Below are positions 1 through 48,590 of a stretch of 48,590 bases of DNA, piece after piece. How positions within the stretch are numbered: the stretch's first letter is position 1; each line of letters starts with the position of its first letter. The notes below the pieces were generated by a model that saw only the letters and a list, made by a program, of their open reading frames with translations, searched no databases and was not told the DNA's origin. The position numbers and the translations under genes are program-made. This DNA is from Alphaproteobacteria bacterium (lineage in GTDB: Bacteria > Pseudomonadota > Alphaproteobacteria > Rhizobiales > JAKIUO01): assembly GCA_024279115.1 (NCBI GenBank), contig JAJRRW010000090.1, positions 1 to 48,590 of the forward strand, written 5' to 3'.

Positions 1-2
1 CA

Positions 3-137
3 CTTTATCCCTCCGTCTCCGCAAATCCATATGTAGCTTTCAACCTGAAAGTTCCTGGATCTGGTGACGTGGTCTTTACCTGGACAGAAGATGGTGGCAA
101 AACCACCACCGCCAAAAAGACCATTACGGCTGCTTAA
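3..137 (+). CDS. soxZ: SoxZ, thiosulfate-oxidation sulfur carrier subunit (3' end only)
   Basis: The frame starting at base 3 is open from the window edge and ends in TAA at 135-137. It encodes the last 44 residues of a small beta-sandwich protein: a PSVSANPYVAF segment followed by GDVVFTWTEDGG. This is the typical C-terminus of SoxZ, which pairs with SoxY to carry sulfur intermediates in the periplasmic Sox thiosulfate-oxidation pathway. The start and the rest of any sox operon lie outside the window. The assignment rests on remembered family sequence over a short stretch. A strong terminator follows directly, so soxZ is probably the last gene of its operon. Confidence 0.75.
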   Translation, partial: LYPSVSANPYVAFNLKVPGSGDVVFTWTEDGGKTTTAKKTITAA

Positions 138-172
138 GGCCTGGAATAACATTCCGGGTTACCAGAATGAAA

Positions 173-213
173 CAAACACCGCTTGCGATTTTGCGTCGCG
201 AGCGGTGTTTTTG
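173..213 (+). terminator. Rho-independent terminator after soxZ
   Basis: AAACACCGCT (175-184) pairs with AGCGGTGTTT (201-210), with extra G-C pairing inside the loop, and runs into a T-rich tract. It lies about 40 bases after the soxZ stop and separates the sox transcript from the CDGSH gene. Confidence 0.8.
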
Positions 214-349
214 TGCTTACGCACTACAACACGTATGCTTACGCACTGCCGCATTGGAGAACCTCTTGCCGGTATGTCCCTTCAAGGCTAAAGATAGGGA
301 TAGCAGCTATCGCAACAACAAATTTGATATGTCATGGAAGGGAAGCCAT

Positions 350-601
350 ATGTCACAAGAACCGGTCATCGCCCAGTTGAGCCCCTACAAGGTCGAACTG
401 GAAGAAGGCAAAAGATATGCATGGTGCCGATGTGGCCTTTCCAAAAACCAGCCCTATTGTGACGGCGCCCATAAAGACACCGGTTTCACCCCCATGATGT
501 ATGTGGCCGAAAAGTCCGGCCCTCACTATTTGTGTGGATGCAAACAGACCAAAAATGAACCCTTGTGCGATGGGACCCATAACAAGCTCGATCAAAGCTG
601 A
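350..601 (+). CDS. Dual CDGSH-type iron-sulfur protein
   Basis: An 83-residue protein with two CDGSH motifs: C26-R-C28 with C37-D-G-A-H41, and C62-G-C64 with C73-D-G-T-H77. Each C-x-C ... C-D-G-x-H set is the three-Cys/one-His ligand set of a [2Fe-2S] cluster, as in the bacterial tandem members of the mitoNEET-like family. There is no signal peptide or membrane anchor, so it is probably cytosolic. The start at 350 is preferred over upstream ATGs because GGAAGGGAAG lies just before it and the upstream sequence is not family-like. It is 27 bases before livH, on the same strand. Its partner and substrate are unknown; electron transfer or Fe-S handling is inferred from the family. Confidence 0.85.
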   Translation: MSQEPVIAQLSPYKVELEEGKRYAWCRCGLSKNQPYCDGAHKDTGFTPMMYVAEKSGPHYLCGCKQTKNEPLCDGTHNKLDQS

Positions 602-628
602 GGCCAAACGGGGACGAACGGTTCAGCC

Positions 629-1543
629 ATGGAATATTTCGCACAACAAATGATCAATGGCGTCACGCTAGGCTCCGTCTACGGCCTGATCGCCATTGGC
701 TATACGATGGTCTATGGCATAATCGGCATGATCAATTTCGCGCATGGCGATATTTTTATGGTCAGTGCCTTTGTCTCGTTGATTGTGTTCATTGCCCTCT
801 TGTCCATCGGCATCACATGGATCCCTCTGGCTTTGTTGATTGTGCTGATCGTATCCATGGCGGTCACGTCAGTCTATGGCTGGACGGTGGAACGCCTTGC
901 TTATCGCCCGTTGCGGGCCAGCTTTCGGCTTGCCCCCCTTATCACCGCCATCGGCATGTCGATTGTGTTGCAAAACTATGTGCAAATTGTTCAAGGAGCC
1001 CGCGTCAAACCCTTGCCCCCGGTTATTACCGGCAGTTATACCCTAATGGAAAAAGACGGCTTTACCGTACAGATTTCCAATATGCAAATCGCCATCATTG
1101 TTACGACATTTATATTGATGATCGCGTTTTCAGCGCTGATCTCAAAGACCAGTCTGGGGCGATGTCAGCGCGCTTGTGAGCAGGACCGGACCATGGCTGC
1201 CCTGCTTGGTATCAATGTCGACCGTACTATCTCGCTGACCTTTATCATGGGAGCTGGCCTGGCCTCTGTGGCCGGACTGATGTACCTGCTTTATTACGGC
1301 GTTATTGATTTCTACATCGGCTTTGTGGTCGGCATCAAAGCCTTCACCGCTGCCGTTCTGGGCGGCATCGGCTCGCTCCCTGGTGCCATGCTTGGCGGCC
1401 TCATCATCGGCCTTGTGGAAACCTTCTGGTCAGCCTATTTCGCCATCGGCTATAAGGATGTAGCCGCCTTTTCCATTCTGATTATTGTTCTGATCTTTCT
1501 GCCTTCGGGGCTGCTTGGAAAACCCGAAGTGGAGAAAATATAG
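629..1543 (+). CDS. livH: Branched-chain amino-acid ABC transporter permease LivH
   Basis: A 304-residue, highly hydrophobic inner-membrane permease of the LivH family. It opens with [20 protein letters not shown], the conserved family start. The cytoplasmic loop that contacts the ATPase is seen at about residues 183-200 ([15 protein letters not shown]), and [16 protein letters not shown] follows near 245. Length and motifs are normal. It begins the livHMGFK set, which imports branched-chain or other hydrophobic amino acids (HAAT family). The exact ligand cannot be told from sequence, and family members also take amides or urea. livM starts just after its stop. Confidence 0.93.
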
Positions 1544-1547
1544 ACTG

Positions 1548-2900
1548 ATGGAGCAGGTTCGCCAAAAACGGAAATCATCATTGACCAAAAACGCCCTGAC
1601 CGATGCGCTTATCAGCAGTGCAATCGCTTTGGCCCTATCGGTTTTCATGATTGGTTTTCGAACAACCGATGCTCCAGGCGGCCTTGTCCTGACCTACAAA
1701 ATTCCCCTTGTGATCTCGATTGTCGCCGTGGTTTTTTTGGGACGCTTGTTCCTCAATCTGTTCTGGTGGCGCCGCCCTTCGTCCACCAAAACGAAAAACA
1801 GATATTTTGACATTCTCCAGGTCCGATGGGCAAGCGGCGGAATCTCCCTTCACGGGATCACGTTACTTTTGGCTTTTGCCCTGCCGCTTTTGCTATTCGT
1901 GCTCAATGCGAAGATGAATTTGGGGCTGCCCCTACGCTACTGGTTCGATATCGCCACGCTTGTTTTGACCTATATCATGCTTGGCTGGGGCCTCAATATC
2001 GTGGTCGGCATGGCCGGACTGCTTGATCTTGGCTATGTCGCCTTCTATGCGATTGGCGCCTATTCTTATGCTTTGCTGGCCCAGCATTTTGGCTTGTCAT
2101 TCTGGGTCTGCCTTCCCTTGGCTGGTCTTTTGGCGGCCGTCTGGGGCGTCGCGCTGGGCTTTCCGGTGCTGCGTTTGCGGGGCGATTATCTGGCGATTGT
2201 CACGTTGGCATTTGGAGAAATCATCCGCATCGTTTTGCTGAACTGGTATCAGTTTACCGGCGGCCCCGATGGGCTTTCAGGGATCCCCCGCCCCAGCTTT
2301 TTCGGCCTGCCATTCAAACGCTATGGCGACAACACCTTCCACATCTTCATGGGGCTCGAATATTCAACCCTGCACAGGATTTTATTCCTGTATTATCTCA
2401 TTCTCATTCTGGCGCTGCTGACCTACTTTGTTACCAACAAAATGCGCCGCCTGCCGATCGGACGGGCCTGGGAGGCCTTGCGGGAGGATGAAATCGCCTG
2501 CCGCTCGCTTGGTATCAATACGGTCAACACCAAATTGACAGCCTTTGCCACCGGGGCGATGTTTGGCGGCCTTGCCGGCAGTTTCTTTGCCACCAGACAA
2601 GGCTTCATATCTCCCGAGAGCTTCACCTTTATCGAGAGCGCCATCATACTGGCGATTGTCGTGCTCGGTGGACTGGGCAGTCAGCTCGGCGTCGTTATCG
2701 CCTCGGTGGTGATGATCGGCGGCTTTGAGCTATTGCGCAACATGTCCTGGTTGAAACTATTGTTTGGTGAAGATTTTGACCCCTCCCTTTATCGCATGCT
2801 TTTGTTTGGACTTGCCATGGTTGCGATCATGGTCTGGAAGCCACGTGGTTTTATCTCCAGCCGCGAACCGACTATTCTTCTCAAGGAGAAAACGCAATGA
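1548..2900 (+). CDS. livM: Branched-chain amino-acid ABC transporter permease LivM
   Basis: A 450-residue membrane protein, the partner permease of LivH. The family core begins near residue 140 ([20 protein letters not shown]). It carries the EAA-like loop [20 protein letters not shown] and a C-terminal [14 protein letters not shown] segment. About 120 N-terminal residues precede the core, including extra membrane segments and a basic loop, as in long proteobacterial LivM proteins. An ATG at 1515 would overlap livH by 29 bases; the ATG at 1548 follows GGAG (1531-1534) and is preferred. Its end overlaps livG by ATGA, which indicates translational coupling. Confidence 0.92.
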
Positions 2901-3733
2901 GCGACCAACTCTCCTGGCAGATTGATCCGGTGCTGGATGTCCAGAATTTGACCCTGGCATTTGGCGGGCTGGTGGCCATTGACGATCTTTGTTTCCAGAG
3001 TGCTCGCCGTGAAATTACCGCCATTATCGGCCCCAACGGGGCTGGCAAGACCACGGTGTTCAATTGCCTGACCGGCTTTTACAAACCGGACCGGGGTGTC
3101 ATTGCGCTACGCCATGATGATGGCAACCAATATCACCTTGAACGCATGGCTGAATTTCGGATCAATAACCGCGCTAGTGTGGCGCGTACATTCCAGAATA
3201 TCCGCCTGTTTACCGGCATGTCTGTACTGGAAAACCTGCTTGTTGCCCAGCATCAAAAGCTTATGAAAGCCTCCGGCATGACAATTGGTGCTCTGCTGGG
3301 GCTTGGTGGCTATCGCTCCCGCGAAAAACAGGCGATCGAGCTGGCAATGCACTGGCTTGAAACAACGGATCTTCATTACCGCGCTGATGATCTTGCCGGC
3401 GATCTGCCCTATGGCGACCAGCGACGCCTGGAAATTGCCCGCGCCATGTGTACACAACCTTTGCTCTTGTGCCTCGATGAACCAGCTGCCGGACTTAACC
3501 CAAAAGAATCCAACATGCTCAGCCAGCTATTGCTGAATATTAAAAGTCAGGAGAAAATCGCCATTTTACTCATCGAACACGATATGAGCGTGGTGATGGA
3601 AATATCTGATCATATCGTGGTGATCGATTACGGTCGTAAAATATCGGATGGCACGCCTATGCAAATACGCAATGACCCCAAGGTTATCGCCGCCTATCTT
3701 GGCGTTGATGAAACCAGGGAGGCCGTCAAATGA
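2897..3733 (+). CDS. livG: Branched-chain amino-acid ABC transporter ATPase LivG
   Basis: A 278-residue cytoplasmic ABC ATPase. It has Walker A GPNGAGKT near residue 43, the Q-loop [10 protein letters not shown], the variant signature [14 protein letters not shown] near 175, Walker [15 protein letters not shown], and the H-loop LIEHDM. The C-terminal [19 protein letters not shown] is the LivG family hallmark. The LivG-type signature LPYG in place of LSGG is normal for this subfamily. It overlaps livM and livF by 4 bases each, so it sits inside one transcript. It works as a heterodimer with LivF to power the LivHM channel. Confidence 0.94.
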
Positions 3734-4458
3734 GCGCCTCTCCTTCGTTTCTTGCCATCAAGGGTGTCAACACATTCTATGGAAAGATACAGGCCCTGCG
3801 CAATGTCGATATGGTGATCAATCGCGGTGAAATCGTCACCCTTATCGGCGCCAACGGGGCTGGCAAATCCACTCTCATCATGACCGTGTGCGGCTCACCG
3901 CAATGTCGTGACGGGCAAATAGTGTTTGATGGTCACGATATCTCCGCCCTGCCCACTCATGAGATCATGCGGCTGGGCATTGCTCAATCGCCCGAAGGAC
4001 GACGCATTTTTCCCCGCATGAGCGTGCTTGAAAATCTGCAACTGGGTGCCATCCTTGCTGCTCCACAATATCTGGATGAAGATTTGGCGCGCGTCATGGA
4101 GCTGTTCCCGGTCCTGCAACGAAGATCCAGCCAGCGAGGCGGCACCTTGTCTGGCGGCGAACAACAAATGTTGGCCATCGGTCGCGCTCTTATGGGGCGG
4201 CCAAAACTACTCTTGCTTGACGAGCCCTCGCTGGGGCTGGCGCCGCTCATCGTCAAGCAGATTTTCTCCATCCTGAAAGATCTGAACGAGCAAATAGGCC
4301 TGACCATTTTTCTGGTTGAGCAAAATGCTCATCATGCCCTGACCCTTGCCGATCGCGCTTATGTCATGGTCAATGGCCGCATTACCATGAGCGGTTCTGG
4401 TCAGGAATTACTGCAAAAAGAAGAGGTCCGCGCCGCCTATCTTGAAGGCGGTCACTAA
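3730..4458 (+). CDS. livF: Branched-chain amino-acid ABC transporter ATPase LivF
   Basis: A 242-residue ABC ATPase with Walker A GANGAGKST near residue 38, the LivF-typical SPEGRRIFPRMSVLENL, signature LSGGEQQMLAIGRALM, Walker B LLLLDEPSLGLAP and LVEQNA. The start overlaps the livG stop by ATGA. Its stop is followed by a 171-base gap before livK, which probably has its own promoter because binding proteins of this class are usually made in excess. Length and motifs are complete. Confidence 0.94.
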   Translation: MSASPSFLAIKGVNTFYGKIQALRNVDMVINRGEIVTLIGANGAGKSTLIMTVCGSPQCRDGQIVFDGHDISALPTHEIMRLGIAQSPEGRRIFPRMSVLENLQLGAILAAPQYLDEDLARVMELFPVLQRRSSQRGGTLSGGEQQMLAIGRALMGRPKLLLLDEPSLGLAPLIVKQIFSILKDLNEQIGLTIFLVEQNAHHALTLADRAYVMVNGRITMSGSGQELLQKEEVRAAYLEGGH

Positions 4459-4629
4459 GCTCTTTGCCACGGACCGGTTTGGCTCGCGCCCCGCACATAT
4501 AACCACGCATACTGATGTTTTCAATGAGCCCCAGCAAAAATCCTCTATGGTCTTGAGGGCAAAATTATAGTATGGTCAAGCTCAACACAAAATGCGAAAA
4601 TGACTAACATTCGAGAGAGTATAACATCC

Positions 4630-5732
4630 ATGCAGAAGTTCTTTGCCACCTTGTACGCGCTTGCGATCATCGGAGCGTTTTCAAGCGCCGCCAAAGCTGA
4701 TATCTCAATTGCAGCGGTTGCGCCACTGACCGGCCAATATGCAAGTTTCGGCAAACAGATCAAGGATGGGGCGCAAATGGCCGTCAAGGATATCAATGCT
4801 GCTGGCGGTATCCTTGGACAAAAAATCAAACTCTTGATCGAAGATGATGCCTGCGATCCCAAACAAGCCGTTGCGATCGCTAATAAAGTGGCGGGAGCCG
4901 GTGTTGTTTTTGTGGCTGGTCACTTCTGCTCGGGATCGTCTATTCCCGCTTCAAAAGTATATGAAGAAGAAGGGATCGTGCAGATCTCCCCCGCCTCCAC
5001 CAATCCTAAATTTACCGATGAAGGCGGTCCTAATATTTTCCGTGTTTGCGGCCGCGATGACCAGCAAGGCGCCACCGCTGCTGCCTATATCGTCAAGAAT
5101 TTCAAGGACAATAAAATAGCGGTCTTGCACGATAAAACGGCTTATGGAAAAGGTCTGGCCGACCAGACGCGCCTGGCAATGCAAAAACTGGGTAAGAAGG
5201 CCGACATGTACGAAGCCATCACGGCTGGCGAAAAGACTATACCGCCCTGGTCACAAAAATGAAGGCCGCCAAAATCGAATATGTCTATCTGGGCGGGTAT
5301 CACACCGAGGCCGGACTGATCATCCGCCAGATGCGCGATCAGGGCATGAGCGCCACGCTGATCAGCGGAGATGCCCTTGTCACCAACGAATTCTGGTCGA
5401 TTACCGGCGACGCAGGTGAAGGCACGCTGATGACGTTCTCACCTGACCCCCGCAAAAATCCCGTTGCAGCACCGTTGGTCAAGCGCTTTCGCGATGCGGG
5501 CATCGAACCTGAAGGCTATGTGCTGTACACTTATGCAGCCGTACAGGTCTGGAAACAGGCGGCCGAACAAGCCGGCACAGTTGATCCTGCCAAGGTCACC
5601 GCAGCCCTTCATTCAGACACGGTATTTGATACCGTGCTCGCCAAACTGTCGTTTGACAAAAAGGGAGACGTGAGCCTGCCTGGCTATGTCTTTTATAAAT
5701 GGTCAAAGGGCCAGTATGATTACGTTAAATAG
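4630..5732 (+). pseudogene. livK: Branched-chain amino-acid binding protein LivK/LivJ, interrupted by a -1 frameshift
   Basis: The two halves lie in different frames. 4630-5262 encodes a signal peptide (MQKFFATLYALAIIGAFSSA, cut after AKA), the start of the mature domain (APLTGQYASFGKQI) and the two cysteines of the family disulfide (DDAC, GHFC). The second half, ending at 5732, continues from DYTALVTKMKAAKIEYVYLGGYH to the normal C-terminus. The join is at 5231-5235, where an A run has four bases; a fifth A would restore E-K-D-Y and give about 367 residues, the normal length. As read, translation stops at 5262, after about 210 residues. The cause may be a real deletion or a homopolymer sequencing error. 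Start choice: ATG 4630 follows GAGAG; the ATG at 4600 would place ten polar residues before the signal peptide. Confidence 0.9.
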
Positions 5733-5772
5733 GGCCTTGAGCGTTAAATAGGGCCTTGCACAAATGATTGAG

Positions 5773-5804
5773 AAAAGCGCTGGATTAGCTCCAGCGTTTT
5801 TTTT
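5773..5804 (+). terminator. Rho-independent terminator of the liv genes
   Basis: CGCTGGA (5778-5784), loop TTAGC, TCCAGCG (5790-5796), then eight Ts. A textbook terminator about 45 bases after the livK stop. Confidence 0.9.
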
Positions 5805-5828
5805 GTGCTCGCAAGGGTTTTCAGCCAT

Positions 5829-5862
5829 AAAAAAGGGATGGCGCAACGGCACCATCCCTTTT
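5829..5862 (-). terminator. Rho-independent terminator of sodB (works on both strands)
   Basis: AAAAGGGATGG pairs with CCATCCCTTTT around a short loop; A and T runs flank the stem on both sides. On the minus strand it lies about 27 bases after the sodB stop, and it can also back up the liv terminator from the other side. Confidence 0.85.
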
Positions 5863-5889
5863 CAAATATTGTTGCGTCGCCAGCTTGTT

Positions 5890-6483
5890 TTAAGCAGCTG
5901 ACAGATTGGCTTCAGCAAATTCCCAGTTGACGAGATTATCGACAAATGATTCCAGGAATTTAGGGCGCGCATTGCGATAATCGATATAATAGGCATGCTC
6001 CCATACATCACAGGTCACAATGGGGGTCGCGCCATGAACCAGCGGATTTTCAGCATTGGGAGTTTTCATGATTTCCAGCTTGCCGTCTTTGAGAACCAGC
6101 CAGACCCAACCAGACCCGAACTGGGTCATGCCGCCCTGCACAAATGCGGTGCGAAACTCATCCATGCTGCCAAAGCTTTCTTTGATCTTGCTTTCGAGCG
6201 CTCCTGGCATGGCACCGCCGCCTGAAGGCTTCATGCTGTTCCAAAAGAAAGTGTGGTTATAAACCTGCGCGGCATTGTTGAAAACGCCCGGGTTTTTACC
6301 AAAAGAAGAGGTAATGATTTCGATTTCAGATTTGCCCTCAAATTCGCTGCCAGCGATCAGCTTGTTGCCATTGTCCACATAGGCCTGATGATGTTTGCCA
6401 TGGTGATATTCAAAGGTCTCTGGTGACATGTGAGGCATCAGAGCGTCTGTTGCATAAGGGAGTGCTGGGAGTGTCAGTGTCAT
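5890..6483 (-). CDS. sodB: Superoxide dismutase, Fe/Mn family
   Basis: A 197-residue cytosolic enzyme that converts superoxide to hydrogen peroxide and oxygen. The metal ligands are all visible: H27 (FEYHHGKHH), H77 (QVYNHTFFW), D159 and H163 (DVWEHAYYIDY). The overall sequence follows Fe-SOD of E. coli, with FGSGWVWLV in the middle and LVNWEFAEANL at the end. There is no signal peptide. The metal (Fe, Mn or cambialistic) cannot be fixed from the sequence. The gene stands alone between its own terminator and a 189-base upstream gap that must hold its promoter. Confidence 0.95.
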   Translation of the reverse strand: MTLTLPALPYATDALMPHMSPETFEYHHGKHHQAYVDNGNKLIAGSEFEGKSEIEIITSSFGKNPGVFNNAAQVYNHTFFWNSMKPSGGGAMPGALESKIKESFGSMDEFRTAFVQGGMTQFGSGWVWLVLKDGKLEIMKTPNAENPLVHGATPIVTCDVWEHAYYIDYRNARPKFLESFVDNLVNWEFAEANLSAA

Positions 6484-6672
6484 GGGGGATGTTTCCTCGC
6501 GATTTGAAATCCGGGTCGTCCGGATTTGTTTTGAATAATTCCAGATAGAACCTATCGCCCTGTTGGCGCGAAATCAACCATTGCAAAGGGCTATTTCCAA
6601 AGTATTTGAGTCAGGATTTGCAAAAGACGCCGATTTGCTCGAAAAATTGCGCCTTTGCCGATGATGAGCGGC

Positions 6673-7356
6673 TCAAAACAGCTCTTGCTGACCGACTGAT
6701 TCCAGCAACTCAATCCCGCTATTTGCCGGATTATTGACCCTGCTACTGACCTGACGCACTCGGAAAAACCCGGCTTTGGAAGGCTCCAGCAAAGGCAGCG
6801 CATTGGCCGGTGTACCATCAAGGCAGTCCAGCCAGCCATCATAGTGCTCGGGCGCAATAACCACAGGACAGCGATGATGGATTTTTGATAGTTCCGCATT
6901 GGCGCTGGTGGTAATAATCACGGCGCTTTCCATTTCCGATCCATCAACGCCCATCCAGTTTTCCCACAGGCCGGCAATGCCCATCGGCCGCTCATCGCCG
7001 CTGGTAATATAATGGGGCTGGCGATTGCCCTTTGACCCGCTCCACTCATAAAAGCCATTGATGGGAAACAGGCAGCGACGATATTTCAAGGCATTGCGAA
7101 AAGAGGGCTTTTGCGCCAGCGTTTGGGCGCGCGCATTGATCAATGTCGTAAACGCGCCGGGATCCTTCACCCAGTCAGGAATGAGTCCCCAACGGACAAG
7201 CGCGAATTCGCGCTCACCGTCATATCCAGTGCGAATAATGCCAACCGGTTGCGTGGGGGCAATATTATAGCGCGGAGGAAATTCTTCGATCTCACGCAGG
7301 CCAAACTGCTTGCCAATCAGCGCTGGCTTGGAGGTCAATGTAAAACGAGAGCACAT
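6673..7356 (-). CDS. HMCES/YedK-type abasic-site processing protein (SOS response-associated)
   Basis: A 227-residue SRAP-domain protein. After Met removal the N-terminal Cys2 (MCSRF) is the residue that in this family forms a thiazolidine crosslink with abasic sites in single-stranded DNA. The other conserved residues are seen: N74 in INARAQT, E104 in GFYEW and H160 in IHHRCPV. The family shields abasic sites at replication forks. It lies just downstream of comEC on the same strand, a position often held by lexA in Rhizobiales, which is compatible with a DNA-damage theme but no LexA box was established. The assignment is firm at family level. Confidence 0.92.
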   Translation of the reverse strand: MCSRFTLTSKPALIGKQFGLREIEEFPPRYNIAPTQPVGIIRTGYDGEREFALVRWGLIPDWVKDPGAFTTLINARAQTLAQKPSFRNALKYRRCLFPINGFYEWSGSKGNRQPHYITSGDERPMGIAGLWENWMGVDGSEMESAVIITTSANAELSKIHHRCPVVIAPEHYDGWLDCLDGTPANALPLLEPSKAGFFRVRQVSSRVNNPANSGIELLESVGQQELF

Positions 7357-7413
7357 ATTGTTTATTGCCGATATTTTGAGTGAAGCGCCGCTACGATCAT
7401 ATACATGTTCAGG

Positions 7414-9528
7414 TCAATTATGCGATGTCCACGGACGCGCCCCCCTGACCTCTCTTGCATGGATGATCTTCACCCCGTCAGGCTGAAGATAAATCTCATA
7501 GGATCCGTTTTTCTTCATTGCCTTGATGTCGATTATCTCCGCGACCCGCTCACAGGCTTTGAATTTTTGGGGAACCGGATATGTGGCAATCAGGATATCA
7601 GCTTGTGCACAATCCTCGCCAAGCGCTCCCGTATGGGTGCTAAAAGCGATGGTCATGCCTTGAAACAAGGTGGTACATCCGTATTGGTCGCACCGCCATT
7701 TATTGCCTCCGTTGCTGCCAGCTCTTTTGAAAATACTTTTGCCGGCTCCCTTGGCGCGATCTGGCGCCACGGCCCCAAAACTGCTGCGCCATTTATCAAG
7801 ACTATAGCGCCCCTTGCCTCGTGCCATAGGCCACATTGTCTTGTTGTCATCAATCAAAACAACATTCTTGCCATCGCGTTCTACCACCAGAAAAGGTGTG
7901 GGCCGCAAGGGGGATAGAGCCAGACCGGCCAATATCAACAAAAGCCCTGCATAGCGATAACGTGATCTCCACAGACAAAGCCAAAGGCCTCCTGAAAGGA
8001 TCAGCAAAAAAGCGCTAAAACCAATGGTGCCGACATTGACGCGTGCATGGTCAAATCCTGCTACATAGCGAGCAATATCAACGATCACGCCATTGCCCAT
8101 CCCCATCACTAGCAGCGGCAATTCATGCAGACCAAATGGCATGGCCAGCATGCCGATGAGCGCCATGGGCATGACAAGCATGGTCAAAACGGGCATGGCC
8201 AGCACATTGCCGATCACCGAATAGGTGGTGATGTGATGAAAGTGATATACCGCGATGGGCGCCACCGCAAATCCGGCAATCAGCGTTGTTGCAAAGATGC
8301 CAAATCCCACAAGTACGATTTTATCGAATACACGCACCGCAAGAAGAGAGCTTTGCAAGCGCGGCCGCCAAAACGCGCCGCTTTCATAAAAGGCCATAAG
8401 CGCCACAACGGAGGCAAAGGACATCTGAAAACTAACCGATAGCAGGCTCTCTGGCTGAACAACCAGAATAATCAGGGCGGCAATGGAGACATTGCGTAAA
8501 CTAAGCGCTTTGCGGCCCAGCAGGATCGCCATGAACATGATGGTAATCATGATAAAGGCCCGCAACGTCGAGACACTCATACCCGATAACAAGAAATAGG
8601 CGCCCCCGCTTAAAATGGCCCCCGCTGCGGCAATCTTGCGAATATCAAAGGACAAAGCGAGCCTTTGGGAGAGGGCCAGGAGCGCCCGCAACACCCAGTA
8701 CATAGACCCCGAAACCAAAGCCATATGCATGCCGGATATGGCCAGCATATGAGCAAGCCCCGCCGCTCGAATGGACGATAGCACCTCTTTGTCCATGGAG
8801 CGCTTTTCCCCAACAATCAGCGCCAGCGCAATCTCGCCGCCATGGCCAGTTGTTGCCGCTGAAATTTTGTCCGATACAAGCTGGCGGAGCCGCTCGGCTC
8901 GCGACCAAAAGCCAAGATGCAGCTCCCCGGCTCTTTGCACCTTCGACACCGCAAAGCCAACGCCCCCCAAGCGGGCAAACCAAGCCTGGCGCGCAAAATC
9001 AAATCCGCCGGGCCGCACCGGGCCAGGCGGGGGGCGCAAAACGGCCCGCAATTTCACTCTTGAGCCAACAATCAAGGGCTGATCTTTAATACGCGAGGTG
9101 ATGCGGATACGGATCGGAGGTTTTTCTGGCATCAGTCCCTTGATGACCAGATCAGACAGATGCAACTGTTTTTGATGTCCCGGCAGTCTGGTCAAGCGCT
9201 CCAGCCGCCCCTCTATGGCATAAAACCCTTTCGCCTTGGCAAGGACCGGTCCTTGCACAATTTCGGAGCGTAGTTTGGCAAGCGCGAACCCGCTGGCGAT
9301 CGCCATAATGATGACGGCAATGGTCAACCAGTGAAAATAGCGCCCTATCAGGAACGCACCCAGCAGACAACAAAACCATGCGCTTGCCACAAACAGCGCT
9401 GAAGGCTCATGGTCCAGGACAAAATAGCCGCCAATGCCAACAGCCAGAAAAACCGGCAGCCATAAAAACAGCCGCCCCTCTTCAAGTTCAAGAAAATGCA
9501 CGCCATGGCGCTTGAAAAAGGCGAACAC
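7414..9528 (-). CDS. comEC: ComEC/Rec2 family DNA-uptake membrane channel
   Basis: A 704-residue integral membrane protein. An N-terminal part with several membrane segments and a small beta domain (about residues 1-220) precedes the competence core with the family motif HMLAISGMHMALVSG near residue 260. Many hydrophobic helices follow to about 540, then a C-terminal metallo-beta-lactamase-like tail that looks shortened and lacks a clear HxHxDH motif. In competent bacteria ComEC passes single-stranded DNA across the inner membrane; in many alphaproteobacteria its role is untested. It is divergent from gltX, a common alphaproteobacterial arrangement. Confidence 0.9.
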   Translation of the reverse strand: MFAFFKRHGVHFLELEEGRLFLWLPVFLAVGIGGYFVLDHEPSALFVASAWFCCLLGAFLIGRYFHWLTIAVIIMAIASGFALAKLRSEIVQGPVLAKAKGFYAIEGRLERLTRLPGHQKQLHLSDLVIKGLMPEKPPIRIRITSRIKDQPLIVGSRVKLRAVLRPPPGPVRPGGFDFARQAWFARLGGVGFAVSKVQRAGELHLGFWSRAERLRQLVSDKISAATTGHGGEIALALIVGEKRSMDKEVLSSIRAAGLAHMLAISGMHMALVSGSMYWVLRALLALSQRLALSFDIRKIAAAGAILSGGAYFLLSGMSVSTLRAFIMITIMFMAILLGRKALSLRNVSIAALIILVVQPESLLSVSFQMSFASVVALMAFYESGAFWRPRLQSSLLAVRVFDKIVLVGFGIFATTLIAGFAVAPIAVYHFHHITTYSVIGNVLAMPVLTMLVMPMALIGMLAMPFGLHELPLLVMGMGNGVIVDIARYVAGFDHARVNVGTIGFSAFLLILSGGLWLCLWRSRYRYAGLLLILAGLALSPLRPTPFLVVERDGKNVVLIDDNKTMWPMARGKGRYSLDKWRSSFGAVAPDRAKGAGKSIFKRAGSNGGNKWRCDQYGCTTLFQGMTIAFSTHTGALGEDCAQADILIATYPVPQKFKACERVAEIIDIKAMKKNGSYEIYLQPDGVKIIHAREVRGARPWTSHN

Positions 9529-9896
9529 TTTCTCAAACAGGCCTTGTTTGTGGCGATATTGGTAGAGACCCTCGTGAATTCTTGTCCCCCCTCACATTTC
9601 CTGATAGAGCATTTTTTCGATAGTATCTTTGTTTGAAATTATCGCTTCCCGGGCTTGCCCCGGGATCCAGGGGCTATAGTGCAAAACTATAAAGAGAATA
9701 CAAACGCTTACTCTGGGCCTCGTATCTGCGCTAACGCTTGTTCGGGGAGCAATTGGCTTCAATCAAAGACACTAGCATTTTTTCTTGTAACTTACACCAT
9801 GGCCTGCTCTATGATACACCGTTGCAAACACAATTCATCAACGACAAAATAAATGAAGCGATGCCATCTTCATGGCGGCCAGCCCAAGGACACCAC
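9529..9896. other. comEC-gltX divergent intergenic region
   Basis: This 368-base gap holds the divergent promoters of comEC and gltX and one GC-rich palindromic repeat (9643-9673). No convincing small gene was found; the open frame running into gltX from 9738 lacks family-like sequence before 9897. I did not find a clear promoter pair. Confidence 0.6.
9643..9673. repeat. Short dispersed GC-rich repeat, copy A
   Basis: The sequence CTTCCCGGGCTTGCCCCGGG, followed by ATCCAGGG, recurs in inverted orientation at 20761-20790 with one central difference (TTG against TGG). Each copy contains a CCCGGG...CCCGGG dyad. It resembles the REP-like intergenic palindromes of many proteobacteria. Confidence 0.75.
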
Positions 9897-11312
9897 ATGA
9901 CACAATCGGTCGTTACCAGATTTGCGCCCTCTCCCACTGGTTTTTTGCATATTGGCGGTGCCAGAACCGCTTTGTTCAACTGGCTATATGCCAGGGGACA
10001 TAATGGCAAAATGCTATTGCGCATAGAGGATACGGATCGCAATCGCTCCACAGATGAAGCCATTGACGCCATACTGGATGGCATGAAATGGCTGGGACTG
10101 GAATGGGACGACGAGCCGGTTTTTCAGCACAAAAATGCGCCGCGACATCAAGAGATCGCCAATCATCTGTTAGCCGCTGGCAAAGCCTATCTTTGCTATT
10201 GCTCCCCTGCCGAACTGACAAAAATGCGCGAGGATGCACGAGCTGCGGGCAAGCCCCCTGGATATAACGGCCTGTGGCGCGACCGTGACCCAGCCCTTGC
10301 CCCTGAGGATATCAAGCCGGTTGTGCGCTTCAAAGGCCCCGTTGATGGCAACACCATCATCAAGGATCAGGTGCAAGGAGACGTGACTTTTGCCAACAAG
10401 GAGCTCGACGATCTGATTTTGCTGCGCTCTGATGGCTCTCCCACCTATATGCTCTCTGTGATTGTTGATGATCACGATATGGGGGTGACGCATATTATTC
10501 GCGGCGACGATCATTTGACCAATGCGGCCCGGCAGGCACAAATATATCAAGCGCTCGACTGGCAACCGCCCAGCTTTTCCCATATCCCGCTGATTCACGG
10601 GGCTGATGGCGCAAAACTGTCAAAGCGCCACGGCGCGCTTGGCGTTGAAGCTTACCGCGCCATGGGCTATCTGCCGGCCGCTCTGCGCAATTATCTGGTG
10701 CGCCTTGGCTGGAGCCATGGCGACGATGAAATCTTCACAACCGAGCAGATGATCGAGTTGTTTGGTCTCGATAATATTGGCCGCTCGGCGGCGCGTTTTG
10801 ATTTTTCGAAACTCGAAAATCTCAACGGTCAGTATATTCGCAATAGCAACGACAAAGATCTCATAGAGGCGATCAAGGCCTCGATCCACGAATTTGAAGG
10901 TTGTGACGATCTGGCAAGCAGCCTTGGCGATGACGATTGGCGCCGCTTTGAAATGGCCATGCCAGGCCTCAAAGAACGGGCTAAAACACTGGTAGAGCTG
11001 GTCAATAGCGCTCGCTACCTGTTTGCCCGCCGGCCTCTTGCATTTGACAAAAAAGCCACCAAACTATTGACCGATGAGGCCAAATCAACGCTCACAAATC
11101 TGGCGGTCGATTTCGAGACAATCGATGACTGGAGCGTTGATAATATTGAACAGTGCGTGCGCGATTTTGCCGACAAGAACGACCTCAAACTTGGCAAGAT
11201 TGCCCAACCATTACGAGCAGCTCTCACCGGCTGTACGGTCTCTCCGGGAATTTTTGATGTTTTATTGGTGCTTGGCAAACAAGAATCGCTAGGCAGACTG
11301 GCCGATATTTAG
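9897..11312 (+). CDS. gltX: Glutamyl-tRNA synthetase
   Basis: A 471-residue class I aminoacyl-tRNA synthetase. The HIGH-type motif is in [20 protein letters not shown] at the start, and the KMSKS-type motif is [11 protein letters not shown] near residue 243. It charges tRNA-Glu; alphaproteobacteria often have two GltX proteins, one of which can mischarge tRNA-Gln for the amidotransferase route, and I cannot say which this is. Start: ATG 9897 follows AAGGA with a 6-base spacer and gives the family N-terminus [15 protein letters not shown]; the upstream in-frame ATG at 9738 adds unrelated residues. Confidence 0.95.
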
Positions 11313-11499
11313 CGCACCTGCAGGGCCAACGAAGCGCCATTGCACAAACCGACCCTTGTCCAGCAATCAATGATCCTTTATTGATAAGCATACCCAATTG
11401 AACGTTAAGTACATTTTTGGTTGCACAGACATATTTGTGTTTCAGGAAGCGCTCTTCCACAATCGAATTGTAGACCACCATGACATGTAGGATAAACCA

Positions 11500-12795
11500 A
11501 TGAAAACGAGCGAAGATAAATTCAAAATCACCTACAAAGGCAAAGAAATCGAGCTACCGGTCTATCAAGGGACACAAGGCCCCGACGTCGTTGATATCGC
11601 AAGGCTCTATAAGGAAACCGGTCTGTTTACCTACGACCCGGGATACCGCTCAACCGCCAGCTGCAAATCCGATATCACCTATATTGATGGCAATGCGGGC
11701 ATATTGCAATATCGCGGCTATCCCATTGATCAGTTGGCCAAAAACGGTAACTTCATGGAAACATGCTATTTACTGCTGCAAGGAGAATTGCCAACAAAAG
11801 CGCAATATGACGAATTCGAAATCGACATCATGAAGCACAGCATGCTTCACGAACAATTGATCAAATTCTATTCCGGTTTTCGCCGGGATGCGCATCCCAT
11901 GGCCATTCTAGTGGGCGTATTTGGAGCCTTGTCTTCGTTTTACCACACAGATCTCGACATTGATGATCCCATATCGCGTAACCAGTCCACCGTGCGCATG
12001 CTGGCAAAAATGCCAACCATCGCTGCCATGGCCTATCGTTATTCATTGGGGCGGACTTTTGTAACGCCCAAGGGGGACATGAGTTACGCCGGTAATTTCC
12101 TGCGTATGTGTTTTGCCAACCCCATGATGCCTTATGAGCAGGACGAGGTGCTGACCCGCGCCATGGACAGGATTTTCATCCTGCATGCCGACCATGAACA
12201 AAACGCCTCAACCTCCACCGTGCGGCTGGCCAGTTCATCTGGTGCCAACCCTTATGCCTGTGTCGCAGCTGGTGTGGTCAGCCTTTGGGGCCCGGCTCAT
12301 GGTGGTGCCAATGAAGCCGCTCTTAATATGCTCAAGGAGATCGGCACGGTTGATCGTATTCCTCACTATATCGAGCGCGCCAAAAACAAAGAGGACAGCT
12401 TCCGTCTCATGGGCTTTGGTCACCGCGTCTATAAAAACTATGATCCGCGCGCCAAAGTCATGCAAGAAACCGCCCATGAGGTGCTCAAGCACAAAGGCAT
12501 TGATGACCCCTTGCTGGATGTCGCTATCGAGCTTGAACGGGTGGCCCTCGAAGATGATTATTTCGTACAGCGCAAGCTCTATCCCAATGTCGATTTCTAT
12601 TCCGGCATTACTTTGCGCGCCATGGGGTTCCCCTCAAGCATGTTCACTGTGATGTTCGCCATCGCGCGAACCGTTGGTTGGGTGAGCCATTGGAGAGAAG
12701 GAATTACCGAGCCAGATCAAAGCATTGGTCGCCCTCGCCAGATTTACATGGGGCCGACCGAGCGAGACTATACCCCCATGTCTGAACGGGGCTGA
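11500..12795 (+). CDS. gltA: Citrate synthase
   Basis: A 431-residue type II (hexameric, proteobacterial) citrate synthase that condenses acetyl-CoA and oxaloacetate at the head of the TCA cycle. It has the N-terminal beta region ([18 protein letters not shown]), the catalytic His in [12 protein letters not shown], the [13 protein letters not shown] segment and the catalytic Asp in VDFYSGI. Length is normal. It follows gltX after 187 bases, enough for its own promoter. The gltX-gltA pairing next to comEC is common in Rhizobiales. Confidence 0.96.
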
Positions 12796-12804
12796 CCGCG
12801 CCAG

Positions 12805-12856
12805 ATGCTTCGCGTCCCCTTATGTGGATGCGAAGCAACAAGGGACGCCATTTTTA
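12805..12856. terminator. Possible shared terminator between gltA and pgsA
   Basis: Two overlapping hairpins can form: TGCTTCGC (12806-12813) with GCGAAGCA (12830-12837), or GCGTCCC with GGGACGC (12841-12847) with a bulge, the latter leading into TTTTTATTTT. It sits between convergent gltA and pgsA. The choice between structures is unclear. Confidence 0.45.
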
Positions 12857-13444
12857 TTTTGGTGAATTGATCACGTGGTTGATGCCAGCGCGAAAATAAT
12901 CATAGCCGCTATAGATGGTCAGCGCGGCAGCGATCCACAACACCACTAGCCCGAACTGGGTTGTATAGGGAAAGATCTTGTCTCCCGCACTGCCAGTCAG
13001 CAAGAAACCAAGGGCCACCATTTGGCCCGTGGTTTTCAGCTTGGCAAGTTGTGTGACATGCACGGTGACATGCAACTCGGCCAGAAATTCACGTAGCCCG
13101 GAGACCAGTATTTCGCGGCATAAAATAATGATCGCCGCCCAGACATACCAGCCGCTAATGGTGCCATCATATACCAGCATCAGCAAAACCACCGAGACCA
13201 GCAGCTTGTCGGCAATCGGGTCCAGCATGCGCCCAAGGGCTGATTGCTGATCCCAGGCGCGGGCCAGATAGCCATCGAAAAAATCGGTCACGGCAGCTAG
13301 CACGAATATTGACACAGCCAGCCATTTGGCCATATCCCCCTCAAGGTAAAAACAGCCAGCCAATAGCGGTACCGCCAATATCCGAATATAGGTCAGAATA
13401 TTGGGAAGTGAGTAAAGCATATTTGCTGGAGCTGCTCTTTCCAT
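12854..13444 (-). CDS. pgsA: CDP-diacylglycerol--glycerol-3-phosphate 3-phosphatidyltransferase
   Basis: A 196-residue CDP-alcohol phosphatidyltransferase that makes phosphatidylglycerol phosphate, the committed step to phosphatidylglycerol and cardiolipin. It starts NILTYIRILAVPLLAGCFY and has the family metal/CDP motif DFFDGYLARAWDQQSALGRMLDPIADK (D-G-x2-A-R ... G-x3-D-x3-D). About five to six membrane helices are visible. Start: ATG 13444, or ATG 13420 (MLYSLPN), which fits the family better but has no clear ribosome site. It follows uvrC by 82 bases; the moaD/moaE genes often found next in Rhizobiales are absent. Confidence 0.93.
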   Translation of the reverse strand: MERAAPANMLYSLPNILTYIRILAVPLLAGCFYLEGDMAKWLAVSIFVLAAVTDFFDGYLARAWDQQSALGRMLDPIADKLLVSVVLLMLVYDGTISGWYVWAAIIILCREILVSGLREFLAELHVTVHVTQLAKLKTTGQMVALGFLLTGSAGDKIFPYTTQFGLVVLWIAAALTIYSGYDYFRAGINHVINSPK

Positions 13445-13526
13445 GAATAAGATTCAATCCGGTTAATGATTATTGATAGACCACACCTACACGGGCGCAA
13501 TGTCAACCCGGATTTATCAAGCAGCG

Positions 13527-15446
13527 CTAAGAAGCTGCTTCATCGTGGAAAAAATCGTAAATGGCTTGCGCCAGCGTCGTTGAAATGCCCTCAACCTGTG
13601 CGATGTCGCGCACCGCAGCATTGGTGACCGCTTTTGCTGATCCAAAATGACGCAACAAGGCCCGTTTTCGCATGGCGCCGACATTTGGCACATCATTCAA
13701 TGGATTGCGGGCCATGCTCTTCTTGCGCCGCGCCCGATGAGTGCCAATGGCAAATCGATGCGCTTCATCACGCAAACGCTGAATGAAATACATCACAGGA
13801 TCGCGAGGTTCGAGAGAAAATGGTGGCCGCCCGGGGATAAAAAAGCGCTCGCGCCCGGCATTGCGATCCGGCCCCTTGGCCACGCCAATATAGGGAATAT
13901 CGCTGATCCCAAGATCCGCCAGGGCAGCGCCGACCGCTGACACCTGCCCGGCCCCGCCATCAATCAGTAAAAGGTCGGGCTTCAAAGGCTCTGCATCCTC
14001 CTCTTCGTCCTGGTCGCTTTGCTGCTCAAATTTTTCCAATTGCTTGAGGTAACGCGCAAACCGGCGCTCCATGACCTCCCGCATCATGCCAAAATCATCC
14101 CCCGGCGTCAGGTCTTTTGACTTGATATTGAATTTTCGATACTGGCTTTTGATCCATCCGTCACGGCCTGCCACCACCATGGCACCAATGGCGTCGGTGC
14201 CCTGAATATGGCTGTTATCATAAATTTCGATCCGGCGCGGCGCGCTGTCGAGATCAAAGCAGCTTGCCAGCCCTTCCAGCAATTTGCGCTGTGAGGCACT
14301 TTCCGACAATTTGCGCCCCAGTGCCTGACGCGCATTGGCCAAGGCATGTTCAACCAGAGTGCGTTTTTCTCCCTTTACCGGCGTATGCACCTCGATTTTG
14401 CGGCCAGATTTCTGGCTTAGAGCTTCGCCAAGCAATAATCGGCCCGGCAGATCATGGGAAATCAGTACGCGGCGCGGACACGGTTTATTGTCATAAAACT
14501 GCGCAATAACGCTCTCAAGTATCTCTGCATCGCCATGGCTCTTGTCGGCGCGAGGATAATAGGCCCGGTTGCCCCAGGTTTGTCCGGTGCGAAAGAAAAA
14601 CACCTGAATACAGGACTGCCCGCCTTCGCTAACCACCGCAAAAATGTCCGCCTCGTCAAAACCAGAGGCGTTGACGCCTCCCCCGCCCTGGACATGAGTA
14701 AGGGCCGCCAGCCGATCGCGAAAACTGGCCGCGCGCTCGTAATCCTGGCGTTCAGAAGCATCTTCCATGCGCTTGGCGAGATGGGTTTGCACATTGGTGC
14801 TTTTGCCGGACAAAAACCGCCGCGCTTCCACCACCAGCTCCCCATAGTCTTGCAGGCTAATATCCTTGGTGCACGGCGCCGAGCAGCGCTTGATCTGGAA
14901 CAATAGGCAAGGGCGGGTGCGGTTGACATAAACGCTATCCGAACAAGAGCGCAGCAAAAACGCCCGTTGCAGGGAATTGAGTGCCTGATTGACAGCTCCA
15001 GCAGAAGCAAAGGGGCCATAATAATCGCCTTTGCGCTTGCGAGAACCGCGATGTTTCAACAATTGCGGAGCTTCGTGGTCATCGGCAATAAGGATATAGG
15101 GAAAGGCCTTGTCATCGCGCAAAAGCACATTATAGCGAGGTTTTAGACGCTTGATCAGATTGGCTTCGAGCAACAGGGCTTCTGATTCAGTCGCGGTTGT
15201 TATGACTTCCATGCAACAGGTGGCCATGATCATGCGCTGGATGCGATTGGTATGACCCTTGAGACGGGTATAGCTGACAACGCGTTTGGAGAGCGCCTTG
15301 GCCTTGCCCACATAGAGCACATTGCCATGCTGATCGAGCATGCGATACACACCTGGCGTGGCGGGCAGTGTTTTGACAAAACGAGCGATGACCTCTAGCC
15401 CGTCTGGCACCTCCCCGGGGGCTGCTTTTTTGTGTTTTTCGCTCAT
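13527..15446 (-). CDS. uvrC: UvrABC excinuclease subunit C
   Basis: A 639-residue nucleotide-excision-repair nuclease. Visible parts: the GIY-YIG domain ([22 protein letters not shown], residues 30-110), the Cys cluster [13 protein letters not shown], a UvrB-binding UVR motif near 205-240 ([16 protein letters not shown]), the RNase H-like 5'-incision domain with [12 protein letters not shown], and tandem helix-hairpin-helix motifs at the end ([18 protein letters not shown]). It makes both incisions around bulky lesions. Its start is 13 bases after the ceramidase-like gene's stop, so uvrC is probably co-transcribed with the two genes upstream. Confidence 0.96.
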
Positions 15447-15459
15447 GATCTTATAGGCC

Positions 15460-16203
15460 TCAGGCCGGTATTCTGTGTGTCAGCATTTGATATAAAACAG
15501 CAACGCCGCCAGCCGCCGCCAGATGCTTGAGCGGATGCCCGGCAACCATTTGCCCGGTCAAATCATAAATCTGATGATCCCCCAATTCGAGCAATTTGGC
15601 CAGCACATATAGAGCAAGCGCCCCGGCAATATAGTTTTTTTGAGCCTGTTTGCTGGTGTAAAATATCAGCAAAATGACAATGGTCAAAAGCGGGAAAAAC
15701 TGCACCCAGAGATAAAACCGCAAATCATCATATACTCCCCAAAACAACACGGCTGCCGCGCCCATAAGCGCGCAGGGAAGCAGTAGAAATTTTTGCGCCC
15801 GCTGGTCAACATATTCGCTCAATAGCGCCACGAACAATCCCATAAAGCCCACCGCCATGGGTAAACGGTCCCACAGCAATGTCGTATTTTGAGGATGCAA
15901 ATGATACCATGTGGACCCGAACGCCACCAATAATACGCCCAGAAAAAATACCCCCCAGGAAACCCGCGCGCCAAGCGCCGGGTGGCGGGCGCAAAATAGC
16001 ACCCCGCAAGCCCCGACGACCAAAAAGGGAATATTGGACACCATGTTCCAAAAATTGGGAACGCTGGCAAATGTGTCTTGGCCCGCGAATTGATGATAGG
16101 ATAAATCTTGTGCAAGGGGGGTGGCCCAGAACATGGCGGCCAGCGAGAAAAAGGCGATGACCAGCAAGGGCCCGTAGCGTCCCTTGCTCGCTCTATTGCT
16201 CAT
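15460..16203 (-). CDS. Ceramidase-family (CREST) membrane hydrolase
   Basis: A 247-residue protein with about seven membrane segments. The conserved zinc-site residues of the alkaline-ceramidase/CREST superfamily are present: [11 protein letters not shown] (S and H), [11 protein letters not shown] (D), and [10 protein letters not shown] (H-x3-H) near the C-terminus. Bacterial members are mostly uncharacterised; a lipid-amide hydrolase role is inferred from the superfamily, and the substrate is unknown because sphingolipids are not general in this group. Its start overlaps the ABC-F stop by ATGA, so the two are translationally coupled, and uvrC follows after 13 bases. Confidence 0.8.
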
Positions 16204-18065
16204 GCTCCCTCCAGTTCCTCTCGCAGCATTTCAAGGCGCAGCCACTCCTCTTCGAGGTCGTCATGTCGGGCTTGCGCGTCAGACAAGGCTTTGACGGCTT
16301 TTTCGAACGCATCTGGATCACGGGCATATAGATCAGGGTCATCTAGCCTGGCCTGGTGAGAGACCATCGCTTGTGCAAGTTCCTTCATCAGTATCGGGAT
16401 GTTCTCCAGGGCAAATTTATCCTTATAAGAAAGCCTGGCACCTGATTTGGCACCGTTTTTATTGGTGCTCTCCTTATGCACGCCCTTGGTCCTTTGGATC
16501 CCTTGGGTCCCCTGAGTCCCCTGGGCATCTTGGGCTTTCAAGCTGGCTTTTTGTTGTTTAGCAATCAATCTGCGCTGCTCAAGCATATCGCTATAGCCGC
16601 CGGCATAGCTGACCCACTGACCGCCCTCTTCCACCGCCAGGGTCATGCTGACAACCCGATCGAGAAAATCGCGATCATGGCTGACCAGCAGCACAGTGCC
16701 GCTATAGTCGGCCAACAACTCTTGCAGCAGATCAAGCGTTTCCAGATCCAGATCATTGGTTGGTTCATCCAGCACCAGCAGATTGGACGGGCTGGCAAAG
16801 GCGCGCGCCAACATCAAGCGCCCGCGCTCCCCCCCTGACAATTTTCCAATGGGAGTGCGAGCCTGCTCGGGCAGGAATAAAAAATCCTTCATATAGCTCA
16901 TGACATGGCGTTGTTCATCGCCAACAGCGACCATATCGCCGCCGCCGCCGGTCAAAATATCTTTCAGCGTTGCCTCAGCATCGAGGCTTTCGCGCTTTTG
17001 ATCCAATGTGACAATATTGAGATTGGCCCCAAGCCGCACCGAACCGCTATCTGGGGTCAGTTCTCCCGTCAGCATGCGTATAAGGGTGGTTTTACCTGTG
17101 CCATTTGCTCCAACCAGCCCGATCCGGTCGAGGCGATTGATCTTGGTCGACAAATCCTCGATGAGCGAGCGCCCGTCATAAGATTTGCTGATATTTCTGG
17201 CCTCGATCACCAGCTTGCCAGAGCGTTCACTTTCTGAGGCCTTGATCGTCTCACGATCAAATGTTTTGGTGGCCCCGGCTTTCATTTGCTTTTTTTGATC
17301 TCGCAAGGCATGCAAATCACCAAGACGCTTTTGATTACGCTTGCGCCTTGCTGTCACCCCATAGGTCAACCAGTGCTCTTCACGCACGATTTTGCGGTCC
17401 AGCTTGTGGCGCATCTGCTCTTCTTCTTGCAAATGTTTTTCGCGCCAATCCTCAAACATGCCAAAGCCGCTTTTGAGATTCTTGGTTGACCCGCGATCAA
17501 TCCAGATGGTGCGCGACGACAGATTGGTCAAAAAGCGCCTGTCATGAGAGATCAGCACCATCGCCGAACTCATTTGTTTGAGTTCGGTTTCAAGCCATTC
17601 AATGGTCGAGACATCTAGATGGTTGGTGGGCTCGTCCAGCAGCAAAATATCAGGTTCAGGAGCCAGCACCCGGGCCAGCGCGGCGCGGCGGGTCTCGCCT
17701 CCTGACAGATCTGCTGGCCGCTCACGCCCGCTTAGCCCCAACTGCTCCAGCAGATAGATGGCGCGATAGTCAGCCTCACCATCAAGAAAGCCGTCTTCCA
17801 CATAGTCCAGCACGGTTTTATAGCTGGAAAAATCGGGTTCTTGTTCCAGATACTGAACCGTTACACCAGGCTTGATAAAACGCTCGCCTTCATCGCACTC
17901 AACAAGGTTCGCGGCGATTTTCAGCAGGGTAGATTTTCCCGAACCGTTGCGCCCGACAAGGCACAAGCGGTCCCGCTCCTCGATGGTCAGGCTTGCGCCC
18001 TCCAGCAAGGGCGTACCGCCAAATGTCAGAAATATGTTTTGCAATGTCAAAAGTGGTGGAGCCAT
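16200..18065 (-). CDS. ABC-F family ATPase (Uup-like)
   Basis: About 621 residues with two complete ABC domains and no membrane segment: Walker A GRNGSGKST and GANGTGKTT, signatures LSGGETRRAALAR and LSGGERGRLMLAR, Walker B LLLDEPTNHLD and LVLDEPTNDLD. A charged linker joins the domains and a C-terminal coiled coil ends the protein, as in Uup. ABC-F proteins act on ribosomes; Uup-type members also affect precise excision. Before the coiled coil lies a low-complexity QGTQGTQGIQRTKG stretch coded by a degenerate 9-base tandem repeat (about 16488-16543). The start at 18065 (MAPPLLTLQN) is preferred over 18125 because the domain begins there, although its ribosome site is weak. Confidence 0.9.
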   Translation of the reverse strand: MAPPLLTLQNIFLTFGGTPLLEGASLTIEERDRLCLVGRNGSGKSTLLKIAANLVECDEGERFIKPGVTVQYLEQEPDFSSYKTVLDYVEDGFLDGEADYRAIYLLEQLGLSGRERPADLSGGETRRAALARVLAPEPDILLLDEPTNHLDVSTIEWLETELKQMSSAMVLISHDRRFLTNLSSRTIWIDRGSTKNLKSGFGMFEDWREKHLQEEEQMRHKLDRKIVREEHWLTYGVTARRKRNQKRLGDLHALRDQKKQMKAGATKTFDRETIKASESERSGKLVIEARNISKSYDGRSLIEDLSTKINRLDRIGLVGANGTGKTTLIRMLTGELTPDSGSVRLGANLNIVTLDQKRESLDAEATLKDILTGGGGDMVAVGDEQRHVMSYMKDFLFLPEQARTPIGKLSGGERGRLMLARAFASPSNLLVLDEPTNDLDLETLDLLQELLADYSGTVLLVSHDRDFLDRVVSMTLAVEEGGQWVSYAGGYSDMLEQRRLIAKQQKASLKAQDAQGTQGTQGIQRTKGVHKESTNKNGAKSGARLSYKDKFALENIPILMKELAQAMVSHQARLDDPDLYARDPDAFEKAVKALSDAQARHDDLEEEWLRLEMLREELEGA

Positions 18066-18637
18066 AGACAGTGGATTACAGCGCCCGATCAACGCTGGCA
18101 AGCCATCATATGCCAGATCTATCAATTCGAGCGCTCAACTGTTAACCCCAATAATGGATAAGGAATACTCCAACTTTAAAGAAAACGCGTTGATTTAGCG
18201 GTATACATCAGTGTCATCCCCGCGAAGGCGGGTATCCATACTCCCTGGCTTTGCAATTTGGAAAGTGAGTTTGATGATGGATTTTTACGTGAAGATGGCA
18301 GGTCTGGGGTTATGGTTCCCCGCCTTCGCGGGGATGACAGGAATTTATTGTTGTAAAACACTGACAAAATTTTCTGCTTGTCCATTATTCTGGTGTTAGG
18401 ATCTAGATCTACCAATCGTGTCTGTTTTGTTCCAGCATACCGGCATGGCTCTCGAACACTTCGCCGCTTGTGTCCCAAAGCCATTTTTCACCAGCAAAAA
18501 GCACCGCCCAATGATATTGATCGTTTGACAAATGGTATTAAAAACTTATCTCTAGAACCAGCATGGTCACAAGAGCACCAGCAGGGTCACTAGCCATTGA
18601 CGAGTTCGCGACCTGAGGACAAGAGGGATTTTACTGG
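18066..18637. other. Intergenic region between the ABC-F and ABC-exporter genes
   Basis: Divergent genes flank this roughly 570-base gap. It contains one inverted-repeat element (18212-18339). The rest shows no family-like open frame and no clear promoter pair. The frames that cross it on either strand run through the repeat and look non-coding. Confidence 0.6.
18212..18339. repeat. REPIN-like inverted-repeat element
   Basis: TGTCATCCCCGCGAAGGCGG (18212 onward) is matched in inverted orientation by CCGCCTTCGCGGGGATGACA (ending 18339). The 21-base arms are perfect inside a 128-base unit, and the inner flanks also pair imperfectly. The arm is the widespread GTCATCCCCGCGAAGGCGGG palindrome seen in many proteobacterial genomes. 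Two such units facing each other form a REPIN or small MITE; no transposase is nearby. Confidence 0.85.
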
Positions 18638-19582
18638 ATGCAGAAGAAAAATACCAACCGGTCGGTTATTCAAATCGAGAACCTGTCAAAGTCCTACCCC
18701 CCTGACTTCAAGGCCCTCAACAAGATCAATCTGCAGATCAAACACGGCGAGATTTTCGCACTATTGGGACCAAATGGAGCGGGGAAAACCACGCTGATCA
18801 GCATTATTTACGGCATTACAAACCCCACCTCCGGGCGCGTGCTGGTCAATGGCAAAAATATCATCTCCGATTTTCGGGCAACCCGCGCCATTATCGGACT
18901 TGTGCCGCAAGAACTGACCACCGATGCCTTTGAAACCGTCTGGGATACCGTGTCGTTTACGCGCGGCCTGTTTGGCAAAAGCCGCAAGCCAAGCCATATT
19001 GAAAAAATACTCAGGCAACTGACCCTTTGGGACAAAAAAGACGACAAAATCATGACCCTGTCGGGGGGCATGAAACGCCGCGTGCTGATTGCCAAAGCCC
19101 TGTCCCATGAGCCTGACATTCTGTTTCTGGATGAGCCAACCGCTGGCGTTGACGTGGAATTGCGCAAGGATATGTGGGAAATTGTGCGCGGCCTGCAAAA
19201 GACCGGTGTGACGATCATCTTGACCACTCACTATATTGATGAGGCCGAAGAAATGGCCGATCGCATTGGCATCATCAACAAGGGTGAGCTGATCCTGGTG
19301 GAAGAAAAAGCCACACTGATGAAGAAGCTGGGCAAGAAGCAACTGGCGCTGGAACTTCAATCAACGCTGCAAAAAGTGCCCGAGCAACTGAAAAAATATC
19401 AGCTGGACCTGGTGAATGATGGCAATTGCCTGATCTATACCTATGACACCAAGGCCAAACATACCGGTATCACGGCTCTGTTAAGCGAACTCAGTGATGC
19501 GGGTATCAAGTTCAAGGACCTCAATACGAGCAAAAGCTCGCTGGAAGATATTTTCGTCAATCTGGTGAAAGAAACCACATGA
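18638..19582 (+). CDS. ABC-2 type exporter ATP-binding protein (YadG-like)
   Basis: A 314-residue ABC ATPase with Walker [10 protein letters not shown] near residue 46, signature [15 protein letters not shown], Walker [13 protein letters not shown] and the H-loop [18 protein letters not shown]. The roughly 90-residue C-terminal extension after the H-loop is usual for ABC-2 drug/polysaccharide-type exporters. It overlaps the permease gene by ATGA. The nearest relatives I recall are YadG/CcmA-like proteins; the substrate is unknown. Confidence 0.9.
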
Positions 19583-20340
19583 ATATAGAAGCCGTTAAAG
19601 CCATTTACCGATTTGAAATGGCCCGCGCCCGCCGCACCGTTTTTCAAAGCATTGTCTCCCCTGTGATCTCCACGGCGCTGTATTTCATCGTGTTTGGCTC
19701 GGCGATCGGCTCGCGCATTACCGAAATAGAAGGCATCAGCTACGGCTCGTTCATTGTGCCGGGACTGATCATGCTTATGGTCTTGACGCAAAGCATCGCC
19801 AACGCTTCGTTCGGGATTTATTTTCCCAAATTTACCGGCACCATCTATGAGATCTTGTCAGCCCCCATATCGCCGTTTGAAATTGTCGTTGGCTATGTCG
19901 GAGCGGCGGCCACCAAAAGTCTGGTCTTGGGGCTGATTATCCTGGCAACAGCTCATTTGTTCGTGCCGTTACAAATCCTGCATCCGTTCTGGATGCTGGG
20001 CTTTTTGGTCCTCACCTGCATCACCTTCAGCCTGTTTGGCTTCATCATCGGCATCTGGGCCGATGGCTTTGAAAAATTGCAGATCATCCCCTTGCTGGTC
20101 ATCACGCCGCTGGTCTTTCTGGGGGGCACCTTCTACTCAATTTCCATGCTGCCGCCATTCTGGCAAACAGTCTCGCTGTTCAACCCGGTGGTTTATCTGG
20201 TCAGTGGCTTTCGCTGGAGCTTTTTCGAAATGGCCGATGTCAATGTCTGGTTGAGCCTTGGCATGATCGGCTTTTTCCTGACCCTTTGCATGGCCACAAT
20301 CTGGTGGATCTTCCACACCGGTTATGAGATCAAGGATTAG
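19579..20340 (+). CDS. ABC-2 type exporter permease (YadH-like)
   Basis: A 253-residue ABC-2 permease with six hydrophobic segments. It shows the family features [17 protein letters not shown] after the second helix and [19 protein letters not shown] before the last. Together with the coupled ATPase it forms a minimal two-component exporter, probably a homodimeric permease with two ATPases. The substrate cannot be inferred. It is the last gene of the pair; about 500 bases without a gene follow. Confidence 0.9.
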
Positions 20341-20517
20341 GATTGTAGTCCTAGGGGGGGCTATTGACGTTCACCCGCAATCATTCCAGCCGACACTTTT
20401 GCTCCGTTTTCGGCGTCAAGAAATTTGAAAATATCCAGATATATCCTGCATTTCTTAACTTGAAACCGAAGCAAAACTGTGCAGCTGTTTCTGACCGCGA
20501 GTGAATGCAAACCGCCC

Positions 20518-20622
20518 TAGAGTGCTTCCGAGAAAAGTGGGTACCAGTTTTCCGATAAGAAGCACGATAAAACAAAGAGCTAGGGGCTTTCATTTTGTCA
20601 ACCTAAAACGGAAAGACCCTAG
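20518..20622 (+). repeat. 105-bp dispersed intergenic repeat, copy 1
   Basis: It begins TAGAGTGCTTCCGAGAAAAG and ends GGAAAGACCCTAG. The same 105 bases occur inverted at 34761-34865 with a single difference seen (ACCAG here, ACCGG in the other). The layout of GAAAAGTGGG(T/A)ACC.GTTTTCCG, then ACAAAGAGCTAG, then a second short dyad matches the palindromic intergenic repeat class common in Rhizobiales. Confidence 0.9.
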
Positions 20623-20659
20623 TGGACTGCATCACTTAAATTGCGCGGGTTTCTTTTCT

Positions 20660-20790
20660 CTCGCTCCCCGGACAAGCCCGAGGAGCTACAGCGACGAATG
20701 GCGCAGAGCCGGGGTCCAGAGGCCACGCTTCTTGCCCCTTCAATGGTTTGCCACCCGCTGCCCTGGATCCCGGGGCCAGCCCGGGAAGCG
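20660..20790. repeat. GC-rich inverted repeat doublet, including copy B of the dispersed repeat
   Basis: The right end (20761-20790, CCCTGGATCCCGGGGCCAGC...) is the inverse of the repeat at 9643-9673. The left part holds CTCCCCGGACAAGCCCGAGG and CCGGGGTCCAGAGG, an imperfect opposite-facing relative. The unit therefore looks like a REP doublet. Confidence 0.65.
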
Positions 20791-20847
20791 TTAGGTGTAT
20801 GGGTTGAAACAAATTGCGATACCCATCAATTTGAGTGAGGCAGACCA

Positions 20848-21555
20848 CTAGCCACGATAGCCGCTGGCCACCACATACATCTCGGCGCTATCGGCGCGGC
20901 TGGCCTTGGGCTTGACATGCTTGACGGTCTTGAAATCGCGTTTCATATCTGCCAGCAGCGTGTGCTCTGTGCCTCCAGCCAGTACTTTGGCAACAAACAC
21001 CCCGCCCGGCTCCAATATCTCGCGGGCAAATTCTAACGCGGCTTCGCACAGTCCCATAATCCGCAAATGATCGGTCTGCCTGTGTCCGGTAGCGGGAGCT
21101 GCCATATCCGACAGGACCACATCGACCCCCTTGCCGCCAATCAAGGTGCGAATTTGATCGGGTGCCTCCTCATCCATAAAGTCAACTTGCAGGAAATGGG
21201 CCCCTGCCACGGCATCCATATGGTTGATATCAATGGCCACCAGATGCCCGCCCCCATGCTCTGTGCGTATGCGTTTTGAGGCGACTTGCGACCAGCCACC
21301 AGGCGCTGCCCCCAGATCGACGACACAGCGACCCGGCTTCAAAAAATGCAACTTGTCATCAATTTCCACCAATTTATACGCCGCTCTGGAACGGTAGCCA
21401 TCGCGTTGGGCCGCTGCCACATAGGGATCGTTAAGCTGGCGTTGCAGCCATTTCGTCGAAGAGGGTTTACGGCCACGAGCGGTTTTCACCCGTACCGAAA
21501 GCTCGCGCGTTCCCTTGCCCCCCTTGCCACCAGATTTCGATGCTTTGGCCATCAT
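20848..21555 (-). CDS. rlmE: 23S rRNA (uridine-2552-2'-O) methyltransferase
   Basis: A 235-residue FtsJ/RrmJ-type methyltransferase acting on the large ribosomal subunit. The SAM site is VVDLGAAPGGWSQVA near residue 80; the K-D-K-E catalytic set is visible in part as SRAAYKL, VVLSDMAAPATGHR and VFVAKVLAGG. It has a basic, Gly/Lys-rich N-terminal tail of about 40 residues, usual in alphaproteobacteria. Two ATGs lie in tandem (21555, 21552); the first overlaps the upstream ppx stop (ATGATG), so the two genes are coupled. Confidence 0.94.
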   Translation of the reverse strand: MMAKASKSGGKGGKGTRELSVRVKTARGRKPSSTKWLQRQLNDPYVAAAQRDGYRSRAAYKLVEIDDKLHFLKPGRCVVDLGAAPGGWSQVASKRIRTEHGGGHLVAIDINHMDAVAGAHFLQVDFMDEEAPDQIRTLIGGKGVDVVLSDMAAPATGHRQTDHLRIMGLCEAALEFAREILEPGGVFVAKVLAGGTEHTLLADMKRDFKTVKHVKPKASRADSAEMYVVASGYRG

Positions 21556-22841
21556 CTTCCCCGTCTGTTACGTTGATTTCTGTTGCGCTGTCTGGGCTGG
21601 TTGGGCACGTCCTCTGCCATCAAGGATGCGAGAATGCCCTCGCGCAGACCACGGTCAGCAACCCGCAATCGGTCGCAAGGCCACATACGCATGATAGCCT
21701 CCAGAATGGCGCATCCGCCCAGCACGAGATCAGCGCGCTCGGTGCCAATACAAGGTTGAGCGGCTCGTTTGTCAAAACTCATATTGACCAATACCCTGGA
21801 GACATCGCGCACATCTATTGCTTTTAGCCAGCAACCATCGACCTTGCGGCGATCGTAATAATGCAGGCCAAGATAAATACCCGCCAGCGTGGTCACCGTG
21901 CCCGATGTACCCAGCAGATAAGCGTTGCCATTTGCCAATTGCTTCGCGATCTGGTTTTTTTGCTCAAAGCCTGCCAGCAGGTCCATCACATACAGAACCA
22001 TTTCCTCAAAAATCTGCGGTGTCACATCATGGCCGCCAAATTTTTCTGATATTGTCACCACACCGATCGGTAACGACGTCCAGCACGAAATGCTCGACTG
22101 GGCTGCCAGTCGGTCTTTCAGGCTATTGCGAGTGGTTTCTTGCTGATTGCGCAAATCCAGCCAGATCAGTTCTGATGATCCACCGCCAATATCAAATACC
22201 AGCGCACCGGTGCTATTTGGCTCAAGCAAAGAGGCACAACCAGAGACCGCAAGGCGGGCCTCGGTCTCCTGGTCGATAATCTCCAGTTCCAGACCGGTCT
22301 TGTCGCGCACGCGTTCTATAAATTCATCGGCATTATCGGCCACGCGGCAGGCCTGGGTGGCAATCAGCCGCGAGCGCCTGACCGCCCGGCGTTGCATTTT
22401 TTTGGAACAGACCTGCAACGCATCAATAGTCCGCTTCATGGCTGGCTCTGACAGCCTACCACTATTGCTGACCCCTTCGCCCAGCCGGATAATCCGCGAA
22501 AACGCATCCACCACTCGAAACCCACGGCGCGACGGGCGCGCCACAAGCAAGCGGCAATTATTGGTGCCCAGATCAAGGGCCGCATAAACGGGTGCTGTCG
22601 TTTGACGAGATGGTTGGGCCCTGTCGCTATGAGACCGGGCACCAGCAGGCTCACTTGCTGACCGGGACCGCTCTCGCCCGGTGGATTTACCCATCACGCG
22701 TCTGCGCTTTTGTTTTTTGCCGGTCTTTTCAGGCTCTGTTTCACCACCCGCTCCCAAATTCGTTTGGCAGTCTGGCGGCTGTCGCTTTGCGATGAGCCCT
22801 TGTTGATTAACCGGCCGCCCTTTATCGGCTGGCCCTGTCAC
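21552..22841 (-). CDS. Ppx/GppA family phosphatase
   Basis: A 429-residue member of the exopolyphosphatase/pppGpp-phosphatase family (ASKHA fold). The phosphate-binding motifs are AALDLGTNNCRLLVA (near residue 88) and LVFDIGGGSSELIWL (near 215), followed by LLGTSGTVTTLAG. About 85 basic, low-complexity residues precede the domain; a later ATG at 22694 (MGKSTGRER) could be the true start. It acts on polyphosphate or pppGpp; which one is not decidable. The ppx-rlmE pair is common in Rhizobiales. Confidence 0.9.
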   Translation of the reverse strand: MTGPADKGRPVNQQGLIAKRQPPDCQTNLGAGGETEPEKTGKKQKRRRVMGKSTGRERSRSASEPAGARSHSDRAQPSRQTTAPVYAALDLGTNNCRLLVARPSRRGFRVVDAFSRIIRLGEGVSNSGRLSEPAMKRTIDALQVCSKKMQRRAVRRSRLIATQACRVADNADEFIERVRDKTGLELEIIDQETEARLAVSGCASLLEPNSTGALVFDIGGGSSELIWLDLRNQQETTRNSLKDRLAAQSSISCWTSLPIGVVTISEKFGGHDVTPQIFEEMVLYVMDLLAGFEQKNQIAKQLANGNAYLLGTSGTVTTLAGIYLGLHYYDRRKVDGCWLKAIDVRDVSRVLVNMSFDKRAAQPCIGTERADLVLGGCAILEAIMRMWPCDRLRVADRGLREGILASLMAEDVPNQPRQRNRNQRNRRGR

Positions 22842-23052
22842 TTATATTCTCCAGCGCCTGGATTATGGCGGGCAACGGGCGTTTTCCCATTGCATGCCGA
22901 TCCGTCAGGCGTCTTGCCGGATTCTCACTTGACAACACTCTAGCATTTTCAGCGTGGCGGTAAAGACCAATCTTGTTTCCCATCAATGAACACGCTAACA
23001 AAGGCTTCAAGGGTGCGCCATCGAGCACTTTTTCAACAAGGAATATCTCCCT

Positions 23053-23859
23053 ATGCCCCGCACACCCCAAAACCCCCAAAAGCAACAGCAGCAAAGCTGG
23101 CAAAAACGTGGTTTGCGAAAAGCCAGGAGCGGAGCTGATCGCAATCAGGACTGGCTGTATGGCCGACACGCTGTGCTCGCAGCCCTTGAGAACCCGGCGC
23201 GCCAGATCGACAAGCTTTACGCAACCAGCAATGCGCTTAAGGATTTTGAAGCGCCGATTAGCCAATCGGACCTGCTGGCAACCCCCGCCACGATCACTGA
23301 AATCAGTGCTCTTTTACCGCCCGGTGCGGTTCACCAGGGTATTGCCGCAAAAGTCAAACCGCTTGGCGAAACAAGTCTTGATGAGCTGCCCTTTGATCGC
23401 CCGGTGATTGTTCTTGATCAGGTCACAGATCCTCATAATGTCGGGGCTATTTTGCGCTCTGGGGCTGTTTTTAATGCCTCCGCCGTCATCATGACCCGCC
23501 GCAACAGCCCTCCTGTGACGGGAGTTTTGGCCAAATCTGCCTGTGGAGCGCTTGAGCATGTGGATGTCATATATGTTGGTAATCTTGCCCAGGCACTCAA
23601 AACATTGGGCAAAATCGGTTTTTGGAAAATAGGCTTTGCTGGTGAGGCGGTAAATGCCTTTGAAAATTCCCTTTGCGTGTGCGAGCAGCGCTCCCCCGTG
23701 GCCATCGTACTTGGTGCCGAAGACAAGGGATTGCGGCGCTTGTCAAAAGAGCAATGCGATGAGGTCTGCCATATTACCACGAAAGGCGCCCTTTCCTCTC
23801 TCAATGTCTCAAATGCAGCCGCCATCGTCCTTCATACACTCTCCCAAAGCAAAGCATAA
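23053..23859 (+). CDS. rlmB: TrmH/SpoU-family 23S rRNA 2'-O-ribose methyltransferase (RlmB-like)
   Basis: A 268-residue SPOUT methyltransferase. It has an N-terminal substrate-binding domain (WLYGRHAVLAALENPAR) and the three SpoU motifs: LDQVTDPHNVGAILRSG, IVLGAEDKGLRRL and LSSLNVSNAAAIVLHTL, which form the knotted SAM site. RlmB methylates G2251 of 23S rRNA in E. coli. The first 30 residues are a basic, Gln-rich tail. It is divergent from ppx and ends 15 bases before the stop of the large TPR gene on the other strand. Confidence 0.92.
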   Translation: MPRTPQNPQKQQQQSWQKRGLRKARSGADRNQDWLYGRHAVLAALENPARQIDKLYATSNALKDFEAPISQSDLLATPATITEISALLPPGAVHQGIAAKVKPLGETSLDELPFDRPVIVLDQVTDPHNVGAILRSGAVFNASAVIMTRRNSPPVTGVLAKSACGALEHVDVIYVGNLAQALKTLGKIGFWKIGFAGEAVNAFENSLCVCEQRSPVAIVLGAEDKGLRRLSKEQCDEVCHITTKGALSSLNVSNAAAIVLHTLSQSKA

Positions 23860-23874
23860 AATCGCTATTTCGGG

Positions 23875-26800
23875 CTATTTCAGCGTACTGGTGGTTTGCG
23901 GACCGCCGGTTTTATCAAGGCGCTGCCCGAACGCCTTGATAAAGGCTTCCAGCGTATCAATGTCGGCAATATCGCGGGCCAGGCGGCCAACGGCTCTTGC
24001 ATTGGAGCGAAGCGGCCCGGTTATCATCGCGAAAGCTTTGGCATCGATGCCACGAGCCATTTTGTCCCCATATTTATCGCGCAACCGGTCGACGCCGAGC
24101 TGGTCACTGCCAAGCGTATAGGAAATAGCGGCTCGCAACACTTGCACGCGCGCCTTGGCAGGCAGCTCACCGGGCATCTGCCATCGAGCACCAAGCAGCT
24201 TTTCATACTGCTCGCCAGCCTGTGTCCACTTCTCCCCATTCCACAGCGCCAGTGACTTGATCTCGCCAGCTTCACCACTATCATCATTGGCCAGTAACTC
24301 CAGCACCGGACCAGAGCGTCCAAGCTCGGCATAGGCCCTTGCCTCAAGCAACCGGCGCGCCGAACGCACATGGGCGGGCAAATTTGGCTGACGTGTCTTA
24401 TAAATGGCTTTCAATGCCTTTTTGGGGCGGTGTTGCAGCAGATGGACCATCGCCAAACGAATAGCGACCTGCGCCCGCCCGGCCCCTTTCAGACGCCGTG
24501 TGACCTGATGTTCCAGTAATCCAGCTGCCTTATCAAGCAAATCAACCTTGATGAGCCGATCGGCAAGACGGCGGATCATTTCATCCCCCAAACGTCCCGG
24601 CGGGGTCATATGTTTATGGTCATAAAACAGCGCCAGCGCCTTGATGGGTGGCAAATCGTCTGCCTTGTCTTGCAAAAACAAATCCTGAAACTGTGTTTTC
24701 ATGCGGTCTTGCAAAGCCAGGGCTCGCGGCGAACGCGGAAAGGCTTTCACGGTGGTTTTCATCAAGGAAAACGCCTCATTATAACGCCCTTTGGCCAGGT
24801 GCAAATCCGCCAGGCGATACAGAACTTCCAGTTCCACATCATCCCCTCGCCAGACGATTGATAATCGCTCCAATATATCTATTCCAGCATCTGGTTTCAG
24901 CTCTCCGGTGCGCAGCCGCAAGTCCGTCAAGCGAAAAACCGCTTTGGCGGTCACCGGGCGAATATCGGCTTTGGTTGCATCTGCATAAAGCTGCAGGGCT
25001 TCGCGAGGACGGTTTTGCAACTCCATCAGCCGCCCTTCAAGAAACCGGGCCATAGCCGTTTGCAAAGGAGTGATCCCCGTCTTGGGTATGCTATCAAGCT
25101 CAGAGCCTGCCAGAATGGGGTCCTTTTTTTCGATGGCGACATCGGCGCCAACCAGACGGAACATCGCCTGGCGACGAGGTAAATAGGACTTGATGACCGG
25201 TTCGCCCCTATTCATCTCGGCCAGGGCACGGTCGTAATTTTTCAGCTTGTAAGCCGTCACCCCTCGCCAAAGAGCTGCGTGCGGATTATTTTCCAGATCG
25301 TTGGCATTGAGATCTTCTTCCGCCACCTTATAGCGCCTTAACAATATATTGGAGATGCCGCGCAAAAGCCGGAATACCGGATCTTTGATGACTTCTTCGT
25401 CTTCGGCGGCGGCAATTTCCAGCATGCCAAGCGCTTCGGGGGCAAATCCGCGAGACAGCCAATGCTGTACCAGCTCAAGACGCGCCCGCCGTTGAGCCCG
25501 CCCGCTCTTGGTAACGATCTGCTGCTCAAGCGCGAGGGTCCGTTTGATGAATTTGCCCCGATCGACACTTGTGCTGGCATTGAATATAAGTTTACGGGAC
25601 AAAATGCGCCGTTTGGTACTTGGTTTTTCCGCCTCTGTGATTATTTTTTGCAGATCACCCGAGAGGTATAATCCATCGACACCGCTGATCTTCAGCCCCT
25701 GCTCCGAATTTGTGACGCGCAAGCTGTCGGACAAAGGCCGCACAACAATTCCGTGAATAGTCTGAAAAATCTGAAATTCCACGTGATCATGAATGTTTTT
25801 TATACTTTTGGCCGGTCCCTTGCTGGTCAAAACCAACAGATCATCACCACTTAGCCGATCTCTAATCTGGTGCAAGCGTCCTGTCGCCGTGGTGGCAATG
25901 AAGACTTCTTCAACGCCAGAGCTACTGATCCGCTTGGCTGGCTTGAAACGCTTTGAACCACCTGTAACAAGATCGCCAATACTGATATTCCAGTTGACAT
26001 TTCTTTGGGAAACAGACGAAAGCCATGGCCCTGAAAGCTGAAATTCAAAGAGCTGGCTGTTCTCAAGCATGGTCTGGCGAACTTCATTGACGATGCCACC
26101 AAGCTGCGCTTTCAGCCCCGTCATATCAATTTTTTTGGCGCTGTCCAATAACACCCACAATGTTTCATTGCGCTGGAATATGGCTGCCGCTATTTTCTGT
26201 TTCTCGAACGGAAACCGCAATTGCACGCTATTTTCATTGCGGACGATTTCTATTTTATTACTATTTTGTTTGACCACTGGCGCGGTCGCTGGCTTGGCGG
26301 CCCCGCCCTTTTGTGCGAGCGGATTAAAACTTGCGCGAGGCGCCGCCTGGTTTTGAGCAGGCGGACTTTTGAGCGCTGGGGAGGCATTTACAGCCGGTTT
26401 GAGCGCCGCTTGAGGCTTTGTTTTTGGATCGACAGTCGCAGCTCGGCCATCCCCGGCGAGGATGACTGTTCCAGGAAGTTTTGCGTCCGGTTTCCCGTCG
26501 TTTTTGCGGTCCAGGACGGGAGCCTTTACAATTTTTACCGGCGCGAGCTGTGGTTCGTTCTTGGTGATACTTGTTTTTTGTTCGCGAGCCGCCTCACTCT
26601 TTTGGCTGTCTTGCCCAGAACGCGCTGGCAGTGGCGGGGAAAGCTTTGGCGATGGCGCGGGGTTCCCGTTGTTGCGATCAGCAACAACGTTTGCCTCTTG
26701 CACGCGTTTTACTGGCGCATCATAGCCTTGTGCTGCGCTATCAGGTAGCGACACCTCCTCCAGTTTTTTTTGTTTTGCGGCCACGGTATCGGGCGCCGCA

Positions 26801-27654
26801 GCAGCGTAAAGCTTGCGCTCGATGTCGGACAGTTTCAAGGGCGTGTTGATGGTCAGGTCGACCACATAATTTTGCCCCTCGCGAAAAGCACGTATCTTGG
26901 TTCCAGCCGTGACTTCCATGATGATTTTCAGGCTTTTGGGCCCCGTTTTATGACGAATATTCTTCAGGTTCGATGGGGGATTTATTCTAAGGTAAGCCAG
27001 ATCAGGGGTGGCTCGTCCCCCAAACAAAATAATCACATTGTTGCCCTTGCGGGTGAACTGGGCGGTTACGAATCTGTTCCAGTTGAACGAAATCCGATGA
27101 AAGGTCGGCTGTTCGGCATAATGAACCTCAACCAGCAATGGTTCCGCCTGTAGCGCTTCCTGGCGCTCTTGTTCCTGAGCAGCCAAACGTGCTTTTTCGA
27201 CCTCTTTGGCGAGTTTGTCGACAATATCTTGCGGGATGCCGGGAGGACGTCCTCTCCAGTTTTTCGACAAAAAATCAACCACCAGATAGTTGCCCGCCTT
27301 TAGCACACTCACCTTGTAGTCGCGCACCATGGCAAACCGCAAACCATACCCATCTGGATCACGGCGCGCGATGGTCAGCACATTGGGTAGCTTGGCAGCA
27401 ACAGCTCCCAGATCTACAGCGACGGATTTTTTAAATTTGAGAACAAAAACGGTTGAGATGGTTTTCGAAGAATATTCCGGCAGACGATCAAAACTGAAAA
27501 CAAGACGGGCGAAACCCTTTTGTTCACGAATATCCAGCGTCGCTTGTCTATCACTGGCCCATCCAGCTCCCACGCTTAGCGATAGCACAATGGCTGCCAG
27601 CAAGGCGACAAAGCTGTTTTGGGCGTATTTCCAGTTGACAATCATCAGGTGCAA
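23875..27654 (-). CDS. Large secreted beta-domain/TPR protein of the flagellar cluster, function unknown
   Basis: 1259 residues. A signal peptide (NSFVALLAAIVLSLSVGAGWA, cut before SDRQ) points to the periplasm. Four beta-rich stretches of roughly 100 residues follow, of AMIN-like appearance (FARLVFSFDRLPEYS; FHRISFNWNRFVTAQF; VQLRFPFEKQKIAAAIF; and one near residue 575-680), with a charged helix at about 140-172 and a Pro/Ala/Lys linker at about 300-455. From about 700 onward are TPR-like helix pairs (AALWRGVTAYKLKNYDRALAEMNRG; VLYRLADLHLAKGRYNEAFSLM). It lies downstream of fliL-fliM-DUF6468-motE after a 201-base gap with a possible weak terminator, so it may be part of that operon or separate. 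I recall TPR genes at this position in other alphaproteobacteria, but no tested function. A periplasmic motor or stator scaffold is only an inference. Confidence 0.8.
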   Translation of the reverse strand: MHLMIVNWKYAQNSFVALLAAIVLSLSVGAGWASDRQATLDIREQKGFARLVFSFDRLPEYSSKTISTVFVLKFKKSVAVDLGAVAAKLPNVLTIARRDPDGYGLRFAMVRDYKVSVLKAGNYLVVDFLSKNWRGRPPGIPQDIVDKLAKEVEKARLAAQEQERQEALQAEPLLVEVHYAEQPTFHRISFNWNRFVTAQFTRKGNNVIILFGGRATPDLAYLRINPPSNLKNIRHKTGPKSLKIIMEVTAGTKIRAFREGQNYVVDLTINTPLKLSDIERKLYAAAAPDTVAAKQKKLEEVSLPDSAAQGYDAPVKRVQEANVVADRNNGNPAPSPKLSPPLPARSGQDSQKSEAAREQKTSITKNEPQLAPVKIVKAPVLDRKNDGKPDAKLPGTVILAGDGRAATVDPKTKPQAALKPAVNASPALKSPPAQNQAAPRASFNPLAQKGGAAKPATAPVVKQNSNKIEIVRNENSVQLRFPFEKQKIAAAIFQRNETLWVLLDSAKKIDMTGLKAQLGGIVNEVRQTMLENSQLFEFQLSGPWLSSVSQRNVNWNISIGDLVTGGSKRFKPAKRISSSGVEEVFIATTATGRLHQIRDRLSGDDLLVLTSKGPAKSIKNIHDHVEFQIFQTIHGIVVRPLSDSLRVTNSEQGLKISGVDGLYLSGDLQKIITEAEKPSTKRRILSRKLIFNASTSVDRGKFIKRTLALEQQIVTKSGRAQRRARLELVQHWLSRGFAPEALGMLEIAAAEDEEVIKDPVFRLLRGISNILLRRYKVAEEDLNANDLENNPHAALWRGVTAYKLKNYDRALAEMNRGEPVIKSYLPRRQAMFRLVGADVAIEKKDPILAGSELDSIPKTGITPLQTAMARFLEGRLMELQNRPREALQLYADATKADIRPVTAKAVFRLTDLRLRTGELKPDAGIDILERLSIVWRGDDVELEVLYRLADLHLAKGRYNEAFSLMKTTVKAFPRSPRALALQDRMKTQFQDLFLQDKADDLPPIKALALFYDHKHMTPPGRLGDEMIRRLADRLIKVDLLDKAAGLLEHQVTRRLKGAGRAQVAIRLAMVHLLQHRPKKALKAIYKTRQPNLPAHVRSARRLLEARAYAELGRSGPVLELLANDDSGEAGEIKSLALWNGEKWTQAGEQYEKLLGARWQMPGELPAKARVQVLRAAISYTLGSDQLGVDRLRDKYGDKMARGIDAKAFAMITGPLRSNARAVGRLARDIADIDTLEAFIKAFGQRLDKTGGPQTTSTLK

Positions 27655-27822
27655 GGCCCCATCGAGGTGCTTATAATTTTAAAAACCACGCCACTGCACT
27701 CAACAAGCTTTTCATTCGAATCATCTTCAAGTCTAGTCCGCTGGCCGTTGGTGGCAAGTTAATCGAGGCACCATCGGCAAAAAGCAACGGACTTATCACC
27801 GGAAAACGCTCATCATATGCCA

Positions 27823-27847
27823 AAACCACCCCGCCCATCCAGGCGGG
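27823..27847 (-). terminator. Possible weak terminator or attenuator after motE
   Basis: On the minus strand CCCGCC and GGCGGG form a short stem followed by GTGGTTTTGG, nine bases after the motE stop. The T run is poor, so some read-through into the TPR gene is likely. Confidence 0.4.
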
Positions 27848-27855
27848 TTGCGTTG

Positions 27856-28563
27856 CTAATTGCCTTTTATTTTTGGAAGGTTATCGAGATTTTGCTCAGT
27901 GAATTTTTGTTGCGTCATACCGGCCAGAGAAATGGTCATTTCGCGCGCTTTAGCAGGAGCCATGGCCGCCAGAATAGCTGACATAGCCTGTGGCTTCATA
28001 TTTTTTATAATCCCCAACAGCACGTTTTTATCCAGTTCATTGAAAATACGCGCCGCCCCCTTGGGCTTCATGGAGGAATACATTTTGACCAGCATGTCGA
28101 ACTGGCTCTTTTTTTGCTCTTTTTGCACCTTGGCAAACCGCTGAATTTTAGTCTCCAGCCCTTTGAGCATAGCAATACGCTGATCGACACGTTTTTCCGC
28201 AGCCTTGATCAGATTAAGACGCAAACCAAGTTCTTTTTCACGAGCGTTCAACTGCTCGCGGCGCTTTGCCAGACTGGTCAGCAAACCGATCTCGGCTTTC
28301 GATTGATTGCCCTCACCGTTCAGGCTTTTTATGTCTTTGGGGGGGGCTTTAACCGCGCCAATTCTTTTTGCCGCCAGGCCCGCATCTTTGATTTTTGGTT
28401 GGCCATCGGGGGTGCCGGGGGGGCTATCAGCTATTGCCTTTGCAATTGACGTTTTCGACCCCGTCACCATATTTTTGTCCCCCAGCATCAGCCCCGCCAT
28501 TTTCAAGGCCAGCAGAGAAAAAGCTGCCAGGGCAACAAGAGGTAAAAAGCGCACCGGTTTCAT
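27856..28563 (-). CDS. motE: MotE-type flagellar motor chaperone (MgtE-N domain)
   Basis: 235 residues. An N-terminal hydrophobic segment (RFLPLVALAAFSLLALKMAGLML, residues 4-26) acts as signal or anchor, a coiled coil covers about residues 85-160, and the C-terminal MgtE-N-like domain reads AARIFNELDKNVLLGIIKNMKPQAMSAILAAM. In Sinorhizobium, MotE is a periplasmic chaperone for the motility protein MotC; no MotC gene is in this window. The start codon overlaps the upstream stop by one base (TAATG), showing tight coupling with the DUF6468-like gene. Confidence 0.82.
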   Translation of the reverse strand: MKPVRFLPLVALAAFSLLALKMAGLMLGDKNMVTGSKTSIAKAIADSPPGTPDGQPKIKDAGLAAKRIGAVKAPPKDIKSLNGEGNQSKAEIGLLTSLAKRREQLNAREKELGLRLNLIKAAEKRVDQRIAMLKGLETKIQRFAKVQKEQKKSQFDMLVKMYSSMKPKGAARIFNELDKNVLLGIIKNMKPQAMSAILAAMAPAKAREMTISLAGMTQQKFTEQNLDNLPKIKGN

Positions 28564-29072
28564 TAAAAGGCTCCCTTTGTATTGGCCACCAGACCCTTGG
28601 CGGACGGCAAGCCAGACGCCCCCGCATCATGATCAAGATCTTCAAAGCCAAGCATTGAATTACGCAAATCAATCGCCGTATGTTCAATTGCCTGTGTCGC
28701 GTGTGTCGCATTACCGCCGTTAGAGGGGCGCTGGCTCGTATCGGCGCGCCCTATCAAGATGACAAGCTTGCTCATGGTCTGCTCGGCACTTTCGATCTCG
28801 CCTTTCAACAAGCGGTTCATATTGCGCCCCTTGTCGATCTGCCCAGCCAGTTCATCACCAGAATCCTGAACGGTGGCGCGCAACCCCTGAATAGCCTTGT
28901 CAGCACTGCTTGTCGCGGCCGAAAGCTCACGAATGAACTGATGCATGCCTTGTTGGTCATCACGCAAGCGCTCCAGTTTTCGATTGACGCTGATGCAATA
29001 AAAAATTGTCGCAACCAGAAGGATCGAGACAAGCCCTTCAACGATCAATCCAAGAGAACCTTCAATCATCAT
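28563..29072 (-). CDS. DUF6468-like flagellar-operon membrane protein
   Basis: 169 residues with one N-terminal membrane helix (LGLIVEGLVSILLVATIFYCI, residues 7-27) and then a long, mostly helical domain: RKLERLRDDQQGMHQFIREL ... ATSSADKAIQGLRATVQD, a probable coiled coil. The remainder is loosely structured and ends in GAF. I recognise it as the DUF6468 type found after fliM in alphaproteobacteria; its function is not known to me. A topology with the coiled coil in the cytoplasm is only a guess. Two tandem ATGs (29072, 29069) follow AGGTGA. It lies 77 bases after fliM. Confidence 0.75.
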   Translation of the reverse strand: MMIEGSLGLIVEGLVSILLVATIFYCISVNRKLERLRDDQQGMHQFIRELSAATSSADKAIQGLRATVQDSGDELAGQIDKGRNMNRLLKGEIESAEQTMSKLVILIGRADTSQRPSNGGNATHATQAIEHTAIDLRNSMLGFEDLDHDAGASGLPSAKGLVANTKGAF

Positions 29073-29149
29073 GTCACCTGCAGTCCTGTTAATGCCAATT
29101 TGCTACCATGAAAGGAGTCGCAGCCAAGTGCAAGCCGCCGATCTGGCGT

Positions 29150-30385
29150 CTATCCAGCCACCGGCTCCGCAACGGCACCACTGGCGGCCCCGTCCGTCAT
29201 GCCAATTTGACGATCAAGACGAATGGCAACATGGCCGTTTTTACTGCCCATCATCCCCTCGCCCAATGTAATATTCCCACTTTTGATGCTGATCAGTTCA
29301 TCAGGCGCACATTCCAGCATAACCGTATCTCCGACTTGCAATGTCATTAGTCGCTGCAACGGCATACTCATTTCAGACAATATTGCTTCAATCGGCAATT
29401 CTGTATTCCAGATCTCGTGGGCCAAATGCTCTTCCCAGATTGCATCATTGCCAAATTTTTCCCCCATGAACCCTTGCAGCAACAATTCTCTGATGGGTTC
29501 CAGAGTGGACAAAGGCAGCACCACCTCGATGCGCCCGCCCCGGTCTTCCATATCGATCCGCAGTTCGACCCGGATGGCGGCATTGGATTCTCTGGCAATG
29601 GTTGCAAAGCGCGGATTGGTCTCTAGCCGGTCAAGCTTGAACGAGACCGGCGACAGCGGCCGAAAAGCGTTCTCGGTATCTTCTAGAATGACCTCGATCA
29701 TGCGCTTGACGAGATTGGTCTCGATGGTTGTATAGGGCCGCCCCTCAATGCGAATAGCGTCTGAACCACGCCCGCCCAGCAACACATCCACAATGGAGTA
29801 AATCAAATTGGACTCAACCGTTACCATGCCAAAATTATCCCATTCTTTGGCATGAAAAACAGCCAGCATGGCTGGCAGAGGGATCGAATTCATATATTCG
29901 CCAAAGCGGATCGTGGTGATTGCGTCAAGGGTCACCTCCACATTGTCAGACGTGAAATTGCGCAAGCTGGTTGTCAATAAACGCACCAGTCGGTCAAAGA
30001 TAATTTCAAGCATTGGCAGGCGTTCATAAGAGACCACACCTGAATTCAAAATGGCTTTTATGCCGCTTAGGTTTTTATCGCTACTTTCACTTGCCTTAAA
30101 TCCCAAAAGGCTGTCGATTTCACCTTGTGAAAGAAGTCTTGCTGCGCGCTCGCCCGAGCTTTCATCCATGCCGCCATCGACCAGTGAGGCCCATTGCGCT
30201 GCCACATCACCCCCACCGTCATCATCATCGCCTTCCATACCAAGGTCAGCGCCCCAGGCGGCAGCAAGGTCATCTTGCTCCCCCCCCTCATCCATGATGC
30301 CGATATCTCCATCGTCATCGAGGTCCATGCCCTCACCCCATGCATCGGCCAATGCATCCTGGTCTTCATCACCACCTGAAGTCAT
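29150..30385 (-). CDS. fliM: Flagellar motor switch protein FliM
   Basis: 411 residues. The CheY-binding peptide LSQGEIDSLLGF, normally at the extreme N-terminus, is at residues 85-96. The CheC-like middle domain (YERLPMLEIIFDRLVRLLT ... NPRFATIARESN) and the FliN-like C-terminal domain (LQVGDTVMLECAPDELISIKSGN) follow as usual. The first 84 residues are very acidic and contain three related units: DQDALADAWGEGMDLDDD (8-25), EQDDLAAAWGADLGMEGDD (36-54) and DVAAQWASLVDGG (60-72). FliM forms the C ring with FliG and FliN. It is preceded by fliL (53-base gap). The extension may hold extra response-regulator docking sites (inference). Confidence 0.95.
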   Translation of the reverse strand: MTSGGDEDQDALADAWGEGMDLDDDGDIGIMDEGGEQDDLAAAWGADLGMEGDDDDGGGDVAAQWASLVDGGMDESSGERAARLLSQGEIDSLLGFKASESSDKNLSGIKAILNSGVVSYERLPMLEIIFDRLVRLLTTSLRNFTSDNVEVTLDAITTIRFGEYMNSIPLPAMLAVFHAKEWDNFGMVTVESNLIYSIVDVLLGGRGSDAIRIEGRPYTTIETNLVKRMIEVILEDTENAFRPLSPVSFKLDRLETNPRFATIARESNAAIRVELRIDMEDRGGRIEVVLPLSTLEPIRELLLQGFMGEKFGNDAIWEEHLAHEIWNTELPIEAILSEMSMPLQRLMTLQVGDTVMLECAPDELISIKSGNITLGEGMMGSKNGHVAIRLDRQIGMTDGAASGAVAEPVAG

Positions 30386-30438
30386 AGATCTGATCTCCCT
30401 GTTCTCAACGCCGTCGTTGCCTAATATGCCATCAAAGA

Positions 30439-30945
30439 TTACTGGATGATAATTTCCTTAAACAGCACGCGCTTTATTTCGGCGGGATGAATGGTGATAT
30501 TGATCCGTCGCATCAATTCGTTTTTCAACCGATAAACGCCCGCCGACCCTTCCAGATCAGAGCGCCGCATCTCGCGCAGATAAATTTGAAACATGTCCTG
30601 AATTCGGGGCATTTTCGGCGTCAGCGCGTCGATATTTTTTTGACTGTCAGCTTCAATGGCGATCTTCAACTTGAGATATTGTGGCCGCTTGCGTCCCGAT
30701 GCCAGATTGACCACCATTTCAGGAATGTCGAAATAAACAGAGGGCGCTTGAGCCTCACTTTTACTGCTATCCATAGAGCCACCACCAAACAGACCCATAA
30801 AATAGGCTCCGCCACCGCCACCAAGAAGAAGGACAACAGCGCCGATGGCAATCATCATCATCGGCAGCTTCTTCTTCGCGTCTTCTTTCGCGCCTTCTTC
30901 ACCATCACCGCCTTCTTCATCGCTGACGTCATCTGTCTTCGCCAT
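30439..30945 (-). CDS. fliL: Flagellar basal-body protein FliL
   Basis: 168 residues: an acidic cytoplasmic tail (residues 1-25), one membrane helix (LPMMMIAIGAVVLLLGGGGGAYFMGLF, about 27-53), and the periplasmic FliL domain (YFDIPEMVVNLAS ... YLKLKIAIEAD ... LKNELMRRINITI). FliL rings surround the stator and raise torque. It is the first gene of the minus-strand set; its promoter must lie in the 30946-31258 gap shared with flgF. No convincing minus-strand sigma-54 site was found there. Confidence 0.94.
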   Translation of the reverse strand: MAKTDDVSDEEGGDGEEGAKEDAKKKLPMMMIAIGAVVLLLGGGGGAYFMGLFGGGSMDSSKSEAQAPSVYFDIPEMVVNLASGRKRPQYLKLKIAIEADSQKNIDALTPKMPRIQDMFQIYLREMRRSDLEGSAGVYRLKNELMRRINITIHPAEIKRVLFKEIIIQ

Positions 30946-31063
30946 GGCGCTTGTTCTCCCGGGGCCTTGATTGTTCCACTATATGCAAAGCGGCACTATG
31001 CCTGTCCGCTCGGCTATTTTTGCCGCCCAAACAGTTAATCCTTTATTACCAAGCCGCCCAATA

Positions 31064-31078
31064 CGGCAGATATTGCCG
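31064..31078. promoter_or_regulatory. Candidate activator site upstream of the flgF sigma-54 promoter
   Basis: CGGCA-GATAT-TGCCG, about 75-90 bases upstream of the promoter, where a sigma-54 enhancer-binding protein usually binds. On the minus strand it reads CCCGGCAATATCTGCCG, loosely like the FlbD (ftr) sites of Caulobacter as I recall them. Only position and symmetry support it. Confidence 0.35.
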
Positions 31079-31152
31079 GGAAATTTTTGCCCCAAGTGCA
31101 GAGCTGCACGTTGAGCAATTTTCTATCTAGCTGTTTTTACTTGTTATTTTAC

Positions 31153-31168
31153 TGGCACGCCTTGTGCA
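31153..31168 (+). promoter_or_regulatory. Sigma-54 promoter of flgF-flgG-flgA-flgH
   Basis: TGGCACGCCTTGTGCA matches the -24/-12 consensus TGGCACG-N4-TTGCW, with the required 10 bases between GG and GC and one mismatch (G for the first T of TTGC). Transcription would start near 31179, about 80 bases before flgF. Confidence 0.8.
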
Positions 31169-31258
31169 GCATGATCATGGTTAATGTTGAACCAATGTTC
31201 AGCTCGGTCGCATTTTGGCGACCGGAGAGTTTACTCTAGACCAAGCGGTACATGCCTT

Positions 31259-31999
31259 ATGGAAAATACGATTCTCGTCACCTTGTCGCGGCAGATAACC
31301 TTGCAGCGGAAAATGGACATTATCGCCAATAATATGGCCAACATGAATACGCCCGGCTTCAAAAGTGACGAATTGAAATTTGAAGAATATCTGACGCCCA
31401 TCGCCAGCGTCGATGGATTTGAGGGACCTGACAAACAGGTCAAATTTGTCACCGACCCTCACCTCATCCGAAATATGGCCTCTGGAGGCGAACGCCGCAC
31501 CGGGCGTGAACTTGATGTCTCCATTGGCGATGGTGGCTGGATGGTGGTCGATGCACCACAAGGCGAGCGCTTCACCAGAAATGGCCAACTTAAACTATCG
31601 GGCGAAGGCACGCTTGTCACATCAGAGGGCTATCCCGTACTTGGGGAAGGTGGCGAGATTACCTTTGAGCCTGGTGAAACCGGCATTGTCATCGGCAAAG
31701 ACGGTACCATTTCCACCACACAGGGCAACAAAGGCAGATTGCGCATTGTTGAATTTCAGAACCCCCAGGCCATGAGCAAGCAAGGCAATAGCCTCTACAA
31801 TAGCGACGAAACACCGGTCGATAGTGAAAATCCCATTGTCACTCAAGGGGCCTATGAGACATCCAATGTGCAGCCCATGAAGCAGATGACCCAGATGATC
31901 GAAACCGTGCGTGCCTACTCCTCGATCGCCAAGATGCTTGAAGCTGTCGATGAATCCCGGGGCAAGGCCATCCAGCAACTAGGACGTACCGATAGCTAA
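31259..31999 (+). CDS. flgF: Flagellar basal-body rod protein FlgF
   Basis: 246 residues. The N-terminal rod signature is at MDIIANNMANMNTPGFKSDE, and the C-terminal rod segment (NVQPMKQMTQMIETVRAYSSI) is present. The central part (DGGWMVVDAPQGERFTRNGQLKLSGEG) is the FlgE/F/G-like domain. FlgF forms the proximal rod. The ATG at 31259 gives the family N-terminus MENTILVTLSRQ; the upstream in-frame ATG at 31184 lies at the presumed transcription start and adds unrelated residues. The ribosome site is weak. First gene of the operon. Confidence 0.94.
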   Translation: MENTILVTLSRQITLQRKMDIIANNMANMNTPGFKSDELKFEEYLTPIASVDGFEGPDKQVKFVTDPHLIRNMASGGERRTGRELDVSIGDGGWMVVDAPQGERFTRNGQLKLSGEGTLVTSEGYPVLGEGGEITFEPGETGIVIGKDGTISTTQGNKGRLRIVEFQNPQAMSKQGNSLYNSDETPVDSENPIVTQGAYETSNVQPMKQMTQMIETVRAYSSIAKMLEAVDESRGKAIQQLGRTDS

Positions 32000-32053
32000 A
32001 ACCTCTGGCATCCAATATCTGCACGCATGATTTAAGATAGAAAGAACAACAAG

Positions 32054-32842
32054 ATGAGATCACTACAGACCGCTGCAACCGGCATGCACGCTCAAGAACG
32101 CAATGTCGAGGTTATCTCCCACAATATCGCCAATATGCGCACCACCGGTTACAAGCAGATCCGGGCAGAGTTTCAGGATTTGCTATATGAGGACCTGCGG
32201 CGCGTGGGGTCCAGCAGCTCTGAAAATGGTACCAAAGTCCCCACCGGCATTCAGATCGGTTACGGGGTCAAGACCGCCGCAACGTCTCGTATTATGAGCC
32301 AGGGCAGCCTGCAATCAACATCAAAAGATTATGATGTGGCAATCCGGGGAGAGGGCTTTTTGCGCATCGCCCTGCCCGATGGACAGACCGGCTATTCGCG
32401 TGATGGCTCCCTTGAACTTGATGCCAACGGCAATCTTGTCACCCTTGATGGCTATTTGATCGAGCCCTCTATCACCGTGCCCAATAATGCCAAATCTTTC
32501 TCCATCAGCAAGGAGGGACTTGTCGAAGTGACCCTGGATGGGCAGACCGCACCAACCAGCCTTGGCACCATCCAGATCGCACGTTTTGTCAACAAGTCAG
32601 GCCTCTCCAGCGTTGGCGATAACCTTTATCTGGAAACAGCCGCCAGCGGCGAGCCTGTTGTGGGCAACCCGGGTGATGACGGTTTTGGCACGACATTGCA
32701 GCGCTTTCTTGAAGCCTCAAATGTCAACGCCGTTGCCGAGCTCTCAGACCTTATCGCGGCGCAGCGCGCCTATGAAATGAACGCCAAGGTGATCAGTTCA
32801 TCAGATGAAATGATGCAAACGACTTCAAATATCCTTCGTTAG
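32054..32842 (+). CDS. flgG: Flagellar basal-body rod protein FlgG (distal rod)
   Basis: 262 residues, the usual length for FlgG. It begins MRSLQTAATGMHAQERNVEV and has the rod signature SHNIANMRTTGYKQIRAEFQD. The FlgG-specific segment RVGSSSSENGTKVPTGIQIGYGVK sits at about residues 50-75, and the C-terminus reads LSDLIAAQRAYEMNAKVISSSDEM. It is secreted by the flagellar export gate and forms the distal rod. It lies 54 bases after flgF and 19 before flgA. Confidence 0.96.
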   Translation: MRSLQTAATGMHAQERNVEVISHNIANMRTTGYKQIRAEFQDLLYEDLRRVGSSSSENGTKVPTGIQIGYGVKTAATSRIMSQGSLQSTSKDYDVAIRGEGFLRIALPDGQTGYSRDGSLELDANGNLVTLDGYLIEPSITVPNNAKSFSISKEGLVEVTLDGQTAPTSLGTIQIARFVNKSGLSSVGDNLYLETAASGEPVVGNPGDDGFGTTLQRFLEASNVNAVAELSDLIAAQRAYEMNAKVISSSDEMMQTTSNILR

Positions 32843-32861
32843 ACCCATTGGGAGTTGAATA

Positions 32862-33860
32862 ATGATGAACTCGGTTTTCAAAAAGCACTCGCAATGGTAT
32901 CGCCATGAGGTCATCTATCCGTTTGTTTTGACATTCATTCTTGCTGGCTTCATGCCCGGCTTGGCCAAGGCGCTGGCGCCCCAGTTGCAAGAAAAAGTGA
33001 CGGTAAGTGATCGACTGGTGACCCTTGGCGACCTGTTTAAGGAAGCTAGCCTACAGTCTCACGCGCCACTGTTTCGATCCCCTGACCCTGGCACGACGGG
33101 CAAAATTTCCGTCCAGCGTATTTTGACCGCAGCCAAAAAGCATGGTCTCAAACTCCTTCAAAGGCCAGACTTTTCGATGGTCACAATCTCCCGCTCCAGT
33201 CGTCTGATAGAGCTGGCGGTTCTAAAGGATCGCATCCGCGATCGCCTTGAAGGCAAATACGCCTCGATGGACGCAAAAAGCCAGCTGGTCATCACCATTG
33301 CCAATCAAACGAAAGACCTGCATCTGGATGCCTCAGTGCAGGGCCAGCTAGACTTGTCCAGCATCGACTGGTCAGCGCGTTCGCAGCGCTTCACGGCTCG
33401 TTTTGATATCCCCGGTAGTGACACGATCACGTTAAGAGGCAGCGCCAGCCTGATGATTGAAGCTGGCGTTGCCAAACACAACATTGCCCGGGGCAAGCCG
33501 CTTGTTCGCGCCGACCTCGAACTCAACCTGGTTAAATCAGGTGGCCGACGCACACAGCGCTATGCCAGCATTGATGAAATGATCGGCCTGTCGGCAAAGC
33601 GCTCACTGCAAGCCGGGAAACCCATAAGTCTTACGGATCTCGAAGCCCCCGTGCTGATCCACAAAAACCAGCTTGTCACCATCTTGCTGGAAATTCCAGG
33701 GCTGGTGATCCGGGCCGAAGGAAAAGCCCTTGCCAGTGCTTCAAAAGGAGAAGCCGTGAAGGTGCTCAATACCCAGTCCAAACGCATTATCCATGCAACA
33801 GCGCGGGCCTCGGGCCTTGTTTCCGTGTCTCTGAAACAGTCCTTTGGCTCTGGCACTTAA
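32862..33860 (+). CDS. flgA: Flagellar P-ring assembly chaperone FlgA
   Basis: 332 residues. An N-terminal hydrophobic segment (YPFVLTFILAGFMPGLAKA, about residues 24-42) acts as a signal peptide for the periplasm. The C-terminal SAF-like domain is visible: VAKHNIARGKPLVRADLEL, then LSAKRSLQAGKPISLTDLEAP, NQLVTILLEIPGLVIRAEG and GEAVKVLNTQSKRIIHATA. FlgA helps FlgI polymerise into the P ring. Two ATGs are in tandem (32862, 32865), preceded by GGGAG. The N-terminal half is longer than in enterobacterial FlgA (about 220 residues), which is common in alphaproteobacteria. Confidence 0.92.
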   Translation: MMNSVFKKHSQWYRHEVIYPFVLTFILAGFMPGLAKALAPQLQEKVTVSDRLVTLGDLFKEASLQSHAPLFRSPDPGTTGKISVQRILTAAKKHGLKLLQRPDFSMVTISRSSRLIELAVLKDRIRDRLEGKYASMDAKSQLVITIANQTKDLHLDASVQGQLDLSSIDWSARSQRFTARFDIPGSDTITLRGSASLMIEAGVAKHNIARGKPLVRADLELNLVKSGGRRTQRYASIDEMIGLSAKRSLQAGKPISLTDLEAPVLIHKNQLVTILLEIPGLVIRAEGKALASASKGEAVKVLNTQSKRIIHATARASGLVSVSLKQSFGSGT

Positions 33861-33872
33861 TGAGCTGAGTTG

Positions 33873-34664
33873 ATGAGTTATTTAATGTTGAAAAGGTTCA
33901 AGCATATCGTGAAGAATGTAACATCATTTGCAAGACTGTCTATCCTGGCTCTGACAATGTCGGTACTCGCCGGCTGCAGCAGCATGGACCGTCTGTCAGA
34001 AATCGGTAAAGAGCCCCCACTGACAAAAATCAGCAATCCGGTACAACAGCCAGGCTATCGCCCGGTCAGCTTGCCAATGCCTCCTCCAGAGAACGCCTCC
34101 TATAGTCCCAATTCCCTCTGGCGCAATGGCTCGCGCTCGTTCTTCAAGGACCAGCGGGCCATGAAAGTTGGCGATATTCTCACCGTCATCGTCGAGATCA
34201 CAGACAAGGCGACCATCAGCAACAAGACGGCGCGAGACCGGACGTCGACGAAAAACCTTGGCATTGATAATCTTGGCGGCTTTGAACAGCTGGCAACCAA
34301 ATTATTGCCCTCAGGAGCAGATGCCACAAAGCTCGTGGGCATCAATTCGACGACCGCCAATGCCGGCAATGGCTCGGTCAACAGATCAGAAAGACTGATC
34401 ACCAAAATCGCCGCCATCGTCACGCAAAAACTACCCAATGGCAATCTGGTTATCGAAGGTCGCCAGGAAGTGCGGGTCAATTACGAAGTACGCGAAATGA
34501 TGATTGCCGGCATTGTACGGCCCGAAGACATATCGGCACAAAACCGCATCGACATCTCCAAGATTGCTGAAGCCAGAGTATCCTATGGCGGCCGTGGTCA
34601 CATCACCGACGTCCAGCGACCTCCCGTCGGACATGCTGTGCTCGATGTGCTGCTGCCATTTTAA
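33873..34664 (+). CDS. flgH: Flagellar L-ring lipoprotein FlgH
   Basis: About 263 residues. A lipoprotein signal peptide ends in the lipobox LAGC (SILALTMSVLAGC), so the protein is acylated and placed in the outer membrane. The FlgH domain is clear: SLWRNGSRSFFKDQRAMKVGDILTV, then LITKIAAIVTQKLPNGNLVIEGRQEVRVNYE and GIVRPEDISAQNRI. It forms the L ring. Possible starts are a TTG at 33870, ATG at 33873 and ATG at 33885; the ATGs are preferred, and all leave a valid signal peptide. A strong terminator follows, so flgH closes the operon. Confidence 0.94.
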   Translation: MSYLMLKRFKHIVKNVTSFARLSILALTMSVLAGCSSMDRLSEIGKEPPLTKISNPVQQPGYRPVSLPMPPPENASYSPNSLWRNGSRSFFKDQRAMKVGDILTVIVEITDKATISNKTARDRTSTKNLGIDNLGGFEQLATKLLPSGADATKLVGINSTTANAGNGSVNRSERLITKIAAIVTQKLPNGNLVIEGRQEVRVNYEVREMMIAGIVRPEDISAQNRIDISKIAEARVSYGGRGHITDVQRPPVGHAVLDVLLPF

Positions 34665-34686
34665 CTCTTGAGAAAATTTTCACAAT

Positions 34687-34716
34687 AAAAAAGGCACCTC
34701 GCGAGGTGCCTTTTTT
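34687..34716 (+). terminator. Rho-independent terminator after flgH (bidirectional)
   Basis: AAAAAAGGCACCTCG and its complement CGAGGTGCCTTTTTT form a perfect 30-base palindrome, 22 bases after the flgH stop. The A and T runs let it work on both strands, so it can also stop transcripts coming from dksA. Confidence 0.92.
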
Positions 34717-34760
34717 ATGCAACGATCAAATCGTTTATTTCGAACCTGTCGCCGGTGTCT

Positions 34761-34865
34761 CTAGGGTCTTTCCGTTTTAGGTTGACAAAATGAAAGCCCC
34801 TAGCTCTTTGTTTTATCGTGCTTCTTATCGGAAAACCGGTACCCACTTTTCTCGGAAGCACTCTA
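34761..34865 (-). repeat. 105-bp dispersed intergenic repeat, copy 2 (inverted relative to copy 1)
   Basis: It is the reverse complement of 20518-20622 with one base difference seen. It fills the gap between the flgH terminator and dksA. Its terminal bases overlap the last codon of dksA, so the dksA stop (TAG, 34865-34863) lies inside the repeat. Confidence 0.9.
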
Positions 34866-35309
34866 ATTGCGAAAAATGCGTTCTTTTCTCTCATGTCGCT
34901 CTTGTGCCTCGATACCCAAAACCGCAATCGGCCTGGCATCCAGCCGCTTTAGCCCAATGGGCTCACCGGTTTCCATGCAATAGCCATAACTGCCATCTTC
35001 GATACGCTCGATCGCTTCATCAATTTTGGCAATCAGCTTACGCTGCCGATCACGAGCGCGAAGCTCCAGTGATTTGTCAGTTTCGGCAGATGCCCTGTCG
35101 GCATTGTCAGAATGTTGAGAGCTGTCTTCGTGCAGATATTGCAAAGTATCCCTGTTGGCTTTGAGAATATCATCTTTCCAGTCCTGCAGCTTTTTGGCGA
35201 AATAAGCCAATTGGCGGGCATTCATGAATTTTTCGCTCTCGGACGGTACATAGCCATCCAATTTAATCGTCTTTTTCGCAGGTTTTTTTGCTTCCACTTT
35301 TCGCAGCAT
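34863..35309 (-). CDS. dksA: DksA-type transcription factor
   Basis: About 148 residues. A coiled-coil hairpin (MNARQLAYFAKKLQDWKDDILKANRDTLQYLHEDS ... RKLIAKIDEAIERIEDGSYG) is followed by the zinc-finger region GYCMETGEPIGLKRLDARP. Only one of the four E. coli zinc cysteines remains, the norm in alphaproteobacterial DksA. It binds RNA polymerase's secondary channel and works with ppGpp. Start: AAGGAGA is 6-7 bases before the ATG at 35309 (MLRKVEAKK); the ATG at 35315 is too close and upstream ATGs lack a site. The stop is supplied by the adjoining repeat. dksA next to flagellar genes is also known in Caulobacter. Confidence 0.92.
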   Translation of the reverse strand: MLRKVEAKKPAKKTIKLDGYVPSESEKFMNARQLAYFAKKLQDWKDDILKANRDTLQYLHEDSSQHSDNADRASAETDKSLELRARDRQRKLIAKIDEAIERIEDGSYGYCMETGEPIGLKRLDARPIAVLGIEAQERHERKERIFRN

Positions 35310-35634
35310 AATCATTCTCCTTGGCATCATGGCATTACCCATCACTTCAAGACCTTGCAATTGCGCTCAACAAATACAACTCATCGATACCGATGCCTGA
35401 ACCCCCGCCCAGTCCGGGCTTGATTTCAGGTTTCTGTTCAGAGCGTTTTTAATTGCCCATCACACTATTGGCAACAACCAACTGGCAATTTGGCTCGCTA
35501 AATGTCCTTCCCAGACAGAAGGGCCAAAGAACTGGGCAATATTGTGTACGGATTGGGATAATATAAGGGCCAAGCCAAGGTCAAACATTCCTTGCTGGCA
35601 ACGTTAACTTCCAACACAGCCGCCAAGGCTCTGT
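35310..35634. other. dksA-fliX intergenic region
   Basis: This 325-base stretch holds the promoter region of dksA and the end of fliX transcription. I see no gene and no clear terminator or promoter in it. Confidence 0.5.
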
Positions 35635-36063
35635 TTAACGTCGGTTTTGCTCGAATTTGGCCAACTCGACACGAGCGCGAAGCTCTATGTGATCAAGCAC
35701 ATTCATCAAGGCCGGATCACCAAGATTATGCCGTTGTTTATCAACAAGTGAGGCCAGATGAACAAGTTTTTGCCGCGATAACTGTCCCGATAAAACGTCT
35801 ATTTTGAGAGAATCAAGCACATCCAGTGTGTCATGACCACGACTGACCGCAACGCTCCTTTGCTGCTGCTGCTCGTCTCCTTGAACGGCCAGCAAAGCTG
35901 AAATACTGCCAATCGGCAGTGATGTTGCTGCTTTTGTTGCGGGAGCGGTTTGCGGCAATGATGAATGAGACTCCACATTAAATGCAGCGCCTGAACCATC
36001 CGAAGCCGCTTTCTTTGAAGATTTGCGCGCTCCCCCAATCGGCCTGTTCTGCGTGATCCTCAT
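35635..36063 (-). CDS. fliX: Flagellar assembly regulator FliX
   Basis: 142 residues. The N-terminal NRPIGGARKSSKKA is basic and flexible; the C-terminal half carries the FliX core: AVSRGHDTLDVLDSLKIDVLSGQLS, LVDKQRHNLGDPALMNVLDHIELRARVELAKFE. In Caulobacter, FliX couples early flagellar assembly to the sigma-54 activator FlbD. Here it is divergent from flgI, as in Caulobacter, and flgI has a sigma-54 promoter. The family seems limited to alphaproteobacteria. Confidence 0.9.
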   Translation of the reverse strand: MRITQNRPIGGARKSSKKAASDGSGAAFNVESHSSLPQTAPATKAATSLPIGSISALLAVQGDEQQQQRSVAVSRGHDTLDVLDSLKIDVLSGQLSRQKLVHLASLVDKQRHNLGDPALMNVLDHIELRARVELAKFEQNRR

Positions 36064-36141
36064 TGCATTCCCCCCCGGAGCTGTATGAATGACAGTTTTG
36101 TCCCGGTCAGAATTGCCGGATCACATTAACAGCAGGTAAAG

Positions 36142-36159
36142 GGCAGGTAATTTTTGCCG
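36142..36159. promoter_or_regulatory. Candidate activator site between fliX and flgI
   Basis: GGCA-N9-TGCCG, about 95-110 bases upstream of the flgI sigma-54 promoter. Its minus strand starts CGGCAAAAATTACC, resembling the site upstream of the flgF promoter (CGGCAATATC), though the half-site spacing differs. The support is positional only. Confidence 0.3.
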
Positions 36160-36252
36160 ATCAACAGGCAGTCCTAACCGCCCGCCCACGGAACACAAGT
36201 CTCAATATATTTTTTTGTATGTTATTTCAATAACTTACGGATCGACCAGAAC

Positions 36253-36268
36253 TGGCACGTTCCTTGTA
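36253..36268 (+). promoter_or_regulatory. Sigma-54 promoter of the flgI operon
   Basis: TGGCACGTTCCTTGTA, with -24 TGGCACG and -12 TTGTA (consensus TTGCW) at the right spacing. It shares ACTGGCACG with the flgF promoter. The start would be near 36279, about 40 bases before the flgI start codon. Confidence 0.72.
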
Positions 36269-36317
36269 AATGAGTTTACTAACAATTATAACTGATTTTC
36301 CGTTGGAGTGATGCTTC

Positions 36318-37475
36318 GTGCAAACCAAAGAGTTTTCAACCAAGTCCCTGATTGCCAAGCTGTTTTTGTTTTTTGGCATCGTCACCTTCTCCACAGCCAT
36401 GCTGATGGTGATCTACGCGCCTGTGTCCAATGCGGCCTCCAGGATCAAGGATCTTGTCGATATTGAAGGTATTCGTGAAAACCAACTGGTTGGCTATGGC
36501 CTTGTTGTCGGCCTGAATGGCACCGGCGACACCTTGAACAATTCACCCTTCACCCGCCAGAGCCTTGTATCCATGCTGGAGCGCCTTGGGGTCAATACAA
36601 GAGACACCAATCTGCGCACCAAAAATGTGGCTGCCGTCATGGTGACAGCAAATCTACCACCTTTTTCGACCCAGGGAACTCGCATCGATATTACGGTGAG
36701 CGCCCTTGGGGACAGCAAAAGTTTGCAAGGCGGCACCTTGTTGGTGACGCCGCTAAAGGGTGCAAATGGCGAAGTCTACGCTGTTGGACAAGGTTCTGTG
36801 GCGATCGCTGGCTTCAAGGCCGAGGGCAAAGCCGCCTCCATCACACGCGGCGTACCGACTGTTGGGCGCATTTCAAATGGCGCCATCATCGAACGCGAGA
36901 TCAAGCATACATTAGGCAAGCAGAACAGCCTTCGCCTGGCACTGCGCAATCCCGACCTTACAACGTCGCGCCGCATTGCAATGGCCATCAACGCGTTCAC
37001 TGGCAGCTCTCTGGCCAAGGCTGTTGATCCATCCACCGTGCGCCTGCGCCTCAATCCCAAAGATAGCGAAAATCTGATCTCTCTTCTCACCGAGATTGAG
37101 CAGATCTATGTAGAGCCTGATCAAAAAGCCCGCGTGGTCATTGATGAACGCACCGGAATTATTGTCATGGGCCGCGATGTCAGGGTCTCCACCGTTGCTG
37201 TGGCGCAAGGAAATCTGACCGTCACCATATCGGAGCGGCCACTGGTTTCACAGCCGGCACCGTTTAGCGATGGTGTAACCAAAGTCGTGCCACGCACCAA
37301 TGTGGCGGTCGATGACGAAGCCAATCGCAAACTGGGCATCATTCGCTCTGGCATTAATCTGCGCGAACTCGTCAATGGTCTCAATGCCCTTGGTATCGGG
37401 CCACGAGATATGATTTCGATCTTACAGGCCATCAAGGCCGCTGGTGCCCTGCAAGCTGAAATAGAGGTCCTGTAA
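36318..37475 (+). CDS. flgI: Flagellar P-ring protein FlgI
   Basis: 385 residues. It starts with GTG at 36318: GGAG lies 9 bases upstream, the ATG at 36311 is in another frame, and later in-frame ATGs would cut the signal peptide. A signal peptide (LIAKLFLFFGIVTFSTAMLMVIYAPVSNA) is followed by the mature start RIKDLVDIEGIRENQLVGYGLVVGLNGTGDTL, an invariant FlgI signature. The C-terminus (INLRELVNGLNALGIGPRDMISILQAIKAAGALQAEIEVL) is also typical. It forms the periplasmic P ring. Confidence 0.96.
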   Translation: MQTKEFSTKSLIAKLFLFFGIVTFSTAMLMVIYAPVSNAASRIKDLVDIEGIRENQLVGYGLVVGLNGTGDTLNNSPFTRQSLVSMLERLGVNTRDTNLRTKNVAAVMVTANLPPFSTQGTRIDITVSALGDSKSLQGGTLLVTPLKGANGEVYAVGQGSVAIAGFKAEGKAASITRGVPTVGRISNGAIIEREIKHTLGKQNSLRLALRNPDLTTSRRIAMAINAFTGSSLAKAVDPSTVRLRLNPKDSENLISLLTEIEQIYVEPDQKARVVIDERTGIIVMGRDVRVSTVAVAQGNLTVTISERPLVSQPAPFSDGVTKVVPRTNVAVDDEANRKLGIIRSGINLRELVNGLNALGIGPRDMISILQAIKAAGALQAEIEVL

Positions 37476-37796
37476 ATGGCAATAGATACAATCCCCACAT
37501 CATTGGCTGCTGGTGCGCCTGCGCTAAAGCCAGGCAATATGACCGGATTGTCGAAAGACAATCAAGCGGCCCGAAAAGCTGCAGAAGAATTCGAGCAGAC
37601 ATTCTTGACCACAATGATGGAGAGCATGTTTGCCGGTGTCGAGACCAGCGCCCCTTTTGGGGGCGGACACGCAGAACAACAGTTTAGATCAGTATTGCTT
37701 GGTGAGTATGCAAAGGATATGGCCAAAACCGGCGGTATCGGCATTGCAGATGAGGTATATCGAGAAATCCTGGCAATTCAGGAAGGTAAAGTGTGA
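37476..37796 (+). CDS. flgJ: Rod-binding protein FlgJ, N-terminal domain only
   Basis: 106 residues with the rod-capping domain (KAAEEFEQTFLTTMMESMFAG ... GGGHAEQQFRSVLLGEYAKDMAKTGGIGIADEVYREI). It lacks the C-terminal muramidase domain of enterobacterial FlgJ, which is usual in alphaproteobacteria; peptidoglycan opening must then be done by a separate enzyme not seen here. The start codon directly abuts the flgI stop (TAAATG), and its stop overlaps the next start (TGATG). Confidence 0.9.
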   Translation: MAIDTIPTSLAAGAPALKPGNMTGLSKDNQAARKAAEEFEQTFLTTMMESMFAGVETSAPFGGGHAEQQFRSVLLGEYAKDMAKTGGIGIADEVYREILAIQEGKV

Positions 37797-38293
37797 TGAT
37801 AGAACAATTGATAAATCAAGACCAAATGGTAACCGCCCCAACAACCTTTGAGCATCCTCAACAGGCTGAAGACTTGTGCACCCGCGTCCTTCAGACGACG
37901 GCCGAACTCATTTCGGTTCTTGAGCGCGCAACAGAGCAACTGCGTAAAGGCGACACTCAGGAGTTCAACTCACTCATTGCACGAAAGACCTCTTTGAGCA
38001 CCAATATGATGCGAGATATGACAACGCTCAATGCCAATGCATCCTATATCAGTCAAGTTGTCCCCGAGCAGGTTGAAATACTGAAAGATCAGCACGCAAT
38101 GTTCCAGCGTTCACTGCGGATCAATCAAGACGCCCTTGGAGCGGTCAAAGCGATATCGGAAAATTTATTACGTACCATATCAAATGCTGCAGGTAGCTCC
38201 AAACAAGGGCCAGAAACTTATGGTCGCACTGCTGCTATGGCAAATGCCGGCACAGCAAGGCCAACAGCCGTTTCTGTCAACCGCTCATTATAG
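37796..38293 (+). CDS. FlgN-like flagellar protein
   Basis: 165 residues, almost all helical: AEDLCTRVLQTTAELISVLERATEQLRKGD is followed by a hydrophobic heptad-like stretch, then MFQRSLRINQDALGAVKAISENLLRTI. This pattern, and the position after flgJ, match the FlgN-like/FlbY group of alphaproteobacteria, proposed as export chaperones for hook-associated proteins. The C-terminal 30 residues are low complexity. Start: ATG 37796 overlaps the flgJ stop and follows GGAAGG; a GTG is one codon earlier. Confidence 0.7.
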   Translation: MIEQLINQDQMVTAPTTFEHPQQAEDLCTRVLQTTAELISVLERATEQLRKGDTQEFNSLIARKTSLSTNMMRDMTTLNANASYISQVVPEQVEILKDQHAMFQRSLRINQDALGAVKAISENLLRTISNAAGSSKQGPETYGRTAAMANAGTARPTAVSVNRSL

Positions 38294-38472
38294 TCCTGTT
38301 CGCACAGTTTTTGGTTCCCAGTAATCGCTGACATAGCCAATCATCGGGCTTGTGGTATTGCACCTCTATTCTGGCGTTGTGCTTTTTAAACACAATACCC
38401 CGCCAGGCCATCAGCAGCGCTTTGTTTGTATAGTAATGCCATTTGTTGCCGTTAGCAGTCCTCTACAGGAAT

Positions 38473-38504
38473 GAGGGTTTCTTTCATAATCGCAAGAAAC
38501 CCTC
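38473..38504. other. Stable hairpin downstream of the flgI operon
   Basis: GAGGGTTTCTT (38473-38483) and AAGAAACCCTC (38494-38504) form a perfect 11-pair stem with a 10-base loop. There is no T run on either strand, so it may be a processing or Rho-assisted end of the flgI transcript. Confidence 0.55.
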
Positions 38505-38700
38505 AAACCTAGTTGCTCGGCACATCGAGGACCCGCAAATGGGCCTGCGGCTTTTGCAGATATAATTTGTAGCACCAGCCCCCTCCTCCTCTTCGATATT
38601 TCCCAGATTTGACCACGCCAATAGTTGCTCAACATTTCATCTCTTGTTGTCGAATTACAATTTACCACCGTACACGCACTCGATCTATTCCCGTTTACTC

Positions 38701-38750
38701 TTCCTTAGGGTTGACAGTCTATTACTAAGGAAACTGCTCAAAGGGAGCAG
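38701..38750 (+). promoter_or_regulatory. Flagellin 5' leader: inverted repeat plus hairpin
   Basis: TTCCTTAG (38701-38708) and CTAAGGAA (38725-38732) form an 8-base inverted repeat with 16 bases between. Directly after it CTGCTC-AAAGG-GAGCAG (38734-38750) makes a hairpin 34 bases before the ATG. Flagellin leaders in Caulobacter are targets of FlbT/FlaF control; flaF is encoded just downstream here. Whether this one is an operator or an RNA structure is not shown. Confidence 0.5.
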
Positions 38751-38784
38751 GTTGAAACCACCATAGATAAAAGGTGTAAATGTA

Positions 38785-40458
38785 ATGGGTGATATCTCAA
38801 TTTCGAACGGTGTCCGTTCAAACCTGATGGCTCTTCAGAGCACAACAAGGATGATTGAAGACACGCAAAACCGTCTTGCAACTGGCAAGCGCGTCAATAG
38901 TGCGCTCGACAATCCAGCCAACTTCTTCACGGCTTCCGCCATGAACAACCGCGCTGGCGACCTTGGCTCGCTTCTCGATAGCATGAATACAGGCGTTAAC
39001 ACGATCAAAGCTGCCGACAACGCCTTGTCAGCGATTACCAAGCTGGTTGAAAGTGCACAGGGTACTGCACGTCAAGCTCTTCAGGACGCGACTGGTGAAA
39101 AAGAAGCCTCTATTATCGGCGGAACATCGATTGATGGTGCCACTTCTAAAGTTTCTGGTGAAGCGAAGACGCTTGTTGGCGATCTTGGTTTTGACGCTGG
39201 CGATTCAATCACTGTTACGACGACAAAAGATGGTGTGCCAACTGAATCGACAATTTCAATTACCGCGACAACAACGGTTAAGGACCTCGTTGAAGGGATC
39301 AATTCCGGACTTGGTGGTAAGGTTGATGCCGAAGTCACACCTGATGGCAAGCTTTCGATTGCTGCCAAGGACGGAGCATCGCTTGATCTGAAGGTCAACG
39401 ATTCTTCATCTGGTCCAACAGACAATAATTTGCAAGATCTGTTTGGTACAACCGCCACCGTAAATGGCACTGATGGCGTTGCCGTGCAAGGCGCCGCCGG
39501 AGCCGATGTCAGCACTCTTCTGACCGCAGTTAGTGCAGCAGAGACTGCAAAGACTGCCGCAGATACAACCGCTGCATTGACTGACACAGCCGCTCTACAG
39601 GTAATAGCTGATACTTCTGATGCCACCGCGCTGACGGCAACAGCTGTAGTAGACAATGACGCCTATGATGCTGCGGTAGTTGCCCAGACTGCTGCTGGTG
39701 GTCCAGGTGCTGATGCTGGTGCTGATGCGCTTGTTGCCTCGACACTTGTTACAAAAACAGCATCAGATACGGCTCGTGATAACGCCGTTGCTGATGATGC
39801 CGCTGTCGTTTCCGCGCAAGCCGACGATGATGCTGCTACTGCTGCCGCGACTGCATTAACAGCTGCTCAGACTGCATTGAGCGATGGTGTCACTTCTGAT
39901 GCAACTTCTGAAACAGTGTCTGTCGCAGCTCCAACAACTGATGCAAACGGCACACGCGAAAAACTGGCTGCTCAGTTCAACGACCTGCTAGGTCAGATTA
40001 CTGACCTTGCGGAAGACGCTGACTTTAACGGTGTTAACTTGCTGCAGGGCGATGACTTGAAGGTGACTTTCAACGAAAAGTCTGGATCAGCCGAGAATTC
40101 CCTGACCATTAAGGGGGTCACACTTGATGCAAACGGACTTGGTCTCAGTAATGTATCGGGTGATTTTCAATCTGATACTGATATTGAAGCCAGCCTGACC
40201 CAGATCAAGGATTCTCTGACAACTCTTCGTCAGCAGGCTTCTGAATTTGGTTCAAGTCTGTCAGTTGTTGAGACCCGTCAGGATTTCACCAGCTCCATGA
40301 TCAACACTCTTGAACAAGGTGCTTCGGATCTGACACTTGCTGATGTCAATAAAGAGGGTGCCAAAATGCTCGCCTTGCAGACATCACAGCAGCTGGCGAC
40401 CACCACCATGGGGATTGCCAACCGGAACGACCAGGCTATTTTGTCCTTCCTTCGTTAG
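38785..40458 (+). CDS. Flagellin with a large alanine-rich central insert
   Basis: 557 residues. The conserved D0/D1 N-terminus is residues 1-105 (QNRLATGKRVNSALDNPANFF) and the D1/D0 C-terminus runs from about 390 (DADFNGVNLLQGDDLKV ... NRNDQAILSFLR). A D2/D3-like region (110-230) includes a FLG_IN-like part (VTTTKDGVPTESTISIT). Residues about 235-385 are extremely rich in Ala, Asp and Thr (SAAETAKTAADTTAALTDTAA; DDAAVVSAQADDDAATAAAT). Secreted flagellins lack signal peptides, and none is seen. Its size exceeds that of usual alphaproteobacterial flagellins (270-400 residues). It is followed by a terminator and flaF. Confidence 0.92.
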   Translation: MGDISISNGVRSNLMALQSTTRMIEDTQNRLATGKRVNSALDNPANFFTASAMNNRAGDLGSLLDSMNTGVNTIKAADNALSAITKLVESAQGTARQALQDATGEKEASIIGGTSIDGATSKVSGEAKTLVGDLGFDAGDSITVTTTKDGVPTESTISITATTTVKDLVEGINSGLGGKVDAEVTPDGKLSIAAKDGASLDLKVNDSSSGPTDNNLQDLFGTTATVNGTDGVAVQGAAGADVSTLLTAVSAAETAKTAADTTAALTDTAALQVIADTSDATALTATAVVDNDAYDAAVVAQTAAGGPGADAGADALVASTLVTKTASDTARDNAVADDAAVVSAQADDDAATAAATALTAAQTALSDGVTSDATSETVSVAAPTTDANGTREKLAAQFNDLLGQITDLAEDADFNGVNLLQGDDLKVTFNEKSGSAENSLTIKGVTLDANGLGLSNVSGDFQSDTDIEASLTQIKDSLTTLRQQASEFGSSLSVVETRQDFTSSMINTLEQGASDLTLADVNKEGAKMLALQTSQQLATTTMGIANRNDQAILSFLR

Positions 40459-40485
40459 ACCGAGACGAAAATTTAAATATTGGAG

Positions 40486-40514
40486 AAGGCGGGTTTATAC
40501 TAACCCGCCTTTTT
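40486..40514 (+). terminator. Rho-independent terminator of flagellin
   Basis: AAGGCGGGTT and AACCCGCCTT pair around TATACT and run into TTTTCT. It lies 28 bases after the flagellin stop. Confidence 0.9.
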
Positions 40515-40698
40515 CTATTTGTGCTCCTGCTATGCTGTACTGTTTTCGGGCTTTGTTTAACTCACTGTTAAGCTAATTATACTAAATATTGAACATTATC
40601 AGTTTTGCACACATCATTTTATAATCGTCGTGCTTCTTAGAATGGGACCTGCAACCCCCATGTTTTCGCCAAGCACACACACTCAAGGAGCTTAAAAC

Positions 40699-41067
40699 AT
40701 GCAGAACGCAGCCGCCCACGCCTATGGACAAACCGCCGTCAACACCATGACACCTCGCCAGGCGGAAGCCTCCGCTTTGATGAAGTCAGCCAACCAGCTA
40801 CAGGCCGCCAAAGAACAGTGGTCAGATGATATGGGTGATGTCGCCAACGCCCTTTATTTCAATCGCCAGCTGTGGATCCTTTTGACCAGTGCCGTCGCCG
40901 ATCCCGAAAATGCCCTGCCCGCAGATCTTCGCAACAATGTGGGCAGCCTTGGAACGTTTGTTTTCAAGCACACGATGGATATTGAAGCAGCACCCGAAGC
41001 TGCCAAGCTTGACGAGCTGATCGCCATCAATCGCGATCTTGCCTCAGGCCTGCAAAGCGCCGCCTAG
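40699..41067 (+). CDS. flaF: Flagellar biosynthesis regulator FlaF
   Basis: 122 residues, the usual FlaF length. The family core is RQAEASALMKSANQLQAAK ... ALYFNRQLWILLTSAVADPENALPADLRNNV. In alphaproteobacteria FlaF acts with FlbT to control flagellin translation and secretion; flbT is not in the window. It has its own 184-base gap after the flagellin terminator, so it may have its own promoter, and AAGGAG lies before the start at 40699. Confidence 0.92.
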   Translation: MQNAAAHAYGQTAVNTMTPRQAEASALMKSANQLQAAKEQWSDDMGDVANALYFNRQLWILLTSAVADPENALPADLRNNVGSLGTFVFKHTMDIEAAPEAAKLDELIAINRDLASGLQSAA

Positions 41068-41093
41068 TCGCAACCAGTCCTGTCAGACAATCT

Positions 41094-41126
41094 AAAGGTA
41101 CCGTCAAATTCTGGCGGTACCTTTTT
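41094..41126 (+). terminator. Rho-independent terminator of flaF
   Basis: AAGGTACCG (41095-41103) and CGGTACCTT (41115-41123) form a 9-pair stem, followed by TTT. It closes the flagellar region. Confidence 0.88.
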
Positions 41127-41154
41127 CGCTTGCCAACGGTCGCTGCAATAGGTG

Positions 41155-41877
41155 CTACAGTCCCCTCTCGTTTTTGATTTCTTCATAGGCTGCATTAATG
41201 GCGGCGAGCCGATTGTTGGCGATATCGATAAACTCCACGGGGACGCCGCGCGCCACCAGACGGTCTGGATGATGCTCGACCACCAGAGCACGATAGTGAC
41301 GTTTCAATTGCTCATTGCTCACATCAGGTGCTATTTCAAGAATATTATATGGGTCCTGATCATTGGTGATCACATGGCGCGATTTAATATTTCTGAACTG
41401 GTTTTTATCAATGCCAAAGCGTTGCGCCACATCGAACAAAAACTGCTCTTCAGAGGGATGCAGAACCTGGTCGGCCAAGGCGATATGAAACAGGCCCTCC
41501 AATACATCGCGTAGCAGTTGGGGATTGTCGTGAAATGTCTGGGCCAACTGGTCTGCATAAGCATCATAACCAGCGACATCGCGCTTTGCCAGATTGAACA
41601 ACAGCGCCACATTCTTCTGGTCAGCTTCCTTGATCTGGAATACTTCGCGAAAAGCGATGATCTCATCTTTGCTGACATGCCCATCTGCCTTGGCCATCTT
41701 GGCGCCAAGCGCAACAACGCCCGCCGTAAAAGACCACCGGTTGCGAAGATCCTTGTCTTCTGGTGTCTCCGTTACCCGGTCGGCAATATGCCCCGCCACG
41801 CCGCCGAACAAGGCCCCCAAGGGACCTCCAATGGCAAGACCAGCCGCAGCCCCCGTTAATTTTCCCCAAATAGACAT
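41155..41877 (-). CDS. DjlA-like co-chaperone (TerB domain plus C-terminal J domain)
   Basis: 240 residues. A glycine-rich hydrophobic N-terminus (LTGAAAGLAIGGPLGALFGGVAGHI) may insert into or touch the membrane. A TerB-like helical domain follows (VVALGAKMAKADGHVSKDEIIAF ... HIALADQVLHPSEEQFLFDVAQRFGI), and a C-terminal J domain has the essential HPD (DPYNILEIAPDVSNEQLKRHYRALVVEHHPD). It would stimulate DnaK locally, as E. coli DjlA does. It is transcribed towards the flaF terminator. The symbol djlA is by family likeness only. Confidence 0.88.
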   Translation of the reverse strand: MSIWGKLTGAAAGLAIGGPLGALFGGVAGHIADRVTETPEDKDLRNRWSFTAGVVALGAKMAKADGHVSKDEIIAFREVFQIKEADQKNVALLFNLAKRDVAGYDAYADQLAQTFHDNPQLLRDVLEGLFHIALADQVLHPSEEQFLFDVAQRFGIDKNQFRNIKSRHVITNDQDPYNILEIAPDVSNEQLKRHYRALVVEHHPDRLVARGVPVEFIDIANNRLAAINAAYEEIKNERGL

Positions 41878-41966
41878 ATAGACAGTATAGGTGCTGTGGT
41901 CGCAAAAGTCATGAACTGACTGGCAGATATGCGACGATGAGGATTAAATGAGCGGGCGAATAGTAA

Positions 41967-42209
41967 CTAAGATTTTGATGCAAGGGTTCTCTTGAGCTTG
42001 CGCATGGCCAGCATTTGCAAATCGCCGCGACTGGCGGTCAATGGACCAAGAACGAAGGTCTCTTGCCCTGTAGCGGCGTGAATGGCGTTGACCCGCATAT
42101 AGTTGCCTATGGGACGGAACTCGAAATAGACTTCACCAAGATTGCCATCGCCCCAGTTTCCGGCATTGCCAGCCGCTCCTCGTTGTGTTTTACGATCGTC
42201 AGGCGGCAC
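41967..42209 (-). CDS. Small conserved alphaproteobacterial protein (DUF6898-like)
   Basis: 80 residues. The N-terminal 25 are Gly/Asn-rich; then a compact domain [52 protein letters not shown], which I associate with DUF6898. It starts with GTG at 42209 inside the hemA end (11-base overlap), the only in-frame start before the domain. The function is not known; coupling to hemA suggests co-expression. The domain name is from memory and should be checked. Confidence 0.6.
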
Positions 42210-43416
42210 GGCTCAGTTCCATCTCGTTCCACAATGTCGAAAGTGCATCCACCAGATAATCCATATCCGCATCGGAATGGGTTGGCCCGGGAGTTAATCT
42301 GATCCGCTCCTTACCCACTTCAACGGTCGGGTAATTGATCGGTTGAACATAAATTCGATAGCGCTCCAATAGTTGATCGGTCAGGGCCTTGCACTTGACG
42401 GGATCACCAACCATTACCGGAACGATATGGCTGGGATTATCTAGAACCGGCAGCCCCAGATCAACTAATCGTTTCTTCAGTGTTCTGGCGCGCTCTTGCT
42501 GAACTTCTCGCTCGGTGCTGGAATTTTTTAGATGATGGACGCTGGCCAGAGCACCCGCAACGATGGCCGGTGCAACCGATGTGGTAAAGATAAAGCCCGA
42601 GGCATAAGACCGAATGGCATCACAAATATTGGCATTGGCAGCAATATAACCACCCATCAAACCAAACGCCTTGGCAAGAGTGCCCTCAATGATGTCAATG
42701 CGATCCATAAGACCTTCGCGCTCTCCAACGCCACCACCGCGCGGGCCATACATACCCACAGCATGCACTTCATCAATATAGGTCAAGGCCTTGTATTTAT
42801 CTGCCAGATCGCAAATTTCCTTGATGGGAGCAATATCACCATCCATGGAATAGACGCTCTCAAAGGCGATCAATTTGGGAGTGTCAATATCGATTTCGCG
42901 CAAAAACTGTTCGAGATGATCCAGGTCATTGTGACGCCAGATTCTCTTTTCACCACCACCATGGCGTATCCCCTCGATCATCGAGGCGTGATTTTTCGCA
43001 TCGGACAAGATCACCAGACCGGGCAGAAGTTTAACAAGAGTGCTAAGGGACGCATCATTGGCCACATAACCAGACGTGAACAACAGAGCTGATTCTTTTT
43101 GATGCAGGTCGGCGAGCTCTTTTTCGAGCATCACATGATAATGGGTCGTACCAGCAATATTTCGGGTACCACCGGATCCGGCGCCAACCCGGTCGATAGC
43201 CTCATGCATGGCATTGAGAACGAGCTCATTTTGTCCCATGCCAAGATAGTCATTACTGCACCATACTTTAACGCTGCATTTTGGACGACCATCTGCAGGA
43301 TAGTGGCGGGCAACCGGAAATTCTCCGCATTTGCGCCTGATATTCGCAAACTCGCGGTAACGCCCCTCTGCTTTCAAGGCATCAATGGCCTCGTCAAACA
43401 TCCCATCATAATCCAT
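42199..43416 (-). CDS. hemA: 5-aminolevulinate synthase (C4 pathway)
   Basis: 405 residues. A PLP enzyme that condenses glycine and succinyl-CoA to 5-aminolevulinate, the first step of tetrapyrrole synthesis in alphaproteobacteria. Features: the glycine-rich [17 protein letters not shown], the PLP aspartate region [18 protein letters not shown], and the PLP lysine in [17 protein letters not shown]. Start: ATG 43416 ([12 protein letters not shown]) follows GAGGAAG; the ATG at 43452 lacks a site and adds non-family residues. Its end overlaps the small DUF6898-like gene. Confidence 0.96.
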
Positions 43417-43583
43417 GAAGTCTTCCTCACTTGAATTGACATTTTTCGACATCCGTTCTAGCGACGGAATTGGGCCGGGGAATGACCTTTAAGCTCAAAT
43501 AGTATAGCAAATCGCAATAATAGCAATACGACGATATGAAGCATTCCAACAGAATTCCAAACGCCACCCCTAAACGAACAATA

Positions 43584-43603
43584 CCACCCCGCGAACGGGG
43601 TGG
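43584..43603 (-). terminator. Hairpin with UUCG loop after the L,D-transpeptidase gene
   Basis: On the minus strand CCACCCCG-TTCG-CGGGGTGG forms an 8-pair stem capped by a UUCG tetraloop, then TATTGTTCGTTT. It lies about 70 bases beyond the L,D-transpeptidase stop and upstream of hemA. Confidence 0.75.
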
Positions 43604-43671
43604 CCTTGACAAATATCATGTAGTTTAGAACAATTTTGGCAGGTCCCAGAACATCAATGCGAGCCCGTCTT

Positions 43672-44940
43672 CTAGTAAGCGGAAGCCGTCACATCAACAT
43701 TATCGCGGCCATAGAGATCACGGCGAAACTCCACCATGCCATCCGGCGTCGCCCATGCTGTCACATAAGCCAGCATCATCGGCACACGTGCCTTGTTGCG
43801 TACCGACAAGGTTTCCTTCGAGCGCTTGATCCCGGCAACCCGGTCAATGTCCCAGCCATCACCTTTGAGGATCCAGGCGACGAGCTGTGATACGTTTTGC
43901 ACTCGTACACATCCAGAACTATCGGCACGGAAATTGCGGCCAAACAGACTTTTGGAAGGGGTGTCATGAAGAAAAACGGCATGTTTGTTAGGAAAATGAA
44001 TTTTTACAAAACCCATTGAATTGTCTTCCCAGGGGTCTTGTCGATAAACATATTTAAAAACCTCATCAGACTCCCAGTTAATGCTGGTAGGGTCGAGCTT
44101 TTTGCCCCCCTTGAACGCGGTCATTCGATAGGTCTTGAGAATATCGCGGCCGCTTTTGGCATATCGGCGTGCCTTGGGAATAAGGTCTTTGCGCAGAACA
44201 GTTGGCGGCACCGTCCAGTAGGGATTAAAGCTGACCCGGGAAACCCTGCTGTTCAAGATCGGGGTCTGACGGTCGAGTTTTCCCACAACACCGGAATGGC
44301 GCGAGACGACCTGACCGTTTTCAACAGCCTCGATCTGGGCGGCGGGAATATTGACGAATATATATTTTTTCGAGTTCTTGGGCACCAGCGATTGCACTCT
44401 GGTCAGGTTGATACGCAATTGGCGCAAGCGCGAACTGGCTGGCACATTAAGCGCCATGATCGTGGTTTTATCAACATAGCCGGTAGGCGTCAGCCCATGG
44501 CGTTTCTGGAATCTCTTGACGGCCTGTTCGACATAATAATCAAATGTTTTGATAAAGCCGGCGGACACTTTCAGATCACCCGTGATCTGCAAACGTGACC
44601 GCAATGTTTCAACATGTTTGCCACTATTGCCGACTTTGAGCTTGATGTCTTTGGGCAATGTGCCCCATCCGCCCTTTGAAACAATCCCAGCATAACGCTT
44701 GATTGCCACTTTCATCGGTGCCACATTTTCCTGCTGCACGGTGGGATAACCGCGCGCTGGCTGGGATTCGTATTTGCGAGCAAAGCCACGGTCATAGGGT
44801 TGGCTCCAGTCTTCGGAATTACCATATTCTCCGCCAAAGTTCATCTAGGCATTGCTGTCGTCAAAGGCGTTGGCCATACCCGTAAATGCGACAAGGGTCA
44901 TTCCGGTAACAACGATACCTGTGATATTGCGTAAAGACAT
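43672..44940 (-). pseudogene. ldtP: L,D-transpeptidase (YkuD) with an in-frame amber stop after its signal peptide
   Basis: The frame starts at ATG 44940 with a signal peptide (MSLRNITGIVVTGMTLVAFT, then GMANAFDDSNA), meets TAG at 44847-44845 and continues in the same frame from ATG 44844 for 390 residues. That part has a peptidoglycan-binding domain (VETLRSRLQI ... AVKRFQKRHGLTPTGYVDKTT) and a YkuD catalytic domain with HDTPSKSLFGRNFRADSSGCVRV (H and catalytic C). Such enzymes crosslink 3-3 peptides in the periplasm. As read, the secreted form would end after 31 residues, and restart at 44844 would give a cytosolic form. The next gene upstream on the same strand is an LdtR-type regulator, supporting the ldtP name. 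A real mutation or a sequence error are both possible. Confidence 0.85.
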
Positions 44941-45050
44941 GACCCCAAGATCTCCATCTATTATTTAGCCCTGCCCACACCCGCTGGGTTGGACAGATCC
45001 ACTTTTGAAAACTCTACTGACGCGTCGTTAACAAACTGTCTCATTGGTAA

Positions 45051-45066
45051 CACATTTTCCAATGTG
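45051..45066. promoter_or_regulatory. Candidate LdtR operator, site 1
   Basis: CACATT-TTCC-AATGTG, a perfect 6+6 inverted repeat about 110 bases upstream of the transpeptidase ATG. MarR-type dimers bind such dyads. The motif is shared with site 2 in its CACAT/ATGTG core. Confidence 0.45.
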
Positions 45067-45105
45067 ACAGCCTATCCAATATATATCAATACACGGAGAG
45101 CCGCA

Positions 45106-45121
45106 GTCACATCAATGTGAC
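45106..45121. promoter_or_regulatory. Candidate LdtR operator, site 2
   Basis: GTCACAT-CA-ATGTGAC, a perfect 16-base palindrome whose centre lies 55 bases from that of site 1, close to five helical turns. It fits a pair of MarR-family dimers. The binding protein is not proved. Confidence 0.5.
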
Positions 45122-45271
45122 CATCTTTCATCCACAATGCCAAAACCCACTTGAATGTGCAAGTTTTCGAACATCTGATCACACAATATTGTTTATCAAT
45201 TGGGGCGAATTAAGGGTCGCTCGACAGGCACTTGTATCAAGTTACCAGGATCGTTGTATATCTATCACAAC

Positions 45272-45297
45272 AAAGCCCCGGATAATCCGGGGCTTTT
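45272..45297 (-). terminator. Rho-independent terminator of ldtR
   Basis: AAAGCCCCGGA-TAA-TCCGGGGCTTTT. On the minus strand the stem ends in GGGGCTTTGTTG, about 65 bases after the ldtR stop. The T run is better on the plus strand, but no plus-strand gene ends here. Confidence 0.75.
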
Positions 45298-45360
45298 CCA
45301 CATTGATCGCTGAGTTGTATTTACGAACAGGCCAGAAAACCTGCCGTGAACATCCAGGAC

Positions 45361-45873
45361 CTAAAGCTTGAACCTGATCTGATCATGCCAGAAACGCTCC
45401 AGCCGCAACATCATCTCGTTCATGTTCGACAAGTCATGAAAGGCGAGGCCGCCAATGGTTTCCACTGCTTGTAGCTGGCGGTCATAAAGCTCATCAATAC
45501 TTTGACAAACGCCTTTTCCCATCGCCGTCAAGCGAATATGAATAGATCGACGATCGCGCTGCGAACGGTTTTGTTCGATAAAGCCGCCCTGTATCAGCTT
45601 CTTGAGATTATAGGAGACATTGGAGCCAAGATAGAACCCCCTCGCCCGCAATTCACCAGCGGTCAGTTGGTTATCGCCGATATTATACAAGAGCAAAGCC
45701 TGTACGGCACTGATGTCCCATTTTCCATCGCGCTCGAACTCGTCGCGAATGACGTCGAGCAATAATCGGTGCAGCCGTTCCAGATGTCGCAGCATTTGCA
45801 GGTAAACCGGTTTAAACTCGTTCTGCACAACCTCATCATCAGCCGGCAAGACACAATCAACAACCATAGTCAT
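45361..45873 (-). CDS. ldtR: MarR-family regulator, LdtR type
   Basis: About 170 residues of winged-helix MarR fold. The core reads LRHLERLHRLLLDVIRDEFERDGKWDISAVQALLLYNIGDNQLTAGELRARGFYLGSNVSYNLKKLIQGGFIEQNRSQRDRRSIHIRLT, which closely matches my memory of LdtR from Liberibacter and Sinorhizobium. There LdtR activates the L,D-transpeptidase gene ldtP and responds to small molecules. The recognition helix region is GSNVSYNLKKL and the wing RSQRDRRS. Start: ATG 45873 (MTMVVDCVLP) follows GAGGGGTG; ATG 45909 lacks a site. The target gene lies 420 bases downstream on the same strand, behind a terminator. Confidence 0.88.
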   Translation of the reverse strand: MTMVVDCVLPADDEVVQNEFKPVYLQMLRHLERLHRLLLDVIRDEFERDGKWDISAVQALLLYNIGDNQLTAGELRARGFYLGSNVSYNLKKLIQGGFIEQNRSQRDRRSIHIRLTAMGKGVCQSIDELYDRQLQAVETIGGLAFHDLSNMNEMMLRLERFWHDQIRFKL

Positions 45874-45958
45874 GGAAACAACACCCCTCACAACGCAACA
45901 CAAAAGCAACTCTCGATAATATAGTGAACAAATTCTAACCGCTGCTTAAGCTTGTTGG

Positions 45959-47035
45959 TTAATGAGACATTAATTGACCTGTCTCATCCCTGGCAGGCAG
46001 ATTGAGCTGTCCCCAATTATTCTCGAACAGTGCTGCGAGCCTGGTTTTTGATACATCAGCGATGTTTTCGGGATTCCATTGCGGTGACTTATCCTTGTCG
46101 ATAATCAAGGCGCGGATGCCCTCGTAGAAATCTTGTTGCCGGAGCAGATTGCAAACCACGCCATATTCCATTTGCAGAGCCGCCCGCAGGCTCATAGTCC
46201 GGCCCTTTTTCCAAAGCCTGAGTGCCAGGTGAAGAGAGGTTGGCGATTTTGCCCGCAACTCTTCCAGCACGCGAAGCGACCAGCCATCGCTCTTGTCACC
46301 AAGCGCCTTGGCGCGTTCGAATATTTCTTCAAGGGTGGAGGCTGAAAACACCGCCTCGATCCAGCCGGCCAGCCTTGGCAACTCTCCCTTGCCAGGATCA
46401 TTGTGGAGCTCATCGAGCAGGCTATCAACGGGTTGTCCTTCGCCAATCGCTTGCTTGATGTCCGGGTAATGTTTCTCATCGATGATGTGGGTGACAAGAC
46501 CAAGCTGATGGGCGTCAGCTCGATTGATCGACCGCCCGGTCAAGGCGAGATAGAGCCCGGTGGCGTAAGGAAGGTGACCCAGAAACCAGCTGGCACCAAT
46601 ATCAGGTATAAATCCAATGGCCGTCTCGGGCATGGCCAGTGAGAATTTGGGGCCCGCCACCCGATGCGTTCCATACAGGCTAATACCAACGCCGCCGCCA
46701 AGCACCAATCCGTTTATCAAGGAAATATGGGGCTTTGTAAACAAATCGAGCTGCCAGTTATATTCATATTCCCGGCGTAAAAACGCCCCCGCAAGCTTGG
46801 GGTCTTGCTGGCCGCGCTCGTGCACCTCGCGAATATCTCCGCCAGCACAAAAAACCTTGTCTGCGGCACTCTCCAGCACCACCCCATATATTTCAGGATC
46901 CTCTTGCCAGTCAGCAAGTGTGCTGGCCAATTCGCCAAACATCTCATAAGACAGCGCATTGAGAGCGCCTGGCCGATTGAGAGTGAGCAATCCTGCTCGG
47001 TTGTTCTTTTTGACAAGGAGATGCTTATCGCCCAT
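45959..47035 (-). CDS. 3-Hydroxyisobutyryl-CoA hydrolase (enoyl-CoA hydratase family)
   Basis: 358 residues of crotonase fold. Features: NRPGALNALSYEMF near the start, the oxyanion-hole sequence FCAGGDIREVHERG near residue 62, INGLVLGGGVGISLYGTHRVA, and AMPETAIGFIPDIGASWFLG with the Glu/Asp pair of the hydrolase group. The C-terminal extension DFYEGIRALIIDKDKSPQWNPENI separates it from plain enoyl-CoA hydratases. It acts in valine breakdown, freeing 3-hydroxyisobutyrate. Start ATG 47035 follows TTGAGGTTATA. It is not flanked by other valine-catabolic genes. Confidence 0.9.
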   Translation of the reverse strand: MGDKHLLVKKNNRAGLLTLNRPGALNALSYEMFGELASTLADWQEDPEIYGVVLESAADKVFCAGGDIREVHERGQQDPKLAGAFLRREYEYNWQLDLFTKPHISLINGLVLGGGVGISLYGTHRVAGPKFSLAMPETAIGFIPDIGASWFLGHLPYATGLYLALTGRSINRADAHQLGLVTHIIDEKHYPDIKQAIGEGQPVDSLLDELHNDPGKGELPRLAGWIEAVFSASTLEEIFERAKALGDKSDGWSLRVLEELRAKSPTSLHLALRLWKKGRTMSLRAALQMEYGVVCNLLRQQDFYEGIRALIIDKDKSPQWNPENIADVSKTRLAALFENNWGQLNLPARDETGQLMSH

Positions 47036-47099
47036 TTATAACCTCAATATTTGTCTTCATTACACACCATCAGGGTGTCAAAGCTATACAAGGTCCCGT

Positions 47100-48401
47100 A
47101 TGAACTGCATAGACCAACATATCGCAGCAAAGCAATTTGATTTGCGAACAGACCTGCTGCGCTATTGTTTGCCCGTACTTGCCCTCTTCCTATTTGCTGG
47201 CGCCATTGTTGCCACCCCGACCCCAGCCACCGCAGGCCCGCAATTTTCCATTCCCGACCTGCAATCCTTACAAAGAAAATTCCAGAAACGAAGACGGCAC
47301 AATCAGGATCGGCAACGAGAATATCGTGATGATGAGCCGCAATCCTGGCGCGAAGATACGCTGCCAGGTTCGCCGCCTCCCCTGCCATACCGCAATCCCC
47401 GTTTTGCGCAAACGCAAAAGTTCCTTGGCTCCCTCACTCTTCAAGAACCAGAAGGGCAAAAGCGGGCGCGCAAAGCCGAACAGGTGGTGCGAGCCAACAC
47501 AATCCGTGCAAAAAGCAATGCCTCATCGAAGAGCGGTACCACGGAAAATAATTTCAGAGCAGCATCCAAAACGTCACGATCCGGCATTACCCCAACCAGA
47601 TGGACGCGCCCCCAGGACAATGAGCCTGACCGCTTGCGCGAAATTCCAGCTCCCCCCCGCCCGGCTCCCCCCCGTAGTAACGAGCCCACCCGAAATGAGT
47701 CTCCCCGTATCGAGCTTCCCCAGCCCGCAAGAATAGAAGAGCGGCGATCCAAAGATCAACTGGCACTCATACTCCCCTCCGCGCCGCCTTTGCCAATCCG
47801 CAAACCGCGCCGTCATCCCTCGCAAATCGTTGAGGACGACTGGTCAATATCTGTCATTGAAAGCGCCAATCAGCAATGCGTTACACTGGGTATCGAAATC
47901 AAACCATTGCCGCCTGTTAAAAAAGGTCTGTGTGGCAACCCTGCTCCCATTCTTTTACCGATCATTGGCGTTGCGAGCGTGCGCCCCGCCGCCACCTTGT
48001 CTTGTCCCATGGCCGCCAATCTGGCCCGCTGGTTCTCCTTGTCCGTGCAGCCACTGGCCCTCAAGCATTTTGGAAAAAAGGTGCAACAGATCAGAAATGT
48101 CTCCTCTTACGTGTGCCGCAATCGCTATGGAGATACCAATACCCGCATCAGTGAACATGCCTATGCCAATGCGCTGGATATTGCCCATTTCGAATTGCAG
48201 GGAGGAGAGAAAGTCTCGGTGCTCAAAGACTGGCCCGCTATTGAGGGCGAGCCAAGCCAGAAAAGCGCGTTTTTGCGCGCCGTTCACAAATCCGCCTGTG
48301 AACATTTTGGCACGGTACTTGGCCCCGATGCCAACGCCGCCCACAAAGACCATTTCCATCTCGACAATGCCCCGCGCAAACGCAGCAATTATTGCAGATA
48401 G
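47100..48401 (+). CDS. Extensin-like secreted protein with a Pro/Arg-rich linker
   Basis: 433 residues. A hydrophobic N-terminal segment (LLRYCLPVLALFLFAGAIVATP, about 20-41) acts as a signal or anchor. A long disordered Arg/Pro/Ser region follows (about 55-270), with IPAPPRPAPPRSNEPTRNES. The C-terminal extensin-like domain (about 275-433) has six or more cysteines and the family motifs NVSSYVCRNR, ISEHAYANALDIAHFEL, FLRAVHKSACEHFGTVLGPDANAAHKDHFHLD. That domain looks like a metal peptidase/amidase fold by its H-x-D and H-x-H residues, but its activity is unproved. The ribosome site before ATG 47100 is weak (AAGGTC). It is divergent from the hydrolase gene. Confidence 0.85.
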   Translation: MNCIDQHIAAKQFDLRTDLLRYCLPVLALFLFAGAIVATPTPATAGPQFSIPDLQSLQRKFQKRRRHNQDRQREYRDDEPQSWREDTLPGSPPPLPYRNPRFAQTQKFLGSLTLQEPEGQKRARKAEQVVRANTIRAKSNASSKSGTTENNFRAASKTSRSGITPTRWTRPQDNEPDRLREIPAPPRPAPPRSNEPTRNESPRIELPQPARIEERRSKDQLALILPSAPPLPIRKPRRHPSQIVEDDWSISVIESANQQCVTLGIEIKPLPPVKKGLCGNPAPILLPIIGVASVRPAATLSCPMAANLARWFSLSVQPLALKHFGKKVQQIRNVSSYVCRNRYGDTNTRISEHAYANALDIAHFELQGGEKVSVLKDWPAIEGEPSQKSAFLRAVHKSACEHFGTVLGPDANAAHKDHFHLDNAPRKRSNYCR

Positions 48402-48444
48402 TTGCGGTTAAGTTTTATCTCACTGCTAAAGCACTGCTTTCTTA

Positions 48445-48590
48445 TCTCCCGGCTGATCTTCGCTGCGCTCAGGCCTCCGATGGGCGCGCAAGCGCGGCGC
48501 GTAGTCACGCTTGCCTCCCGTCGGTCGGAATTCTTTGCAATCTCACGGCTGATCTTCGCTGCGCTCAGGCCTCCGATGGGCGCGCAAGCG
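48445..48590. repeat. 50-bp direct repeat with 96-bp period at the window end
   Basis: The unit starting TCTC(C/A)CGGCTGATCTTCGC and ending GGGCGCGCAAGCG occurs at 48445-48494 and 48541-48590 with one mismatch. The spacer contains ACGCTTGCCTCCCGTCGG, an imperfect inverse of the unit's CCGATGGGCGCGCAAGCG. The second copy touches the window edge, so the array may be longer. Confidence 0.9.

Follow-up and report, generated by a model that had tools for sequence, protein, structure and literature searches.

A putatively secreted protein with three AMIN domains and a TPR solenoid, encoded next to motE, is a probable FssB/MotK-type spoke of the flagellar motor in Alphaproteobacteria

Three periplasmic or secreted TPR proteins required for flagellar rotation, or located in the motor, have been described next to the MotE system. 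FssB (CC_2058) of Caulobacter crescentus was described in 2021: ΔfssB cells possess flagella and are non-motile, as are ΔmotB cells, and stator function is impaired (PMC7885107). MotK of Cereibacter sphaeroides was described in 2024; it is required for rotation, binds MotE and MotB2, and is found at the flagellated pole in a stator-dependent manner, and the stability of MotE depends on it (PMC10954123). That study looked by BLAST for similarity of MotK to the Caulobacter proteins and found none (PMC10954123). PflA of Campylobacter jejuni consists of an N-terminal AMIN-like β-sandwich, a flexible linker, and 16–17 TPRs (PMC12222027, PMC11870540), and has been resolved in the motor with its C-terminal end directed to the axis (PMC12222027). 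PflA spokes contact FlgY, the homologue of MotE (PMC11870540), and connect the FlgY E-ring with the stator scaffold, a link between PflA spokes and the MotE E-ring that was reported in 2025–2026 (PMC11870540, PMC13023049). In addition, MotC of Sinorhizobium meliloti, as cited in PMC13023049, is described as a periplasmic TPR partner of MotE.

We analyzed a 48,590-nucleotide stretch of alphaproteobacterial DNA (the window), in which a 1259-aa protein is encoded by the last minus-strand gene of a cluster after fliL, fliM, DUF6468, and motE (Table 1), confirming the reading frame and neighbors given in an earlier note on this DNA. In the alphaproteobacterial flagellar motor, the protein is very probably a spoke of the FssB/MotK type and a functional counterpart of Campylobacter PflA. 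The features of such a spoke were present: an N-terminal AMIN-type domain (AlphaFold2, Foldseek, and Z scores), a C-terminal TPR solenoid (Pfam, AlphaFold2, and Foldseek), and a gene adjoining motE in the fliL–fliM cluster.

Table 1. Features of the 1259-aa protein and its gene cluster (window coordinates)
Feature	Residues	Coordinates	Strand	Basis or remark
FssB/MotK-type secreted AMIN-TPR protein gene (probable)	1–1259	23875..27654	(-)	1259 aa, TTG start
Putative Sec-type signal peptide	1–34	27553..27654	(-)	Sequence pattern
AMIN domain 1	36–135	27250..27549	(-)	AlphaFold2; AmiC 4bin Z 12.4
Long helix linking AMIN1 to AMIN2	142–170	27145..27231	(-)	AlphaFold2
AMIN domain 2	172–272	26839..27141	(-)	AlphaFold2; PilQ 4av2/4aqz Z 11.2; homologous to AMIN1
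Poorly conserved Ala/Pro/Lys-rich linker	280–460	26275..26817	(-)	Composition, conservation
AMIN-type domain 3	465–562	25969..26262	(-)	AlphaFold2; profile match to AMIN2 E 1.2e-10
Fourth beta domain	568–668	25651..25953	(-)	AlphaFold2; not AMIN by profile
TPR alpha-solenoid	695–1240	23935..25572	(-)	Pfam TPR, AlphaFold2, Foldseek
Most conserved solenoid patch	1001–1115	24310..24654	(-)	Conservation; candidate partner-binding site
Promoter-like pair TTGCCA/TAGACT		27730..27757	(-)	Consensus match only; before the 1259-aa protein gene
motE (FlgY/FlbB/E-ring type, MgtE_N domain)		27856..28563	(-)	Profile matches
DUF6468 gene		28563..29072	(-)	1-base overlap with motE
fliM		29150..30385	(-)	Profile matches
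fliL		30439..30945	(-)	Profile matches

The gene is present in a single copy in the genome, and its reading frame is open in all family members examined. The TTG start codon is followed by an ATG three codons downstream, and the congeners have ATG at the position of the TTG. The N-terminus reads MIVNWKYAQNSFVALLAAIVLSLSVGAGWA, followed by SD after the presumed cleavage, and by eye has the appearance of a Sec signal peptide, from which the protein looks to be secreted and periplasmic. The gene is separated from motE by a 201-base gap, and the promoter-like pair within it is largely kept in three congeners, so the gene may have a transcript of its own besides being transcribed with the cluster. 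A terminator-like hairpin just 3′ of motE (27830–27847) was discarded because it is missing in the three congeners.

Structure prediction, which the earlier note had recommended, resolved the protein into beta domains, a linker, and a TPR solenoid and refined its anatomy. The AlphaFold2 models, built with 28–29 homologues, had a pLDDT of 91.2 for the N-terminal half and 84.6 for the beta/TPR half. Residues ~36–130 and ~175–268 each form an eight-stranded domain with one short helix (pLDDT 91), and the second half contains beta domains at 469–560 and 573–658 and a helical-repeat solenoid at ~699–1248. Profile comparison showed that domains 1, 2, and 3 are homologous repeats (1–2, E 2e-10; 2–3, E 1e-10; 1–3, E 4e-6), while no relation of domain 4 to these three was detectable; the protein thus carries three AMIN domains plus one other beta domain. 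The earlier note had counted about four AMIN-like domains, and we rejected the fourth, which is left unmatched by profile comparison. The Pro/Ala linker and the long TPR array described in that note were both borne out. The linker, ~180 residues between AMIN2 and AMIN3 (19% Ala, 13% Pro, and 11% Lys), is the least conserved part of the protein except for the signal peptide. In the solenoid patch 1001–1115, 36 of the 115 positions show an invariance of 90% or more across 25 sequences, compared with 5–14 in the other folded domains, and we propose that this patch is a binding site for a partner. Pfam and NCBIfam searches of the protein returned no named family apart from TPR.

The structural comparisons agree with this anatomy. 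AMIN1 superimposed on the AMIN domain of AmiC (4bin) with a Z score of 12.4 and an rmsd of 2.2 over 100 residues, and the N-terminal model matched the AMIN domains of PilQ (Foldseek E 1.8e-5; PilQ B2, Z 11.2). The best Foldseek match of the beta/TPR model among 350,542 PDB chains was chain K of 9hmf, the periplasmic motor scaffold of C. jejuni (E 8.4e-11), and the second best was an unrelated TPR chain (E 1.4e-7). Chain K has 773 residues, which fits mature PflA, and from this length and the modeling notes in PMC12222027 we infer that it is PflA. TM-scores to this chain were low (0.18–0.19). In VIA-align of the TPR half, 9hmf was absent among the best 50 rows, in which generic solenoids dominated; TPR solenoids are mutually similar, and Z scores near 14 are common for them. 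The margin of 9hmf_K over generic TPR proteins is thus clear in Foldseek and not in VIA-align, and we regard it as support rather than proof. PDB sequence searches returned only generic TPR proteins for the beta/TPR half and no match for the AMIN half. The Foldseek match and the AlphaFold2 anatomy indicate that the protein has the fold of the PflA spoke, in which a beta-sandwich, a linker, and a TPR superhelix follow each other.

PflA is the closest structural match, sharing the N-terminal beta domain, the linker, and the TPRs; however, it has one beta-sandwich in place of four beta domains, and it partners a PflB rim. FssB resembles the window protein as a secreted TPR protein encoded downstream of a motE homologue, CC_2059 (PMC7885107), just as the window gene lies next to motE. 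MotK is described as periplasmic, with AMIN and TPR domains and a gene next to motE/motA, but with ~650 aa and a single AMIN domain as against 1259 aa and three. MotC likewise has TPRs and is described as a periplasmic partner of MotE, but has no reported AMIN domain.

Relatives of the protein differ in the number of AMIN domains. A contig scan for relatives returned only two congeners. Three AMIN domains were found in 28 of 30 loci of the order and two in 20/20 of a Caulobacter-type family, whose members, with a median open frame of 1013 aa, are smaller than the window protein with its third AMIN domain and long linker. This family was so identified since its two sampled members pass flgE_Caulobact (NF040922), a model that matches only Caulobacter among the controls; 88 of its 99 genomes matched the beta/TPR profile, one of them marginally. 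Together with synteny and the published descriptions, this sample suggests that the window protein is an ortholog of FssB. Plasmid-borne relatives showed no or one AMIN domain, although single sequences may conceal diverged domains. In Erythrobacter and Azospirillum, distant named homologues belong to flagellar clusters on plasmids; in Komagataeibacter, they neighbor flagellar genes. On the Erythrobacter aureus plasmid (1559–6674), the order fliL–fliM–DUF6468–motE is repeated, and a 548-aa TPR-only relative lies slightly downstream of motE, past a fliL-like gene and a small ORF. A search of Rhodobacterales plasmids aimed at MotK yielded, in Alloyangia pacifica, a flagellar TPR protein of 615 aa, in which no AMIN domain was found. 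It scored 87 bits against the beta/TPR profile, compared with ~17–20 bits for background TPR paralogues, indicating that sequence homology extends to this protein, a possible MotK.

Our analysis also revealed that the gene tracks flagella, MotE, and DUF6468, the co-occurrence that the earlier note had proposed to examine. The gene is present in 36 of 61 order-level relatives, and the same 36 carry DUF6468 above the cut-off and a full-type FliM (counting as such one draft FliM divided between contigs). Among 289 genomes of the class, in which only confident matches were counted, 151 had the gene together with FliM, 6 had the gene without FliM, 17 had FliM without the gene, and 115 lacked both (Fisher p 2e-53, in which kinship among the genomes makes independence overstated). 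FliM thus accompanies 151 of the 157 confident carriers and MotE 147; of the six carriers without a FliM match, four have flagellar FlhA, and the remaining two are drafts with fragmented assemblies. A high frequency of the gene in genomes lacking flagella, which would speak against a role in the motor, was looked for and not found. Approximately 10% of FliM-positive genomes of the class had no detectable copy of the gene. motE lies directly upstream both in loci of the order and in at least 12 loci of the Caulobacter-type family; of 65 class genomes checked, 56 have motE within 8 kb of the gene. These results establish a conserved, flagellum-restricted protein that combines a TPR solenoid with three AMIN domains and a single additional beta domain; its gene is usually near motE. 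One 6-contig, 100% complete genome carries the gene, MotE, and flagellar FlhA with PF02154 FliM unmatched. DUF6468 itself, matched among the controls only in Caulobacter, is an unstudied small protein linked to flagella; no mention of it was found in the literature searched.

The window protein most likely acts as a radial spoke that links the stators with the MotE E-ring. The solenoid would form the spoke, with the C-terminal patch seated on MotE and the AMIN domains placed peripherally, against peptidoglycan or the stator; gene linkage and co-occurrence with motE would fit E-ring binding, the C-terminus would face the axis by analogy with PflA, and peptidoglycan binding is presumed for the AMIN domains. 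Such a spoke would recruit stators or keep them open, and its loss would thus be expected to leave flagella assembled but paralyzed. Many TPR proteins are chaperones, and MotE stability in C. sphaeroides depends on MotK (PMC10954123), so that the protein might instead act in the periplasm as a chaperone of stator or MotE proteins, or as a factor in their assembly, without belonging to the finished motor, as was once proposed for MotE towards MotC. We consider this unlikely, since MotK occupies the flagellated pole in dependence on stators (PMC10954123) and the structural counterpart PflA is resolved in the motor (PMC12222027).

AMIN domains also occur in PilQ and AmiC, and the solenoid distantly resembles other TPR scaffolds, which would suit a TPR protein with a general link to the cell wall or to secretins, lying beside flagellar genes by chance. 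The near-perfect co-occurrence with FliM, DUF6468, and MotE in the 61 and 289 genomes and the paralysis of mutants of relatives (PMC7885107) already disfavor this explanation, making it very improbable. The spoke reading agrees with the periplasmic motor scaffold suggested in the earlier note, to which the domain folds, the co-occurrence with flagella, and the paralyzed mutants of published relatives lend support. That note's view of an undescribed component has to be given up, as FssB (2021, PMC7885107), MotK (2024, PMC10954123), and the PflA/MotE link (2025–2026) precede it; the protein is probably a genuine motor component of a spoke type already described.

This study adds the three-AMIN architecture, the range of 0–3 AMIN modules across relatives, the single hyper-conserved TPR patch, and the sequence homology to the Rhodobacterales flagellar TPR protein. 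It connects a large and unnamed family of alphaproteobacterial proteins with the E-ring/spoke system, currently regarded as ancestral among bacterial motors, and provides a sequence profile that detects, out to the Rhodobacterales TPR protein, a family that homology searches reportedly recover with difficulty. The conserved patch is a target for mutation. A more speculative, rather doubtful extension is that in this lineage the spoke replaces the rim, the three AMIN domains and long disordered linker reaching from E-ring to peptidoglycan and forming or holding a stator ring without PflB; if true, the layout of the motor scaffold would differ from that of Campylobacter. Elsewhere in the window (4600–5732), two overlapping ORFs each encode part of a periplasmic binding protein for branched-chain amino acids (Peripla_BP_6), covering profile positions 2–164 and 186–339, perhaps owing to a frameshift or an assembly error.
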